A stretch of 64,000 nucleotides of DNA from Tabrizicola fusiformis (GTDB lineage Bacteria > Pseudomonadota > Alphaproteobacteria > Rhodobacterales > Rhodobacteraceae), in assembly GCF_013328815.1 (NCBI RefSeq), contig NZ_JABUHN010000006.1:62001-126000 (forward strand), read 5' to 3'. Positions 1 through 64,000 of this stretch are shown one piece after another (the stretch's first letter is position 1; each line of letters begins with the position of its first letter). The position numbers and the translations under genes are program-made. Below the pieces are notes generated by a model. The model did not search any database, had not been told where the DNA came from, and was given only the letters and a program-made list of their open reading frames with translations.

Positions 1-158
1 CACCGTTATCGGACCACAAGTGTAGTTGCCAATGACAACCGCGCTCCGGTGGCTCTGGCTGCGTAAGCAGCTCGAACGCCGAAACTTAAGCCCTTGCGCT
101 TAGCCGCGTAAGGCGGGGTTCGCAGGTACCTGGCAACAGAAACCTGCACCTTCCCTTT
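1..158 (+). ncRNA. ssrA: tmRNA (ssrA), 3' part of a permuted two-piece type gene; 5' part lies outside the window
   Basis: tmRNA rescues stalled ribosomes by adding a degradation tag. After the conserved TAGTTGCC context, codons from 28 to 63 read ANDNRAPVALAA and are followed by TAA at 64-66. The ANDN start and LAA/ALAA end are typical of alphaproteobacterial ssrA tags, whose C-terminal residues are recognised by ClpX. The tag lies near the 3' end of the gene, as expected for the permuted two-piece tmRNA of this class, where the acceptor piece is encoded upstream. A stem formed by GCAGGT and ACCTGC (about 130-155) and a T-rich stretch close the gene. The 3' end is approximate. The tag adaptor gene sspB lies 2.5 kb downstream. 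Confidence 0.88.
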
Positions 159-176
159 TCTTGCGTCCCACGCGGC

Positions 177-280
177 GGGATGGGCAGATTGCCCATCCTA
201 CATTTGGCAGCGGGTTGCGAAGATGGGCAGATTGCCCATCCTACGGGGAGTTCTGCGTAGGATGGGCAATCTGCCCATCC
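177..280. repeat. Cluster of three palindromic repeats (GATGGGCA...TGCCCATC family)
   Basis: Three copies of a short palindrome with arms GATGGGCA and TGCCCATC and a 3-base loop lie at about 179-197, 222-240 and 261-279. The first two are extended by CCTAC on the right, the third by GTAGG on the left. Copies two and three face each other as a perfect 24-base inverted repeat (222-245 against 256-279) with a 10-base spacer. Two more copies lie at 47830-47895. No coding function is apparent. They sit between the tmRNA 3' end and chrB. Confidence 0.85.
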
Positions 281-405
281 CGCGCCAAAGACCGGGGTTG
301 CCCCCGCGCCCCGGGTTGCGGCATACTCCCGCCATGGGGCCCGCGTGCGCCTCGTGAGGCGCCAGCCGAAAGCATTGCATCCCCTCAACCTGATCGGATG
401 CCCTG

Positions 406-1197
406 ATGCCCGGACCCAACAGCATTTCCGCCGCCCAACTCGCGCGCCTGATCGGCACGCCAGACGCCCCCCTGCTGATCGACGTGCGGCTGGCCGAAGA
501 CGCCGCCGCCGACCCGTTCCTGCTGCCCACCGCCGTGGCCTGCCCGGCGCAGGAGGTGGCCCGCCTTGCCGCCGGGCGCCCGGCGGTGGTGATCTGCGCC
601 CGGGGCGCCAAACTGTCCGAAGGGGCCGCCGCCCTCTTGCGCGCCCACGGCACTCCGGCCGAGGTGCTGGAGGGCGGGCAAGAGGGTTGGCGCGCCGCGG
701 GCCTGCCGCTGATCCCCGCCGCCCTTCTGCCGCAGACCGCGCTCTGGGTCACCCGGCACCGCCCCAAGATCGACCGCATCGCCTGCCCCTGGCTGATCCG
801 CCGCTTCATCAACCCTGCGGCCCGCTTTCTGTTCGTCGCCCCGTCCGAGGTGCCCGCCGTGGCAGACCGCTTTGCCGCCACCCCGTTCGACATCGAGGGT
901 GTGACCTACAGCCATCGGGGCGAGCGGTGCAGCTTTGACGCGCTGATCGAAGATTTCGGGCTTGCCACCCCGGCGCTGGAGCGTCTTGCGCTGGTTGTCC
1001 GCGCCGCCGACACCGACCGCCACGACCTGTCGCCACAGGCGGCGGGGTTGCTGGCCCTGTCGGTCGGCCTGTCGCGGCAATACCGTGACGACCTGCAACA
1101 GCTTGAAGCGGGAATGGCGATGTATGACGCGCTCTATCGCTGGGCGCGCGACGGGTTTGACGAGGGGCATGACTGGCCCGCGGGGCGCCGCGCATGA
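406..1197 (+). CDS. chrB: Rhodanese-ChrB fusion, chromate resistance/regulatory protein
   Basis: 263 aa. The first 110 residues are a rhodanese-like domain with the active-site loop CARGAKL (Cys about 63). The rest (about 110-255) is a ChrB-type domain, starting near residues WVTRHRPKIDRIACPWLIRRFI. ChrB proteins regulate or assist ChrA-mediated chromate resistance. The rhodanese could serve in sulfur or oxyanion chemistry, but this is inference. It overlaps chrA by ATGA (1194-1197), so the two are almost certainly co-translated. The start 406 gives a complete rhodanese N terminus. Whether it acts as regulator or enzyme cannot be told from the sequence. Confidence 0.88.
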   Translation: MPGPNSISAAQLARLIGTPDAPLLIDVRLAEDAAADPFLLPTAVACPAQEVARLAAGRPAVVICARGAKLSEGAAALLRAHGTPAEVLEGGQEGWRAAGLPLIPAALLPQTALWVTRHRPKIDRIACPWLIRRFINPAARFLFVAPSEVPAVADRFAATPFDIEGVTYSHRGERCSFDALIEDFGLATPALERLALVVRAADTDRHDLSPQAAGLLALSVGLSRQYRDDLQQLEAGMAMYDALYRWARDGFDEGHDWPAGRRA

Positions 1198-2450
1198 GCC
1201 CGACCCTTTCCGAACTGACCCGCTGCTTTGCCCGCATCGGGCTGATGTCCTTTGGCGGCCCCGCAGCCCAGATCGCCATGATGCACCGCGAGATCGTGGA
1301 CGAACGCGGCTGGGTGGAGGAGCGCGACTATCTCTCGGCCCTCTCGTTCTGCATGTTGTTGCCCGGGCCCGAGGCGATGCAGCTTGCCACCTGGATCGGC
1401 TGGCGCAGCCATGGCTGGCGCGGCGGGCTGATTGCGGGCGGGCTGTTCGTGCTGCCCGGGGCGCTGATCGTGGGGGCGCTGGCGGCCATCTATGCCGCCT
1501 TCGGCACGGTGCCCCTTGTCGCCGCGCTTTTTGCCGGGGTGCAGGCGGCGGTGATCGCCGTGGTGGTCGAGGCGCTGTTGCGCGTCTCGAAGCGGGCACT
1601 GAAATCGCGGCAGGCACGGGTGATTGCCCTCTTGTCCTTTCTGGGGCTGGCGGGCTTTGCCCTGCCCTTTCCGGTGATCATCCTGACGGCGGCGCTTTGG
1701 GGTCTTGCCACGGCGCGCGGCGCGACGGTTGCGCCAAGCGGACCGGCGCCCTGGCGGGCCTCTCTGCGGGCATTGGTGGTCTGGGGGGCTGTCTGGCTGA
1801 TCCCGCTGGGCTTGCTGCTGGTTCAGGGCGGGATACTGGCCGAGATCGGGCTTTTCTTCTCCAAGCTGGCCCTGCTGACCTTTGGCGGCGCCTATGCGGT
1901 TCTGGCCTGGATGGCGCAGGACGTGGTGCAGGCCAAAGGATGGCTGACGCTGACCCAGATGATGGACGGGCTGGGTCTGGCCGAAACCACGCCGGGGCCG
2001 CTTATTCTGGTCACCGAATTCGTGGGTTTTCTGGCGGCCTTCAAGACCAGGGGCATGGCGGCGGGGCTGGCCGGGGCGGTGGTGGCGCTGTGGATGACCT
2101 TTGCCCCCTGTTTCCTGTGGATCTTTGCCGGGGCGCCCTGGATTGCCCGGCTGACGGCGGCACCCCGCCTGTCGGGCGCGCTTGCCGCCATCACCGCCGC
2201 CGTGGTGGGGGTGATCGCACATCTGTCGCTGTGGTTCGCGCTGCATGTGCTGTTCTCGGTCACATGGCGGTTCGAGGCCGGCCCGCTGTCGCTGCTGGTG
2301 CCCGAGCCGGGGAGCCTGCGGCTTTTGCCCCTGGCGATTGCGCTGGGGGCGGGTTGGCTCTTGCTGCGGCGGCACTGGAGCCTGCCTTGGGTGCTGGCCC
2401 TGGCGGCGGGGGTTTCGGCGGCGGTTTCGTTGGTGGCCCAGACGCTCTAG
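1194..2450 (+). CDS. chrA: Chromate efflux transporter ChrA
   Basis: 418 aa, the usual size for a long-chain CHR transporter made of two homologous halves. The FGGPAAQIAMM motif near residue 19 and LLPGPEAMQ mark the N-terminal CHR domain. FGGAYAVLAWM near residue 225 and TTPGPLILVTEFVGF mark the second. Both halves are rich in membrane segments. Members export chromate from the cytoplasm, probably by antiport. It follows chrB by ATGA overlap. About 250 bases of non-coding sequence follow before sspB, including a weak AT-rich inverted repeat near 2545-2565 that might be a terminator. Confidence 0.93.
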   Translation: MSPTLSELTRCFARIGLMSFGGPAAQIAMMHREIVDERGWVEERDYLSALSFCMLLPGPEAMQLATWIGWRSHGWRGGLIAGGLFVLPGALIVGALAAIYAAFGTVPLVAALFAGVQAAVIAVVVEALLRVSKRALKSRQARVIALLSFLGLAGFALPFPVIILTAALWGLATARGATVAPSGPAPWRASLRALVVWGAVWLIPLGLLLVQGGILAEIGLFFSKLALLTFGGAYAVLAWMAQDVVQAKGWLTLTQMMDGLGLAETTPGPLILVTEFVGFLAAFKTRGMAAGLAGAVVALWMTFAPCFLWIFAGAPWIARLTAAPRLSGALAAITAAVVGVIAHLSLWFALHVLFSVTWRFEAGPLSLLVPEPGSLRLLPLAIALGAGWLLLRRHWSLPWVLALAAGVSAAVSLVAQTL

Positions 2451-2696
2451 GGCCGGGGGAATCAATGCGGATGCGACGACAATCCGGGGCCGCGACAGGC
2501 ATTTCTGCGGGGCCTGCCTTGGGCAAAATCTGGTTGCACCGGGAGAATTTTCAGCGTGGAAATTCCTCTTTATCATTATATAACAGTATGTTGCCACACC
2601 ATTCTCCCGCCGCCGCCGAAGTTGACGCAAGCCCCTCGCCCCCTTCCCTTCGGGTCCAAATCCCCTATGCTAGCCGCATTGCAGAAAGGGGCGGAT

Positions 2697-3158
2697 ATGG
2701 CAAAGTCGATTGATTACGGCACCCTGATGCACCGCGCGATGCGGGGTCTGATCCAGACCGTGCTGGAGGATGTTGCGAAGAACGGACTGCCCGGCGCCCA
2801 TCACTTCTTCATCACGCTAGACACCACCCATCCCGATGTGCAGATCGCCGATTGGCTGCGCGCCCGCTACCCTTCGGAAATGACCGTGGTGATCCAGCAC
2901 TGGTTCGAAAATCTGGTGGTCACCGACGAAGGCTTTACCGTCACGCTGAATTTCGGCAATGCGCCCGAACCTCTGGTGATCCCGTTCGACGCCATCCGCA
3001 CCTTCATCGACCCCTCGGTCGAATTCGGCCTGCGGTTTGAAACCCATGACGAGAATGACGACGACGAGGATGAGGACGACCCCGACCCCGAGGACGATCC
3101 GCCCGAGCCGCCGCATGATGCGCAGATCGTGCAACTCGACCGTTTCCGCAAAAGCTGA
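2697..3158 (+). CDS. sspB: SspB-family ClpXP adaptor (stringent starvation protein B, alpha type)
   Basis: 153 aa. SspB tethers ssrA-tagged proteins to the ClpXP protease. The folded substrate-binding domain covers about residues 1-115 (FFITLDTTHPDVQIADWL and VTLNFGNAPEPLVIPFDAI). An extremely acidic linker, rich in D, E and P, follows at about 118-142. The C-terminal end IVQLDRFRKS matches the ClpX-binding tail expected in this family. The start MAKSIDYG is chosen because an AAGGGGCGG ribosome site lies just before it; an upstream in-frame ATG at 2556 would add an unconserved leader. It lies close to the tmRNA whose tag it should read. Confidence 0.92.
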   Translation: MAKSIDYGTLMHRAMRGLIQTVLEDVAKNGLPGAHHFFITLDTTHPDVQIADWLRARYPSEMTVVIQHWFENLVVTDEGFTVTLNFGNAPEPLVIPFDAIRTFIDPSVEFGLRFETHDENDDDEDEDDPDPEDDPPEPPHDAQIVQLDRFRKS

Positions 3159-3185
3159 CGGGCCGCTGGCCGCAGGAGTTCCGCG

Positions 3186-3743
3186 ATGACCAATGAAGCG
3201 CAGCTTTTCCTGCGACAGCTTCTGAACAATCCCCGGCAGATTTCCGCCATTGCCCCCTCTTCCCCCCGGCTGGCCCGCGCCATGGCCGAGGGGCTTGGCC
3301 CGCATTCGGGCCGGGTGGTGGAATTCGGGCCGGGCACCGGGCGGCTGACCGAGGCGATTCTTGCCGCCGGGGTGGCGCCGCGCGACCTGACGCTGTTCGA
3401 GATGAACGAGGATTTCGTGCAGCACCTGCGGCGGCGTTTTCCCGGCGTCGAAGTGGTGCATGGACCGGCGCAGATGGCCTCGCAAACGGTGCTGCCCGGC
3501 GTGGCGCGGGTGGTCTCTGGGCTGCCTTTGCTGTCGATGCCGCCGGCGCTGCGGGCGGCCATCGTCGGCGCCGCCTTCGACGTGCTGGCCCCGGGCGGCG
3601 AATATGTGCAGTTCACCTATGGGCCGAACCCGCCCTTTCCGCCCGAACAGGCCGCTGCCATGAGGCTGCGCATCCGGCCCGGGCGCCGGGTCTGGGCCAA
3701 TCTGCCCCCCGCCCGCGTCTATCACTACAGCCGCGCGGCCTGA
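3186..3743 (+). CDS. Class I SAM methyltransferase, similar to PmtA phospholipid N-methyltransferase
   Basis: 185 aa. The N terminus FLRQLLNNPRQISAIAPSS is the pattern seen in PmtA-like phosphatidylethanolamine N-methyltransferases and in the related rRNA dimethylase-like family. SAM motif I is VVEFGPGTGRLTEAIL (about residues 41-56), and an acidic loop LFEMNEDF follows. If PmtA-like, it would methylate phosphatidylethanolamine toward phosphatidylcholine at the inner membrane. An AGGAG site lies 7 bases before the ATG. It starts 27 bases after sspB and is probably co-transcribed with it. Substrate assignment is from family resemblance only. Confidence 0.75.
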   Translation: MTNEAQLFLRQLLNNPRQISAIAPSSPRLARAMAEGLGPHSGRVVEFGPGTGRLTEAILAAGVAPRDLTLFEMNEDFVQHLRRRFPGVEVVHGPAQMASQTVLPGVARVVSGLPLLSMPPALRAAIVGAAFDVLAPGGEYVQFTYGPNPPFPPEQAAAMRLRIRPGRRVWANLPPARVYHYSRAA

Positions 3744-3841
3744 GGTCGGGCTGCGCCTGCGGCGCGGTATGCGACGGTATGCCAATTGATTTTTGCCCCC
3801 GTGCCCCCTAAGAGGGACGCGAGCATTTGCAGGAGCCTGCC

Positions 3842-5236
3842 ATGACCGCAACCAGAACCGAAACCGACAGCTTTGGCCCGCTGGAGGTTCCCGCCGACAA
3901 GTATTGGGGCGCGCAGACGCAGCGCTCGATCATCAACTTCCCCATCGGATGGGAAAGGCAGCCCGTCGCCATCATCCGCGCGCTGGGGGTGATCAAGAAA
4001 GCCTGCGCCGAAGTGAACATCGCGCAGGGCGACATTTCGGCAGAACTGGGCAATGCCATCGCCGCCGCCGCGACCGAGGTGATCGACGGCAAGTTCGACG
4101 ACAACTTCCCGCTGGTGGTCTGGCAGACCGGCTCGGGCACGCAATCGAACATGAATGCGAACGAGGTGATCTCGAACCGCGCGATCGAGATGCTGGGCGG
4201 CGTCAAAGGCTCGAAAAAGCCGGTGCATCCGAATGACCATGTGAACATGGGACAATCGTCCAACGACACCTTCCCCACCGCAATGCATGTCGCCATCGGC
4301 ATGATGGCGCGCGACGTGCTGCTGCCGGGCCTGACGAAGCTGTCGAACGCGCTTTGGGCCAAATCGGCCGAGTTCAAGGACATCATCAAGATCGGCCGCA
4401 CCCACACGCAGGATGCCACGCCCCTGACGCTGGGGCAGGAGTTTTCCGGCTATGCCACGCAAGTGGACAAGGGCATTGCCCGGGTGAAAGCCTGCCTGCC
4501 CGACATCTATGAACTGGCGCAAGGCGGCACCGCGGTCGGCACCGGCCTGAACACCCGGGTCGGCTGGGATACCCGTGTGGCGGCGGCGATTGCCGGCATC
4601 ACCGGCCTGCCCTTCGTCACCGCCCCGAACAAGTTCGAGGCGCTGGCGGCGCATGACGCGATGGTGATGTTCTCGGGCGCGCTGAAGACCGTGGCGGCGG
4701 CGCTCTTCAAGATTGCCAACGACCTGCGCCTGCTGGGCTCGGGCCCCCGCTCGGGTCTGGGCGAACTGATCCTGCCGGAGAATGAGCCGGGCTCCTCGAT
4801 CATGCCGGGCAAGGTGAACCCGACCCAGGCCGAAGCGCTGACCATGGTCTGCGCCCATGTCATGGGCAATGACGCGGCGGTGGGCTTTGCCGGATCGCAG
4901 GGCCATTTCGAGCTGAACGTCTACAATCCGATGATGTCCTACAACGTGTTGCAGTCGATGCAGCTTCTGGGCGATGCGGCGGGCTCGTTCACCGACAATA
5001 TGGTGGTGGGCACTCAAGCGAACACCGTGCGGATCGACAAGCTGATGAAGGAAAGCCTGATGCTGGTGACGGCGCTGGCCCCCACGATCGGCTATGATGC
5101 CGCCACCAAGGTTGCCAAGACCGCGCACAAGAACGGCACGACGCTGCGCGAAGAGGCGATTGCGCTGGGCTATGTCGATGGCGAAACCTTCGACCGCGTG
5201 GTGCGTCCCGAAGACATGATCAGCCCCAAGGGCTGA
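3842..5236 (+). CDS. fumC: Class II fumarate hydratase
   Basis: 464 aa, the normal length for FumC, an iron-independent tetrameric enzyme that interconverts fumarate and malate in the TCA cycle. The superfamily signature [11 protein letters not shown] lies at about residues 317-327. [14 protein letters not shown] and [14 protein letters not shown] are the other conserved blocks that form the active site. The ATG at 3842 is preceded by AGGAG; an upstream in-frame ATG at 3827 overlaps that site and is rejected. It is followed after one base by a small DUF4169 gene, suggesting a shared transcript. Confidence 0.97.
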
Positions 5237-5237
5237 C

Positions 5238-5417
5238 ATGGCCGAGGTGATCAACCTTCGCAGCGTGAAAAAGCAGGCGGCCCGCAAGGCCGCCCGCGCC
5301 AAGGGTGACGAGAATGCCGTGAAATTCGGCCGCAGCAAGGCCGAGCGGGAATTGCAGCAGGCGCAGGTTGCGAAAGCGGCACGCGATCTGGATGGCAAGA
5401 AACGCGAGACGGATTAA
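5238..5417 (+). CDS. DUF4169 family small basic protein
   Basis: 59 aa, highly charged, beginning MAEVINLRSVKKQAARKAA and ending GKKRETD. The short, lysine/arginine/alanine-rich sequence with the opening AEVINLR is the DUF4169 pattern, found next to fumC in related bacteria. It starts one base after the fumC stop, so it is very likely co-translated. Its function is not known; the composition would fit a nucleic-acid-associated or ribosome-associated protein, but that is inference. Confidence 0.8.
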   Translation: MAEVINLRSVKKQAARKAARAKGDENAVKFGRSKAERELQQAQVAKAARDLDGKKRETD

Positions 5418-5465
5418 CCTTTGGTCAACCAGGATGCGCCAGGCTGAGGGGCGGAGGTAACCGCC

Positions 5466-5699
5466 ATGCTGCATCCCCTGCCCGATCACCTGTCGCCCGA
5501 CCGTTGGATCGCCCAGATATTCACCGCCCGAACCGCCGCCGAAGGGGGCATCGTCCGCCGCCGCGTCAGCGATGTGGAGCGGCTGGTGGGCCGGGAACGC
5601 TTCCTGCGCGAGATTGAGCGGCGCGGCTTTCGCGCGGTGGAAAACGGCGGTCATATCGTGATCTTCTGCAACACAGAGCCGGTCCGTATCGTCGTGTGA
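5466..5699 (+). CDS. Conserved hypothetical small protein
   Basis: 77 aa, beginning MLHPLPDHLSPDRWIAQIF and ending CNTEPVRIVV. A good ribosome site (GGAGG) lies 8 bases before the ATG. The middle (GGIVRRRVSDVERLVGRERF) is charged and predicted helical; the C-terminal part looks like beta strand. Similar short proteins in related genomes sometimes carry a phosphoribosylanthranilate isomerase label, but at 77 aa it cannot be that TIM-barrel enzyme. It lies 48 bases after the DUF4169 gene and directly before a triple palindrome. Function unknown. Confidence 0.7.
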   Translation: MLHPLPDHLSPDRWIAQIFTARTAAEGGIVRRRVSDVERLVGRERFLREIERRGFRAVENGGHIVIFCNTEPVRIVV

Positions 5700-5701
5700 G
5701 A

Positions 5702-5767
5702 CAAGTTTCTTCCAAGAAACTTGCAAATTTCTTGGAAGAAATTTGCAAAATCCTTCCAAGGATTTTG
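5702..5767. repeat. Triple back-to-back palindrome, TTCTT/AAGAA family
   Basis: Three palindromes follow one another almost without spacing: arms CAAGTTTCTT/AAGAAACTTG (5702-5723), TTGCAAATTTCTT/AAGAAATTTGCAA (5721-5748) and CAAAATCCTT/AAGGATTTTG (5746-5767), each with a two-base centre. The element starts two bases after the stop of the preceding gene. Doublets of the same design lie at 30184-30227, 52201-52244 and 61065-61122. There is no T-run, so a plain intrinsic terminator is not obvious. Confidence 0.85.
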
Positions 5768-5799
5768 TCTCTTGCCCGAAGCTCGGCTATCCTCCCCCC

Positions 5800-6015
5800 A
5801 TGTCCGAACGCCCCGAAAAACATTCCCTGACCCTGCGCGGCCATCGCACCAGCGTCTCGATGGAGGCGGCCTTCTGGGAGGCGTTCCGCAAGCTGGCACT
5901 TCAACGCGGGCAGAGCGTGAATGCACTGGCCGCCGAAATCGACCAGTCCCGCGCAGCCGAGGTCGGGCTGGCTTCGGCGATCCGGGTGTTCGTGCTGAAA
6001 TCGCTTACAGGGTGA
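5800..6015 (+). CDS. Ribbon-helix-helix domain protein
   Basis: 71 aa, starting MSERPEKHSLTLRGHRTSVSME. The strand LTLRGHRTSVSME followed by two helices (AAFWEAFRKLALQRG and SVNALAAEIDQSR) is the compact ribbon-helix-helix DNA-binding fold of the RHH_4 type common in alphaproteobacteria. It is a likely small transcription regulator. The start at 5800 is taken because the fold begins immediately after; an upstream in-frame ATG at 5743 would run through the palindromic element. Its last 11 bases overlap the 3' end of the convergent Anbu peptidase gene. Confidence 0.8.
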   Translation: MSERPEKHSLTLRGHRTSVSMEAAFWEAFRKLALQRGQSVNALAAEIDQSRAAEVGLASAIRVFVLKSLTG

Positions 6016-6730
6016 TCTGAAGGAACCCGTCGCGCAGCGCCTTGGACCAGCCTTCCGACATGGCGCGGAAGGCGGCATCGCCCGGTTCGATCCGCCTTGT
6101 GCGGCTGACCTTGCAGGCGTCGCGCTCGATGATGCACAGATCCAGCGGCATCCCCACCGACAGGTTTGACCGCAGCGTCGAATCCATCGACAAAAGCACC
6201 GCCTTTTCGGCATCGGCCAGCGAGGTGTTCGGCTTCACCACCCGGTCAAGGATCGGCTTGCCGTATTTGTGTTCGCCGATCTGCAGAAAGGGCGTGTCCT
6301 CGGTCGCCTCGATGAAATTGCCTTCCGGGTAGATCAGGAACAGCCGCATCGCGCCGCCCTTCCTTTGCCCGGCCATGATCATCGAGGCCGAGGCGCTGGC
6401 CTGTGCCGCCGAGAGCTTTTCGTTCACCTCCAGCCGCACCGCCGCCAGCGTCTCGCCGATGATCGAAGCGACCTTGAGCAGCGTCGGTGCTTTCATGATC
6501 GAGGTGGCTTCGGTCGCATCGGCGTCATCCACCGCCTCGCGCAGCCGGGCGATGGTGGTCTGCGTCACCGAAAGCGACCCGGCGGTCATGATGGTGATGA
6601 CCCGCTCACCTTCATCGACGAAGTGGAACATCTTGCGATAGGTGGCGATATTGTCGAGCCCGGCATTGGTGCGGGTATCGGACAGACACACCATGCCCTC
6701 GTTCAACAGAAGGCCCACGCAATAGGTCAT
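6005..6730 (-). CDS. Proteasome-type peptidase Anbu (ancestral beta subunit)
   Basis: 241 aa. Anbu is a bacterial relative of proteasome beta subunits and HslV, assembling as a self-compartmentalised particle. The sequence starts MTYCVGLLLNEGMVCLSDTR. After loss of Met the N-terminal Thr would be the nucleophile, with Asp17 (in LSDTR) and Lys32 (in YRKMF) in the positions expected for the catalytic set. The length fits the family. It is the last gene of a minus-strand cluster with a transglutaminase, an alpha-E protein and an ATP-grasp protein, the known Anbu neighbourhood. A physiological substrate is not established. Confidence 0.9.
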   Translation of the reverse strand: MTYCVGLLLNEGMVCLSDTRTNAGLDNIATYRKMFHFVDEGERVITIMTAGSLSVTQTTIARLREAVDDADATEATSIMKAPTLLKVASIIGETLAAVRLEVNEKLSAAQASASASMIMAGQRKGGAMRLFLIYPEGNFIEATEDTPFLQIGEHKYGKPILDRVVKPNTSLADAEKAVLLSMDSTLRSNLSVGMPLDLCIIERDACKVSRTRRIEPGDAAFRAMSEGWSKALRDGFLQITL

Positions 6731-6772
6731 CCACCCCTCCCGACTCGCAAACGGTTTTTCCCCGCAGGAAAG

Positions 6773-7603
6773 CTATTGCGCCTGTGACTGAACCGCAACC
6801 GGCTGGGCGACGGAAACCGCGACCTCAAGGCTTTCACTGTCGGTGGCCGCCCCCCGGGCGATGCCGCGGATCGGCGCTGCCTCGCGCGCGTCAAGCCCCG
6901 CGCCCAGCCGGATATAGCGTTCGTCCGGGCAGCAACGGTTGGCGGGATCAAAACCGATCCAGCCGAAGCCCGGCACCCAAAGCTCGGCCCAGGCATGGGC
7001 GGCCTCATGCGGGGTCTCGCCTTCCCCGGCAAAGAGATAGCCCGAGACATAACGCGCCGGGAACCCCACCGTCCGCGCGCAGGCGATCAGCGCATGGGCA
7101 TGGTCCTGACAGACCCCGGCCCCGGCGGCCAGCGCCTCGGCGGCGGTGGTGTGTTCATGGGTGGCGCCGGGGGTGTATTCGATGGCCCCGGCCACGGCAA
7201 AGGCCAGCGCATGTGCAAAGGACAAAGGCTCGTCATGGCGCGCACTTTCGGCCAGCGCCCGCAGCGCCTCATCGGCTTCGGTGGCCGGGGTTTCGCGGCA
7301 CCAGGCTTCGGGCGGGACGGTTTCACGGTGGCCGCGCAGGATGCCGGCCAGATCGGCGGTTTCCACCTCGCCCTTCACCCGCACCTCGATCTCGGTCACC
7401 GGGCCTTTCACCGTCCAGGCCTGCACCCAATCGCCCGCGCCGTCGCGGAAGGCGCCGCCCTTTTCGCCGCCGGTCACCGTGACTTCCCAGGAAATCAACT
7501 TCTGGCCGTCAAAGCGCGAGGGGGTGAGCCGGTGGCTTTGCACCACGCCGCGCACCGGCGCGTCGTAGTGGTAGCGTGTGACGTGATCGACCGTAAGGCG
7601 CAT
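6773..7603 (-). CDS. Transglutaminase-like cysteine protease family protein
   Basis: 276 aa. It has a beta-rich N-terminal domain (MRLTVDHVTRYHYDAPVRG) followed by a transglutaminase-like core. The catalytic triad is visible: Cys in GAGVCQDHAHA (about 165), His in AAHAWAEL (about 203) and Asp in GFDPANR (about 219). Bacterial members are usually predicted peptidases or amide-bond transferases. The ATG at 7603 shares one base with the stop of the alpha-E gene (TGATG); a GTG one codon upstream is also possible. It is coupled to the other genes of the Anbu cluster, so it may process or cross-link the same peptide product (inference). Confidence 0.9.
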   Translation of the reverse strand: MRLTVDHVTRYHYDAPVRGVVQSHRLTPSRFDGQKLISWEVTVTGGEKGGAFRDGAGDWVQAWTVKGPVTEIEVRVKGEVETADLAGILRGHRETVPPEAWCRETPATEADEALRALAESARHDEPLSFAHALAFAVAGAIEYTPGATHEHTTAAEALAAGAGVCQDHAHALIACARTVGFPARYVSGYLFAGEGETPHEAAHAWAELWVPGFGWIGFDPANRCCPDERYIRLGAGLDAREAAPIRGIARGAATDSESLEVAVSVAQPVAVQSQAQ

Positions 7604-8547
7604 CACATGTCCCCCGAAAGATAGCTGTCATGGATGATCGCGCCCAGCCGGGCGCTGATCCCGACGAAGCGCAACAGGAACTCGTGCAGCCCCTCGTCGA
7701 AAATCGTCTCAACCGTCTGGCGTTCGATCTCGGAGAGCAGGGCCTGCGCCGCCGCCTGTGCCGGGGTTTCACGGCCGTAATATTTGGCCAGCCGCCCCAT
7801 ATGGTTGGCCATGCCCGCAACGCAGGTGATCAGCGCACGCGGCGATTGCGGGTTCAGGATCAGGAAATGCGCGATCTTGGCCGCGGTAATCTCGCCGCCA
7901 TAGGCCCAATGGAACGCGCGGTGCGAGCCGAGCGCGCGCAAGAGCATCGACCATTGGTCATTGTCCAGCCCCGAGCCGACGAAATCGACCTGCGGCAACA
8001 GGACATAGTATTTCACATCCATCAGCCGGGCGGTGCTGTCACCGCGTTCCAGATAATAGCCGATATTCAAGAAGTTATAGCCATCGTTGCGCAACAGCGT
8101 CGCGTCGATCGAGCCGCGCACCATGGCCGAATGCCGCATCACCCAATCGGTCAGCCGCGACAGTTCCTGCACGCCGCGCCGCGCCTCGATCTGGCGCAAT
8201 TCCTGAAAGGCGGTGTTCAGCGCGTCCCAGACCTGTGTCGTGAGCGCGGTCCGCACGATCCGCCCATTCTCGCGCGCCGCCGTGATGCAAGAGGCGACCG
8301 AATTGGGATTGTCGCGATCAAAGAAGAACCAGCTTTCGATGTTCTTCTGATCGGGCACGCCATATTTCTCGGTATAGCCCGCCCCGTTGCCCGAAGCGCG
8401 CAACAGGCTGTCCCAGTCGCTGCGATAGCCCGAGGCGGAGGGCAGAAGCGAAATCCGCGCGCCCACTTCCAGAAGACGGGCGGCAGTTTCGGCCCGCTCC
8501 ATATAGCGGGCGATCCAGTAAAGGTTGTCGGCGGTTCTTGAAAGCAT
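7603..8547 (-). CDS. Alpha-E domain protein
   Basis: 314 aa, mostly alpha-helical, starting MLSRTADNLYWIARYMERAE, which is the typical opening of the alpha-E (COG2307) family. Other conserved stretches are LERGDSTARLMDVKYY and HRAFHWAYGGEITAAKIAHFLI. Alpha-E proteins occur almost always beside a circularly permuted ATP-grasp protein, sometimes fused to it, and are thought to work with it in forming an amide bond. Here it lies 5 bases after the ATP-grasp gene and overlaps the transglutaminase gene. Its biochemical activity is unknown. Confidence 0.9.
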   Translation of the reverse strand: MLSRTADNLYWIARYMERAETAARLLEVGARISLLPSASGYRSDWDSLLRASGNGAGYTEKYGVPDQKNIESWFFFDRDNPNSVASCITAARENGRIVRTALTTQVWDALNTAFQELRQIEARRGVQELSRLTDWVMRHSAMVRGSIDATLLRNDGYNFLNIGYYLERGDSTARLMDVKYYVLLPQVDFVGSGLDNDQWSMLLRALGSHRAFHWAYGGEITAAKIAHFLILNPQSPRALITCVAGMANHMGRLAKYYGRETPAQAAAQALLSEIERQTVETIFDEGLHEFLLRFVGISARLGAIIHDSYLSGDM

Positions 8548-8552
8548 GTCCG

Positions 8553-9965
8553 TTACTCCGCCAGAACCCAGGTATCCTTGACGCCCCCGCCCTGCGACGA
8601 GTTCACCACAAGGCTGCCCTCGCGCAGCGCCACCCGCGTCAGCCCGCCGGGCACCAGTTCGATCCGCTCGCCCACAAGGCAGTAGGGCCGCAAGTCCACA
8701 TGGCGGGGCGCGATGCCCTCTTCGACAAAGGTCGGCGTGGTGGACAGGGCCAGCGTCGGCTGGGCGATGTAATTCTCGGGGTCGGCCTTGATCCGTTCGC
8801 GGAATTCCTCGATCTCGGCCTTGGTGGATTTCGGGCCGACCAACATGCCATAGCCGCCCGAGCCATGGACCTCTTTCACCACCAGATCGCCAAGGTTCGC
8901 CAGAACATGTTTCAGGTCATCCGCGGCCCCGCATTTCCATGTGGGCACATTTTGCAGGATCGGCTCTTCACCCAGATAAAACCGCACCATTTCCGGCACA
9001 TAGGTATAGATCGCCTTGTCATCGGCCACCCCGGCCCCCGGCGCCGAACAGATGCTGACCCCGCCCGAGCGGTAGACATCCATCAGCCCCGGCACGCCCA
9101 GCATGGAATCCGGGCGGAAGCACAAAGGATCAATGAAGGCGTCGTCGATCCGCCGGTAGATCACATCCACCCGCTTCGGCCCCTCGGTGGTGCGCATCCA
9201 GACGAAACCGCCATCGACGAAGAGGTCGGCCCCTTCGACCAGCTCCACCCCCATCAGATCGGCCAGGAAGCTGTGTTCGTAATAGGCGCTGTTGAAATGT
9301 CCGGGCGTCAGGATCACCACTGTCGGCTCTCGGTCGCATTTGGCCGGGGCGACCGAGGCCAGCGTGCGGCGCAGCACCTCGGGGTAGCGGTCCACCGGCT
9401 CGATCCGGTTTTCGCGGAAGAGTTCGGGGAACATCCGCATCATCATCTCGCGGCTTTCCAGCATATAGGACACGCCCGAAGGGGTGCGGCAATTGTCCTC
9501 AAGCACGAAGAAATCGGTCGGCCCGGTGCGCACGATGTCGATGCCGACGATATGGGAGTACACCCCCTTGGGCGGGATGAACCCGGCCACCGCCCGCTCA
9601 TATGCCTCATTCTGGAACACCAGTTTCGCCGGAATGCGGCCCGCACGCACGATCTCGGCCCGGCCATAGACATCGACGAGGAACGCATTCAGCGCCCGCG
9701 CCCGCTGCTTGATGCCGCGCTCAAGCTTACCCCATTCGCTGTTGGTGAACACCCGCGGAAACATGTCGAAGGGGATCAGCCGGTCGGGGTCGCCCCCCTC
9801 GCCATAAACCGCAAAGGTGATGCCGATGCGGCGGAACAGCGCCTCGGCCTCGGCCTGCTTTTCCAGCCTGCGATCGGCGGGCATCGCCGCCGTCCAGTCC
9901 CCCAGCCGCGCATAGGGCGCGCGCACCGATGCCCCGTCATACATCTCGTTGAAATAGGTGGTCAT
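8553..9965 (-). CDS. Circularly permuted type 2 ATP-grasp protein
   Basis: 470 aa from MTTYFNEMYDGASVRAPYARL, the family's typical N terminus. Conserved blocks include PFDMFPRVF, FLVDVYGRAEIVRAG, VLEDNCRTPSGVSYMLESRE and VVKEVHGSGGYGMLVGP, the last likely the nucleotide-binding part. Members are predicted carboxylate-amine ligases that make peptide-like bonds. The start at 9965 follows a purine-rich AAGGGGGGG stretch; an in-frame ATG at 9989 is less likely. It is the first gene of the Anbu cluster; the divergent pepF-like gene starts 181 bases away, so both promoters lie between. Confidence 0.9.
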   Translation of the reverse strand: MTTYFNEMYDGASVRAPYARLGDWTAAMPADRRLEKQAEAEALFRRIGITFAVYGEGGDPDRLIPFDMFPRVFTNSEWGKLERGIKQRARALNAFLVDVYGRAEIVRAGRIPAKLVFQNEAYERAVAGFIPPKGVYSHIVGIDIVRTGPTDFFVLEDNCRTPSGVSYMLESREMMMRMFPELFRENRIEPVDRYPEVLRRTLASVAPAKCDREPTVVILTPGHFNSAYYEHSFLADLMGVELVEGADLFVDGGFVWMRTTEGPKRVDVIYRRIDDAFIDPLCFRPDSMLGVPGLMDVYRSGGVSICSAPGAGVADDKAIYTYVPEMVRFYLGEEPILQNVPTWKCGAADDLKHVLANLGDLVVKEVHGSGGYGMLVGPKSTKAEIEEFRERIKADPENYIAQPTLALSTTPTFVEEGIAPRHVDLRPYCLVGERIELVPGGLTRVALREGSLVVNSSQGGGVKDTWVLAE

Positions 9966-10146
9966 TCGGCCGCCCCCCTTCCGTTTCATCTGCCAGTAAA
10001 CGAAGCGGTTTGGACAAGGTAAAGGGACGACCCGTGCAAGGACAACGCTTTTCGGGCAGTTGCACAGAATTTATGCAAAGACGCCCCGGCCCTTGCAGCC
10101 CCCCCCGCCAACCCCCTAGATGCTGCAAAAGCCATGAGGTTCCGAG

Positions 10147-11982
10147 ATGCCCTTCCCCCGTTCGCTTTCCGCCCGCCCGCTGTTCGATGCCCGCATCGGC
10201 GGCAATTCCTTCGGCAACCTGCCGGAATGGGATCTGACCGACCTTTACGAAAGCCCCGACGCCAAGGCGCTGGCGGTGGACCTTGATTATGTCGAAACCT
10301 CGGGCACCAATTTCGAGGCGATCTACAAGGATCAGCTTGCCACTCTGGATGCCAAGGGCCTGCTGGCCTGCGTGCGCAGCTATGAGATGATCGAGACCAC
10401 CGCAGGCCGCCTGATGTCCTATGCCGGACTGCGCTATTACCAGAACACCATGGACAGCGAACGCGCCAAGTTCATGGCCGACATGCAGGACCGCATCACC
10501 AATGCGACCACGCCGATGGTGTTCTTCAGCCTTGAGTTCAACCGGCTGGACGAAGACCACCTGACCCGGCTTTACGCCGAAAACGCTGATCTGGCGCGCT
10601 ACAAACCCGTCTTTGACCGGATGCGCGCCATGCGCCCGCACCAATTGTCGGATGAGATGGAAACCTATCTGCACGACGCCTCGGTGGTCGGCGCCTCGGC
10701 CTGGAACAAGCTTTTCGATGAAACCATGGCGGGGCTGATGTTCACCGTCGCCGGCGAAGAGGAAGAGCTGAACCTTGAATCCACACTGAACCTGCTGACC
10801 GACCCCGACCGCACGAAACGCGAGGCAGCGGCGCGGGCACTGGCGGCGGTGTTTGACAAACATATCAAGCTCTTCGCGCGGGTTCACAACACTCTGGCGA
10901 AAGAGAAGGAAATCGACGACCGCTGGCGCAAGATGCCCTCGGCCCAGCATGCCCGCCACCTGTCGAACCATGTCGAGCCCGAGGTGGTCGAGGCGCTGCG
11001 CAATGCGGTTGTCGCGGCCTATCCCAAGCTCTCGCACCGCTACTACCGGCTGAAGGCGAAATGGATGGGGCTGGAGCGGCTGCAGGTCTGGGACCGCAAC
11101 GCGCCCCTGGCGCTTGAGGTGCCCAAGGTGGTGAACTGGGACGAAGCGACCGAGACGGTTCTGGGCGCCTATGCCGCCTTCGACCCCGAAATGGCCCGCA
11201 TCGCCAAACCCTTCTTCACCGATGGCTGGATCGACGCGGGCGTGAAGCCGGGCAAGGCGCCGGGCGCTTTCGCCCACCCGACCGTGACCACGGTTCACCC
11301 CTATGTCATGCTGAACTACCTTGGAAAACCGCGCGATGTGATGACTTTGGCCCACGAACTCGGCCATGGGGTGCATCAGGTTCTGGCGGCGGGACAAGGG
11401 GAACTCTTGTCCTCCACTCCACTGACGCTGGCCGAAACCGCCAGCGTTTTCGGCGAGATGCTGACCTTCCGCCGCCTCTTGGATCAGGCCAAGACCCCGG
11501 CCGAGAAAAAGACCCTGCTCGCGGGCAAGGTCGAGGACATGATCAACACCGTCGTCCGCCAGATCGCCTTCTACGATTTCGAATGCAAACTGCACGCCGC
11601 GCGGCGCGAAGGGGAACTCACGCCCGACGACATCAACGCCCTGTGGATGAGCGTGCAGGCGCAAAGCCTTGGCGATGCGTTCGACTTCATGGACGGCTAT
11701 GAAACCTTCTGGGCCTATATCCCCCACTTCGTCCACTCGCCCTTCTACGTCTATGCCTATGCCTTCGGCGACGGTCTGGTGAACGCGCTTTATGCCGCCT
11801 ATGAGGGCGGCCTGCCCGACTTCCAGACCAAGTATTTCGACATGCTCAAGGCGGGCGGATCGAAGCACCACAAGGAACTTCTGGCCCCCTTCGGCCTTGA
11901 CGCCAGCGACCCGAAATTCTGGGACAAGGGCCTGTCGATGATCGCGGGCTTCATCGACGAGCTGGAGGCGATGGAAGACTGA
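10147..11982 (+). CDS. pepF: M3 family oligoendopeptidase (PepF type)
   Basis: 611 aa. The zinc motif HELGH is in LAHELGHGVHQ (about residues 404-414), and a third ligand Glu is expected in the LAETASVFGEM segment. The N-terminal part (about 30-200) is the PepF oligoendopeptidase N-terminal domain. These cytoplasmic metalloproteases cleave short peptides. The ATG is preceded by TGAGG. It is divergent from the Anbu cluster, so peptide turnover genes face each other across a shared promoter region, though a functional link is only a suggestion. Confidence 0.93.
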   Translation: MPFPRSLSARPLFDARIGGNSFGNLPEWDLTDLYESPDAKALAVDLDYVETSGTNFEAIYKDQLATLDAKGLLACVRSYEMIETTAGRLMSYAGLRYYQNTMDSERAKFMADMQDRITNATTPMVFFSLEFNRLDEDHLTRLYAENADLARYKPVFDRMRAMRPHQLSDEMETYLHDASVVGASAWNKLFDETMAGLMFTVAGEEEELNLESTLNLLTDPDRTKREAAARALAAVFDKHIKLFARVHNTLAKEKEIDDRWRKMPSAQHARHLSNHVEPEVVEALRNAVVAAYPKLSHRYYRLKAKWMGLERLQVWDRNAPLALEVPKVVNWDEATETVLGAYAAFDPEMARIAKPFFTDGWIDAGVKPGKAPGAFAHPTVTTVHPYVMLNYLGKPRDVMTLAHELGHGVHQVLAAGQGELLSSTPLTLAETASVFGEMLTFRRLLDQAKTPAEKKTLLAGKVEDMINTVVRQIAFYDFECKLHAARREGELTPDDINALWMSVQAQSLGDAFDFMDGYETFWAYIPHFVHSPFYVYAYAFGDGLVNALYAAYEGGLPDFQTKYFDMLKAGGSKHHKELLAPFGLDASDPKFWDKGLSMIAGFIDELEAMED

Positions 11983-12014
11983 CCGCCGCGCGGGCGGAGA
12001 GTTCGGAAGCCTCC

Positions 12015-12075
12015 GGCGGGGATATTTGGGCCAAGATGAATGCGGCATTTCATCTTGGTCTTAAATATCCCCCGC
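12015..12075. repeat. Inverted pair of TTCATCTTGG...AAATATCCC elements
   Basis: A left arm reading GCGGGGATATTTGGGCCAAG then ATGAA and a right arm TTCATCTTGGTCTTAAATAT then CCCCCGC form a long, slightly imperfect hairpin with a loop of about 7 bases. It lies 33 bases after the pepF stop. Single copies of the same sequence occur at 37092-37137, 51631-51690 and 52738-52787. It could act as a terminator for pepF; the repeat nature makes a dispersed element more likely. Confidence 0.75.
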
Positions 12076-12172
12076 GGAGCGCCCGCCGCCGGGGCCGGGC
12101 GTGACGTGACGTGAGGTCAGGCTTTGCGGCGGTCGGGGCGGGCGGCTAGCCTGTGGCAAAGCGGGGGGTATT

Positions 12173-13351
12173 ATGGGCTGGAAGCGCAAGACAGCAATCG
12201 GGGCGGTGGTGGTTCTGGCGGCTGCGGCGACGGGGTTCTTTGCCCTTGCGCCCGGAATCGTCGAGAAGGGCCAGAACGCCACCCTGCCCGGTGCGCCCGC
12301 ACCATCGGCGGCGGCACTGGCGCTGCACAAGGGGCTGGTGATCGGCGACTGGCATTCGGACGCGCTGCTCTGGGACCGCGACCTGCGACAGCGGTCCGAC
12401 CGCGGCCATGTCGATCTGCCCCGGCTGCGCGAGGGCAATGTGGCGGTGCAAGTGTTCACCACCGTCACCAAATCCCCCTCGGGCCTAAATTACGAACACA
12501 ACTCAGCCGAAGCGTCGGATGACATCACCTTGCTGATGCTGGCCGAGGCGCGTCCGCCCCGCACATGGTTCAGCCTGACCGAACGCGCGCTGGATCAGGC
12601 GGCGCAGTTGCGCGCCACAGCCGAGGCGGCGCCGGAGGAGTTGCGCCTGATCCTGACCCGGGACGATCTGGCGCAGTTGCTGGCCGACCGGGCGGCGGGG
12701 GCCACGGTGGTGGGCGGCATCCTTGGCGCCGAGGGCGGCCATGCCTTTGAAGGCGATCTGGCCAATCTGGACCGGATGTATGACGCGGGGTTCCGCCTGA
12801 TCGGGCTGACGCATTTCTTTGACAACGAATTGGGCGGCAGCCTGCATGGCGAGGCGGGAACCCAAGGCGCCGGCCTAACCGATTTCGGGCGGCAGGCGGT
12901 GGATTACCTGATCGCGCGGCACATGATCATCGACCTTGCCCACTCCTCGCCGGCCATGGCGCGCGAGGTGCTGGCCACGCCCGGCGCGCGGCCCATCGTC
13001 AGCCATACCGGCGTGCATTCGCATTGCGCCACGCAGCGCAACTTTGCCGATGACATCCTGCAGGCGGTGGCGGCCAAGGGCGGCGTGGTCGGCATCGGCT
13101 ATTGGGAAGAGGTGACCTGCGGCACCAGCGTTGCCGCCATCGCCGACAGCATTGCGGCGGCGGTTGCCCTGCTGGGCCCCGATGCGGTCAGCCTTGGGTC
13201 CGATTTCGACGGCGCGGTGACCACGCCGCTCGATTCCAGCCAGCTTGCCAGCCTGACGCAGGCCTTGATGGACAAGGGCCTGCCCGAGGCGACCATTGCC
13301 GCCGTGATGGGCGGCAACATGATGCGCTATCTGGGCGAAACCCTGCCCTGA
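12173..13351 (+). CDS. Membrane dipeptidase (peptidase M19)
   Basis: 392 aa. An N-terminal hydrophobic segment (about residues 7-27, TAIGAVVVLAAAATGFFAL) anchors or exports the protein. The metal-binding residues of M19 dipeptidases are visible: His and Asp in GDWHSDALLWDRD, Glu in GAEGGHAFEG, and His residues in LTHFFDNELGGS and SHTGVHSH. Members hydrolyse dipeptides, including D-amino acid containing ones, on the outside of the membrane. It is on the plus strand and ends exactly where the convergent DUF4389 gene ends (stops abut at 13351/13352). Confidence 0.92.
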   Translation: MGWKRKTAIGAVVVLAAAATGFFALAPGIVEKGQNATLPGAPAPSAAALALHKGLVIGDWHSDALLWDRDLRQRSDRGHVDLPRLREGNVAVQVFTTVTKSPSGLNYEHNSAEASDDITLLMLAEARPPRTWFSLTERALDQAAQLRATAEAAPEELRLILTRDDLAQLLADRAAGATVVGGILGAEGGHAFEGDLANLDRMYDAGFRLIGLTHFFDNELGGSLHGEAGTQGAGLTDFGRQAVDYLIARHMIIDLAHSSPAMAREVLATPGARPIVSHTGVHSHCATQRNFADDILQAVAAKGGVVGIGYWEEVTCGTSVAAIADSIAAAVALLGPDAVSLGSDFDGAVTTPLDSSQLASLTQALMDKGLPEATIAAVMGGNMMRYLGETLP

Positions 13352-13624
13352 TCAGTCGAGCGGCGACCAGGGCCAAGGCTTGTCCTCGGTATCGCCGGTC
13401 TGGAACCGGGCGGCCTTGCCCAGCCAACCGGCCAGCGAGCGGCCGAAGGCAGCGATCTGCGGATTGGGCTTGCCGCCATCGGTCAGCATCAGGATGAACT
13501 GCAACAGCGTCACCACATGCAGCACGGTCAGGGCGAAACCGGCCAGAACGGCCATGACCAGTATCCAGAGCCCGCGCAGCCAGATCGGTTTGCGGCTGGG
13601 GCTTGGCATGGATTGATCAGACAT
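13352..13624 (-). CDS. DUF4389 domain small membrane protein
   Basis: 90 aa, starting MSDQSMPSPSRKPIWLRGL. One strong membrane segment (about 17-45, GLWILVMAVLAGFALTVLHV) is followed by FILMLTDGGKPNPQIAAFGRSLAGWL, the DUF4389 pattern. Function unknown. The start at 13624 is preferred to an upstream in-frame ATG because the upstream part is arginine/proline rich and unlike the family. Its stop abuts the stop of the convergent dipeptidase gene. Confidence 0.82.
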   Translation of the reverse strand: MSDQSMPSPSRKPIWLRGLWILVMAVLAGFALTVLHVVTLLQFILMLTDGGKPNPQIAAFGRSLAGWLGKAARFQTGDTEDKPWPWSPLD

Positions 13625-13690
13625 TTCTGGCCTCCTGATGCAGTGCGGGCCCTGAACATGGGGCGAGGCAGCCCTGCGCACAAGTGCAGC

Positions 13691-14644
13691 TTACACGCCG
13701 AGATGCCGCAGGTCATATCCGGTCGCGGCGATCCGGGCGAGAACCGCCTGCGCCAGATCGCGCCGGCGCGGATCAAGGCAATGGTCCTGATAGAACCACG
13801 ACAGATAACGCGCATGGGGCCAGTCTGCCGCCTGCGCATGGGCAATTGCCGCATCCATTTCATCCGCCTGGCGGACCGTGACGCAGGCGTGGTGGAAATC
13901 GGCATGACCGCACAGGACCACCGGCTTGCCATGCACCATCGCCTCGATCCCGACGGCGGAATTGATAGTGACCACCACGGCGCAGGCCGCCAGAATGTCG
14001 TGGATATTGGCGGGGATGATCCGCAACCGCCCGTCGCGCCGTGCCTTGCGCGCCAGCCAGTCGAAAGTGTCGATATCGGTATCGCGCGGATGCGGTTTGA
14101 CCACGATGGGCCGCGGATCGTCGCGCGCCAGAAGCGCCTTGATCATCGGGCGCAGCCGCAGATGGCAGGTTTCGGCCACGCCGCGATGCGCCTCGGTCTG
14201 CAAAAAGACGGCGATGCAGCCGGGGGGCACCTCCATCCGCTCTTCCGGCTGAAAATAGCGCGAGCGGCGGCGGATGACGAGATTGCGGTAAAGCTCGGCC
14301 TGAAAGGCCGCTGCCCGGGCCTCGGGCACCGTGTCCGGGTCAAAGGTCAGGTCGCCGATGGTGGAAATCGCCCGGATGCCGCGCGGGTCGCAGTAATGCC
14401 AGGGCGCGATATAGGCGGACCCGAGGATCAGCGCCCGCGGATGCGGCTGGCCGCCATGGTCAATCAGGTGAAAGCCGCCATCCGCCGCGATCTGCACCGG
14501 CACCGTCTCGCGCCGATGCACCCGGGCCTCGACCCGCAGACCCAGCGCCGCCAGCCCGTCGCGCAAAGGCCCCCAGAGCCGCCGCATCGCCCCGGGATCG
14601 GCCAGAACCGAACCGGGGATATGCAGCGTGACGGCTTCGTTCAA
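13691..14644 (-). CDS. Capsule polysaccharide synthesis-type glycosyltransferase
   Basis: 317 aa with a likely TTG start (LNEAVTLHIPG) that overlaps the stop of the Gfo/Idh gene as TTGA. The C-terminal half has the pattern of the capsule synthesis family (KpsS/KpsC-like): VVKPHPRDTD, IHDILAACAVVVTINSAVGIEAMVHGKPVV and FHHACVTVRQADEM. Such GT-B enzymes add sugars, often Kdo, in capsule or exopolysaccharide assembly. No ATG gives a sensible N terminus; the longer open frame runs back into the upstream gene. No other capsule gene is nearby, so the polymer is unknown. Confidence 0.72.
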   Translation of the reverse strand: MNEAVTLHIPGSVLADPGAMRRLWGPLRDGLAALGLRVEARVHRRETVPVQIAADGGFHLIDHGGQPHPRALILGSAYIAPWHYCDPRGIRAISTIGDLTFDPDTVPEARAAAFQAELYRNLVIRRRSRYFQPEERMEVPPGCIAVFLQTEAHRGVAETCHLRLRPMIKALLARDDPRPIVVKPHPRDTDIDTFDWLARKARRDGRLRIIPANIHDILAACAVVVTINSAVGIEAMVHGKPVVLCGHADFHHACVTVRQADEMDAAIAHAQAADWPHARYLSWFYQDHCLDPRRRDLAQAVLARIAATGYDLRHLGV

Positions 14645-15630
14645 ATGGCGATCTCGGTCGCGGCGGCATAGGCCGCGTCGATCATCGCCAGCGAGCTGCG
14701 CGCATCTTCCAGCGTCCAAGGATAGGCGGCGCCCTCGCGGATATGGCGGCCAAACGCCTCGACCTGCAAGACATAGTGGTTGGCCGCCGGGTAGCGTTCG
14801 GTCAGCACGGCATGGCCACCGCGATGCAGTTCCACCTCGGCCATGTCGTTGACATTGGCGTTGAAACAGCCGCCCTCAAGCCGGATCATCCCCTTGTCAC
14901 CCTGGAAGGTGACGCATTGCCGGTTGTAAAGCCGCATCGAGGTCATCGAGGCATAGGTAAAGCGGTGGCCGCCCCCGGCCATGACGCCGGAAACCTGCGC
15001 GAAAACCTCCACCCCGTTTTCGCGCCGGATTTGTGCCTGCAACACCTCGGGTTCGGCGCCGGTCACCCAGCGGGCAGAGCCAAAGGTATAGACGCCAATG
15101 TCATACAGGCTGCCGCCGCCGGTCTCGGGGCGGTTGCGGATATTGTCCATGTCGGTCAGGTGGAACGAGAATTGCGCATCGACATGGCGCAGCGTGCCGA
15201 TCTCGCCCATGGCGAGCCAGTCGCGTGCCTTTTGCCATTGCGGGTGCTGCACGATCATGAAGGCTTCGGTGGCAAAACGCCCGGCCTTGTCGCGCGCCGC
15301 GATCAGGGCATCCACCTCGGGCGCGTGCAGGGCGACGGGCTTTTCCGTCAGCACATGCTTGCCCGCCGCAAGGGCCTTCAGGCTCCATTCCACATGCAGA
15401 TGGTTGGGCAGCGGCACATAGACCGCCTCCACTTCCGGGTCGGCCAGCAGGGCGTCATAGCCGGAATGCAGTTTGAGGCCCGGGCAGAAGTCCTTGAACC
15501 CCTTCGCCTTTTCCGGGTCTGATGTCGCCAGCGCATAAAGCTCCGCCCCTTTGGCGACATGGATTGCGGGCGCCATGTGATGACGTGCGAAATTGGCGGC
15601 CCCCAGCACACCCCATTTGACCGGCTTCAT
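14641..15630 (-). CDS. Gfo/Idh/MocA family NAD(P)-dependent oxidoreductase
   Basis: 329 aa. The N-terminal Rossmann motif is WGVLGAANFARHHMAPAI (about residues 5-22), and TEKPVALHAPEVD is the conserved EKP block with the catalytic Lys (about 97). The C-terminal domain contains GGGSLYDIGVYTF, typical of the family. These enzymes act on sugars, inositols or related polyols. Overlap with the downstream capsule-type gene suggests a role in making or modifying a nucleotide sugar or surface sugar, which is inference only. Confidence 0.88.
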   Translation of the reverse strand: MKPVKWGVLGAANFARHHMAPAIHVAKGAELYALATSDPEKAKGFKDFCPGLKLHSGYDALLADPEVEAVYVPLPNHLHVEWSLKALAAGKHVLTEKPVALHAPEVDALIAARDKAGRFATEAFMIVQHPQWQKARDWLAMGEIGTLRHVDAQFSFHLTDMDNIRNRPETGGGSLYDIGVYTFGSARWVTGAEPEVLQAQIRRENGVEVFAQVSGVMAGGGHRFTYASMTSMRLYNRQCVTFQGDKGMIRLEGGCFNANVNDMAEVELHRGGHAVLTERYPAANHYVLQVEAFGRHIREGAAYPWTLEDARSSLAMIDAAYAAATEIAI

Positions 15631-15685
15631 GGCATTCCCCCTGATGATAGCGCAAACAAGACCTTAGGCCCCGCCGCGCGCAGGG

Positions 15686-16498
15686 TCAACCGCGCGACCG
15701 CCGCAACTGGGCAAAGCCGGTGACCGCCAGCACCGCCAGATAGGCCAGGCTGATCGTGGTCAGCGCCGCCCATGGATAGCGCAAGAGGATCACCACCAGC
15801 GCCACCCCCGCCACCAGCACGAACGACGCACGCTCGGTCGGGACGCGCACCGATTTGAGCGAGGGCGTCGCCATCCGGCTGATCATCAGGAACCCGACAC
15901 CCACCAGCCAGAGCGACAGCGCGATTTCCGGCAGGCGCGGCGCGTCAGGCCAGAGAAAGGCGACATAAAGCGGCAGCATCACCAGCATGGCCCCGGCGGG
16001 CGAGGGCACGCCCTGAAACTTGCCCAGACGCGCCAGACCTGCCGCCACCTCATTGCCGACATTGAATCGCGCCAGCCGCAGCACACAGCAGACGACATAG
16101 ATCATCGCCGCACCCCAGCCCAGATCGGCCGCCGCCGGAAAGGCCCAGAACGAGATGATCAGCCCCGGCGCCACACCGAAGTTCAGAAAATCCGCCAGCG
16201 AGTCGAGTTCGGCACCAATCGGGCTTTCGCTTTTCAGGAACCGCGCAAGGCGGCCATCCAACCCGTCCAGCACCGCCGCCACGATGATCAGCGCCACCGC
16301 ATTGGCATAATCGCCGCGCGCCGCCAGACGGATTGCCAGAAGCCCGGCACAAAGCGCGGCCACTGTCATCAGATTGGGCAAAAGCTGCACCAGCGGCATG
16401 TCGCGGCGCGGCGCCATGGCCCAGCGGGCACGGGCGGGGCGGGTCTGCGGTTCGGCGCCCTCTTGCGGTTCGGCGCTTTGCGGGTCAGGCGCGTCCAT
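15686..16498 (-). CDS. pssA: CDP-diacylglycerol--serine O-phosphatidyltransferase
   Basis: 270 aa multi-pass inner-membrane enzyme that makes phosphatidylserine from CDP-diacylglycerol and serine. The CDP-alcohol phosphotransferase signature is present at about residues 84-110: DGLDGRLAR, then GAELDSLAD. An N-terminal charged region of about 30 residues (MDAPDPQSAEPQEGAEP) precedes the first membrane segment, so a start at MAPRRDMPL is an alternative. It lies 3 bases after psd, the next enzyme of phosphatidylethanolamine synthesis, and the two form an operon. Confidence 0.93.
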   Translation of the reverse strand: MDAPDPQSAEPQEGAEPQTRPARARWAMAPRRDMPLVQLLPNLMTVAALCAGLLAIRLAARGDYANAVALIIVAAVLDGLDGRLARFLKSESPIGAELDSLADFLNFGVAPGLIISFWAFPAAADLGWGAAMIYVVCCVLRLARFNVGNEVAAGLARLGKFQGVPSPAGAMLVMLPLYVAFLWPDAPRLPEIALSLWLVGVGFLMISRMATPSLKSVRVPTERASFVLVAGVALVVILLRYPWAALTTISLAYLAVLAVTGFAQLRRSRG

Positions 16499-16501
16499 CG
16501 C

Positions 16502-17194
16502 CTACTCCGTCCGTGCGAGCCAGATCGGCCCGGTATCGTCCAGCCGCGCCAGCACGGTTTCGCCGGCGATCATCGTCTGGCCAAGGGCAACCTGCGGCTC
16601 CACCCCGTCGGGCAGATAAACGTCAAGCCGCGAGCCGAAGCGGATCAGGCCGAACCGTTCGCCCCGGCGCATTTCCTGCCCCGGCTTGGCCCAGCACAGG
16701 ATGCGCCGCGCCACAAGTCCCGCGATCTGCACCACGGCAATCTGGCGCCCGTCCACCAGCTCGATGGCCAGCGCGTTGCGTTCGTTGTCCACGCTGGCCT
16801 TGTCGAGCGACGCGTTCAGGAACTTGCCGGGCCGGTAGGCGACGGCGGTGATCCGGCCCTCGGCGGGCAGGCGGTTCACATGGCAGTTGAACACCGACAT
16901 GAAGACCGAAACCCGCGTCAGCGCCGCCGGACCAAGGCCCAGCTCCTGCGGCGGCACCGCGCGTTCGATCAGCGAAACCACGCCATCGGCCGGCGAAACC
17001 ACCAGCCCCGGCGTCAGCGGCACCGACCGTTTGGGGTCGCGGAAGAAGTAATAGCACCAGACGGTCAACCCGACGCCCAGCCAGCCCAAAGGCGCCCAGA
17101 TCAGGAACAGAACCACCGTCGCCGCCGCAAAGACGCCGACAAAGCGCCAGCCCTCGGGGTGCATCGGTTTGAGGAATGTTCCAAGCATGGTCAT
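16502..17194 (-). CDS. psd: Phosphatidylserine decarboxylase proenzyme
   Basis: 230 aa, the short alphaproteobacterial type. It converts phosphatidylserine to phosphatidylethanolamine. One or two hydrophobic segments lie near the N terminus ([22 protein letters not shown]). Near the C terminus the motif [11 protein letters not shown] contains the Gly-Ser pair at which the proenzyme cleaves itself to form the pyruvoyl group. The start [11 protein letters not shown] has a second Met two codons on. It is placed directly before pssA in the same operon, so psd is transcribed first. Confidence 0.94.
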
Positions 17195-17276
17195 CGGCGT
17201 CGCGCCCCCGGGTTGTTTTCGCTGGTCCTAGCGGGAAGGCCGGGGCGGGGCAAATGAAAAGGCCGTGGGGGCGGGA

Positions 17277-17681
17277 TCAGGGCGCGAAGAAGCCCTCCAT
17301 ATCCTTGTGAAAGAGGATAAGATCACCGACATCGCCCGGAATTTCCCAGAACCTTATATGCTGGCCGCCCTCGGTCAGGGTGATGCGCCAGCAGCTCCAT
17401 TCGGTGGAAACGCCGAAAATCTCGCAATAGCGGCCATCCTGCACCTGCCAGCGCCCGGTTTTTTCGTGAAACAACCCTGGCCCGCCGGTTTGGGTGCGCC
17501 CGTCGGCGCTCCAGCTTTGCCAGAAGGTATCATCGCGGGTCGAACCCTCGGGTCCGAAGATCACCGTGCGGCCCGAGAGCAGATCGGGGATGCGGGCGGC
17601 ACCGGCATTGCCGACACAGGCAGCAAGCAGGAGAAGCAGCGGCAGAAGGCGGTATGAGGGGCGATAAGGGGCGCGAGACAT
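17277..17681 (-). CDS. Putative lipoprotein, unknown function
   Basis: 134 aa. The N terminus MSRAPYRPSYRLLPLLLLLA followed by ACVGNAG is a signal peptide with a lipobox (LAAC), so the mature protein would be an acylated periplasmic lipoprotein. The mature part has several Trp and Gly (FWQSWSADGRTQTGG, GRWQVQDGRYCEIFG, WSCWRITL), looking like a small beta-sandwich or barrel. I do not recognise the family. The start at 17681 is set by the signal peptide; a longer frame upstream runs through the rpoH terminator hairpin. Confidence 0.72.
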   Translation of the reverse strand: MSRAPYRPSYRLLPLLLLLAACVGNAGAARIPDLLSGRTVIFGPEGSTRDDTFWQSWSADGRTQTGGPGLFHEKTGRWQVQDGRYCEIFGVSTEWSCWRITLTEGGQHIRFWEIPGDVGDLILFHKDMEGFFAP

Positions 17682-17698
17682 GGGGCACCGAATGCAAA

Positions 17699-17723
17699 GG
17701 GCGGCAGGATCACCCTGCCGCCC
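17699..17723 (-). terminator. Intrinsic terminator downstream of rpoH
   Basis: A perfect 10-bp stem (GGGCGGCAGG / CCTGCCGCCC) with a 5-base loop lies 36 bases beyond the rpoH stop. On the minus strand it is followed by TTTGCATT, a short T-rich tail. It separates rpoH from the lipoprotein gene. Confidence 0.7.
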
Positions 17724-17758
17724 CCCTGCCCCAAGGGCAAATGACAAAACCCGTCAGA

Positions 17759-18655
17759 TCAGGCCGGAACCGCCAGCCCCTTGCCCTTGGCAAGTTCGCG
17801 CATCCGTTCCTGCAGCTTTTCAAAGGCCCGCACCTCGATCTGGCGGATCCGCTCGCGGCTGACGCCATAACTGGCAGAGAGGTCTTCCAGCGTCACCGGC
17901 TCATCCGCCAGACGGCGCTTGGCCAGCACATCCTTCTCGCGGTCGTTCAGCACGGCCATCGCCTGCACCAGCAGGGCGTGGCGGGTCTCGAACTCATCCC
18001 GGGCTTCATAATCGCCGGCCTGATCGCTGTCTTCGTCTTCCAGCCAATCCTGCCATTGCGTCGCCCCTTCGCCGTCGCTGCCGACGGTGGCGTTCAGCGA
18101 GGCATCGGAACCGGCCAGACGGCGGTTCATGTCGATAACCTCCTGTTCGGTCACCGAAAGATCCTTGGCGATGCGGGCGACATTCTCGGGCCGCAGATCG
18201 CCCTCTTCCAGCGCGCCGACCTTGGCCTTTGCCTTGCGCAGGTTGAAGAACAGCTTTTTCTGGGCCGAAGTGGTGCCCAGCTTCACCAAGGACCACGAGC
18301 GCAGGATATATTCCTGAATGCTCGCGCGGATCCACCACATCGCATAGGTGGCCAGCCGGAAACCCTTTTCCGGGTCAAACCGCTTGACCGCCTGCATCAG
18401 GCCGACGTTCGCTTCGGAAATCACCTCGGCCTGCGGCAGGCCATAGCCGCGATAGCCCATGGCAATCTTGGCCGCCAGACGCAGGTGGCTGGTCACCAGA
18501 CGGTGCGCCGCCTTGCTGTCCTGCCGGTCGGCCCAAGCCTTGGCCAGCATGTATTCCTCTTCCGGTTCCAACAGCGGGAACTTGCGGATTTCCTGCATGT
18601 AACGGTTCAGCCCCTGTTCCGGGCTGGGTGCAGGCAGATTTGCATAGGTGCTCAA
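17759..18655 (-). CDS. rpoH: RNA polymerase sigma factor RpoH (sigma-32 type)
   Basis: 298 aa, normal for the heat-shock sigma factor. Region 2 is clear (LVTSHLRLAAKIAMGYRGYG, EANVGLMQAVKRFDPEKGF, and LATYAMWWIRASIQEYILRS for -10 binding). The RpoH box QKKLFFNLR (about residues 132-140), which distinguishes RpoH from other sigma factors, is present. Region 4 ends the protein (LEDLSASYGVSRERIRQIEVRAFEKLQ). Rhodobacteraceae often have two RpoH paralogues; which one this is cannot be told here. It is a single-gene unit with its own terminator. Confidence 0.95.
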   Translation of the reverse strand: MSTYANLPAPSPEQGLNRYMQEIRKFPLLEPEEEYMLAKAWADRQDSKAAHRLVTSHLRLAAKIAMGYRGYGLPQAEVISEANVGLMQAVKRFDPEKGFRLATYAMWWIRASIQEYILRSWSLVKLGTTSAQKKLFFNLRKAKAKVGALEEGDLRPENVARIAKDLSVTEQEVIDMNRRLAGSDASLNATVGSDGEGATQWQDWLEDEDSDQAGDYEARDEFETRHALLVQAMAVLNDREKDVLAKRRLADEPVTLEDLSASYGVSRERIRQIEVRAFEKLQERMRELAKGKGLAVPA

Positions 18656-18710
18656 TTTCGCCCCCTTTTCCTGATCCCGGGTCCGTCAGCGGCCCCCGGG
18701 AAGAATGGTT

Positions 18711-18740
18711 CAGCTAAGTATCACGGCGCCGGTGTTCAAG
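18711..18740 (-). promoter_or_regulatory. Candidate heat-shock type promoter upstream of rpoH
   Basis: On the minus strand CTTGAA (18740-18735) is followed after 16 bases by CTTAGCT. The first element matches the alphaproteobacterial RpoH -35 well; the second matches the -10 poorly. Autoregulation of rpoH would fit, but the evidence is one good hexamer, about 55 bases before the next likely leader and 80 bases before the start codon. Confidence 0.25.
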
Positions 18741-18809
18741 TGGTGGCGCTATCATACTGCCGTAAACGAAGGATGAACCGGGTTCCGTCGCAGGGAAAGC
18801 CCTATGTCA

Positions 18810-18845
18810 GCGCGATCACGGCACTGTGGCTGTGCGTGATCGCGC
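18810..18845. repeat. Perfect inverted repeat between rluD and rpoH
   Basis: Arms GCGCGATCACG (18810-18820) and CGTGATCGCGC (18835-18845) pair perfectly across a 14-base loop. It lies 44 bases past the rluD stop and 155 bases before the rpoH start. It lacks a T-run. It may be an rluD transcript end, part of a small RNA, or a regulator site. Confidence 0.55.
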
Positions 18846-18888
18846 AGAAACATCGTGTGCGGCCGAAAAACACCACGCAAACGCGCGG

Positions 18889-19965
18889 TCAGACCGCGCG
18901 CAGCGCCGCCACCAGCGCCGCCATGTCGGCAGGCAGCGGCGCCTGAAACTCCAGCCGCTCCCCCGTCACAGGATGATCGAACCCAAGGCTGGCCGCGTGC
19001 AGCGCCTGCCGGGGAAAGTCATTGCCCAAGGCCGCGGCGGGGCCTAGCAGCTTATCGGCCAGCCGCCGCTTGCCGCCATAGGTTTGATCGCCCAGCAATC
19101 CATGCCCGGCATAGGCCATATGCACCCGGATTTGATGCGTGCGCCCGGTTTCCAGACGGCATTCCACCAGCGCCGCCGCCCCGGCATAGCTTTCCAGCAC
19201 CTTCGCCCGCGTCACGGCATGGCGCCCGGCCTCCCAGATCACGGCCTGCCGCTGACGGTCGGTCTTGTGGCGGGCAAGGTTGGTGGCAATGCGGATCAGC
19301 CCCGCCGCTTCAAAACTGATGCCGCGCAGGCCGCGCAGGCGGGGGTCATGCGCCGAGGGCACGCCATGGACCAGCGCAAGGTAATGGCGGTCCACCGAAT
19401 GCGCCTCGAACTGGGCGGCCAGCCCATGATGCGCCCGGTCGGATTTCGCCACCACCAGAAGGCCGGTGGTGTCCTTGTCGATGCGGTGAACGATGCCCGG
19501 CCGCCGTTCGCCGCCGATCCCCGAAAGCGTGTCGCCGCAATGGGCCAGCAGCGCATTGACCAGCGTGCCGCGCGGACTGCCGGGGGCGGGATGCACCACC
19601 ATGCCCGCAGGCTTGTTGATCACGATCAGGTCGCCATCCTCCCAGATCACCGAGAGGGGAATGTCTTCGGCCAGCGTCTCTACCTCGACCGCGGGGGCGA
19701 GGCGCAGGTCATAAACCTCGCCCGGCAGGGCGCGCGCCTTGGGGTCAGTCACCGCAACCCCGGCCAGCGAAACCGCGCCTTCGGCGATCATCCGCATCAG
19801 ACGCGAGCGTGACAGTGCCGCTTCCTCTGGCACCGCCGCCGCAAGCGCCTTATCAAGGCGGGCGGGGGCATCCTCGCCCAGCGTGACGCGGATCACCGCC
19901 CCCACGCCGCCAAAGGCCCCGCCTTCGTCGTCTGCCACGTCCTCGTCAACCACAGGCCCCGCCAT
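18889..19965 (-). CDS. rluD: RluA/RluD family pseudouridine synthase
   Basis: 358 aa. An S4 RNA-binding domain (about 28-85, ARLDKALAAAVPEEAALSRS) precedes the catalytic domain, where HRIDKDTTGLLVVAKSD carries the catalytic Asp. LETGRTHQIRVHMAYAGHG is the conserved C-terminal motif. RluD isomerises uridines in helix 69 of 23S rRNA. The start MAGPVVDEDVADD at 19965 overlaps by two bases the ATG of the divergent DUF6476 gene. A longer open frame upstream is antisense to that gene and is rejected. Confidence 0.9.
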   Translation of the reverse strand: MAGPVVDEDVADDEGGAFGGVGAVIRVTLGEDAPARLDKALAAAVPEEAALSRSRLMRMIAEGAVSLAGVAVTDPKARALPGEVYDLRLAPAVEVETLAEDIPLSVIWEDGDLIVINKPAGMVVHPAPGSPRGTLVNALLAHCGDTLSGIGGERRPGIVHRIDKDTTGLLVVAKSDRAHHGLAAQFEAHSVDRHYLALVHGVPSAHDPRLRGLRGISFEAAGLIRIATNLARHKTDRQRQAVIWEAGRHAVTRAKVLESYAGAAALVECRLETGRTHQIRVHMAYAGHGLLGDQTYGGKRRLADKLLGPAAALGNDFPRQALHAASLGFDHPVTGERLEFQAPLPADMAALVAALRAV

Positions 19966-20281
19966 GTCCGATACCCCCGACGCAGAGGGATTGCCGCCCG
20001 CGCTGCGCTTTCTCAAAGCTCTGGTCATCATCCTGATGATCACCATGATTGCGGGCCTCATAACGGTCGTGACGCTGCTTGTCACCCGCCTGCCCGACCC
20101 GAACGCCGCCCCCCGCCTGCCCGAGGGGCTGGCCCTGCCCGAAGGCGCGGTTCCGGCGGCGGTGACGCTGGGCACGGGATGGGTGGCGGTGGTCACCGAA
20201 GACAACCGCATCCTGATCTTCCTGACCGCCGACGGACGGCTCTTGCAAGAGGTGAAGGTGGACCTGCCGAAGGCGCCCTGA
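19964..20281 (+). CDS. DUF6476 family small membrane protein
   Basis: 105 aa, starting MSDTPDAEGLPPALRFLKAL. One membrane segment (about 18-45, ALVIILMITMIAGLITVVTLLVTRL) is followed by a small periplasmic domain (PAAVTLGTGWVAVVTEDNRILIF) resembling a single beta-propeller blade strand pattern. Function unknown. Its ATG overlaps the ATG of rluD on the other strand, and it ends 6 bases before the convergent HNH gene. Confidence 0.82.
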   Translation: MSDTPDAEGLPPALRFLKALVIILMITMIAGLITVVTLLVTRLPDPNAAPRLPEGLALPEGAVPAAVTLGTGWVAVVTEDNRILIFLTADGRLLQEVKVDLPKAP

Positions 20282-20287
20282 GCGGCG

Positions 20288-20872
20288 TCAGGCGTCGAGT
20301 TCGGCGTCCCAGTAAAGGTAGTCCATCCAGCTTTCATGCAGATGGTTCGGCGGGAAGCGGCGGCCATGCGCCTGCATCTCTTCGGCCGAGGGGGCGCGGG
20401 GCGGGCGGGCAAGGTGCATCCCGGCCTGCCGCAGCGTCTTGGAGCCTTTGCGCAGGTTGCAGGGCGAACAGGCCGCCACCACGTTTTCCCAGGATGTGAT
20501 GCCGCCCCGCGCCCGGGGCAGCACATGGTCAAAGGTCAGATCCCCGCGCGAGCCGCAATATTGGCAGCAGAATTCGTCGCGCAGAAAAAGATTGAAGCGC
20601 GTGAAAGCCACGCGCTTCTGGGGTTTGACGTAATCTTTCAGCACGACGACCGAAGGTATGCGGAACTCTTGCCTCTGGCTGCGCACCACATGGTCATATT
20701 CCGCGACGATCTGCACCCTGTCCAGCACCGCCGCCTTGATCGCCTCCTGCCAGGGCCAGAGACTGAGCGGATAGTAACTGAGCGGGCGGTAATCCGCATT
20801 CAGCACCAGCGCGGGGAATTGCTTCAGCGCCGCGGGATCGCGCACGAAATGGGTTCTGAAATCGCCGTCCAT
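20288..20872 (-). CDS. HNH endonuclease
   Basis: 194 aa from MDGDFRTHFVRDPAALKQF. The HNH core with zinc-binding pairs is FCCQYCGSRGDLTFDHVLPR and ACSPCNLRKGSKT. The N-terminal part (ALVLNADYRPLSYYPLSLWP, then KAAVLDRVQIV) is the conserved domain that precedes HNH in this widespread, chromosomally stable family, whose cellular role is unclear. It is not adjacent to a methylase, so a restriction role is not indicated. An in-frame ATG at 20911 would add 13 residues; the shorter form is chosen because a GAGG lies 11 bases upstream. Confidence 0.87.
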   Translation of the reverse strand: MDGDFRTHFVRDPAALKQFPALVLNADYRPLSYYPLSLWPWQEAIKAAVLDRVQIVAEYDHVVRSQRQEFRIPSVVVLKDYVKPQKRVAFTRFNLFLRDEFCCQYCGSRGDLTFDHVLPRARGGITSWENVVAACSPCNLRKGSKTLRQAGMHLARPPRAPSAEEMQAHGRRFPPNHLHESWMDYLYWDAELDA

Positions 20873-21014
20873 ACCGCTCGAAACCTCGCCTTCGCCCGCT
20901 GCCGATGGCATCAGGGCGGGGGCCGCCCCGATGCGCTGACTATATCTGGGGATCGCGCGCTGGCAAGCCCCTGCATCTTTGACAGGATGGCGGATTCGGG
21001 TGACGGGTCAATGA

Positions 21015-21044
21015 CAAAGGCCCCGGATTGCCCCGGGGCCTTTG
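21015..21044 (-). terminator. Intrinsic terminator after the cox cluster
   Basis: A 12-bp perfect stem (CAAAGGCCCCGG / CCGGGGCCTTTG) with a 6-base loop lies 16 bases past the coxM stop. On the minus strand it ends in CCTTTGTCATT, giving a modest T-rich tail. The plus-strand side also has a T-rich run (CCTTTTG). Confidence 0.75.
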
Positions 21045-21059
21045 CCTTTTGTCGCATTC

Positions 21060-21848
21060 TCAGGCAGCGGCGACGGCCCGCCCGGTCAGAACCTTGACCA
21101 GATTGGCGCGGTAGGCCGCCGATCCGTGCAGATCGGCAATCATCTCGCTGTCATCCACGGTCAGGCCCGCAAGGGCGCCAGCGCTGAAATCGGCACTCAA
21201 CGCCGCTTCGGCATCCGACCAGCGGAAGACGCCATTGTTCGAGGCGCCGGTAACCGCCACCCGCACGCCATCGGCATATTTCGCCACGAAAACCCCGGTC
21301 AGGGCAAAGCGGCTGGCGGGCTGGTTGAACTTCACATAGGCGGCCTTCTGCGGGATGGGGAAGGTGACGCCGGTGATGATCTCACCCTCTTCCAGTGCGG
21401 TCGAGAACAGACCCTGGAAATAGTCGTCCGCCGCAATATCGCGCCGGCTGGTGGTGATCGTCGCCCCCGAAGCCAGCACGGCGGCGGGATAGCAGGCCGC
21501 CGGGTCATTGTTGGCCAAGCTGCCGCCGATGGTGCCGCGGTTGCGCACCGCCGGGTCGCCGATGCCGCCCGCAAGCGCCGCCAGCGCAGGATAGAAGGCC
21601 CGCGCTTCGGCCGCGACCACGGCATGGGGCGTGGCCGCCCCCACCGTGACACTGGCTCCGGCGCGGCCCGAGACGCCCTTGAGCGCGGCAATCCCGGTCA
21701 GCGAGACCAGAACATCCGGCGCGGCAAGCCGCTGTTTCATGGTCGGCATCAGGGTCTGCCCGCCCGACAGGGCCTGCGCCCCCTCGGCCGACAGGGCCTT
21801 GACCGCTTCATCCAGCGAGGCGGGTTTCACGAAGTCGAAATTGTGCAT
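21060..21848 (-). CDS. coxM: CO dehydrogenase-type medium subunit (FAD-binding)
   Basis: 262 aa, starting MHNFDFVKPASLDEAVKALS. It has the FAD-binding motifs of the xanthine oxidase medium subunit family: ALSGGQTLMPTMK (about 33-45) and TIGGSLANNDPAACYPAAVL (about 108-127). The subunit passes electrons from the iron-sulfur centres to FAD and on to the quinone pool. It is the last gene of coxG-coxS-coxL-coxM and is followed by a terminator. Its partner CoxL is form II, so true CO oxidation is not certain. Confidence 0.9.
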   Translation of the reverse strand: MHNFDFVKPASLDEAVKALSAEGAQALSGGQTLMPTMKQRLAAPDVLVSLTGIAALKGVSGRAGASVTVGAATPHAVVAAEARAFYPALAALAGGIGDPAVRNRGTIGGSLANNDPAACYPAAVLASGATITTSRRDIAADDYFQGLFSTALEEGEIITGVTFPIPQKAAYVKFNQPASRFALTGVFVAKYADGVRVAVTGASNNGVFRWSDAEAALSADFSAGALAGLTVDDSEMIADLHGSAAYRANLVKVLTGRAVAAA

Positions 21849-21858
21849 GGCTGCCTCC

Positions 21859-24237
21859 CTATCCGTTGATCGCCTGCCACACCCGGTTGGGCGAGACGGG
21901 CATGTCGATATGTGTGACGTGGGTGTGGCCGCCGCGGTGCAGCGCGTCGATCACCGCATTGACCACAGCGGGGGGCGAGCCGATGGCCCCCGCCTCGCCG
22001 CAGCCTTTCACGCCCAAGGGGTTGTGGGTGCAGGGCGTCTGGCACGAGTAGTCAACGTTGTAGAACGGCACGTCATCGGCGCGCGGCATGGCATAATCCA
22101 TATACGAGCCGGTCAGAAGCTGCCCGGTTTCGTCATAGGTGGTGCTTTCGCACAAAGCCTGCCCGATACCCTGCCCCACGCCGCCATGAACCTGACCTTC
22201 AACGATCATCGGGTTCATCACATTGCCGAAGTCGTCGGCGCAATGGAAGGCGACCACATCCACCTTGCCGGTGCCTTCGTCCACCTCAACCTCGCACAGA
22301 TAGGCGCCGGCGGGATAGGTGAAGTTGGCCGGATCGTAGAAGGCCGTTTCCTCCAGCCCGGGCTCCAGCGTTTCCAGCGGGTAGTTGTGCGGCACATAGG
22401 CCGAGAAGGCGATTTCGCCGAAGGTTTTCGCCTTGTCGGTGCCCGCCACGCTGAACTTGCCATCCTCAAAGGTGATGTCGCCTTCGGATGCCTCAAGCAT
22501 ATGGGCCGCGATCTTCTTGCCCTTGGCCACGATCTTGTCCACGGCCTTGGTCATGGCCGTGCCGCAGACGGCAAGGCTGCGCGAGCCGTAAGAGCCCATG
22601 CCGAACGGGATCTTGGACGTGTCGCCATGGACGATTTCCACCGAGGATTCGGGGATGCCCAGCTTTTCCGCCACGATCTGGGCAAAGACCGTCTCATGCC
22701 CCTGCCCGTGGCTGTGGGCGCCGACCATCACACTGATATTGCCGGTGGCATTCACCCGCACCGTCGCCGCATCGTAAAGCCCGACCCGGCTGCCCAGCAC
22801 CCCCACCAGATGCGAGGGCGCGATGCCGCAAGCCTCGATCCAGGTGGAAAGCCCAAGCCCGCGCAGCTTGCCCCGCGCCTTGGAGGCCGCGACCCGCGCG
22901 CCAAAGCCCGCGACATCGGCCATCTCGATGGCTTTTTCCAGCGTTGCCTGATAGTTGCCGGTGTCATAGACCAGCCCGACCGGGGTGGTATAGGGGAACT
23001 GATCCGGCGTCAGGAAGTTCTTGCGCCGCACCTCGAAGGCATCCAGCCCCAGCTCGCGGCACATCTTGTCGATCACCCGCTCCAGGCTGAAGGTCGCCTC
23101 GGGGCGGCCCGCGCCGCGATAGGCGTCAACGGGTGCGGTGTTGGTGAAGACGGTCTTCACGTTCACATAGACATTCGGCACCTTGTAGGGCCCGGCCATC
23201 AGCGTGCCATGCAGGAAGGTCGGCGTCGCGGTCGAGAAATTCGACAGATAGGCGCCGACATTGGCATAGGTTTCCGTGCGGAAGGCGAGGAAGGTGCCGT
23301 CCTTTTCGCAGGCCAGTTCGATCTTGGTCACATGGTCGCGGCCATGGGCATCGGAGAGGAAGCTTTCCGACCGTTCCGCCGTCCAGCGCACCGGGCGGGC
23401 CAGCTTCTTCGCCGCCGCCAGAACCAGCGCCTCTTCGCCATAGTGGTAGATCTTGGAGCCAAAGCCGCCGCCCACATCGGGCGCCACCACGGTCAGCTTG
23501 TTTTCGGGAATGCCCATCACGAAGGCCGCGACCAGAAGCCGCGTCAGGTGCGGGTTCTGGCTGGTGGTGGTCAGCTTGTAATCGCCGGTGCCGGGGAAAT
23601 ACTCGCCAATGCTGGCGCGCGGTTCCATGGCGTTCGGCACAAGGCGGTTGTTCACCAGTTCCAGCGTGGTGACATGCGGTGCGGTCCTGAAGACCTCTTC
23701 CACCGTGGCGCGGTTGTCCTCGATCCAGCCCCAGTCAAAGCAGAGGTTGTCGGGGATTTCGTCATGCACCCGGTTGGAGGCATCTGCCGCCGCCGCCTTC
23801 ATGTCGATGATGGCGGGCAGTTCTTCAATGTCCGTATCGTCGGCCAGTTGCTGTGCGGCATCCTTGGCCTGATTATAGGTTTCGGCCACCACGGCGGCAT
23901 AGGCATCACCAACATGACGCACCTTGCCATGGGCCAGAACCGGGCGTTTCGGCTCGCGCATCGGGGTGCCGTCGCGGCTGTTGATCAGCCAGCCCGCCGG
24001 GTTGCCGCCGACATCCTTGAAATCCTCACCCGTGAAAACCGCCAGCACGCCGGGCATGGCGGCGGCATTGGCGGTGTTGATGGCCTTGATGCGGCCATGG
24101 GCGACGGTCGAGCGGACAAAGACCGCATAGGTCTGGCCATGCAGCGCGAGGTCGTCGGTATAGACGCCCTTCCCGGTCAGAAAGCGGACATCTTCGCGGC
24201 GCTTGGACGAGGCGCCAATTCCGTGATCCTTCGGCAT
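21859..24237 (-). CDS. coxL: Form II CO dehydrogenase-like large subunit (Mo-binding)
   Basis: 792 aa molybdenum subunit of the xanthine oxidase family. The active-site loop at residues 372-378 is AYRGAGR, the form II motif; genuine aerobic CO dehydrogenases (form I) carry AYxCSFR with the Cu-binding Cys, which is absent here. GGGFGSK (about 256-262) and [18 protein letters not shown] near the C terminus, with the catalytic Glu, are present. The substrate may be CO at low efficiency or another aldehyde or N-heterocycle. It lies between coxS (9-base gap) and coxM (10-base gap). Confidence 0.92.
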
Positions 24238-24246
24238 CTGATTCCC

Positions 24247-24723
<477 letters not shown>

Positions 24724-24769
24724 AGTTTCCTCCCTTGGATTTCCCTGGGTCGTCTGTGGGTCAATGGGT

Positions 24770-25309
24770 TCAGCCGATCAGACGGCGGAACCAGCCTTTC
24801 TTTTCGCCCGAAGCCTCGCCCGCCTCATCGGCGGTCTCGGGGTCTGCGCCGTCCGCTTCGGCGGGGGGCGGCCCTTCGACCGTCTGCTGGAAGCGGGCAA
24901 AGAATTCATCCGCCATCTTCTTGGCAAAACCGTCGATGATGCGGCTGCCCAATTGGGCGATCTTGCCGCCGACATTGGCCTGCACCTCATAGGTGAGGCG
25001 GGTGCCTTCGGGGATCGGCTCCATCGTGACCTTGGCGCTGCCCTTGGCAAAGCCGGCGGCGCCGCCCTTGCCCTCGCCCGTCAGGGTCAGGGCGCGGCCC
25101 GGTGCGATATCGGAAAAGGTCACGACGCCGGTAAAGCGCGCCTTGACCGGCCCGACCTTCTGCACCACGGCGGCCTCGAACCCCGCCTCGACGCTGCCGG
25201 TCATGCTTTCGCAGCCGGGCACGCAGTCTTTAAGAACCTCGGGATTCAGGATTGCGGCCCAGACGGCTTCGGGCGCAGCCTTGATGTCACGGCTGTCGGT
25301 CAGTTGCAT
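24770..25309 (-). CDS. coxG: CoxG-like SRPBCC carbon monoxide dehydrogenase accessory protein
   Basis: 179 aa from [20 protein letters not shown], the opening of the CoxG/SRPBCC fold. [14 protein letters not shown] and [22 protein letters not shown] are typical. A C-terminal linker rich in E, A and P (about 145-170) ends in GWFRRLIG, an amphipathic tail that may bind the membrane; CoxG is reported to recruit CO dehydrogenase to the membrane. The start at 25309 has a GGAGGA site 6 bases before it. It is first in the cox cluster. Confidence 0.87.
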
Positions 25310-25359
25310 AGTGGTCTCCTCCATCCCGACCGACCTTAGGTCAGGCAGAGGCCGCGCCG

Positions 25360-27603
25360 CTATGGTCCCTTGGTCGTATGCGCCGCCGGGGGTGCGGGGG
25401 CCGCAGGCGGCAGGCCCGCCAGAAAGGCCCGCAGCGCCGCAGGTGCCACGGGTTTTTCCATCACCACCACCCCCGCCTCGGCGGCGGATTGCCGAAGTGC
25501 CGGGTCGCGGCTGGCGGTGATCAGCCGGGCGGGCAAGGGCCCGGCCCGCGCCGCAAGCCGCCCGATCAGGTCCAGCCCGGTTTCGCCCGCGTCAAGCTGA
25601 TGGTCCACCACCAGCGCATCGGGCAGGATGCCCAGATCGGCGATCAGCGCCATCGCCTCGGCGGCCGAAGCGGCCTCGATCACCTCGGCGCCCCAGCGTT
25701 CCATCACCAGAACCAGCGCGCGGCGCAAATCGGCATCGTTTTCCACCAAGAGGACAATCCGCCCCGCGATTTCCGCCGGGCGCGGCGGCGGGGCAAGGGG
25801 CGGTGCGGCCTCTGGCGCCGCCTCGGCCAGCGGCACCTCAAGCATGAAGACCGTCCCCCGCCCCATCCGCGACCAAAGCGCCAGAGGATGACCCAAAAGC
25901 GCGCAGGCCCGCTCGACAATGGCCAGCCCCAGCCCCAGCCCCTCAGACGCCGAAGCCCGGGCGGCGATGCGGTGGAACTCTTTGAAGATGTTGTCCTGTT
26001 CTTCTTCGGGAATGCCCGGCCCAGAGTCCCAGACCTCAAGCCGCAGGCCCCGCCCGCCGCGCCGCATCCGCGCGGTCACCAGAACCCCGCCGCGTTCGGT
26101 ATAACGGATCGCATTGCCGATCAGGTTCTGCAAAATCCGCCGCAGATAACCGGCATCCGACATCACCAGCGCATCCGACAGCCGCACCCGCAGCCGCAGC
26201 CCCTTGGCCGCGGCCATCGGCGCAAATTCTTCGGCCAGTTGCGCCATCAGCCGGTCCAGCCGCACCGGCGCCACGGTGACCGCGACCTTGCCGCTTTCCA
26301 GTTTGGAAATGTCCAGCAGCGCGGCAAGGATCGCCTCGACCGACATCAGCGCATTCTGCGCCTTGCCCAGCGTCTGCGCCACATCGGGCGCCACGGTTTC
26401 GTCGGGGATCGACGACAGGAACAGCTTGGCCGCAGACAGCGGCTGCAACAGATCATGACTGGCCGCCGCCACAAAACGGGTGCGGCTGGCATTGGCGCGT
26501 TCGGCCCGGCCAAGCGCATCTTCCAGATCCAGCGTGCGTTCGACCACCCGCGCCTCGAGCGTGTCCTTGGCCGCCGAAAGCCCGGCCAGCGCCACCCGTT
26601 CGGCGGTGATGTCGGTGAAACTCATCACGAAACCGCGGTCGGGCATTTCCTGCGCATGAACCGCCAGAATCGGCCCGCCCGGCTGCACCAGTTCGAAACT
26701 CAGCGCCGGACGCGCGGTATCGCCCGCCCAGTCGCGCAGCCGGGCCGCTGTCATCCCCTCGCCCATGCGAAAGCCGGTGCCGAAATGCTGAAGGATCGCC
26801 TCGAACCCCGCGCCCAGCCGCAACAGCGCCGCCGGAATCGCCAGAAGCGCCCCCAGCCGCTGATTCCAGCCCACCAGCCGCGCCGCTTTGTCAAAGATCG
26901 CCACGCCCTGGCTGATATGGTCCAGCGTGGCGCGCAACAGCCGTTCCTGATCGTCCAGAATCCGGCCCATCTCGCGCCGTTCCATGCGGATCAGGTCGGT
27001 CACATCGGTTTGCAGGATCACCGTGCCGCCATCGGCGGTGCGATGCTCGCTGACCTGCATCCAGTGATCGCCGGTCAGCGCGACGTTGAAGATCACATGC
27101 CGCTCGGCATGGCGGCGCATCCGGGCCACGGCCCAAGCTTCGGGCGTCTCGCCCGCCGGCAGCGCAAGCCGGGGCGAACGGCTGACCAGCCCGACATAGG
27201 CAGCAAAGCGCAGGCCGGGGCGCAGCGCATGGCGGATGTCGGCCATATGCATTCCGAAACGAGAATTGCACATCACCAGCACATCGCCCGGATCGAAGAG
27301 CGCAAAGCCCTCCTGCACCGTCTCGATCGCATTGGCGAGGTTCTGGCGCGCCCGTTCCGTCTCGCGGTGGGCCTCTTCCAGCGCGGCGTTCGAGGCGTTG
27401 AGCAGGTCCAGCGTGCTGATCAAGTCGCGGGTCCGCTCGCGCACCTGATCTTCCAAGAGGGCGGCGCGCTGAAACTGGGCATAGGCCGCGCCGCCGTCAT
27501 CGGTGATCTGCTCGACCCGCCGCATCAGCACCCGGATGATCTCCAAGAGCTTTTCCTGCCGCCGTTCGGGGGGATCGGCGGGGTTCATCAGGCTTTCGAT
27601 CAT
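25360..27603 (-). CDS. Hybrid sensor histidine kinase (PAS-PAS-HisKA-HATPase-REC), NahK-like
   Basis: 747 aa, no membrane segment. An N-terminal coiled coil (about 1-75) precedes a PAS-like domain (FALFDPGDVLVMCNSRFGMH) and a second PAS (LDHISQGVAIFDKAARLVGW, about 233-345). The H box is FVAAASHDLLQPLSAAK (His about 390), and the ATP-binding domain has NLIGNAIRY, DSGPGIP and GLGLGLAIV. A C-terminal receiver (about 620-735) has the acceptor Asp in ALVVDHQLD. It follows the FIST gene by 19 bases. The FIST-hybrid kinase-LuxR arrangement resembles the nosP-nahK/ercS' region of pseudomonads. Confidence 0.9.
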   Translation of the reverse strand: MIESLMNPADPPERRQEKLLEIIRVLMRRVEQITDDGGAAYAQFQRAALLEDQVRERTRDLISTLDLLNASNAALEEAHRETERARQNLANAIETVQEGFALFDPGDVLVMCNSRFGMHMADIRHALRPGLRFAAYVGLVSRSPRLALPAGETPEAWAVARMRRHAERHVIFNVALTGDHWMQVSEHRTADGGTVILQTDVTDLIRMERREMGRILDDQERLLRATLDHISQGVAIFDKAARLVGWNQRLGALLAIPAALLRLGAGFEAILQHFGTGFRMGEGMTAARLRDWAGDTARPALSFELVQPGGPILAVHAQEMPDRGFVMSFTDITAERVALAGLSAAKDTLEARVVERTLDLEDALGRAERANASRTRFVAAASHDLLQPLSAAKLFLSSIPDETVAPDVAQTLGKAQNALMSVEAILAALLDISKLESGKVAVTVAPVRLDRLMAQLAEEFAPMAAAKGLRLRVRLSDALVMSDAGYLRRILQNLIGNAIRYTERGGVLVTARMRRGGRGLRLEVWDSGPGIPEEEQDNIFKEFHRIAARASASEGLGLGLAIVERACALLGHPLALWSRMGRGTVFMLEVPLAEAAPEAAPPLAPPPRPAEIAGRIVLLVENDADLRRALVLVMERWGAEVIEAASAAEAMALIADLGILPDALVVDHQLDAGETGLDLIGRLAARAGPLPARLITASRDPALRQSAAEAGVVVMEKPVAPAALRAFLAGLPPAAPAPPAAHTTKGP

Positions 27604-27622
27604 GGCGCGGCGGTCCTGACGG

Positions 27623-28804
27623 TCATGGCCCTTCCTCTGGCGGATAAAGCGCCACGCCGGTCATGGTATGGTTGACATGCATCGCGTTCAACTGCTCGCC
27701 ATAGGTGGAGAAGCCCACCACGCCATGGCGCCGCAACAGCGCCGAAACCGCACCGACCTGCTGTTTTTCCTGCGCCTCAAGCCGGCGCAGGATGCAGTCG
27801 CAGGCCAGAATGGCCGGGGCGGCACCCTGCCCCGCAAGCGCGCTGAAGGCATCCGACAGATGGGTCACCATGTCGGAAGGTTCGGCCAGCGTCAGCACGA
27901 CGCCTTCGTCGATCGCCGAAAAGAACACCAGATCGCCGTTGGGATGCACCTGCTGGATGGCGCGCACATGATGGGTGCCGCCGATGCGCACCACCACCGG
28001 ATGGGCAGCAAAGGTAAAGGTGTCCAACTGGCCGGGGTCTTTGCCCAGAAGCCGTGCATATTCCTGCGCCGCCGGTTCGGCATTGATCCGGCGCACGATG
28101 CGGCGGGCCGGGTCGGCCTCGGTCACCACCATGCGGCGTTCGGTCGGGCGCAGATGGTCAAGGCTGAACACCTTGACCCGCGCCGCCGTGCGCACCAGCG
28201 TCACAACCGCCGCATTGCGCAAGATCCGCCCACCCGCCAGCACATGCGTCGCCTGAAACCGCGTGCCATCGCCGGCCGAGCCGCCGAAGAGCGGCACCGG
28301 CCCCAAGCCCCGGGCAAGGGCGGCCGCCAGTTCATCCTCGCGCACCGAAAGCCCATCGACGAGGAGAAAGGCAAACTCCCCCTCCCAGCCCGGCTGGGCC
28401 CGCATCAGCGCCTGCCGTGCCCGGATCAATTGGCCGATCAGCACATCGGGTTCGATCTGCCCCAGATCGGGGATCAACAGCGGCGTGGCGGCGTAAAGCG
28501 CCGCAGGCAGGCCCACCGCGACAATCTCGCCCTCGCTATAACCCTGCGCCGAAATCTCGCCCGCCGTGGTGCAGCCGATCACCGGCAGCGCGCCAAAGAC
28601 CGCAGGCAGCCGCGCCGCCAGCGCCGCCAGATCGGCCTCGGGCGAGACGAAAAGGAACAGCACGGCCAAGGGCACATCGCCCAAGGCGGCGGCGAGGGCC
28701 GCTGCCGGCTCGGGGTGGCGGGCCGGAACGGCCGCCCGCCGCAACAGATCGGACGCGGCAATGCTGGCTGGCAGGGCATGGCCCACTGGCGGATCGTCCT
28801 GCAT
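27623..28804 (-). CDS. FIST domain sensory protein (NosP-like)
   Basis: 393 aa from MQDDPPVGHALPASIAASDL. The FIST N domain covers about 35-215 (PLAVLFLFVSPEADLAALAA, then GCTTAGEISAQGYSEGEIVA) and the FIST C domain about 225-370. FIST proteins sense small ligands; some, called NosP, bind haem and nitric oxide and control a neighbouring histidine kinase. Whether this one binds haem cannot be read from the sequence. The start at 28804 follows a GGAGGA site. It lies between the response regulator gene and the kinase gene, all on the minus strand. Confidence 0.88.
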   Translation of the reverse strand: MQDDPPVGHALPASIAASDLLRRAAVPARHPEPAAALAAALGDVPLAVLFLFVSPEADLAALAARLPAVFGALPVIGCTTAGEISAQGYSEGEIVAVGLPAALYAATPLLIPDLGQIEPDVLIGQLIRARQALMRAQPGWEGEFAFLLVDGLSVREDELAAALARGLGPVPLFGGSAGDGTRFQATHVLAGGRILRNAAVVTLVRTAARVKVFSLDHLRPTERRMVVTEADPARRIVRRINAEPAAQEYARLLGKDPGQLDTFTFAAHPVVVRIGGTHHVRAIQQVHPNGDLVFFSAIDEGVVLTLAEPSDMVTHLSDAFSALAGQGAAPAILACDCILRRLEAQEKQQVGAVSALLRRHGVVGFSTYGEQLNAMHVNHTMTGVALYPPEEGP

Positions 28805-28854
28805 CCCGTCTCCTCCCAAAGTCAGGATTGGTTTTTGCCCCGGCGCCGGGTGCC

Positions 28855-29550
28855 TTAACCGCTTTCGGGCATCAGCGAGGCAAAGCGCGCCTCTTTGGCG
28901 ATCAGCACCGCCTGCGTCCGGCTGAGAACCCCAAGCTTGCGCATGATCGCGGTGACATGCGCCTTGACCGTGGTTTCGGCGATGTTGAGGTCATAGGCGA
29001 TCTGCTTGTTCAGCTTGCCCTCGCAGATCAGTTGCAGAATGCGCGCCTGCTGCCGGGTCAGAAGGCCCAGCCGCGCCACCGCTGCCTCCCCGGCGCTGGC
29101 GCCGGGCGCGGTCGGCTCAAACCCCTCGGGCAGCCAGTGGCGACCGGCGCGCAGGGCATCCACGGCGGCGCGGTAGACATCGCGGTGCGAATGCTTGGGC
29201 ACAAAGCCAAGGGCGCCCGCCTGCAACGCCGCCCCGATCACCCGCGGATCGGCCAGCGACGAGACCACCAGCACCGCTACCTCGGGCGCCGCCAGCCGCA
29301 GCCGCACCAGCCCGTCCAAGCCATCGACATCCGGCAGGTTCAGGTCCAGCACCACCAGATCGGGATGCGGGGCGGCGTCCAGCCGCGCCACCGCCTCGTC
29401 CAGCCGGCCCACCGTCTCGACCTGGCTCAGTCCCGCGACCACCTTGAGCGTCATCGACAGGGCATCGCAGAACAGCGGGTGATCATCCACGATCAGCGCC
29501 CGCGCCATCTGGCGCTGCTCCGGTTCGGCGGAAAGGGGGGCAAGGGTCAT
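28855..29550 (-). CDS. LuxR/NarL-family response regulator
   Basis: 231 aa from MTLAPLSAEPEQRQMARALI. The receiver domain has IVDDHPLFCDALSMTLK and the acceptor Asp in LVVLDLNLPDVDGLDGL. The C-terminal HTH is LTRQQARILQLICEGKLNKQ then IAYDLNIAETTVKAHVTAIM. It resembles the ErdR/ErbR/AgmR group, which regulate alcohol and C1 oxidation in pseudomonads. A start at MARALIVDD (29508, GGAG 9 bases upstream) is an alternative. It is 50 bases before the FIST gene and may be phosphorylated by the hybrid kinase. Confidence 0.88.
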   Translation of the reverse strand: MTLAPLSAEPEQRQMARALIVDDHPLFCDALSMTLKVVAGLSQVETVGRLDEAVARLDAAPHPDLVVLDLNLPDVDGLDGLVRLRLAAPEVAVLVVSSLADPRVIGAALQAGALGFVPKHSHRDVYRAAVDALRAGRHWLPEGFEPTAPGASAGEAAVARLGLLTRQQARILQLICEGKLNKQIAYDLNIAETTVKAHVTAIMRKLGVLSRTQAVLIAKEARFASLMPESG

Positions 29551-29721
29551 CGGCAGGCCGTTCCTTGGATAGAAGGCCAGCCTAGCATGCCCGCGCCGCG
29601 CCGCCACCCCGTCTTAGGTCGCAATCCGCCCGCCGCCGCGCCGATCAGGGCATGGCCCCTTTTCGCGCCCGCCCGGGCAAGCTAGAACCGCGGCCACAGA
29701 TCCCCTGATCCGAGGTTGCCC

Positions 29722-30180
29722 ATGATCGCCCGCCGCGCCCTGCTTGTCGCCCTTGCCGCTTTGCCGCTTGCCGCCTGTGGCGGCGGGCGCCGAGAAACCT
29801 CCCGCGGGCAGATGGCACCGGGCAATACGCCGGAAATGCAGCGGCTGGTGGCAAAATGGGCGCGCTTCCATGACATTCCCGAAAGCCTGCTGCACCGGGT
29901 GATCCAGCGCGAAAGCGGCTATAATCCCGCCGCCCGCAACGGGCCCTATTACGGGCTGATGCAGATCCTGCCGCAGACCGCCCGCACCATGGGCTATCGC
30001 GGCCCCGACGAAGGGCTGCTCGATGCCGAGACCAACCTGCATTATGCTGGCAAATACCTGCGCGGCGCCTGGCTTGTCTCGCGCGGCAATCAGGACCGCG
30101 CGGTGATGTGGTATGCCAAAGGCTATTACTATGAAGCCAAGCGCATGGGTCTGCTGAGGGAAACCGGCCTTCGGGCCTGA
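29722..30180 (+). CDS. Lytic transglycosylase lipoprotein (SLT domain)
   Basis: 152 aa. The N terminus MIARRALLVALAALPLAACG is a lipoprotein signal with lipobox LAAC. The SLT domain has the catalytic Glu in IQRESGYNP, then GLMQILPQTARTMG and AGKYLRGAW. It would cleave peptidoglycan glycan strands, forming 1,6-anhydro ends, from the periplasmic face of a membrane. It is a single plus-strand gene, divergent from the response regulator and followed 3 bases on by a double palindrome. It is short compared with MltE/Slt-type enzymes, but the catalytic core is complete. Confidence 0.9.
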   Translation: MIARRALLVALAALPLAACGGGRRETSRGQMAPGNTPEMQRLVAKWARFHDIPESLLHRVIQRESGYNPAARNGPYYGLMQILPQTARTMGYRGPDEGLLDAETNLHYAGKYLRGAWLVSRGNQDRAVMWYAKGYYYEAKRMGLLRETGLRA

Positions 30181-30183
30181 GAC

Positions 30184-30227
30184 CAAATTTCTTCGAAGAA
30201 ATTTGCAAAATCCTTCGAAGGATTTTG
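30184..30227. repeat. Double back-to-back palindrome, TTC/GAA family
   Basis: Two adjoining perfect 22-base palindromes: arms CAAATTTCTTC/GAAGAAATTTG (30184-30205) and CAAAATCCTTC/GAAGGATTTTG (30206-30227). It fills the gap between the convergent ends of the lytic transglycosylase and the MttB-family gene. It is nearly identical to the element at 52201-52244, also between convergent genes. Confidence 0.88.
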
Positions 30228-30231
30228 GCCC

Positions 30232-31761
30232 TTAATACCAGGCGTCGGCCATCCCCTCTTTGCGCAGGGCCACGAAATCGGCCAGCCCCTCGCGGACCCC
30301 TTCGTCCAGCTTGGGCGCCTCATATTCCGCGAGCCGCTTTTTCCACAGCCGGTTGGCGCGGGTCGCGGCATCCTCGCTGCCCGCCGCCTCCCACTTCTCG
30401 AACGGCTCGTTGTCGGACAACTCGCTGTCCCAGAAGGCGGTTTCGTAATTGGCCATGGTATGGGCGCAGCCGAAGAAATGGTTGCCCGGCCCCACTTCGG
30501 CAAAGGCATCCACCGCCAACTGGTTGTCGTCGATCTTCACCCCGTCCAGATAGCTGTGCAGCGCACCGCAGAGGTCGGCGTCCAGCATGAATTTCTCGTA
30601 AGACATGCTCAGAAGCCCGTCGAGGAACCCCGCCGAATGCAGGATGAAATTGGCGCCGCAATGGATGGCCGAAAGCATCGACATCGTGCCTTCCATCATC
30701 GCCTGCGCATCGGGCAGTTTCGAGGTGGTGAAGTTGCCCGCGCAGCGCAAAGGCAGGTTCAGCCGCCGGGCAAGCTGGCCGATCACCATGCTGCCAATCG
30801 CCGGCTCCGGCGTGCCGAAGGTCGGGCTGCCCGAGCGCAAGCTCATCGAGGACAGGAAATTGCCGAAGATCACCGGGGCGCCGGGCCGCTCCAACTGGGT
30901 CAGCGCGCAGCCCGCCATGGTTTCGGCCAGCGCCTGCGCGATGGCCCCGGCATTGGTCACCGGCCCCATCGCCCCGCCCAGAATGAAGGGCACGATCACC
31001 GCCGCCTGATTGGCCCGCGCATAGGCGCGCAGCGATTTCGTCATCGTGCCGTCCCAGACCAGCGGCGAGTTCACGTTGACATTGCCCAGAATGACGCAGT
31101 TCTGGTCCACGAAATCCGCCCCGAACAGGATGCGGCACATCTCGATACTGTCTTCGCTGCGCTCTTCGGCGGTGACCGAGCCCATGAAGGGCCGGTCGCT
31201 GAGTTCGATATGCGCCATCACCATATCCAGATGGCGCTTGTTCACCGCCACATCCGTCGGCTCGCAGATGGTGCCGCCGGAGTGGTGGAAATTCGGGCTG
31301 GACTGGGCCAGTTTGATGAAGTTGCGGAAATCCTCGATCGTGCCAAAGCGGCGGCCCTTGTCGAGATCCATCACGAAGGGGCTGCCGTAGGCGGGGGCAA
31401 AAACCACGTTCTTGCCGCCGATCCGCACCGAATTGGCCGGGTTGCGGGCGTGCTGGGTGAACTCGGCTGGCGCGCTGCGCAGGATATCGCGCAGAAGGCC
31501 TGGCTCGAATTTCACCAAAAGCCCGTCAACCTTGGCCCCGGCAGCACGCCACAGCTCTAGCGCCTGCGGATCGTCGCGGAACTCGATCCCGGTTTCGGCA
31601 AGGATGCGGTCTGCCGCCGCCTCGATCCGGCGCAGGTTCTCTTCGCCCAGAATGTCATAGGTCGGAATACCGCGCGTGATATAGGGGCGGCCAACGCCCG
31701 CCCCCTTTTGGCTACGTTCGGCCTGCCGGGCCTGCCGCCCGCTGCGCTTCGGCTCGCTCAT
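30232..31761 (-). CDS. Trimethylamine methyltransferase (MttB) family protein, non-pyrrolysine
   Basis: 509 aa from MSEPKRSGRQARQAERSQKG, with GGAGGA before the ATG. Conserved MttB blocks are YDILGEENLRRIEAAADRIL near the N terminus and LLSMSYEKFMLDADLCG near the C terminus. True MttB enzymes read an in-frame TAG as pyrrolysine; no in-frame TAG interrupts this one, so it belongs to the larger non-Pyl group that demethylates other quaternary amines such as glycine betaine with a corrinoid protein. No corrinoid protein gene lies nearby. The substrate is unknown. Confidence 0.88.
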   Translation of the reverse strand: MSEPKRSGRQARQAERSQKGAGVGRPYITRGIPTYDILGEENLRRIEAAADRILAETGIEFRDDPQALELWRAAGAKVDGLLVKFEPGLLRDILRSAPAEFTQHARNPANSVRIGGKNVVFAPAYGSPFVMDLDKGRRFGTIEDFRNFIKLAQSSPNFHHSGGTICEPTDVAVNKRHLDMVMAHIELSDRPFMGSVTAEERSEDSIEMCRILFGADFVDQNCVILGNVNVNSPLVWDGTMTKSLRAYARANQAAVIVPFILGGAMGPVTNAGAIAQALAETMAGCALTQLERPGAPVIFGNFLSSMSLRSGSPTFGTPEPAIGSMVIGQLARRLNLPLRCAGNFTTSKLPDAQAMMEGTMSMLSAIHCGANFILHSAGFLDGLLSMSYEKFMLDADLCGALHSYLDGVKIDDNQLAVDAFAEVGPGNHFFGCAHTMANYETAFWDSELSDNEPFEKWEAAGSEDAATRANRLWKKRLAEYEAPKLDEGVREGLADFVALRKEGMADAWY

Positions 31762-31912
31762 CGCTGGCTCCTCCCAACTCTCGACACCTCTGTCAAGTTT
31801 GCCCGACCGGCGCGGGCTTTCTGACAGAAATGCGACAGAGAGAATGTCGCAAGCGAACCATGATGCGCGAAAGGCAGGGGTCGGGGGGCGCATTGCCCCC
31901 CGGGCGGGGCGG

Positions 31913-35639
<3,727 letters not shown>

Positions 35640-35643
<4 letters not shown>

Positions 35644-37067
35644 ACCCGCAACCCGGCGTAAAGCGTGGCATAGGCCGCGGCAGAGCTTTCCCAGCCGACC
35701 GGCTGGCGCATCGCCGCCGCCTGCACCGCCGCCCAATCGGGCGAGGCATGAAGCGCCAGAAGCCGCCGCAGCGCCTGACCAAAGGCCAGACCGTCCACCG
35801 GATGGAACACCACCCCCGTCGCCGCCCCCGCTGCCAGCGCGGCGGGCGAGGCGTTGATGACGGTATCGCCCAAGCCCCCCACCGCCGAAACCACGGGCAA
35901 GGTGCCGAAACGCAGCCCATACATCTGCGTCAGCCCGCAAGGCTCGAACCGGCTGGGCACCAGAACGGCATCGCCGCCCGCGAACATCCGACGACTGAGC
36001 GCCTCATCATAACCGATCCGCACCGCGACCCGGCCGGGGAACTGCGCCTCAAGCCCGCGCATCGCCGCCTCCAGCGCCGGATCGCCCGAGCCCAGCACCA
36101 GCAACCCGCCGCCACCCTCGATGAAACCGGGCATCGCCCCCGGCAACAGGTCGATCCCCTTCTGGTCGGTCAACCGGCTGACCAGAATCGCCAGCGGTCC
36201 CGGCACCTCAAGCCCGAATTCGGCACAAAGGGCGGCCCGGTTGGCCGCCTTGCCCGCCATATCCGCCGCACCATAGGGCACCGCCGCCGCCCCGGGCGCC
36301 CAGATGCCGGTGTCCACCCCGTTCAGGATGCCGGATACCACCCCGGCCCGCGCCGCGATGACGCCCTGCAACCCCATGCCGAACTCGGGCCGCATCAGCT
36401 CATCGGCGTAAGAGGGCGAAACCGTGGTTATCCGGTCCGCCGTCACCAGCCCGGCCTTCAGCGTGGAAATCCCGCCGTAATATTCCAGGCCCCCGGGATA
36501 AAACTCCGCCCCCGGCAAGCGCAACTCGCCCAGCAGGCTGGCCGGTGCGATGCCCTGAAAGGCGATGTTGTGAATGGTCAGGACAGACCCCACCCCCGCC
36601 TTGCCGCCATAAGCCAGATAGGCCGGGGCCAGCCCTGCCTGCCAGTCATGGGCGTGCAGCACATCGGGTTTCCAGCCGGGCAACCCTTCCCGCGCGATCC
36701 GCGCCGCCACCCAGGACAGCGCGGCAAAGCGCTGCGGATTGTCCCACCAATCGCCATGCGGGCCGGAATAGGGGCCGCCCTCGCGGTCGTAAAGATGCGG
36801 CGCGTCCAGTGCCAGAACGGTGATGCCATCCACCTGCCCCATCCGCACCACGCCCGGCCCGCCCCAAAGCCCCTCTTCGCGCCAGACCTCGGGCCAATCC
36901 GCCACCCGCGCCCGCAAGGCCCGGTAGGCGGGCAGCAAGACCCGCATCTCCCAGCCCAAAGGCGCCAGCGCCCCGGGCAAGGCCCCCACAACATCGGCCA
37001 GCCCGCCGGTCTTGACCAGTGGCACGCATTCCGAGGCCACCGACAGCACCCGTCCCCGAACTTTCAT
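35640..37067 (-). CDS. glgA: Glycogen synthase (ADP-glucose)
   Basis: 475 aa from MKVRGRVLSVASECVPLVKT, with GAGGGG upstream. The KTGGLADV motif (Lys about 18) that contacts ADP-glucose is present. The GT5 C-terminal half has LVSRLTDQKGIDLL and EPCGLTQMYGLRFGTLPVV. It elongates alpha-1,4-glucan. Unlike the other genes of the operon it is separated from glgC by 96 bases that hold a dispersed repeat. Confidence 0.95.
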
Positions 37068-37091
37068 CACCGGACCCCTCATGCTGGCCCC

Positions 37092-37137
37092 TTCATCTTG
37101 GCCCAAATATCCCGGGGGTCCGGGGGCTGGCCCCCGG
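37092..37137. repeat. TTCATCTTGG...AAATATCCC element with GC hairpin, between glgC and glgA
   Basis: The sequence TTCATCTTGGCCCAAATATC followed by CCGGGGG and a GC-rich hairpin (CCGGGGG / CCCCCGG, 37120-37137) occupies most of the only sizeable gap inside the glycogen operon. It is the same element as at 51631-51690 and, inverted, 52738-52787, with a paired form at 12015-12075. Confidence 0.75.
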
Positions 37138-37163
37138 TCCGCCGCCGCAACCTGCGCCCGGGT

Positions 37164-38435
37164 TCAGGACTTCGCTTTCGCCCGCAGGTCCAGCATGGTC
37201 TGCGTGATCAGCACAATGCCGGAATCGGTCCGCCGGAACCACTTGGCATCCTCCACCGGATCCTGCCCGACCACCAGCCCCTCGGGAATGACCACGCCGC
37301 GGTCGATCACGCAATTCTTCAGCTCCGCCTTGCGGTTGACCACCACTTGCGGCAGGGCCACGACATATTCAAGGCTGGAAAAGCTGTGGGTGCGGCAGCC
37401 AGTGAAGAGAAGGCTGTTGGACACCGCCGAACCCGAGACGATGCAATCGCCCGAGACCAGCGACGACACCGCCATGCCGCGCCGTCCGTCTTCGTCATGG
37501 ATGAACTTGGCCGGCGGCACGATCTCGGCATAGGTCCAGATCGGCCAGCTCTGGTCATAGATATCCAGCTTGGGCACGAAATCGGTCAGGTCGATATTGG
37601 CCTGCCAGAAGGCGTCGATCGTGCCCACATCGCGCCAATAGGGTTCTTCCTCAAGCCCGCTCGTCACGCAGCTATCGGCAAACTTATGGGCCACCGCCTT
37701 GCCGTTCTTGACGATCTGCGGGATGATGTCATTGCCGAAATCATGGCTGGAATTGGGGTCTTCGGCATCGCGGATCAGAAGATCGCGCAAGAGATCCCAG
37801 TTGAAGACGTAAATCCCCATCGAGGCCAGCGCATTGTCCGGGTCGCCCGGGATCGAGGGCGGGTCTTTCGGCTTTTCCAGAAACTGGGTGATCCGCATCG
37901 CGGCATCGACATGCATCACGCCAAAGGCCGTGGCCTCCATCCGTGGCACCGTCAGACAGCCGATGGTCACATCGGCGCCGGTTTCCACATGCTGCTGCAG
38001 CATGATTTCGTAGTCCATCTTGTAGACATGGTCGCCCGCCAGAACGACGACATATTTGATGCCATAGCTGTCCACGATGTCGATGTTCTGCGTCACCGCA
38101 TCGGCGGTGCCCAGATACCACTTGTTTTCATCCACCCGCTGGCTGGCCGGCAGGATGTCCAGATATTCGTTCCGCTCGGCCCGGAAGAAGCCCCAGCCGC
38201 GCTGCATGTGGCGGATCAGGCTGTGGGCCTTGTATTGCGTGGCAATCGCCATCTTGCGGATGCCCGAGTTCAGCGCATTGGACAGGGCAAAGTCGATGAT
38301 CCGGGTCTTGCCGCCGAAATAGACCGCGGGTTTCGCCCGCAGGTCGGTCAGTTCCTTGAGACGGCTGCCCCGCCCCCCGGCAAGAACGAAAGCCATCGCC
38401 TGTGACGAGAGCCTCTGGTTCGGTCTGGCTTTCAT
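37164..38435 (-). CDS. glgC: Glucose-1-phosphate adenylyltransferase
   Basis: 423 aa. The nucleotidyl transferase domain begins with [20 protein letters not shown], and [19 protein letters not shown] contains the effector/substrate region. [18 protein letters not shown] is the glucose-1-phosphate region, and a left-handed beta-helix makes the C-terminal third. It makes ADP-glucose and is the usual control point of glycogen synthesis. Its ATG overlaps the glgB stop (ATGA). Confidence 0.96.
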
Positions 38436-40642
38436 GTTGCCCCCTCCTCGGACGACATCGGCCCTGCGGCCTGTTGAAGATAGACTGCCGACAAGGGCGG
38501 CAGCGTGACAAGTGCGGAATATCTCTGGCCCTGCCAGGGCGTGGCCTCGGCGGTGACCCCGCCCAGATTCCCCCGGTTCCCCCCGCCATAGACCGCCGCA
38601 TCGGTGTTGAGCACTTCATCCCACTGCCCCGGCGCGGGCAGGCCGATCCGCTGGCGCCGCTCGATGGGCGTCATGTTCAGCGCGATGGCCACCGTCGGGT
38701 CGCTGACGCGGCCTTTGCGCAGCCAGGCATAGGTTGACCCCTCGGCGTCATTCGATTCCAGCCATTGGAACCCTTCGGGCCGGGTGTCGTTGACGTGCAG
38801 CGCGGGCGTGGCGCGGTAGACCCGGTTCAGATCGCGCACCAGCGCCTGCATCCCGGCATGAAGCGGATGGTCCAACTGATGCCAGTCAAGGCTTTGATTG
38901 TGGTTCCATTCCGCGCCCTGGGCGAACTCCTGCCCCATGAACAGAAGCTTCTTGCCCGGATGCCCCCACATGAAGCCGTAATAGGCCCGCAGATTTGCGA
39001 ACTTCTGTTCACCATCGCCCGGCATCTTGCCCAGCATCGAGCCTTTGCCATGCACAACCTCGTCATGGCTGATCGGCAGGATGTAGTTTTCCGACCACGC
39101 GTAGTGCAGGCCGAAGGTCATCTGGTGGTGATGGTGGCGGCGGTAGACCGGATCTTTCTGCATGTAACTCAGGGTGTCATTCATCCACCCCATGTTCCAT
39201 TTGAAGCCGAACCCCAGCCCCCCCCAGTTGGCCGGCCGCGACACGCCGGGAAAGGCGGTGCTTTCCTCAGCCACGGTCATGATGCCCGGGCAGGCGCCAT
39301 AGGCCGCGATATTGGTTTCGCGCAGCACGGCGATGGCTTCGTAATTCTCGCGCCCGCCGTCCTTGTTGGGCACCCATTGCCCTTCGCTGCGGGAATAATC
39401 GCGGTAAAGCATCGAGGCGACCGCATCCACCCGCAACCCGTCAAGGTGGTATTCCTGCAACCAATACAGACCGTTAGAGGTGAGGTAATTCTTCACCTCG
39501 GTCCGGCCATAGTTGTAGATCAGCGTGTTCCAGTCCTGATGGAACCCCTCGCGCGGGTCAGCATGTTCGTAAAGCGGGGTGCCGTCGAACTGGCCAAGGC
39601 CATGGGCATCGGTCGGGAAATGCCCCGGCACCCAATCGAGCAGCACGCCCAGCCCATGGCGGTGTGCGGCATCGACAAAGGCGCGGAATTCCTGCGGCGT
39701 GCCATGGCGGATGGTGGGGGCGAACAGGCCCACCGGCTGATAGCCCCAGCTTCCGTCGAACGGATATTCGGATATCGGCATCAGCTCGATATGGGTAAAG
39801 CCCATGTCGGCGGCATAAATGACCAGTTGTTCGGCCAATTCGAGATAGGACAGCATCCGGTTGCCCGGCGCCCGCCGCCACGAGCCCAGATGCACCTCAT
39901 AGACCGAAATCGGCGCCTCGATGTTCTGGCGGGTCTGGCGGGTCGCCATCCAGTCGCCGTCCTGCCAATGGCTCTCGCGGATGTCGCGCACCACGCTGGC
40001 ATTGGCAGGCGGATGTTCCGAGCCGAACCCCACCGGATCGGCCTTGAGCGGCAGAACCGCGCCATGCGGGCCGCGGATTTCGTATTTATAGGCCGCGCCC
40101 TCGCCCAGACCGGGGATGAAGGTTTCCCAGACGCCGGTTGCGCCCCGCCGCCGCATCGGGTGGCGCCGCCCGTCCCAGATGTTGAAATCCCCCACGACCG
40201 AGACGCGGCCCGCATTCGGCGCCCAGACGGCGAAATGCGTGCCCTCCACGCCCTCATGCGTGATCGGATGGGCACCCAGCACCTTCCACAACTGATGGTG
40301 GGTGCCCTCGCCCAACAGATATTCGTCCATCTCGCCCAGCACGGGACCAAAGCGGAACGGGTCTTCCCATGCCCAGTCGGCACCGCCGCCCGTGGCCCGC
40401 AGGCGATACTCGGTCTTCTTGCCCGGCACGCTCTGGAACAGCCCCGGATACCCCGGAACCGCCGTTGTCTCCACCGGCTTGCCCTTCTTGCCGGTCAAAA
40501 GCCAGACCGTCTCGGCGCCCGGGGCAAAGACCGTCACCTGCCAGCCTGCCGCCCCCTTGTGCGGCCCCAGAACCGCGAAAGGATCGCCGTGGCGGCCTTC
40601 GACAATGGCTTCGGCGGTGGCTTGGTCGATGGTGACGGTCAT
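38432..40642 (-). CDS. glgB: 1,4-alpha-glucan branching enzyme
   Basis: 736 aa. It has an N1 domain, a CBM48 domain (about 120-220, [20 protein letters not shown]) and a GH13 barrel. [14 protein letters not shown] and [17 protein letters not shown] hold the catalytic Asp, [12 protein letters not shown] the Glu, and [15 protein letters not shown] the conserved His-Asp. It transfers glucan chains to form alpha-1,6 branches. It starts 19 bases after the glgP stop and overlaps glgC by 4 bases. Confidence 0.96.
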
Positions 40643-40661
40643 GTTGCCCTCACAAGGCTGA

Positions 40662-43046
40662 TCACAAGGCTGATGGAATATCCCAGATCTCCGCCATATA
40701 GCTGCGGATCGTGCGGTCGGACGAGAAGAAGCCGGAACGGGCGGTGTTCAGCGCCGCCATCTTCACCCAGATATCACGGTCGGCATAGGCGGCATCCACC
40801 CGGCCCTGCGCCGCATGATAGGTGTCGAAATCCGAGGCGACGAGGAAATAATCATGGTGCCATACCCGATGCACCAGCCCGTGATAACGGTCTTTCTGCC
40901 CCGGCGAGAACAGGCCCTCGGCAATCATCTGCAACACGTCCTGCAAGGGCTGGCTCGCCTCGATCGCCTTGCGGCTGTGGTCGGGGTCTTGCCGCCGCGC
41001 CATCGCCTCTTCGGTGGTCATGCCGAAGAGGAAGAAGTTCTCGGCCCCCACCTCTTGCAGAATTTCGACATTGGCGCCGTCCAGCGTGCCGATGGTCGGC
41101 GCGCCGTTCATCATGAACTTCATGTTGCCGGTGCCCGACGCCTCTTTGCCCGCCGTGCTGATCTGCTCGGACAGGTCCGAAGCCGGGATCAGCCGTTCGG
41201 CCATCGAGACGTTGTAATTCGCCGGATAGACCACTTTCAGCAAATCGCCCGTGACCGGATCGGCGTTGATAGTGGCCGCCACATCATTGATCAGATGGAT
41301 GATTTCCTTGGCCACGGCATAGCCCGGCGCCGATTTGCCACCAAAGATCTTGACCCGCGGCACCCAGTTGCCCGTGGGATTTTCACGGATGGCGTGCCAA
41401 TGGGCGATGGTTTCCAGAATGTTCAGAAGCTGACGCTTGTATTCATGGATGCGCTTGACCTGCACGTCAAACAGCGCGTCCGGGTTCACCGTCACGCCGC
41501 ATTCCGCCTTGATCCAGCCCGCCAGCGCCACCTTGTTCGCCCGCTTGGCGGCGTCGAAGTGTTCGCGGAAGCCCTTGTCGCCGACATGCGCCTCAAGCCC
41601 TTTCAGCCGGTCGAGGTCATCCTCCCAACCGCTCCCGATGGTGTCGGTGATCAGCCCCGCCAGCGGACGGTTCGCCATCTTGAGCCAGCGGCGCGGCGTG
41701 ACGCCATTGGTCTGGTTCACGATGCGACCCGGGTGCAGGCGGTGCAGTTCGGGGAAAAGGTTCTGCTTGACCAGATCGGAATGCAGCGCCGAGACGCCGT
41801 TGACCTTATGCGCCATGACAAAGGCCAGCTCGCCCATCCGCACTTCGTGGTGCTTGACCACGCCGATGTAATGCGGCGGGTTGTAGGTGCGGCGGTGCCA
41901 ACTGTCGATCCGCTCGACGATCTGCATATGGCGCGGCAGGACCGTGCCAAAGGTGAAGGTCGCCCAGCGTTCCAGCGCCTCGGGCAGAAGGGTGTGGTTG
42001 GTATAGCCAAGGCAGGCGCGGGCGGTGTCCAGCGCATCGTCAAAGCCCATGCCGTTTTCATCGGTCAGAAGCCGGATCAGCTCCGGCCCGGCGATGGCCG
42101 GATGGGTGTCGTTCATCTGGATGGCGACATGTTTCGGCAGGTCGCGCAGGTCTGTATGCGCCTTTTTGAACCGCCGCAGGATGTCTTGCAGCGCGGCGGA
42201 GGTCAGGAAAAACTCCTGCTTCAGCCGCAGTTCCTTGCCCTGATAGGTGGTGTCGTCGGGATAGAGAACGCGGGAAAGCGTGCGCGCCAGCGCCTCGGGC
42301 TCTGCCGCCGCCGCATAGTCGCCGCGGTTGAAGCGTTCGAGGTCGAACATGGTCGTGGGCTGCGCCTCCCACAGGCGCAGGGTATTGGCCCATTTGCCTT
42401 GCCAGCCGACAACCGGGGTGTCATGGGCGCTGGCGATCACGGTTTCGCCCGGCTGCCAGACCTCACGCCCGTCGCGGGTGATGACCTCGCCCTTGAAGGG
42501 AATGGTATAGGCGCTTTCGGGGCGAGCAAATTCCCACGGATGGGCCTGCTTCAGCCAATCCTCGGGCGTTTCCACCTGCTGGCCGCCCTGAAACCGCTGA
42601 CGGAACAGGCCATGTTCATAGCGGATGCCATAGCCATAGGCCGGGCAACCCACCGTCGCCATGCTTTCCATGAAACAGGCGGCCAAACGGCCCAGCCCGC
42701 CATTGCCAAGGGCGGCGTCCGGCTCATCCTCGATGATGGCGCGGAAATCCTGGCCTTCGGCCTGCATCACCGCTTCGGCGGCATCGCGCAGGCCCAGATT
42801 GACCGTGGCATCCTCAAGAATGCGGCCGATCAGAAATTCCATCGACAGGTAATAGACCCGCTTGCGGTCTTCGGCCCATGTCCGGCGGGTCGAGGCGAAC
42901 CACGGCGCCACGATCCGGTCGCGGATCGCATAGGAGAGGGCCATGCGCCAGTCATAGCGGCTGGCGTTGGGCGTATCCTTGCCCAAGGTGAAGGTCAGGT
43001 GGCGCAGCACATCGGCGCGCAGGACATCCGTCGAAAGCAAGGGCAT
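40662..43046 (-). CDS. glgP: Glycogen/starch/alpha-glucan phosphorylase
   Basis: 794 aa. Near the C terminus [20 protein letters not shown] is the pyridoxal phosphate attachment motif with its Lys. [20 protein letters not shown] is another conserved stretch. It releases glucose 1-phosphate from glycogen. It is the first gene of the glycogen operon, so synthesis and breakdown enzymes share one transcript. The ATG at 43046 is taken as the start; a GTG two codons upstream is possible. Confidence 0.95.
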
Positions 43047-43402
43047 GGTCACGTTTCTTGTCCGTTCTCTTTGGGCATCGCGCCCAGCCTAGACCCGGGG
43101 CAGGAACCGTCAAGGCGCAGGGCCCAAGGTTCCGTCGTCGGAGATCGGCTGCCCACTGTTACCGCAAACATTGTAAAAAATCACGCAAAATCCGCACAGA
43201 TTTTCAGCAGCTTGCCGATCCAAAGCGGTTGCAGATGCAACGGAGCCAAACCCTCAATTCTCAATCGTTTTCGGTCGCGGCGGCGGGGAACGCTCCCCTG
43301 CGGGAATAGTTGCGTGCGCTATGGCGTTTCTGATCTGAATCAATTCGCTCCGCCCGCACCTCCCCTAGGGTCAATCAGCGATTCCCCCTGCCGGAGGCCC
43401 CG
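43047..43402. other. Intergenic region between glgP and the Rrf2 gene
   Basis: This 356-base gap holds the promoters of the minus-strand glycogen operon and of the plus-strand Rrf2 gene. It contains an AT-rich stretch near 43160-43210, unusual for this genome, and an FNR-type box at 43330-43343. I see no open frame or RNA gene in it that I can support. Confidence 0.6.
43330..43343 (+). promoter_or_regulatory. FNR/FnrL-type binding site upstream of the Rrf2 gene
   Basis: CTGATCTGAATCAA matches the FNR consensus TTGAT-N4-ATCAA at 9 of 10 positions. It lies 59 bases before the Rrf2 start codon, close to the distance at which FNR proteins activate transcription. Rhodobacteraceae use FnrL with this consensus for oxygen control. 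It could also affect glgP, which is about 285 bases away. Confidence 0.55.
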
Positions 43403-43837
43403 ATGCGGCTGACCACACGCACCAACCTTGCCATGCGCACCCTGATGTTCTGCGCCGTGAACCCCGACCGGATCGTGCGCAAGCACGAGGTGGCCGAAAG
43501 CTGCGGCGCCTCGGAAAACCATCTGGCACAGGTGATTCACCTTCTGGCCCGCAAGGGCTATCTGAAAACCCAGCGCGGCCGCGCGGGCGGGCTGATGCTG
43601 GGCCGCCCGGCCGGCTCGATCCGGGTGGGCGAGGTGTTCCGCACCTTTGAAAGCGTGCTGCCCTTTACCGAATGCACCGAAGAGACCGCCGCCACCTGTC
43701 CGCTGGTCGGGGCCTGTCGGCTGAAATGCGTGCTGGCCGAGGCGCTGGAGGCATTCTATGCCCGGCTGGACGCGGTCACCCTGACCGATCTCGTGCAAGG
43801 CAATGACGAATTGCAGGGTCTTTTGAAGGTGGCGTGA
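43403..43837 (+). CDS. nsrR: Rrf2 family transcriptional regulator, NsrR-like
   Basis: 144 aa. A winged helix N-terminal domain (MRLTTRTNLAMRTLMFCAVN, HEVAESCGASENHLAQVIHL, GRAGGLMLGRP) is followed by three cysteines in C-x7-C-x5-C spacing (ECTEETAATCPLVGACRLK, about 91-106), the pattern that binds an iron-sulfur cluster in NsrR. NsrR represses nitric oxide detoxification genes. RirA-type iron regulators are similar, so the exact role is not certain. It is preceded by an FNR-type box and its 3' end is duplicated just downstream. Confidence 0.8.
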   Translation: MRLTTRTNLAMRTLMFCAVNPDRIVRKHEVAESCGASENHLAQVIHLLARKGYLKTQRGRAGGLMLGRPAGSIRVGEVFRTFESVLPFTECTEETAATCPLVGACRLKCVLAEALEAFYARLDAVTLTDLVQGNDELQGLLKVA

Positions 43838-43938
43838 GGTTGGGTCGGGGTTAACCCCGACCTACGCAGGCAATGACGAATTGCAGGGGTTGCTGAAGCT
43901 GGCATGAGGGTAGGTCGGGGTTAACCCCGACCTGCGAG
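43799..43938 (+). repeat. Tandem duplication of the Rrf2 gene 3' end with a palindrome
   Basis: Bases 43799-43868 and 43869-43938 are two copies of one 70-base unit: the last 12 codons and stop of the Rrf2 gene, then a palindrome with arms GGTCGGGGTT/AACCCCGACC (43843-43862 and 43913-43932, the second extending to 22 bases). The second copy would encode GNDELQGLLKLA and a stop, against GNDELQGLLKVA in the gene. The coding parts differ at about seven bases, mostly synonymous, while the palindromes are identical. Confidence 0.85.
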
Positions 43939-43941
43939 GGT

Positions 43942-44340
43942 TCAGCCGCAGCAATCCTTGCCTGCAATCCCGGTCAGGATCGGACAATCGGGCCGCGCGT
44001 CGCCCGCGCAGGCCCGCACCAGCGCGCCCAGCGTTGCCTCCATCCCGCGCAGTTCCGCGATCTTTTCGGCAATCCGCGCCAGATGGCTTTCGGCCAGCGC
44101 CTTGACATCGCTGCTGGCCCGCGCACGGTCCTCATAAAGCGCCAGAAGCGCGCGGCAATCCTCGATGGAAAAGCCAAGCCCGCGGGCGCGGGCCAGAAAG
44201 GCCAGCTTATGCAAATCGCTCTCGCGGAAACTGCGATAGCCGTTGGCGGCGCGCAGCGGGCGGATCAGGCCGATCTCTTCGTAGTAGCGGATGGTCTTGG
44301 CGGGCAGACCGGCGCGGGCGGCAACCTCTTTGATGTTCAT
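43942..44340 (-). CDS. cueR: Cu(I)-responsive MerR-family regulator CueR
   Basis: 132 aa. The MerR HTH is [20 protein letters not shown], then [18 protein letters not shown], followed by the dimer helix. The metal loop CAGDARPDC (about 113-121, C-x7-C) is the CueR pattern for Cu(I), and the protein ends in KDCCG with two more cysteines. It activates copper export genes. Its ATG overlaps the copA stop, so it is co-transcribed with copA, and its target-type promoters precede both copA and copZ. Confidence 0.92.
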
Positions 44341-46730
44341 GCCCGCCTCCACCGCCGCAGCCGCAGCGCATTCGACAACACGAAGACCGAAGACAGCGCC
44401 ATCGCCCCCGCCCCCAGCATCGGCGACAGTTGCGGCCCGCCAAACGGCACCAGCACCCCCGCCGCCACCGGGATCAGGAGCGCGTTATAGCCGAAGGCCC
44501 AGAACAGGTTCTGCCGGATGTTGCGCATCACCGCCCGGGCAAGGCCGATGGCATCGGCCACCCCCATCGGATCGCCGCGCATCAGCACCACATCCCCCGC
44601 CTCGATCGCCACATCGGTTCCGGTGCCCATGGCGATGCCGACATCGGCCACGGCCAGCGCAGGCGCGTCATTGATGCCATCGCCGACAAAGGCGGTGCCG
44701 GGCCCAAGGGCGCGGATCGCTTCGGCCTTGCCCTCGGGCAGGATGCCGGCGCGAATGTCGGTGATGCCAAGTCCCTGCGCCACGGCGCGGGCGGTGGCCT
44801 CGGCATCGCCGGTGATCATGGTGGCCTGCACCCCCATCCGGCGCAGCGCCTCCAGCGTCGGGGCAGAGGTGGCGCGCGGCTGATCGGCCACGGCGATCAG
44901 ACCCGTCACCGCCCCCTCCTGCCCCACGAACAGCACGCCCTGCCCCCGGGACTGCGCCGCCGCCGCCATTTCGGCCAGCGCCGGCGGCACTTCGGCAAAG
45001 AGCCGGGCCGAACCGACCGCCACCGCAACTCCGTTCAGCCGCGCCGTGGCGCCCTTGCCCGGCACCGCCTGAAACCCTTCGGCGACGGGCGGATGCAGGC
45101 CGCGCGCCGCGGCTTCGGCCAGAACCGCCCCGGCAAGGGGATGTTCGCTGAACGCCTCGACCGCCGCGGCCACCTCGATCACCTGCGGCAGGTCGGGCAG
45201 GACCGCAACCACGCGCGGCTTGCCCTCGGTCAGGGTGCCGGTCTTGTCAAAGGCGACGCGGGCGACGGTTTCCAGCCGTTGCAGCGCCTCGCCCTTGCGG
45301 AAGAGAACGCCCAGTTCCGCCGCCCGCCCGGTGCCGACAAGGATCGAAACCGGCGTGGCCAGACCCATGGCGCAGGGACAGGCGATGATCAGCACCGAAA
45401 CCCCCGCCACAAGCGCCTCGGCCAGACCGGGGCCAAGCGCCAGCCAGACCGCCACCGTCACCGCCGCCAGCGCCATCACCACCGGCACGAACCACAAGGT
45501 CACCCGGTCCACCAGCGCCTGCACCGGCAGCTTGCCACCCTGCGCCTCGGCCACCAGCGCGATGATCCGCGACAGCACCGTCGCGGCCCCGACCGCCGTG
45601 ACCTGCATCACCAGCGCGCCCGCGCCGTTCACCGTGCCGCCGGTCACCGTCGCACCGGGCGCCTTTTCCACCGGCAAAGGCTCTCCGGTCAGCATGGATT
45701 CGTCCACCGCCGAGCGGCCTTCGGTCACCGTGCCGTCAACCGGCAGACGCTCGCCCGGGCGGATCTGCACCAGATCGCCGGGCAGAAGGCTGGCCACCGG
45801 CACCTCTTGCGGGCTGCCGTCCACCAGTTTCAGCGCCACCCGCGGCTGCAAGCCGACAAGGCGCGAGATTGCCGCCCCCGCCCGCCCCCGCGCCCGCGCC
45901 TCAAGACTGCGGCCCAAGAGGATCAGCACAACGATCACCGCCGCCGCCTCGAAATAGACCGCGCGGGCGGCTTCGGGGAAGAGCTGCGGCGCCAGCACGA
46001 CCAGCGTGGAATAGGCCCAGGCCGCCAGCGTGCCCACCGCGACAAGACTGTTCATATCGGGCGAAAGCCGTGCCAGCGCGGGCAGACCTTTCAGGAAGAA
46101 CCCCCGCCCTGGCAGCGCCAGAACCAGCGTGGCCAGCCCCATCTCGATCTGCCAGAGCAGAGGCAGGCCCACCGTCATATGCAGCCAGTGGTGGAACGCC
46201 GGGAACAGGTGCCCGCCCATCTCGGCCACGAAGACCGGCAGGGTCAGCACGGCGGCCAACAGGGTTTGCCGCCAGAGATGCCGCTCGCCCGCCTGCGGAT
46301 CGCGTGGGGGGGCATCGGCCAGCGGATGCGCCTCGTATCCTGCGCGGGTCACGGCGGCGGCAAGCGCCTCGGGGTCGGCCTCGTCCCAGAGCGTCACCTG
46401 CGCCTGACGGGTGGCCAGATTGGCCACCGCCGATGCAACACCCGGCTGCGCCCGCAGCACCCGTTCAACCCGGCCGGTGCAGGCGGCGCAGGTCATCCCC
46501 TCGACCGCCAGCGTCACGCTGGATTGCCGGGCCGGGTAACCGGCCTTGGCCAGGGCCCCGGCCAGCGCATCGGGCGTGGCGGGGGCGTCAAAGCGCAGAT
46601 CGGCGGTTTCGGTGCCAAGGTTGACGCTGGCCGCGGTCACGCCGGGCTGGGCCAGCAGCACCCGCTCGGCCCGGGCAACGCAAGAAGCGCAGGTCATGCC
46701 ATCAAGGTGAAAGCGCAGGGCGGTTGTCAT
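44337..46730 (-). CDS. copA: Copper-translocating P1B-type ATPase
   Basis: 797 aa. Two heavy-metal-associated domains at the N terminus carry GMTCASC (about 11-17) and GMTCAAC (about 78-84). The membrane Cu site is [11 protein letters not shown], the phosphorylation motif DKTGTLTEG, and the hinge [10 protein letters not shown]. It exports Cu(I) from the cytoplasm. AAGGAG lies 8 bases before the ATG at 46730. It is transcribed with cueR from a CueR-type promoter. Confidence 0.96.
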
Positions 46731-46751
46731 GGGAAAGCTCCTTCGCCCTGA

Positions 46752-46782
46752 CATATGGGGTTTCCCGTGATGGGAAGGTCAA
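46752..46782 (-). promoter_or_regulatory. CueR-type promoter of copA-cueR
   Basis: On the minus strand TTGACC (46782-46777) and CATATG (46757-46752) are separated by exactly 19 bases, the overlong spacing of MerR-family promoters. The spacer holds the dyad CTTCCC...GGGAA. It lies 21 bases before the copA start codon. Confidence 0.8.
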
Positions 46783-46842
46783 GGGGCTTGCCGGAAAAAC
46801 CCGCTGCGTCAAAATCGCCTTGCAAGAGGTCGCCCTTGGGGC

Positions 46843-46873
46843 TTGACCTTCCCCCGCGGGAAGGCCCCATCTT
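46843..46873 (+). promoter_or_regulatory. CueR-type promoter of copZ
   Basis: TTGACC (46843-46848) and CATCTT (46868-46873) are again 19 bases apart, with the perfect dyad CCTTCCC-CCGC-GGGAAGG at 46847-46864. It faces away from the copA promoter and starts 54 bases before the copZ start codon. Confidence 0.78.
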
Positions 46874-46896
46874 GCGGCCAGCAAAGGAGAACTCCC

Positions 46897-47103
46897 ATGA
46901 CCCTGCTTTCCGTTCCCGACATGAACTGCGGCCATTGCAAAGCCTCGGTCGAGGCGGCACTGGCCGCCCTGCCCGCCGCCGCCCCGGTTGCGGTGGACCT
47001 GACCCTGCGTCAGGTCACGGTCGGCGGCGACACCGCCCCCGAGGCTTTGGTGAAGGCATTGGCGGAAATCGGCTTTCCGGCGTCGGTTGTCACCGCAGCG
47101 TGA
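46897..47103 (+). CDS. copZ: Copper chaperone CopZ (heavy-metal-associated domain)
   Basis: 68 aa, a single HMA domain starting MTLLSVPDMNCGHCKASVEA, with the metal-binding motif MNCGHC (about 9-14). It would carry Cu(I) to the HMA domains of CopA. AAAGGAGA lies 6 bases before the ATG. It is divergent from copA and has its own CueR-type promoter, giving a compact CueR regulon of three genes. Confidence 0.93.
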   Translation: MTLLSVPDMNCGHCKASVEAALAALPAAAPVAVDLTLRQVTVGGDTAPEALVKALAEIGFPASVVTAA

Positions 47104-47123
47104 TATTCCCCGGCTTGCGGAGA

Positions 47124-47173
47124 TTCGGGACTGCCACTAGATAGCCGGGATTCCTCCCCGGAAGCGTCCCGAA
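47124..47173. repeat. Branched inverted repeat upstream of a Gln-rich small ORF
   Basis: Arms TTCGGGAC (47124-47131) and GTCCCGAA (47166-47173) enclose an inner stem CCGGG/CCCGG (47145-47149 with 47157-47161). It lies 21 bases after the copZ stop and 22 bases before the start of the next small open frame. It may be the copZ terminator or a structured leader. Confidence 0.5.
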
Positions 47174-47195
47174 AGGGCCGCGAAGCGGGCGCAGG

Positions 47196-47384
47196 ATGAA
47201 CAACAGGCAGAACGCCAGCGCATCGAACCGGAGCAGTCAGATGTCGATCTCTTCGCCCGCCCAGCAGGGCGGCAGCAGCACCCCGGCCCCCCAGCAGGGC
47301 CAAAGCCAGCAGGCCGGTGGCACGACCCAGCAGCAGGGCAGCACCACACGCCAGCCGATCATCCGCGACTGGGCCTCGATCTGA
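47196..47384 (+). CDS. Small Gln/Ser-rich protein, uncertain
   Basis: 62 aa, starting MNNRQNASASNRSSQMSISS and with repeated Q, S, G and T (QQGGSS, QQGQSQQAGG, TTQQQG), ending PIIRDWASI. A weak GCAGG sits just before the ATG. The low-complexity, disordered character and lack of known domain make it uncertain, but it falls in a gap with no other gene and its base composition is less GC-biased at codon third positions than in neighbouring genes. Function unknown. Confidence 0.4.
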   Translation: MNNRQNASASNRSSQMSISSPAQQGGSSTPAPQQGQSQQAGGTTQQQGSTTRQPIIRDWASI

Positions 47385-47476
47385 GGCAACCCGCGCGGAA
47401 CCGGACTTGACCAATGCAGGGCCAGCCGCAAGGCTGGTCTTTGTCTTTTCCGCCCCTGCCCTGCATCCGGTGCGCC

Positions 47477-47833
47477 ATGCCCTCGCCCGTCTCGACCATC
47501 CCCAACCTCGGCCCCGCCACGGAAGAGCAATTCGCCCGGGCCGGGATCACCAGTGCCGAAGAGCTGCGGGCGATGGGCGCGGATGAAGCCTATCGCCGCT
47601 GGCTTCTGGCCGGCTTGCCGGCGCATTTCATCGGCTATTACGCGCTGGTGATGGGGTTGCAGGGCCGCCCGTGGAACGATTGCCGGGGCGAGGAAAAAGA
47701 CCGGCTGCGCCTGCGCTTTGACGCGATCAAGGCGGAAAGCCGGGCCAGCGCGGCAGGCATCAGCCACGAGATCGAGGCGGCGCTGGAGACCCTGGGCGTC
47801 GTGCGGGCCGACAAGATCCGCGACAGACCGTAG
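47477..47833 (+). CDS. TfoX C-terminal domain protein
   Basis: 118 aa from MPSPVSTIPNLGPATEEQFA. The pattern IPNLGPATEEQFARAGITSA, then EELRAMGADEAYRRW, is the helix-hairpin-helix like TfoX_C domain found alone in many alphaproteobacteria. In TfoX proper this domain follows a competence-related N-terminal domain, absent here. ALVMGLQGRPWNDCRGEEKD follows. The stop TAG at 47831 is the first three bases of a palindromic repeat. Function unknown; a competence role is not supported by anything else here. Confidence 0.82.
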   Translation: MPSPVSTIPNLGPATEEQFARAGITSAEELRAMGADEAYRRWLLAGLPAHFIGYYALVMGLQGRPWNDCRGEEKDRLRLRFDAIKAESRASAAGISHEIEAALETLGVVRADKIRDRP

Positions 47834-47895
47834 GATGGGCAATCTGCCCATCCTGCAATCGGTTCACTCAGGATGGGCAATATTGCCCATCCTAC
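47830..47895. repeat. Two palindromes of the GATGGGCA...TGCCCATC family
   Basis: Copies at 47830-47855 (GTAGGATGGGCAATC with GCCCATCCTGC) and 47870-47895 (AGGATGGGCAATA with TTGCCCATCCTAC) fill the gap between convergent genes. The TAG within GTAGG ends the TfoX-C gene, and the CTA within CCTAC is the stop (TAG on the minus strand) of the retropepsin gene. The same family occurs at 177-280. Confidence 0.85.
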
Positions 47896-48467
47896 CGGCG
47901 CAGCACCATCCGGTCGCGGGCGATCTCGATGCGGAAACGGCCAAGGTAATCCATCCCCAGAAGCGAGCCGTCCATCTCGGCCTCGTTCACCCAGACGGCA
48001 AGGCTGTCATCGCGGAACGGGCCAAGCTGCACATCGTTCAGCCGCACCCGCGCCGTGCGCACCATGCCATTGGCCGTCATCGCCTGCCCGGTATAGGTCA
48101 GCCCCGCCGGGTCGATCCCCAGACGCCGGGCATCCTCGGGCGACAGCACGACATTGGTGGCGCCGGTATCGGCCAGAAACATCACCGCCTGGCCGCCGAT
48201 CTCCAGTTGCAGGTAATAATGCCCGTCGGCGGCGCGCGGAATTTCGACCGTGCCGGTCTCGGTCACCATCTGGCGCGGAATGATGTCGTGGCGGATGTCC
48301 TGCCACAGACCATAGCCCGCCGCGACCCCCAGAAAGATCATCCCCCAAGCCAGCGCCACCCGCAGCGCCTGTCCGATCCGGGTGCGGTATTCCACCATCA
48401 CCCAGCCGCCCACCGCGATCAGCAGCAGCACCAGATAGGTTGCCCGTCCGAGTTGTTCCGCGTCCAA
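47892..48467 (-). CDS. TIGR02281-type membrane-anchored retropepsin-like aspartic protease
   Basis: 191 aa. Two N-terminal membrane segments (about 8-26 and 33-55) precede a retropepsin-like domain with the active-site motif LADTGATNVVLS (Asp about 113). GQAMTANGMVRTARVRLNDV and GSLLGMDYLGRF are the flap and C-terminal motifs of the family. It acts as a homodimer, with the catalytic domain probably in the periplasm; the substrate is unknown. Its stop codon lies inside a palindromic repeat. Confidence 0.88.
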   Translation of the reverse strand: MDAEQLGRATYLVLLLIAVGGWVMVEYRTRIGQALRVALAWGMIFLGVAAGYGLWQDIRHDIIPRQMVTETGTVEIPRAADGHYYLQLEIGGQAVMFLADTGATNVVLSPEDARRLGIDPAGLTYTGQAMTANGMVRTARVRLNDVQLGPFRDDSLAVWVNEAEMDGSLLGMDYLGRFRIEIARDRMVLRR

Positions 48468-48598
48468 AGGGCCATCCTTGTCCTGTCCCTGTCAGAGATA
48501 GGGCGCGCGGACCTGTGGCGCAACAGGCCCGCGCGGCGGCGCGGTTGCAGCGGCAGACCCTCCGGGGGGAGTATTTCGAAAGGTGCAAAGCGGCGGGT

Positions 48599-49213
48599 TC
48601 AGATCAGCCAGGTGCCGCGCACGCCGTCGATCACGAATTGCACCGAGAGGGCGGCGAGCAGCATCCCCAGAAGCCGGGTGATCACGATGGTTCCGGTGCG
48701 GCCCAGAAGCCGCTCGATCGGCGGCGAGGCGAGCAGGAAGGCCCAGGTCACCGCCATCATGGCGAGCATCAGGCCGATCACCGTCACCGTGCCCAGCCAG
48801 CCCGGCCCCGCCTGCCCGACCAGAAGGATCATCGAGGCGATGGCCCCCGGCCCCGCGATCAGCGGCGTGGCCAGCGGAAAGACCGAAGGGTCATGGTCCG
48901 GCTCGGCCTGCTGGCCTTCGCGGCGCTGGGTGCGGCGTTCGAAGAGCATATCGAGCGCCGTCAGGAACAACAGGATGCCGCCCGCGATGCGGAAGGCGGG
49001 CATCGAAATGCCGACAAAGCCAAGGATGGATTCGCCGGCAATGGCAAAGACCGCCAGCAGGAAAGCCGCGATCGCGCAGGCGCGGCGGGCCATCGCGCGG
49101 CGGCGGTCGGGGGCCATGCCGCGGGTCAGGGCAATGAACAGCGGCACCAGCCCCGGCGGGTCGATCACCACGAAAAGCGTGGCGAAGGCGGTGATGAGGA
49201 AGGCGCTTTCCAT
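48599..49213 (-). CDS. MarC family integral membrane protein
   Basis: 204 aa with about six membrane segments, starting MESAFLITAFATLFVVIDPP. GLVPLFIALTRGM and GFVGISMPAFRIAGGILLFL are typical of MarC/YchE proteins. FPLATPLIAGPGAIASMILL is the second conserved block. The function is not established; links to antibiotic resistance for MarC were withdrawn. It is preceded by the DUF2267 gene with a 42-base gap on the same strand. Confidence 0.9.
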   Translation of the reverse strand: MESAFLITAFATLFVVIDPPGLVPLFIALTRGMAPDRRRAMARRACAIAAFLLAVFAIAGESILGFVGISMPAFRIAGGILLFLTALDMLFERRTQRREGQQAEPDHDPSVFPLATPLIAGPGAIASMILLVGQAGPGWLGTVTVIGLMLAMMAVTWAFLLASPPIERLLGRTGTIVITRLLGMLLAALSVQFVIDGVRGTWLI

Positions 49214-49255
49214 CGCGGCAGGCTAGCCCGCAGCCCAGCCCCGCGACAAGGTATT

Positions 49256-49714
49256 TCAGACGATGCGGGGTCCGAGGTTGGCCGGATCAGCCCCCGGCAC
49301 CGACCAGAATTCGGCGGCAAAGGGCGGCAAGGCGGCCAGCGCACGGTCAAGGTCTTCGCGCAGCACCGCCTTGTGCAGGGCAAGGGCGGTGGCTGCCACG
49401 CAATGGGCGGGCGCAATATTGTGGTGGCGGCGCAGGGCCTGCGCCTCTGCCGTCCAGTCGGCGCGGCTGCCGGGGGCTTTGGGTGGCAGGGTGATATCCC
49501 AGTCGGCCACGAAGATCGCCCGCAGCACGGCCGGCAGAACCTGCGCAAAGGCAATGGCCTCGGCGGGTGTCAGCCGGGCGCGGAACGCCCGCAGCACGCC
49601 TTCCACGGCGGTAAAGGTGCTGTGGTCGGTCGAAAGCCCCATCGCGTCCTGCGCATCGGCCAGAAACGCCTGCCATTCCTGCGTGGCCTGACGATAGGTC
49701 CAGGGCATCGGCAT
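49256..49714 (-). CDS. DUF2267 domain protein
   Basis: 152 aa, starting MPMPWTYRQATQEWQAFLAD. The stretch from FLADAQDAMGLSTDHSTFTA to RLTPAEAIAFAQVLPAVLRA is the DUF2267 helical repeat. A second half (HNIAPAHCVAATALALHKAV) looks like a second, weaker copy of the helical unit. Function unknown. AAAGGG lies just before the ATG. It begins 12 bases after the ABC-F gene, so it is probably in the same transcript. Confidence 0.75.
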   Translation of the reverse strand: MPMPWTYRQATQEWQAFLADAQDAMGLSTDHSTFTAVEGVLRAFRARLTPAEAIAFAQVLPAVLRAIFVADWDITLPPKAPGSRADWTAEAQALRRHHNIAPAHCVAATALALHKAVLREDLDRALAALPPFAAEFWSVPGADPANLGPRIV

Positions 49715-49726
49715 GGCAGACCCTTT

Positions 49727-51574
49727 CTAGGCGGTGGCGCTTTCCAGCTTTTCCTGCGCGGTGAGCCAGAGCGCCTCGGCACGGTCCAGCCCCTCCATCA
49801 CCTCGGCATATTTGCGGTTCCAGACCTCAAGCTCGCCCTTGCGGGCGTCTTCATACAGCGCCGGATCGGCCAGCTTGGTGGCCAGCTTGTCGCGCATCTC
49901 GTTCAGCTTGCCCAGACGCTCTTCGCATTTGCGCACCTCGGCGCGCATGGCCAACACCTCATCCCGGCTGGCCTGTTTGCGCGGCTTTTCCGCCTTGGCG
50001 GGCTTGGCCGGTTCATCGCCCGCCAGCAGCATGGCGCGATAGGCGTCAAGGTCTTCGGTATAGGGCACCACCGCCCCGCCCTTGACCAGCCAGAGCCGGT
50101 CGGCCACCAGCGACAGAAGGTGCATGTCATGGCTGACCAGCACCACGGCGCCGGAATATTCCGTCAGCGCCTCGACCAGTGCCTCGCGGCTTTCGATGTC
50201 GAGGTGGTTGGTCGGCTCGTCCAGGATCAGGAGATGCGGCGCGTCAAGCGTGGCGAGCAAGAGCGACAGCCGCGCCTTCTGCCCGCCCGAAAGCCGCCCC
50301 ACCACCGTTTCCGCCTGATCCGCCATCAGACCGAACCCCGCCAGACGGGCGCGCAGCTTTGGCTGCCCCTCGCCCGGACGCTGGCGCATCACATGCTGCA
50401 AGGGGGTTTCGTCGATGTGCAGCTCATCCACCTGATGCTGCGCGAAATAGCCGATGCGCAGCTTGGAGGACCGGGTGATGCGGCCCTCGGATGCCTCTAG
50501 CTTGCCGGCGAGCAGCTTGGAGAGCGTCGATTTCCCCTCGCCATTGCGGCCCAATAGGGCGATCCGGTCGTCCTGATCAATCCGCAGCGAGAGCTTGCGC
50601 AGGATCGGCGGGCCGCCATAGCCCACCGCCGCCCCGTCCATGTTGATGATCGGCGGCGACAGCTCTTCGGGCGCGGGGAAGGTGAAGACCACCTTCTTGG
50701 CCTCTTCCGGCGCGGTGATCGGCGTCAGCTTCTCCAGCATCTTCACGCGGCTTTGCGCCTGCACCGCCTTCGATGCCTTGGCCTTGAAACGGTCCACGAA
50801 ACTCTGCAAATGCGCGCGCCGCGCCTCGACCTTCTTGGCCTCGGCCTGCAAGACGGCACGCCGCTCGGCCATCTGGCGGGCGAACTGGTCGTAGGGGCCG
50901 CTCCAATAGGTCAGCTTCTTCTGGTCCAGATGCAGAATACCGGTCACGGCGCGGTTCAGCAGGCCGCGGTCATGGCTGATGATGATGACGGTATGGGGAT
51001 ATTTCGCCAGATAACTTTCCAGCCAGAGCGCGCCCTCAAGGTCAAGATAGTTGGTCGGCTCGTCCAGCAAGAGATAATCCGGCTGCGCGAACAGCACCCC
51101 GGCCAGCGCCACCCGCATCCGCCAGCCGCCCGAGAAATCGGAACAGGGCCGCAGTTGCGCCTCGGCATCGAACCCCAGACCGCGCAGGATGGCGCTGGCC
51201 CGGCCCTCGGCGCTCCAGGCGTCGATATCGGCCAGCCGCGCCTGAATTTCGGCAATCCGGTGCGGATCATGGGCGGTCTCCGCCTCGGCCATCAGGGCCG
51301 CCCGCTCGGTATCGGCGGCCAGCACCGTGTCGAGCAGCGAGGTCGAGGACGACGGCACCTCCTGCGCCACCCCGCCGATTCGCGCCCGCGCGGGCAGGCT
51401 GATCTCGCCGCTTTCCAGCGCCAGCTCGCCCTTGATCAGGCGGAAGAGCGTGGTCTTGCCCGCGCCGTTGCGCCCGACAAGGCCCACCTTGTGGCCGGCG
51501 GGAATGGTGGCAGAGGCTGCCTCGAACAGGGGGCGGCCTTCGACGGAATAGGTGATCTCGGATATCTTCAGCAT
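49727..51574 (-). CDS. ABC-F family ATPase (Uup/YheS-like)
   Basis: 615 aa with two ATPase domains and no membrane segment. Walker A motifs are GRNGAGKTT (about 34-42) and GRNGEGKST (about 334-342). Signature motifs are [14 protein letters not shown] and [14 protein letters not shown]; Walker B is [14 protein letters not shown] and [14 protein letters not shown]. The linker between domains (about 235-300, [20 protein letters not shown]) is the P-site tRNA interacting region. A C-terminal coiled coil (about 520-610) follows. ABC-F proteins act on stalled or antibiotic-bound ribosomes. Confidence 0.93.
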
Positions 51575-51630
51575 CCCCGCCGCTTGCCTTACCCGCCCCG
51601 GCGCGTCAACGGCTGCAATGCCGCCCGGCC

Positions 51631-51690
51631 TTCATCTTGGCAAAAATATCCCGGGGAGGGCGCCCCCCGGCGCCCGGGGCAGCGCCCCTC
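51631..51690. repeat. TTCATCTTGG...AAATATCCC element with GC hairpin, upstream of ndk
   Basis: TTCATCTTGGCAAAAATATC followed by CCGGGG and a GC-rich inverted repeat (GCGCCCCCCGG / CCGGGGCAGCGCCCC region, 51660-51690) lies in the divergent gap between the ABC-F gene and ndk. It shares layout and sequence with the copy at 37092-37137. Confidence 0.72.
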
Positions 51691-51768
51691 TTCCTTTTGT
51701 CATATCCCCATGCTAGCAGCGCGGCCATCCGAACGGGCCAAAGCGGCCCCCCTTTCATGGAGAGCCTC

Positions 51769-52191
51769 ATGGCCACCGAACGCACCCTCTCGATCATCAA
51801 GCCCGATGCCACCAAGCGCAACCTGACCGGCAAGATCGTCGCCAAATTCGAAGACGCGGGCCTGCGCGTCGTCGCCTCCAAGCGCATCCACCTGTCGCCC
51901 GCCACCGCCGGCGCCTTCTATGCCGAACATGCCGGTCGCGGTTTTTATGACGAGCTGGTGGCCTATATGGCATCCGAGCCGGTTGTGGTGCAGGTTCTGG
52001 AAGGCGAAGGCGCCATCCTGAAGAACCGCGAAGTCATGGGTGCGACCGATCCGGCCCAGGCCGCCGAAGGCACCATCCGCAAGGAATTCGCACTGTCCAA
52101 GGGCGAAAACTCGGTCCACGGTTCGGATTCGGAAGCCTCGGCTGCGCGCGAAATCGCCTTCTTCTTCTCGGGCCTCGAACTGGTCGGCTGA
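51769..52191 (+). CDS. ndk: Nucleoside diphosphate kinase
   Basis: 140 aa, the family's normal length. The active-site His is in [20 protein letters not shown] (His about 117). [20 protein letters not shown] is the conserved N terminus. It balances nucleoside triphosphate pools by phosphate exchange. GGAGAG lies before the ATG at 51769; longer in-frame starts upstream would read through the repeat element. Confidence 0.96.
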
Positions 52192-52200
52192 GGTCGGGCG

Positions 52201-52244
52201 CAAATTTCTTCGAAGAAATTTGCAAATTCGTTCGAACGAATTTG
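52201..52244. repeat. Double back-to-back palindrome, TTC/GAA family
   Basis: Two adjoining perfect 22-base palindromes: arms CAAATTTCTTC/GAAGAAATTTG (52201-52222) and CAAATTCGTTC/GAACGAATTTG (52223-52244). It lies between the convergent ends of ndk and holC. The first palindrome is identical to the first at 30184-30205. Confidence 0.88.
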
Positions 52245-52269
52245 GGCGGCGGGGAAACCCGCCGCCTTT

Positions 52270-52731
52270 CTACTGGGGCTTGCGTTCGGTCTTCATCTGC
52301 CAGCGCCCGCTTTCCTCGGACCAGTATTGCGCGGCCATGCCAAGGCCGGTCAGCCGGGTCCAAAGGCCGCGCGCCGCCTGAACCGCGTCCTCGTCATTGC
52401 CGTCGAACAGCACCCAGAGCCGCTCCATCGCCTCTTCGCCGGGCAAGGGTTCCGCCCCGTCGATCAGCGCGACGCCCTGCGCGCCGTTGCGCGCCGGTCC
52501 GGCGCCCAGCAGCACCGGCTGCGCCGCATCCTGTGGCCCGCCTTCCAGCCCATGCGGCAGGAACCCCTCTTCCGGCTCCAGCCAGAGCCTTGCGTCCAGC
52601 CGTTCAAGGCGGGCGCGGTCGGGGCTGCGGATCATCACCCGCCAGCCCTGCCCCAAGGCGCGGGGCAGGATCGTGGCCAGCGTCTCTTCGGCGGAAGAGC
52701 GGATCAGGTGATAGAAAACCGCGGTGCCCAA
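52270..52731 (-). CDS. holC: DNA polymerase III chi subunit
   Basis: 153 aa, starting MGTAVFYHLIRSSAEETLAT. WRVMIRSPDRARLERLDARL, then LWLEPEEGFLPHG, and PVLLGAGPARNGAQGVALID are typical HolC stretches. The chi subunit links the clamp loader to SSB in the replisome. It lies after pepA on the same strand, an arrangement common in proteobacteria, with a dispersed repeat in the 68-base gap. Confidence 0.9.
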   Translation of the reverse strand: MGTAVFYHLIRSSAEETLATILPRALGQGWRVMIRSPDRARLERLDARLWLEPEEGFLPHGLEGGPQDAAQPVLLGAGPARNGAQGVALIDGAEPLPGEEAMERLWVLFDGNDEDAVQAARGLWTRLTGLGMAAQYWSEESGRWQMKTERKPQ

Positions 52732-52737
52732 GGGTCA

Positions 52738-52787
52738 GGCCCCGGCGCCCGGGGCGGGCCGGGCATGGATATTTGGGCCAAGATGAA
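52738..52787. repeat. Inverted TTCATCTTGG...AAATATCC element with GC hairpin, between pepA and holC
   Basis: Read on the plus strand, a GC-rich hairpin (CCCCGGCGCCCGGGGC region, 52740-52755) is followed by GGATATTTGGGCCAAGATGA. This is the reverse orientation of the copies at 37092 and 51631. Confidence 0.72.
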
Positions 52788-52799
52788 ACGGCTTGTCCC

Positions 52800-54269
52800 T
52801 CATTTCACTTCATAACGGTCGCGGATCAGCCGGTTCAGCGCCAGCACGCCCCAGCCCGTCGCGCCCTTGGGCGCCAGCGTGCTGTCGGCTTTCAAAAGCG
52901 CCGTGCCCGCGATGTCGAGGTGGCACCAAGGCGTGCCCTCCTGGATGAAGCGTTTGAGGAATTGCGCGGCGGTGATCGCCCCGCCATCGCGCCCGCCCAC
53001 ATTCATCATATCAGCGATGCGGGATTTCAGCTTGGCATCATAGGCTTCGCCCATCGGCATCCGCCAGGCGCCTTCGCCTTCGGCCTTGGCCGCGGCAAGG
53101 AAGGCATCGCAGAAGGCATCATCGTTCGAGAAGACGCCGGTATGTTCATGCCCCAGCGCGATGATGATGGCGCCGGTCAACGTCGCAAGGTCGATCACGC
53201 CGGCGGGTTTGAAGCGTTCCTGCGCATACCACAGCACATCGGCCAGCACGAGGCGGCCTTCGGCATCGGTGTTGATCACCTCGATCGTGTCGCCCTTCAT
53301 TGAGCGCACGACATCGCCGGGCCGCTGGGCACGTCCATCAGGCATGTTTTCCACCAGACCGACCAGACCTACGACATTGGCCGGTGCCTTGCGCAGGGCC
53401 AGGGTGCGCATCACGCCCGCCACCACGGCGGCGCCGCCCATGTCCATCGTCATCTCTTCCATGCCGCCGGCGGGCTTGATGGAAATGCCGCCGGTATCGA
53501 ACACCACGCCCTTGCCGACAAGGGCCAGCGGCGCCGCGTCCCCGCCGCCGTTCCAGCGCATGACCACCACCTTAGAGGGGCTTTCCGACCCCTGCCCCAC
53601 GCCCAGAAGCGCACCCATGCCAAGGCGGGTCAGCTGCTCTTCCTCAAGGATTTCCACCTCAAGGCCCAGTTCCTGCATCGCGGCAAGGCGTGCGGCGAAA
53701 TCATCGGTGGTCAGGATATTGGCCGGTTCGTTCACCAGATCGCGGGTGAAGAACACACCTTCCACTAGCGCCGCCAGCGGCCCCGCCTTGGCCGCCACCT
53801 CTTCCGGTGCGGTGACGGCGAAGGTGACCGGGCCGGTCGCCTTGGCCTCGCCGGTCTTGTGCGGGGTGAAATCATAGGCGCGCATCGCCAGACCAAAGGA
53901 CACATCCGCCGCGCGGGCATGGCCTTCGGCCAGAACCAGCGTGGGCTTGTCGTTCAGTCCCCGGGCCAGCGTCGAGCCGGCCTTGCGCGCCTCGGCCAGG
54001 GTGGCGCGGCGCGGCAGTTTGACCAGATGCAGCGCCTCGGCCTGCAATCCGCCGGGGAAAGTCAGCTCCAGCCCCTCGCCCGCCTTCATCCGCGCCCATG
54101 CGTCAGAGGCCAGCGCGCGCTTGACGCCGCCGCGCGTCAGCCGGTCAAGGCGGCGGGCGGCGGGGGTTGCGGGCGCTTCGCCCGCCGCCAGAAGGGCGAT
54201 GCGGCCCGGTGCCGCGGCGATATCGTCAAGCGAGACAGGCTGGAACTGCAGGGCAACGGGATGGGTCAT
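52800..54269 (-). CDS. pepA: Leucyl aminopeptidase (M17)
   Basis: 489 aa. The M17 signature NTDAEGRL is at about residues 335-342. Metal ligands are in VGKGVVFDTGGISIKP (Lys and Asp) and the same signature. The N-terminal regulatory domain covers about 1-165. A hexameric cytoplasmic zinc enzyme that removes N-terminal residues from peptides; in some bacteria PepA also binds DNA. It is divergent from lptF. Confidence 0.95.
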   Translation of the reverse strand: MTHPVALQFQPVSLDDIAAAPGRIALLAAGEAPATPAARRLDRLTRGGVKRALASDAWARMKAGEGLELTFPGGLQAEALHLVKLPRRATLAEARKAGSTLARGLNDKPTLVLAEGHARAADVSFGLAMRAYDFTPHKTGEAKATGPVTFAVTAPEEVAAKAGPLAALVEGVFFTRDLVNEPANILTTDDFAARLAAMQELGLEVEILEEEQLTRLGMGALLGVGQGSESPSKVVVMRWNGGGDAAPLALVGKGVVFDTGGISIKPAGGMEEMTMDMGGAAVVAGVMRTLALRKAPANVVGLVGLVENMPDGRAQRPGDVVRSMKGDTIEVINTDAEGRLVLADVLWYAQERFKPAGVIDLATLTGAIIIALGHEHTGVFSNDDAFCDAFLAAAKAEGEGAWRMPMGEAYDAKLKSRIADMMNVGGRDGGAITAAQFLKRFIQEGTPWCHLDIAGTALLKADSTLAPKGATGWGVLALNRLIRDRYEVK

Positions 54270-54427
54270 GGCGGCTTTCTGGCGGCTTCTGGTTCGGGAA
54301 TGCGCGACACGCGCGGGGTTCTGCCCAAGGCTAGCGAAGCCCCCCGCCGAAGGCCAGATATGAGTTTTCCTTGCCGGGCTTTTCCGCTAGCGTCCCGGCC
54401 ATTGCATTGCACAAGGGGTTGCTGCGG

Positions 54428-55546
54428 TTGCCAAGATTCGACCGATATCTTCTGTCACAGCTTCTGGGGGTCTTTGGCTTCTTCTCGCTGGTGATGGTGG
54501 CGGTCTATTGGGTGAACCGGGCCGTGCGTCTGTTCGACCAGTTGATCGGCGACGGGCAATCCTCGCTGGTCTTCCTTGAATTCTCGATGCTGACGCTGCC
54601 GAATGTCATCCGGCTGGTGCTGCCGATTTCGGCCTTTGTGGCTTCGGTCTATGTCGCCAACCGGCTCACGCAGGAAAGCGAGCTGGTGGTGATGCAGGCC
54701 ACCGGCTTTTCGCCCTGGCGGATGGCGCGGCCGGTTCTGGTCTTTGGCCTGATCGTGGCGGGGATGATGGCCATTCTGATGCATGTTCTGGTGCCCGCCA
54801 GCCGGGGCGCCCTAGCGGAACGCACGGCCGAAATCAGCCAGAACGTCACCGCGCGGTTCCTGACCGAGGGGCAGTTCACCCATCCTTCCGCCGGGCTGAC
54901 CTTCTATATCCGCGAGTTGGCGCCAACGGGCGAGCTTCTGGACATGTTCCTTGCCGATGAGCGCGACCCGGCGCGGCGTGTTACCTATACCGCGCGCAAG
55001 GCGCTGTTTGCGCGGACCGAGACGGGGCCCAAGCTTTTGATGTTCGACGGCATGGCGCAGACGCTGGACGCCTCGGGGCGCAGCCTGTCGCTGACGCGGT
55101 TTGCCGATTTCACCTATGATTTCTCGGGGATGATCGAGACGGGCGACCGTGGCAAGCGGTCGGTCGATGAGCTTGGCACCGCCGAATTGCTGTCGCCGAC
55201 GCCGGCACTTCTGGCCGAAACCGGGGAAAGTGCCGAAGCTTTCCTGTTCGACGGCCATTCCCGCTTTGCCCAGCCGCTGATCGCGGCGGCGACGGCGGTG
55301 ATCGGCTTTGCCGGGCTTTTGATCGGCGCCTTCAGCCGGTTTGGACTTTGGCGGCAGATTGCGATTTCGGTGGCGATGCTGGTGGTGTTGCAGGCGATTG
55401 TCACGGTTTCAACCGATCTTGCGCTGACGGCGCCGGGGGGCTGGCTTTGGGCCTATGCCGCGCCTTTGGTGGGGTTTGCGCAGGCGACGGGGCTGCTCTG
55501 GCTGGCGGCGCGGCCACGCAGGCGGCGGCGGGTGGCGGCAGCATGA
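54428..55546 (+). CDS. lptF: LPS export ABC transporter permease LptF
   Basis: 372 aa with a probable TTG start giving (M)PRFDRYLLSQLLGVFGFFS, the typical N terminus, and an AAGGGG site 9 bases upstream; no ATG fits. Six membrane segments, with three at each end, surround a periplasmic beta-jellyroll (about 120-265). LptF and LptG form the membrane part of LptB2FG, which extracts LPS from the inner membrane. A longer in-frame start at 54371 is less likely. Overlaps lptG by ATGA. Confidence 0.92.
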   Translation: MPRFDRYLLSQLLGVFGFFSLVMVAVYWVNRAVRLFDQLIGDGQSSLVFLEFSMLTLPNVIRLVLPISAFVASVYVANRLTQESELVVMQATGFSPWRMARPVLVFGLIVAGMMAILMHVLVPASRGALAERTAEISQNVTARFLTEGQFTHPSAGLTFYIRELAPTGELLDMFLADERDPARRVTYTARKALFARTETGPKLLMFDGMAQTLDASGRSLSLTRFADFTYDFSGMIETGDRGKRSVDELGTAELLSPTPALLAETGESAEAFLFDGHSRFAQPLIAAATAVIGFAGLLIGAFSRFGLWRQIAISVAMLVVLQAIVTVSTDLALTAPGGWLWAYAAPLVGFAQATGLLWLAARPRRRRRVAAA

Positions 55547-56637
55547 TCCTCAGCCTCTATATCGCGCGCCGCTTTGTCGGCATGTTCCTGCGGGTGTTCG
55601 GGGTGTTTCTGGGCATCATGCTGCTGATCGACGGGATTGATCAGTTGCGCCGCCATGCTGCCAGCGGCATCACCGTGTCCGAAGCGTTCTACATGGCGCT
55701 GCTGAATGCGCCCGAAAGCCTGTATCGCATCCTGCCTCTGGTGATGATCCTGTCGGCGATCGGGCTTTTCCTTGGGCTTGCACGCTCGTCCGAACTGGTG
55801 GTGGTGCGGGCCGCGGGGCGGTCGGGGCTGCGGTTCCTGATGGCGCCGGTGGGTGCGGCGCTGGCCATCGGCCTTTTGGCCGTGGCGGTGATGAACCCGC
55901 TGGTGGCGGCCACGTCCAAGGAATACGACCGGCTTTCGGCGCTGCGCGGCTCGGGCGGGTCGATCTTGTCGGTCTCGTCCGAGGGGCTTTGGCTGCGGCA
56001 GGGCGACGGCAGCGGCCAGACGGTGATCCGCGCCGGGCGGGTGGCCCCTGATGGCACGCGGCTGCAAGAGGTGACCTTCTACCTTTACGCCCCCGACGGG
56101 GCGCCGCAGGCCCGGATCGAGGCCGCCGAAGCGGTGCTTGAGCCGGGCAACTGGATGCTGCGCGATGCCAAACGCTGGGATCTGACCCAGCCCAACCCCG
56201 AGGCGGGCGCCAGCCTTGCGGCAACGGGGCTGACGCTGACGACCGACCTGACTGCGGCCCGCATCCGCGAGGGGTTCGGGGCGCCTTCGGCCATCGCCTT
56301 CTGGGATTTGCCGGGCTATATCCGCAATCTGGAACGGGCGGGGTTTTCGGCCCGCAACTATCAGGTCTGGATGCAGATGGAACTGGCCTTCCCCTTGCTG
56401 CTTTGCACCATGGTCCTTGTGGCGGCCGGCTTTACCATGCGCCACAGCCGCGCGGGGCGCACCGGGCAGATGGTGCTGATGGCGCTGGCTTGCGGGTTTT
56501 TCCTGTTCTTCCTGCGCAATTTCGCGCAGGTTCTGGGCGAGAACGGCCAGATCCCCGTTCTGGTCGCTGCATGGAGCCCGCCGGTCGCCGCCGCGCTGAT
56601 GGCGTTGAGCCTGCTTCTGCATCTGGAGGACGGCTGA
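55543..56637 (+). CDS. lptG: LPS export ABC transporter permease LptG
   Basis: 364 aa from MILSLYIARRFVGMFLRVFG. It has the same layout as LptF: three membrane segments, a periplasmic domain (about 130-260, ILSVSSEGLWLRQGDGSGQT), and three more membrane segments. LFLGLARSSELVVVRAAGRS is the coupling helix region that contacts the ATPase LptB. The start overlaps the lptF stop by ATGA, and lptD starts one base after its stop. Confidence 0.95.
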   Translation: MILSLYIARRFVGMFLRVFGVFLGIMLLIDGIDQLRRHAASGITVSEAFYMALLNAPESLYRILPLVMILSAIGLFLGLARSSELVVVRAAGRSGLRFLMAPVGAALAIGLLAVAVMNPLVAATSKEYDRLSALRGSGGSILSVSSEGLWLRQGDGSGQTVIRAGRVAPDGTRLQEVTFYLYAPDGAPQARIEAAEAVLEPGNWMLRDAKRWDLTQPNPEAGASLAATGLTLTTDLTAARIREGFGAPSAIAFWDLPGYIRNLERAGFSARNYQVWMQMELAFPLLLCTMVLVAAGFTMRHSRAGRTGQMVLMALACGFFLFFLRNFAQVLGENGQIPVLVAAWSPPVAAALMALSLLLHLEDG

Positions 56638-56638
56638 G

Positions 56639-58771
56639 ATGCGCGGCCTGATCTGCGCCCTTCTGCTGTGGCTGACCGCCCTGCCCGCCCTTGCGCAAGA
56701 GCGGGCGACGCTGGTGGCCGACGGGTTGCGCATTGCCGGCGATCAGGTGCTGATCGCCGAAGGCAATGTCGAGATTTTCTACAAGGGACAGCGGCTGACC
56801 GCCGCCCGCGTGGTCTATGACCGCAAGGCCGACCGGCTTGAGATCACTGGCCCCATCACCCTGACCGATGGCCAGAAGACCGTGATCGTGGCGGATCAGG
56901 CCAGCCTGAAGGCCGATCTGACCGAAGGCATCCTTCTGTCGGCGCGGGTGGTTCTGGACCAGCAATTGCAGATCGCCGCCGCCGAGGTGCATCGGCTGGA
57001 CGGCCGCTATACCACGATGAAGCGGGTGGCCGCCTCGTCCTGCCGGATCTGCGCGGGCGACGACACACCGCTCTGGGAATTGCGGGCCAGCCAGGTCACC
57101 CATGATCAGGCCGAACAGCAGCTTTATTTCGACAATGCGCAACTGCGCATGGCGGGCCTGCCGGTGTTCTACATTCCCCGGCTGCGGATGCCCGACCCGA
57201 CGCTGAAACGCGCCACCGGCTTTCTGATGCCGCGCGCCACCACCTCGTCCAAGATCGGCACCGGCCTCTGGCTGCCCTATTTCATCACCCTTGGCCAAAG
57301 CCGTGACCTGACGGTGACGCCCTTCCTGTCGCCTGCCGGGTCGCGCACGGTGGCGCTGCGCTACCGCGAAGCCTTCCGCACCGGCGATGTGGAGCTGGGC
57401 CTGCATCTCTCGCGCGACGATATCCTTACGGGCGACATCCGTGGCTATCTTCTGGCCGAAGGGCAATTCGCCCTGCCGCGCGGCCTGACCATGGACATCC
57501 GCGCCGAACGTGTCAGCGACAAGGGCTATCTTCTCGACTATGGCCTGCCCGAGGCCGACCTTCTGCGCAGCCATATCAACCTGACCCGCACCCGGCGGAA
57601 CGAATATCTTGTCGGGCGGCTGATCGGCTTTCAAACCCTGCGCGAGACGGAAAACAACGCGACCATCCCCTCGATCGTGGCCGATTTCACCTGGCACCGC
57701 CGCTTTTCGCTGGGCAGTTTCGGCGGCGAGGGTGGCCTGAGCTTTCAGTTGCACAGCCACAGCCGCACCTCGACGCAGACGGCGGATGGCGATGGCGACG
57801 GCATCGCCGATGGCCGCGATCTGGCGCGCGGTTCGATCAAGGCGGACTGGCGGCGCGACTGGGTGTTGGGCAATGGCATGGTCGCGGGTCTTCTGGGCGA
57901 AGGCCGGGCCGATCTTTACGCCATCAGCCAGGATGCGGCCGAAGCCGGCACCGAGGCGCGGCTGCATGGCGCGCTGGCGGCCGAATTGCGCTGGCCCTGG
58001 GTCAAGCCCGGCAAGAACGGTGTCGCGCATGTGATCGAGCCGGTGGTGCAACTGGTGCTGGCGCCCGCCGGCAGCGACAGCCTGACAAATGAAGACTCGG
58101 CCCTTGTCGAGTTTGACGAGGGCAACCTTTTCGCCCTGAACCGCTATCCCGGCTCTGATGCCGTCGAACGCGGCGCCCGCGCCAATATCGGGCTGAACTA
58201 CCTGCGGCATGACCCTTCGGGCTGGACGCTGGGCATCACCGCAGGCCGGGTGTTTCGTGCCGAGGATCTGGGCCAGTTCACCGCCGCCTCCGGTCTAGAC
58301 GGGGTGCATTCCGACTGGCTGGCGGCCTGGTCGCTGACCGCGCCCTGGGGCCTGTCGCTGACCAACCGGGTGTTGCTGGATGACGGGTTCGATCTGACCA
58401 AGGGCGAATTGCGGCTGGGCCTGACGGCAGAACGGCTGACGCTTTCGGCGGGCTATGTCTATGTGCAGGCCGATCTGGCGGAAAACCGCCCCGAACGGAC
58501 CGAGGAACTGGTGTTCGACTCGACGGTGAAACTGTCGCGCGGCTGGTCGGCGCAACTGTCGAACCGCTATGATCTGGTCGAGGACCGCGCCAGCCGGGCC
58601 GCGGCGGGGCTGGTGTTCCGCAACGAATGCCTTGCGGTCGATCTTTCTCTCTCGCGTCGCTTCACGTCCTCGACTAGTGTGACGCCGACAACGGAATTTG
58701 GCCTTTCGGTCGAGCTTCTTGGCTTTGGCGGCGGGTCGGACGGCGGGGCGCAGCGGCAATGCCGCGGCTGA
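56639..58771 (+). CDS. lptD: LPS assembly outer membrane protein LptD
   Basis: 710 aa. A signal peptide (MRGLICALLLWLTALPALAQ) is followed by the OstA jellyroll (about 22-160, IAEGNVEIFYKGQRLTAARV) and a C-terminal beta-barrel. RVAASSCRICAGDDTPLWEL holds the cysteines expected near the hinge; NECLAVDLSLSRRF near the C terminus holds another. LptD with LptE inserts LPS into the outer leaflet. The following SurA-like chaperone is known to help LptD fold in other bacteria. Confidence 0.94.
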   Translation: MRGLICALLLWLTALPALAQERATLVADGLRIAGDQVLIAEGNVEIFYKGQRLTAARVVYDRKADRLEITGPITLTDGQKTVIVADQASLKADLTEGILLSARVVLDQQLQIAAAEVHRLDGRYTTMKRVAASSCRICAGDDTPLWELRASQVTHDQAEQQLYFDNAQLRMAGLPVFYIPRLRMPDPTLKRATGFLMPRATTSSKIGTGLWLPYFITLGQSRDLTVTPFLSPAGSRTVALRYREAFRTGDVELGLHLSRDDILTGDIRGYLLAEGQFALPRGLTMDIRAERVSDKGYLLDYGLPEADLLRSHINLTRTRRNEYLVGRLIGFQTLRETENNATIPSIVADFTWHRRFSLGSFGGEGGLSFQLHSHSRTSTQTADGDGDGIADGRDLARGSIKADWRRDWVLGNGMVAGLLGEGRADLYAISQDAAEAGTEARLHGALAAELRWPWVKPGKNGVAHVIEPVVQLVLAPAGSDSLTNEDSALVEFDEGNLFALNRYPGSDAVERGARANIGLNYLRHDPSGWTLGITAGRVFRAEDLGQFTAASGLDGVHSDWLAAWSLTAPWGLSLTNRVLLDDGFDLTKGELRLGLTAERLTLSAGYVYVQADLAENRPERTEELVFDSTVKLSRGWSAQLSNRYDLVEDRASRAAAGLVFRNECLAVDLSLSRRFTSSTSVTPTTEFGLSVELLGFGGGSDGGAQRQCRG

Positions 58772-58845
58772 CCCTCAGGGAATGGGGCAAGGCCCGCGCG
58801 TGGCAATGGCCACGACAGGCGGGCAGGAACGGACGACGGCAGGCG

Positions 58846-60093
58846 ATGGCACAGGCGCGGATGACGGCAGGAATGAACGGGGTCGTGGCGCTGCGGCGGC
58901 TGACGGGCGGGATTGCGGCGGCACTGCTGCTGGCAGCCCCGGCTCTGGCCCAATCGAGCCCGTTTTCGCCGGCGCTGTTCGTGAACGAACGGGTGATCTC
59001 GCATTACGAGTTGGAACAGCGCATCGCCTTCATGACGCTGCTGCGCCAGCCCGGCGATATAGAACAGGTGGCGCTGGACAGCCTGATCGACGACCGCCTG
59101 CGCCTTTATGAGGCGGCACAACTGGGCATCAAGGCCACGCCCGAAATGGTCGAGGCGGGGATGGCCGAATTCGCTTCGCGCGCCAATCTCTCGACCGAGG
59201 AATTCCTCAAGGCCATCGGTCAGGGTGGGGTCGATCCGCAAAGCTTCCGCGATTTCGTCGAGGCGGGGATGGTCTGGCGCGAGGCGATCCGCGCCCGCTA
59301 TTCCGCGGTCACCAGCATCACCGATGCCGAGATCGACCGTGCCATGGCCGAATACCGGCCCGAACAGGTGCCCACCATCCGCTATGCCGAAATCGTCCTG
59401 CCGGGCACCGGCGCCGAACGTTCGGCCTCGCTGGCGCTGGCCCGCCGCCTGCGACAACAGATCGTCGAAGAGGCGGATTTCCATGCGGCGGCCCGCAGCT
59501 ATTCCAAGGGCGAGACGGCGGGCGGCGGCGGCAACCGCGACTGGCAGCGGCTGACCGATTTCGACGACAAGACGCGCCTTGCCCTGCTGCGCACCCAGCC
59601 GGGCCGCGTCTCGGAAGTCGTGCAAAGCGATAACAGCATCGCGCTTTACATGGTGCTGGACCGCGCCGAAGAAGGGTTGAGCGCGGCGGAAATGGCGGTT
59701 CTGGTCGAATATGCCGCATTCCTGATCCCCGATGGCCCGGGCGCGCTGGACGAGGCGGCAAAGATCCGCCGCCGGGTGGATACCTGCGACGACCTTTATG
59801 AAGTGGCCAAGGGCCTGCCCGCCGACCGGCTCACGCGGGAAACAAAGGCGCCGGGCGCGGTGCCTGCCGATATCGCCGGGGCGCTGACCCTGCTTGACCC
59901 CGGCGAAACCTCGGCCACGGTCACGCGCGGCGGCTGGCGGGTGTTCCTGATGCTTTGCCGCCGCGGGGTGGACAAGGCGCTGATGCCCTCACGCGAGGAT
60001 GCCCGGACCCAGTTGATGAACCAGCGCCTTGGGGCGCAGGCCGACATCTATCTGGAAGAGCTGCGCTCGGAAGCCATCATCCGGCAGCCGTGA
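58846..60093 (+). CDS. surA: SurA-like periplasmic peptidyl-prolyl isomerase/chaperone
   Basis: 415 aa from [20 protein letters not shown]. The signal peptide [18 protein letters not shown] is followed by the SurA N-terminal domain ([20 protein letters not shown]) and a parvulin domain ([13 protein letters not shown], about 190-290). The start is uncertain: 58846, 58861 and a start overlapping lptD (58759) are all in frame; 58846 gives a normal signal peptide length. SurA brings outer-membrane proteins such as LptD to the BAM complex. It overlaps pdxA by GTGA. Confidence 0.85.
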
Positions 60094-61151
60094 CACCGCC
60101 CGCCCCCATCGCATTGACCTGTGGCGAGCCTACGGGCATCGGCCCCGAACTGGCCGTGGCGGCGCGGGCGGCGTTGGGCACGGCCCTGCCGTTTTTCTGG
60201 ATCGGCGACCCGCGCCACCTGCCCGCCGGAACCACCTTTGCCGAAATCGCCCGCCCGGCCGAGGCCAATGACCTGCCCGGTCATCTCTTGCCGGTGCTGC
60301 CCCACCGCTTTGCCGGCACCGCAACCCCGGGACAACCTGATCCGGCCAATGCGGCTGGCGTGATTGCGGTGATCGCCCGCGCGGTGGCGCTGGTTCAGGC
60401 GGGCGAGGCGGCGGCGCTTTGCACCGCACCGATCCACAAGAAAGCGCTCAAGGATGGCGCCGGTTTCGCCTTTCCTGGCCATACCGAATATCTTGCTCAT
60501 CTGGCCGGTGATGTGCCGGTAGTGATGATGCTGGCCAGCGACACACTGCGCGTGGTGCCCGCCACCATCCATATCGCCCTGTCGGAAGTGCCGAAAGCGT
60601 TGACCCCCGCCCTGCTGGAAGAGGTGATCCGCCTGACCCATGCCGGGCTGATCCGCGACTTCGGCATAGCCATGCCCCGCATCGCCGTGGCCGGGCTGAA
60701 CCCCCATGCCGGCGAAGGCGGCGCCATGGGGCATGAAGAGCTGGACTGGATCGCCCCGCTGCTGGCCCGGCTGGGGGCCGAGGGTCTGTGCCTGCGCGGC
60801 CCCTTGCCCGCCGACACGATGTTCCATGCCCGCGCCCGGGCGGGCTATGATGCGGCGGTCTGCATGTATCACGATCAGGCGCTGATCCCGATCAAGACGC
60901 TGGCCTTTGACGAAGGGGTGAATGTGACGCTGGGCCTGCCCTTCATCCGCACCTCGCCCGACCATGGCACCGCTTTCGACATCGCGGGCCAGGGCATCGC
61001 GCGGCCCGACAGCCTGGTCGCGGCCTTGCGGATGGCGGCCAGGATGGCTGCTGCGCGCCACCCAGAAAAATCTTCGTCCGAAGATTTTTCGGACCCGAAG
61101 AATTTTCGGACGAAAATTCTTCTGACCGGAGGCGCGCATGGCAACGATTGA
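60090..61151 (+). CDS. pdxA: 4-hydroxythreonine-4-phosphate dehydrogenase PdxA, with repeat-derived C-terminal tail
   Basis: 353 aa with a GTG start ([20 protein letters not shown]) overlapping the surA stop as GTGA. Substrate and metal blocks are [33 protein letters not shown] and [17 protein letters not shown]. The enzyme acts in vitamin B6 synthesis. The usual PdxA C terminus ends near residue 326 (ARHPE); about 27 further residues ([11 protein letters not shown]...) are read from a double palindromic repeat at 61065-61122, and the stop falls inside the rsmA start region, giving a 14-base overlap. Confidence 0.92.
61065..61122. repeat. Double palindrome, TTC/GAA family, inside the 3' end of pdxA
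   Basis: Palindromes with arms GAAAAATCTTCG/CGAAGATTTTTC (61065-61090, two-base centre) and GAAGAATTTTCG/CGAAAATTCTTC (61097-61122, two-base centre). It is the same type as at 5702, 30184 and 52201, but here within a reading frame. It lies just before the rsmA ribosome site and start codon. Confidence 0.82.
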
Positions 61152-61977
61152 CGGTCTGCCACCGCTGCGCGAGGTGATCCGGGCGCATGATCTGGTGGCC
61201 AAGAAGCAGTTGGGGCAGAACTTCCTGCTGGACCTGAACCTGACGGCACGGATTGCGCGGGCCGCGGGGGATCTGTCGGCTTGCGACGTTCTGGAGGTCG
61301 GACCCGGGCCGGGGGGGCTGACGCGCGGCCTTTTGGCCGAAGGGGCGCGGCGGGTGCTGGCGGTCGAGAAAGACCCCCGCTGCCTGCCGGCACTGGAGGA
61401 AATCGCAGCGGCTTACCCCGGGCGGCTGGAGGTGATCTGCGGCGACGCGCTCGAGGTGGATGTGCTGGCCCATCTGACGCCGCCGGTGCGGGTGGTGGCC
61501 AACCTGCCCTATAACGTCGGCACCGAACTTCTGATCCGCTGGCTGACACCGAAAAACTGGCCGCCCTTCTGGGACAGTCTGACCCTGATGTTCCAAAAGG
61601 AAGTGGCAGAGCGGATCGTGGCCAAGACCCGGACCGAACATTACGGGCGGCTGGCGCTTCTGGCCCAGTGGCGCTGTGACGCGAAGATCGTGCTGACCCT
61701 GCCGCCCGAAGCCTTTACCCCCGCGCCCAAGGTGCATTCGGCGGTGGTGCATCTGACCCGCCTGCCCGCGCCGCGCTATCCGGCGGATGAGGCGGTGCTG
61801 ATGCGGCTGACGGCGGCGGCCTTCAACCAGCGGCGCAAGATGCTGCGCTCGTCGCTGAAGGGGCTGGGGCCGGAGATTGAGGCGAAGATCGTCGCGGCCG
61901 GGCTGGAGCCGACGGCGCGGGCGGAGGAAATCCCGCTCGAAGGATTTTGCGCGCTGGCGCGGGAACTGGCGAAATGA
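61138..61977 (+). CDS. rsmA: 16S rRNA (adenine(1518)-N6/adenine(1519)-N6)-dimethyltransferase
   Basis: 279 aa. The KsgA opening [20 protein letters not shown] is present, SAM motif I is [16 protein letters not shown] (about 52-67), and the catalytic motif IV is NLPYNV (about 122-127). It dimethylates two adenines near the 3' end of 16S rRNA during 30S maturation. CGGAGG lies before the ATG. It is the last gene of the lpt-surA-pdxA-rsmA cluster. Confidence 0.96.
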
Positions 61978-61979
61978 AA

Positions 61980-62001
61980 AGGCCCGCCGGAAGTCGGGCC
62001 T
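61980..62001 (-). terminator. Terminator between convergent rsmA and DUF4167 genes
   Basis: A 7-bp stem (AGGCCCG / CGGGCCT) with an 8-base loop lies between the two stops. On the minus strand it is followed by TTTTC, so it best serves the DUF4167 gene; on the plus strand the tail is GAATTCATT. Confidence 0.65.
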
Positions 62002-62005
62002 GAAT

Positions 62006-62857
62006 TCATTCTGCCGCTTCGGGCTTGTCCGGGGTTGCGCCGCTTTCGGCTGCCGCCTTGGGGGTGGCCGGGCGGCGGGTGCGGGTGCGCGGCGCCTTGA
62101 CTTCGGCGGGGGCCACCTCGGGCGCGGGCGCTTCGGCGACCGGAGCCGCCGCAGCGGCAACCACCGGGGCAGCTTCGGGCTTTACCGCGATCTCAATGGT
62201 CTGGACCTCGTTGCGCGGGGTTTCGCGGCGGCGGGACGGCTCTTGTGCGGGGCGGTCTTCCCGACGATAGCCCTCATCGCGGCGGGGCGGCTGCGCATCG
62301 CGCGGCGGGCGCCCTTCGGAACGGGCATTATCGGGGCGGCGGTTGTTGTGCTGCGGCGCGCGGGGGGCTTCGGGCAGATCGACCAGACCGGCCTCTTCCT
62401 CGCCGCCGACCACCTCAAAGGCATCGGGGGCGGCGCCGAACGCGGCTTCCGGCTGCTCTGCCCGGTCGCCGCGATAATCGCCACGTTCGGAGCGTTCCGG
62501 GCGGGTGTCGCGCTCGCCCTGCGGGCGGTCGCGGTTGCCGTTCTGATAGCCGTTCTGGTTCTGGCCGTTCTGCTGGTGATATTGCTGCCGAGCCTCCTGC
62601 TCGGCGGCCATCTCACGCTGGGCTTCGGCCAGAAGGCGGGTGTAATGCTCGGCGTGTTGCAGGAAATTCTCGGCCGCCACGCGGTCATTCGAGAGCTGCG
62701 CATCGCGGGCGAGCATCTGGTATTTTTCGATGATCTGCTGCGGCGTGCCACGCACCTTGCCTTCGGGGCCGGAGCTGTCGAAGACGCGGTTGATGATGTT
62801 GCCGAGCGTGCGCGGGCGGTTCTGCTTGGAACGCGAGCGGGACTTGGAGGAGCGCAT
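62006..62857 (-). CDS. DUF4167 domain protein
   Basis: 283 aa from MRSSKSRSRSKQNRPRTLGN, with AAAGGA 5 bases before the ATG. The conserved DUF4167 domain covers about 10-80 (NRVFDSSGPEGKVRGTPQQI, then AENFLQHAEHYTRLLAEAQ). The rest is long, disordered and rich in Q, N, R, E and P, then A, P and E, as in other alphaproteobacterial members, some of which are RNA- or DNA-associated. Function unknown. About 180 bases upstream hold only a short GC hairpin (62942-62957). Confidence 0.88.
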   Translation of the reverse strand: MRSSKSRSRSKQNRPRTLGNIINRVFDSSGPEGKVRGTPQQIIEKYQMLARDAQLSNDRVAAENFLQHAEHYTRLLAEAQREMAAEQEARQQYHQQNGQNQNGYQNGNRDRPQGERDTRPERSERGDYRGDRAEQPEAAFGAAPDAFEVVGGEEEAGLVDLPEAPRAPQHNNRRPDNARSEGRPPRDAQPPRRDEGYRREDRPAQEPSRRRETPRNEVQTIEIAVKPEAAPVVAAAAAPVAEAPAPEVAPAEVKAPRTRTRRPATPKAAAESGATPDKPEAAE

Positions 62858-63035
62858 CTTGTCCTTTGATGGCTTTGACCCCGCGCCGCCGCCCATCCGG
62901 GGCGGAAAAATACAAGGCGGGAGTGACTGGCATTAGCAGGAGGGCGGTCAACCGCCCCTCGTGCCTGACCGACTAACCACATGGGCGCGGCAGAGACAAG
63001 GAGATTCTTGGCAACGCGCGGGGAAAGGCCGCCGC

Positions 63036-63893
63036 TCAGGTGGCGCCGCAACGCCCGGCATCCCCGGGCTGCATGGCGGCGACAACGCGGTCGCGCCCGT
63101 CAAGGTCGGCCAGGATGCGCAGATCGGCAAAGCCCTGCGCCGCAAGGAGCGCGCAGACCGCCGCCCCCTGCGTCGGCCCGATCTCCAGCAACAGCCGCCC
63201 CCCCGCCAGCAGCCGCGCCCCTGCCCCGCGCGCGATGGCCCGGTAGGCGTCCAGCCCGTCGCCGCCCGGGGTCAGCGCGAGGTGCGGCTCGTGGTCGCGG
63301 ACCTCGGGGGCAAGGGCCGCCATTTCATCGGCGGCGATATAGGGGGGGTTCGAGACGATAAGGTCATAGCGCCCGGGGATCGCCGAAAACCAGTCGGATT
63401 GCACGAACCGGGCGCGGGGGCCAAGGCCATGCGCGGCGGCATTTTCCGCGGCCACCTTCAGCGCGGCCGGCGAAAGATCGGCCCCCAGCCCCGACGCCAT
63501 CGGCATGTCGAGCAGGCATGAAATCAGGATACAGCCGGTGCCGGTGCCAAGATCGGCCATCTTGAGGAAGGGGCGCGACAGCGCCTCGGCCACCAGCACC
63601 TCGGTCTCCGGGCGGGGGTCAAGCGTGTCGGGGGTGACGCGGAAGGCCCGGCCCCAGAACAGCCGCCGCCCGGTGATCTGTGCCACCGGCTGACGCCGCA
63701 GGCGGGCGGTGATGGCCGCCTCGTAGCTGTGTTGCGCCCCATCCTCCAGAACGTCAGGCAGGTGCAGGCCCAGCCGTTCGGGCGCAAGGCCCATGGCATG
63801 GGCGAGCAGCGCGCGGGCATCGCGGGCGGCATCCTCGATCCCGCCGGCGCGCAGGCGGGCGGTGGCCGCGCGCAGGGCCTCGGCCGCCGTCAT
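63036..63893 (-). CDS. prmC: Peptide chain release factor N5-glutamine methyltransferase
   Basis: 285 aa. An N-terminal helical domain (about 1-70) precedes the SAM domain with [16 protein letters not shown] (about 112-127). The catalytic motif is [12 protein letters not shown] (about 180-191). It methylates the GGQ glutamine of release factors. Its ATG overlaps the prfA stop (ATGA), the classical prfA-prmC arrangement. Confidence 0.95.
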
Positions 63894-64000
63894 CCCTCCA
63901 TCTCGGCAAGGCGGGCGGCCTGATCATGGGCGGTCAGGGCATCAATGATCTCGCCCAGATCGCCGGCCATGATCTGCGGCAGGGCGTAAAGCGTCAGGTT
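63890..64000 (-). CDS. prfA: Peptide chain release factor 1, C-terminal end (partial)
   Basis: Only the last 36 residues are in the window, running from [20 protein letters not shown] to the end LAEMEG. This is the conserved RF1 C terminus. The rest of the gene extends past position 64000. It lies directly before prmC, whose product methylates RF1. Confidence 0.9.

Follow-up and report, generated by a model that had tools for sequence, protein, structure and literature searches.

Why does an intact regulatory gene of Tabrizicola fusiformis carry its own last codons, its stop codon and a palindrome a second time directly behind it? An earlier note on this DNA proposed that the second copy is the end of a divergent, functional allele, left behind when recombination at the palindrome replaced one allele by another. 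Here, we examine whether this second copy behaves as a dead duplicate or as part of an allele, and whether the palindrome marks the border of an exchange. All positions without a locus name refer to the window, i.e., the whole stretch of 64,000 nucleotides that was analysed.

The End of rrf2 Occurs Twice in Tandem

The intact rrf2 gene (43403 to 43837, plus strand) encodes an Rrf2-family regulator of 144 aa, matching PF02082 with 109.7 bits and TIGR00738 with 94.3 bits, above the cut-off of 73.3. The models nearest to the protein are RirA (NF008886, 127 bits, cut-off 193) and NsrR (NF008240, 108.7 bits, cut-off 182), both remaining under their equivalog cut-offs. The last 12 codons and stop of the gene form tail copy 1 (43799 to 43837, plus strand; peptide GNDELQGLLKVA, then the stop), which is followed by a perfect palindrome of 20 bp, here called REP 1 (43843 to 43862), with a GTAG tag on the minus strand at 43862-43865. 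Behind it lies tail copy 2 (43869 to 43907, plus strand; peptide GNDELQGLLKLA, then the stop), a truncated remnant holding only the gene's end, again 12 codons and a stop, and then REP 2 (43913 to 43932), a 20-bp palindrome identical to REP 1 with its GTAG tag on the plus strand at 43910-43913. The palindrome reads GGTCGGGGTTAACCCCGACC in both copies. A gene for a CueR-type MerR regulator (43942 to 44352, minus strand; TIGR02044, 149.9 bits, cut-off 147.4) is convergent with rrf2.

The tandem repeat described in the earlier note was confirmed as a 69-nt unit at 43798-43866, made up of the 12 terminal codons with their stop, five spacer bases and the palindrome, which recurs without gaps at 43868-43936, 70 bases from start to start. 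The two copies are 87% identical, and the self-BLAST E-value of 7e-19 rules out a chance repeat. Nine mismatches separate them, six in the coding part, two in the spacer, one behind the palindrome and none inside the 20-bp palindrome, so the palindromes are identical as claimed; the probability that all nine miss the palindrome by chance is 0.036. The note had counted about seven coding differences, whereas we find that six of the last 36 coding bases of copy 2 differ from copy 1. Its reading of the codons stands, with four synonymous differences (GGT/GGG, CTT/TTG, TTG/CTG and GCG/GCA) and GTG/CTG as the sole amino-acid change (Val/Leu). The genome assembly comprises 4.4 Mb in 59 contigs and is listed as 100% complete with 0.35% contamination, and the differences between the two tail copies make it unlikely that the assembler collapsed or duplicated sequence here.

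The Palindrome Belongs to a Dispersed REP Family

When up to three mismatches were allowed, the window held four matches to the palindrome (two sites on both strands) against a shuffle mean of 0.02. Genome-wide, there are 33 perfect cores, 52 sites with at most two mismatches compared to eight for the reversed pattern, and 29 exact GTAG-tagged copies of the form searched (16 on the plus and 13 on the minus strand) compared to none in the control. The tag stands at one foot of the palindrome, several copies are arranged as inverted pairs, and by a rough gene caller, 26 of the 33 perfect cores fall outside genes or at their edges while seven lie within called genes. The genome also encodes a RAYT ORF (locus L057; NF047646, 164 bits, cut-off 80) with REPs at its stop and inside it; a search of the genome with PF01797 (Y1_Tnp) gave no match. 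The exact tagged form was present in 9 of 295 sampled genomes of the family, and named records with the same tagged REP were mostly Rhodobacteraceae among the matches listed. Judged by these sequence features, the palindrome is a member of a GTAG-tagged REP family of low copy number, and as it belongs to a dispersed family, it is no special border made for rrf2. The tags of REP 1 and REP 2 face inwards while the 69-nt copies align in the same orientation, and because the palindrome itself is symmetrical, the orientation of this REP pair is ambiguous.

Some REPs are read as part of genes. The RAYT gene at L057 (G000:C12:113438-117738, positions 2001-2305) contains an inverted REP pair that is read in frame, and it terminates at a stop codon formed by the TAG of a REP tag. 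Of 164 GTAG-tagged REPs across the window and the loci L043-L064 and L093-L205, 24 have a tag whose TAG serves as stop codon to a gene called by the rough gene caller, suggesting that REPs may act as suppliers of stop codons. An in-frame REP was also seen between the lipoyl and E3-binding domains of a 2-oxoacid dehydrogenase acyltransferase (L050, G000:C56:5588-9605, position 2001), and the same kind of acyltransferase carries one at a similar place in L164 (position 507), two species in all.

Copy 2 Behaves Like the End of an Allele

All three genus relatives (G001, G002 and G003) carry a single rrf2 tail, the sequence of G003 covering only 137 bases behind the rrf2 stop, so a double tail in all relatives, which the earlier note had named as contradicting its proposal, was not observed. 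In G001 and G002, no more than 20 bases separate the single-tailed rrf2 from the end of a CueR homologue (79% identical by tblastn), and their loci of 6 kb and 5 kb contained no REP core even when three mismatches were allowed. No tandem second rrf2 was seen in the three relatives, and their other Rrf2 genes are more distant, the nearest being 52% identical, in G002. The note had further suggested looking in related strains for an rrf2 gene with the 3' end of copy 2 (GGGGTTGCTGAAGCTGGCATGA), and this search came back empty: no such end was found in G001-G003, and none of the ends that could be read by motif search, in 15 of 29 family loci, equals LLKLA. Of 120 genomes, one per species, 32 gave a match, and the 29 loci were drawn from these. 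The Leu of copy 2 was absent from every orthologue end read in the three relatives and 15 family loci.

Two tests bear on the nature of copy 2, and as both use the same six differences, within only 36 coding bases, they are not independent. Placing six random changes in the 36 coding bases is expected to alter the amino acid of about 3.8 codons, whereas one such codon was observed (P = 0.013). In a relative-rate test, the distances of each tail to the genes of G001, G002 and G003 were summed. Copy 1 had a sum of 36 and copy 2 one of 37, whereas six random changes in copy 2 would bring its sum to about 46 (P = 0.002-0.003). Both comparisons support the view that copy 2 has the character of a 3' end from a functional but divergent allele.

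A Parallel Behind ftsK

The same genome holds a second case at locus L062 (G000:C1:313149-317166, positions 2064-2911), where the stop codon of an intact ftsK is overlapped by an ORF of 161 aa, after which come a remnant of 162 nt encoding the FtsK gamma end and then a REP. ftsK is a large gene that is normally kept single. The remnant lies 688 bases beyond the ftsK tail and differs from it at 17 positions, affecting 16 codons synonymously (one of them the stop) and one non-synonymously. Both ends are about equally far from the relatives (tail/remnant distances of 30/29 for G003, 33/34 for G002 and 33/34 for G001), which differ among themselves by 14-21, and such a pattern was reached by free decay in none of 5000 simulations. 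The ftsK remnant is the strongest case, and a clearer one than the allele-like tail of rrf2 that it parallels. Relative to the distance from the relatives, the divergence between tail and remnant is 0.46-0.55 for rrf2 and 0.52-0.57 for ftsK, both being based on small numbers, and such similar ratios would fit one donor lineage. The intervening 161-aa ORF appears to be without convincing relatives; across 295 genomes, its own included, it had only one other match (E = 9e-4), which contains internal stops. No REP is found behind the intact ftsK, and the joint there is therefore not at a REP.

Other Tail Remnants and Their Association with REPs

The tagged REP was scanned in a collection of 84,980 species, yielding at least 113 stretches, to which 22 REP loci of our own genome besides the window were added. 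In a first look, covering 80 of these stretches and the own loci, direct repeats accompanied 12 of the 112 REP clusters, compared to 21 of 764 randomly placed points. The subsequent survey of gene ends covered all 113 and defined a tail remnant as a truncated copy of a gene end whose alignment comes as close as 12 bases to the stop, or closer, and which comprises less than 20% of the gene. It recovered rrf2 in the window, an SDR gene (L056), ftsK (L062), rplP (L108), L150 and L136. In three of the four main cases, the intact gene end and its copy are each followed by a REP.

At L056 (positions 2001-2341), the SDR gene end and REP are repeated. The remnant, which continues upstream, reaches about 130 nt; it is interrupted by a gap of about 40 bp, and its similarity drops away from the REP. 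Its last 39 nt contain one synonymous and three non-synonymous codons (codon P = 0.52), and its summed distance to three relatives is 35 against 25 for the intact tail (relative-rate P = 0.42-0.49), so that the SDR remnant fits a plain duplication followed by free decay, as far as its sequence tells.

The rplP remnant of 75 nt, from Rhodobacter sp. SW2 (L108, positions 4398-5673), is separated from rplP by an EamA-type gene. It has five synonymous and three non-synonymous codons, one of them nonsense (codon P = 0.035), and a summed distance to 21 relatives of 390 compared to 249 for the intact tail (relative-rate P = 0.13-0.20). By the relative-rate test it fits free decay, while the low codon P speaks somewhat for an allele there too, and the evidence is thus mixed. 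Among 29 other family loci (30 with what seems to be SW2 itself), the rplP end could be located in 21, and neither a copy of the rplP tail nor the EamA gene was found in up to 1.5 kb behind rplP in any of these 21. Both the SDR and the rplP remnant may be old replacements or plain duplications. We also observed that the rplP end, REP and a terminator-like stretch flank the EamA-type gene on both sides (149 nt, 92.6% identical), and that some relatives (loci L237, L238, L245 and L248) carry a different palindrome, of the GATGGGCA...TGCCCATC type, between the rplP stop and the terminator-like stretch.

L150, from a Tabrizicola MAG, holds a tail remnant of 76% identity behind a gene with ABC-F-like domains; its REP stands between gene and remnant and falls outside the 200-nt rule used below. 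L136 carries a tail copy of 39 nt (97%) with the REP in front of the gene. Several further candidates were rejected: apparently two related lipoyl domains (L050), a 216-nt REP-bearing repeat in Pseudoalteromonas that is not clearly a gene tail (L095), a short stretch of 81% similarity (L160), an Ala/Pro-rich linker (L164) and an array of REP-like units (L049). Among the background stretches, L262 (35 nt, 80%, E = 1.6e-4) seems to lie inside the next reading frame, three bases on, and is probably due to chance.

We counted how often such copies accompany REPs in our own genome, using the window, the 22 REP loci and 40 background stretches; the REP loci were chosen for carrying REPs and a few stretches overlap slightly. 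Where a REP lay no more than 200 nt from the stop of the intact gene, 2 of 29 gene ends had a tail copy, compared to 2 of 785 among the remaining ends (Fisher P = 0.007); the latter two are ftsK, with its REP behind the remnant, and the weak L262. Counting a REP at either stop, a choice made after the ftsK case was seen, gave 3 of 30 against 1 of 784 (P = 0.0002), or 2 of 29 against 1 of 784 with the window case excluded (P = 0.0036). When only gene ends with 60 or more free bases were considered, the counts were 2 of 24 and 0 of 333 (P = 0.0043). The association was not significant in the stretches from other genomes (1 of 131 against 2 of 724, P = 0.39).

Origin of the Double Tail

The locus presents two tails with a REP behind each, single-tailed relatives, and differences between the tails like those between functional genes. 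We consider it reasonably probable (about 0.58) that the double tail is a recombination scar, formed when an rrf2 allele was replaced by DNA of a related strain. DNA with a related rrf2 allele and a REP behind its stop would have entered the cell, possibly, as a guess, by a gene transfer agent, since the genome has two GTA_TIM genes. On the left side, homologous exchange would have replaced the end of the resident rrf2. On the right side, the incoming DNA would have been linked, directly after its own REP, to a point in the other allele that precedes the stop by 12 codons; the last 12 codons, stop, REP and downstream DNA of that other allele would remain as a dead tail. Such a joint would represent one-sided, homology-facilitated illegitimate recombination, in which the REP hairpin may have stalled the exchange or offered an end; inspection of the joint (43863-43868) by eye revealed no clear microhomology. 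Likewise, import from another lineage is an inference, and either allele may be the foreign one. Dead tails would decay freely with time, and the remnants of SDR and rplP may represent such cases at a greater age.

Two parts of the earlier proposal thus fared differently. The allelic nature of copy 2 is supported by the codon test, by its equal distance from the relatives and by the ftsK parallel. On the other hand, recombination exactly at the palindrome is still conjectural, as the intact ftsK has no REP behind it and the palindrome is a dispersed REP with many other sites.

Possible, if doubtful, is that the tail and REP unit was tandemly duplicated within the genome, either because replication slipped or switched its template at the REP hairpin or through RAYT-driven REP/BIME amplification, and that the dead copy then decayed. 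The rrf2 repeat is indeed in register, gapless and with a period of 70, the SDR remnant fits decay, as does the rplP remnant by the relative-rate test, and a REP behind both copies in most of the main cases is what amplification of REP units would give. The best support for such amplification comes from Nunvar et al. (2010; PMC2817692), who report that the 3' end of rayt and the sequence up to the downstream REP became the inter-REP segment of a BIME in four cases. However, a slippage copy in free decay is disfavoured at rrf2 by the few amino-acid changes (P = 0.013) and by the lack of excess distance of copy 2 from the relatives (P = 0.002-0.003), and it cannot explain ftsK, with its ratio of 16:1 and none of the 5000 simulations.

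If instead the whole of rrf2 with its REP had been tandemly duplicated, both copies being functional for a time before the second was cut to its last 12 codons, the same pattern of synonymous differences and equal distances to the relatives would be predicted. We regard this as unlikely, as it requires two long-lived paralogues and a large deletion, and the same again for ftsK at a similar relative age, while no tandem second copy was seen in the three genus relatives. That reads of two strains were joined during assembly can hardly be right, since the rrf2 copies do resemble alleles of two strains but the listed completeness and contamination (100% and 0.35%), similar structures at other loci and the fact that one ordinary read could span copies 70 bases apart all speak against it.

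Relation to Known Systems

The recombination scar proposed for rrf2 is a variant of known processes. Like the REP/RAYT and BIME/REPIN systems, the rrf2 palindromes belong to a dispersed, GTAG-tagged family that includes inverted pairs, in a genome whose RAYT gene carries the same REPs; unlike in REPs and BIMEs, the copy number here is low and the inter-REP segment is an ordinary, allele-like host gene end. The capture of rayt ends, as far as described in the excerpts from PMC2817692, similarly turned a gene end, its stop and the stretch to the downstream REP into an inter-REP segment, but concerned rayt, whereas here host genes (rrf2, SDR and rplP) are involved and the rrf2 differences are of the between-allele kind. 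The same source, in the part available, states that IS200/IS605-type elements make no larger target-site duplications. Arrays of T6SS immunity genes in Vibrio have been modelled by homology-facilitated illegitimate recombination (PMC5361080, in part), sharing with our proposal a homology anchor on one side, an illegitimate joint on the other and displaced old sequence downstream; they differ in that our cases each concern one regulatory or housekeeping gene, with a remnant that spans 12 to about 54 codons and with REPs close by, the event being deduced from sequence. In Escherichia coli, the positions of some REPs match possible points of recombination around O-antigen clusters that were transferred, according to portions of PMC3158064. 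Some REP sites there would be borders of replaced DNA, but large regions were replaced and those portions do not describe tail remnants. A description of host-gene tails between REPs was not found in the available parts of PMC3733652, PMC5361080, PMC2884548, PMC2817692, PMC3116915 and PMC3158064.

Implications

We speculate, while considering it unlikely, that REP hairpins, possibly with nicking by RAYT, are borders where exchange of incoming alleles stops and truncated ends of old genes are left in their wake, so that REP-flanked remnants would record past replacements genome-wide. Detecting allele replacement between bacterial strains normally takes a comparison of many genomes. With a tail remnant, pieces of both alleles are preserved next to each other in one genome, and a past replacement would therefore be recognisable without the donor, and roughly datable from the divergence of the remnant. 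If REPs do mark such borders, the history of gene flow could be traced from REP-flanked tail remnants as if from fossils. The use of REP/RAYT elements to their host is debated; if REPs collect such scars, these elements would be tied to the borders of gene exchange.
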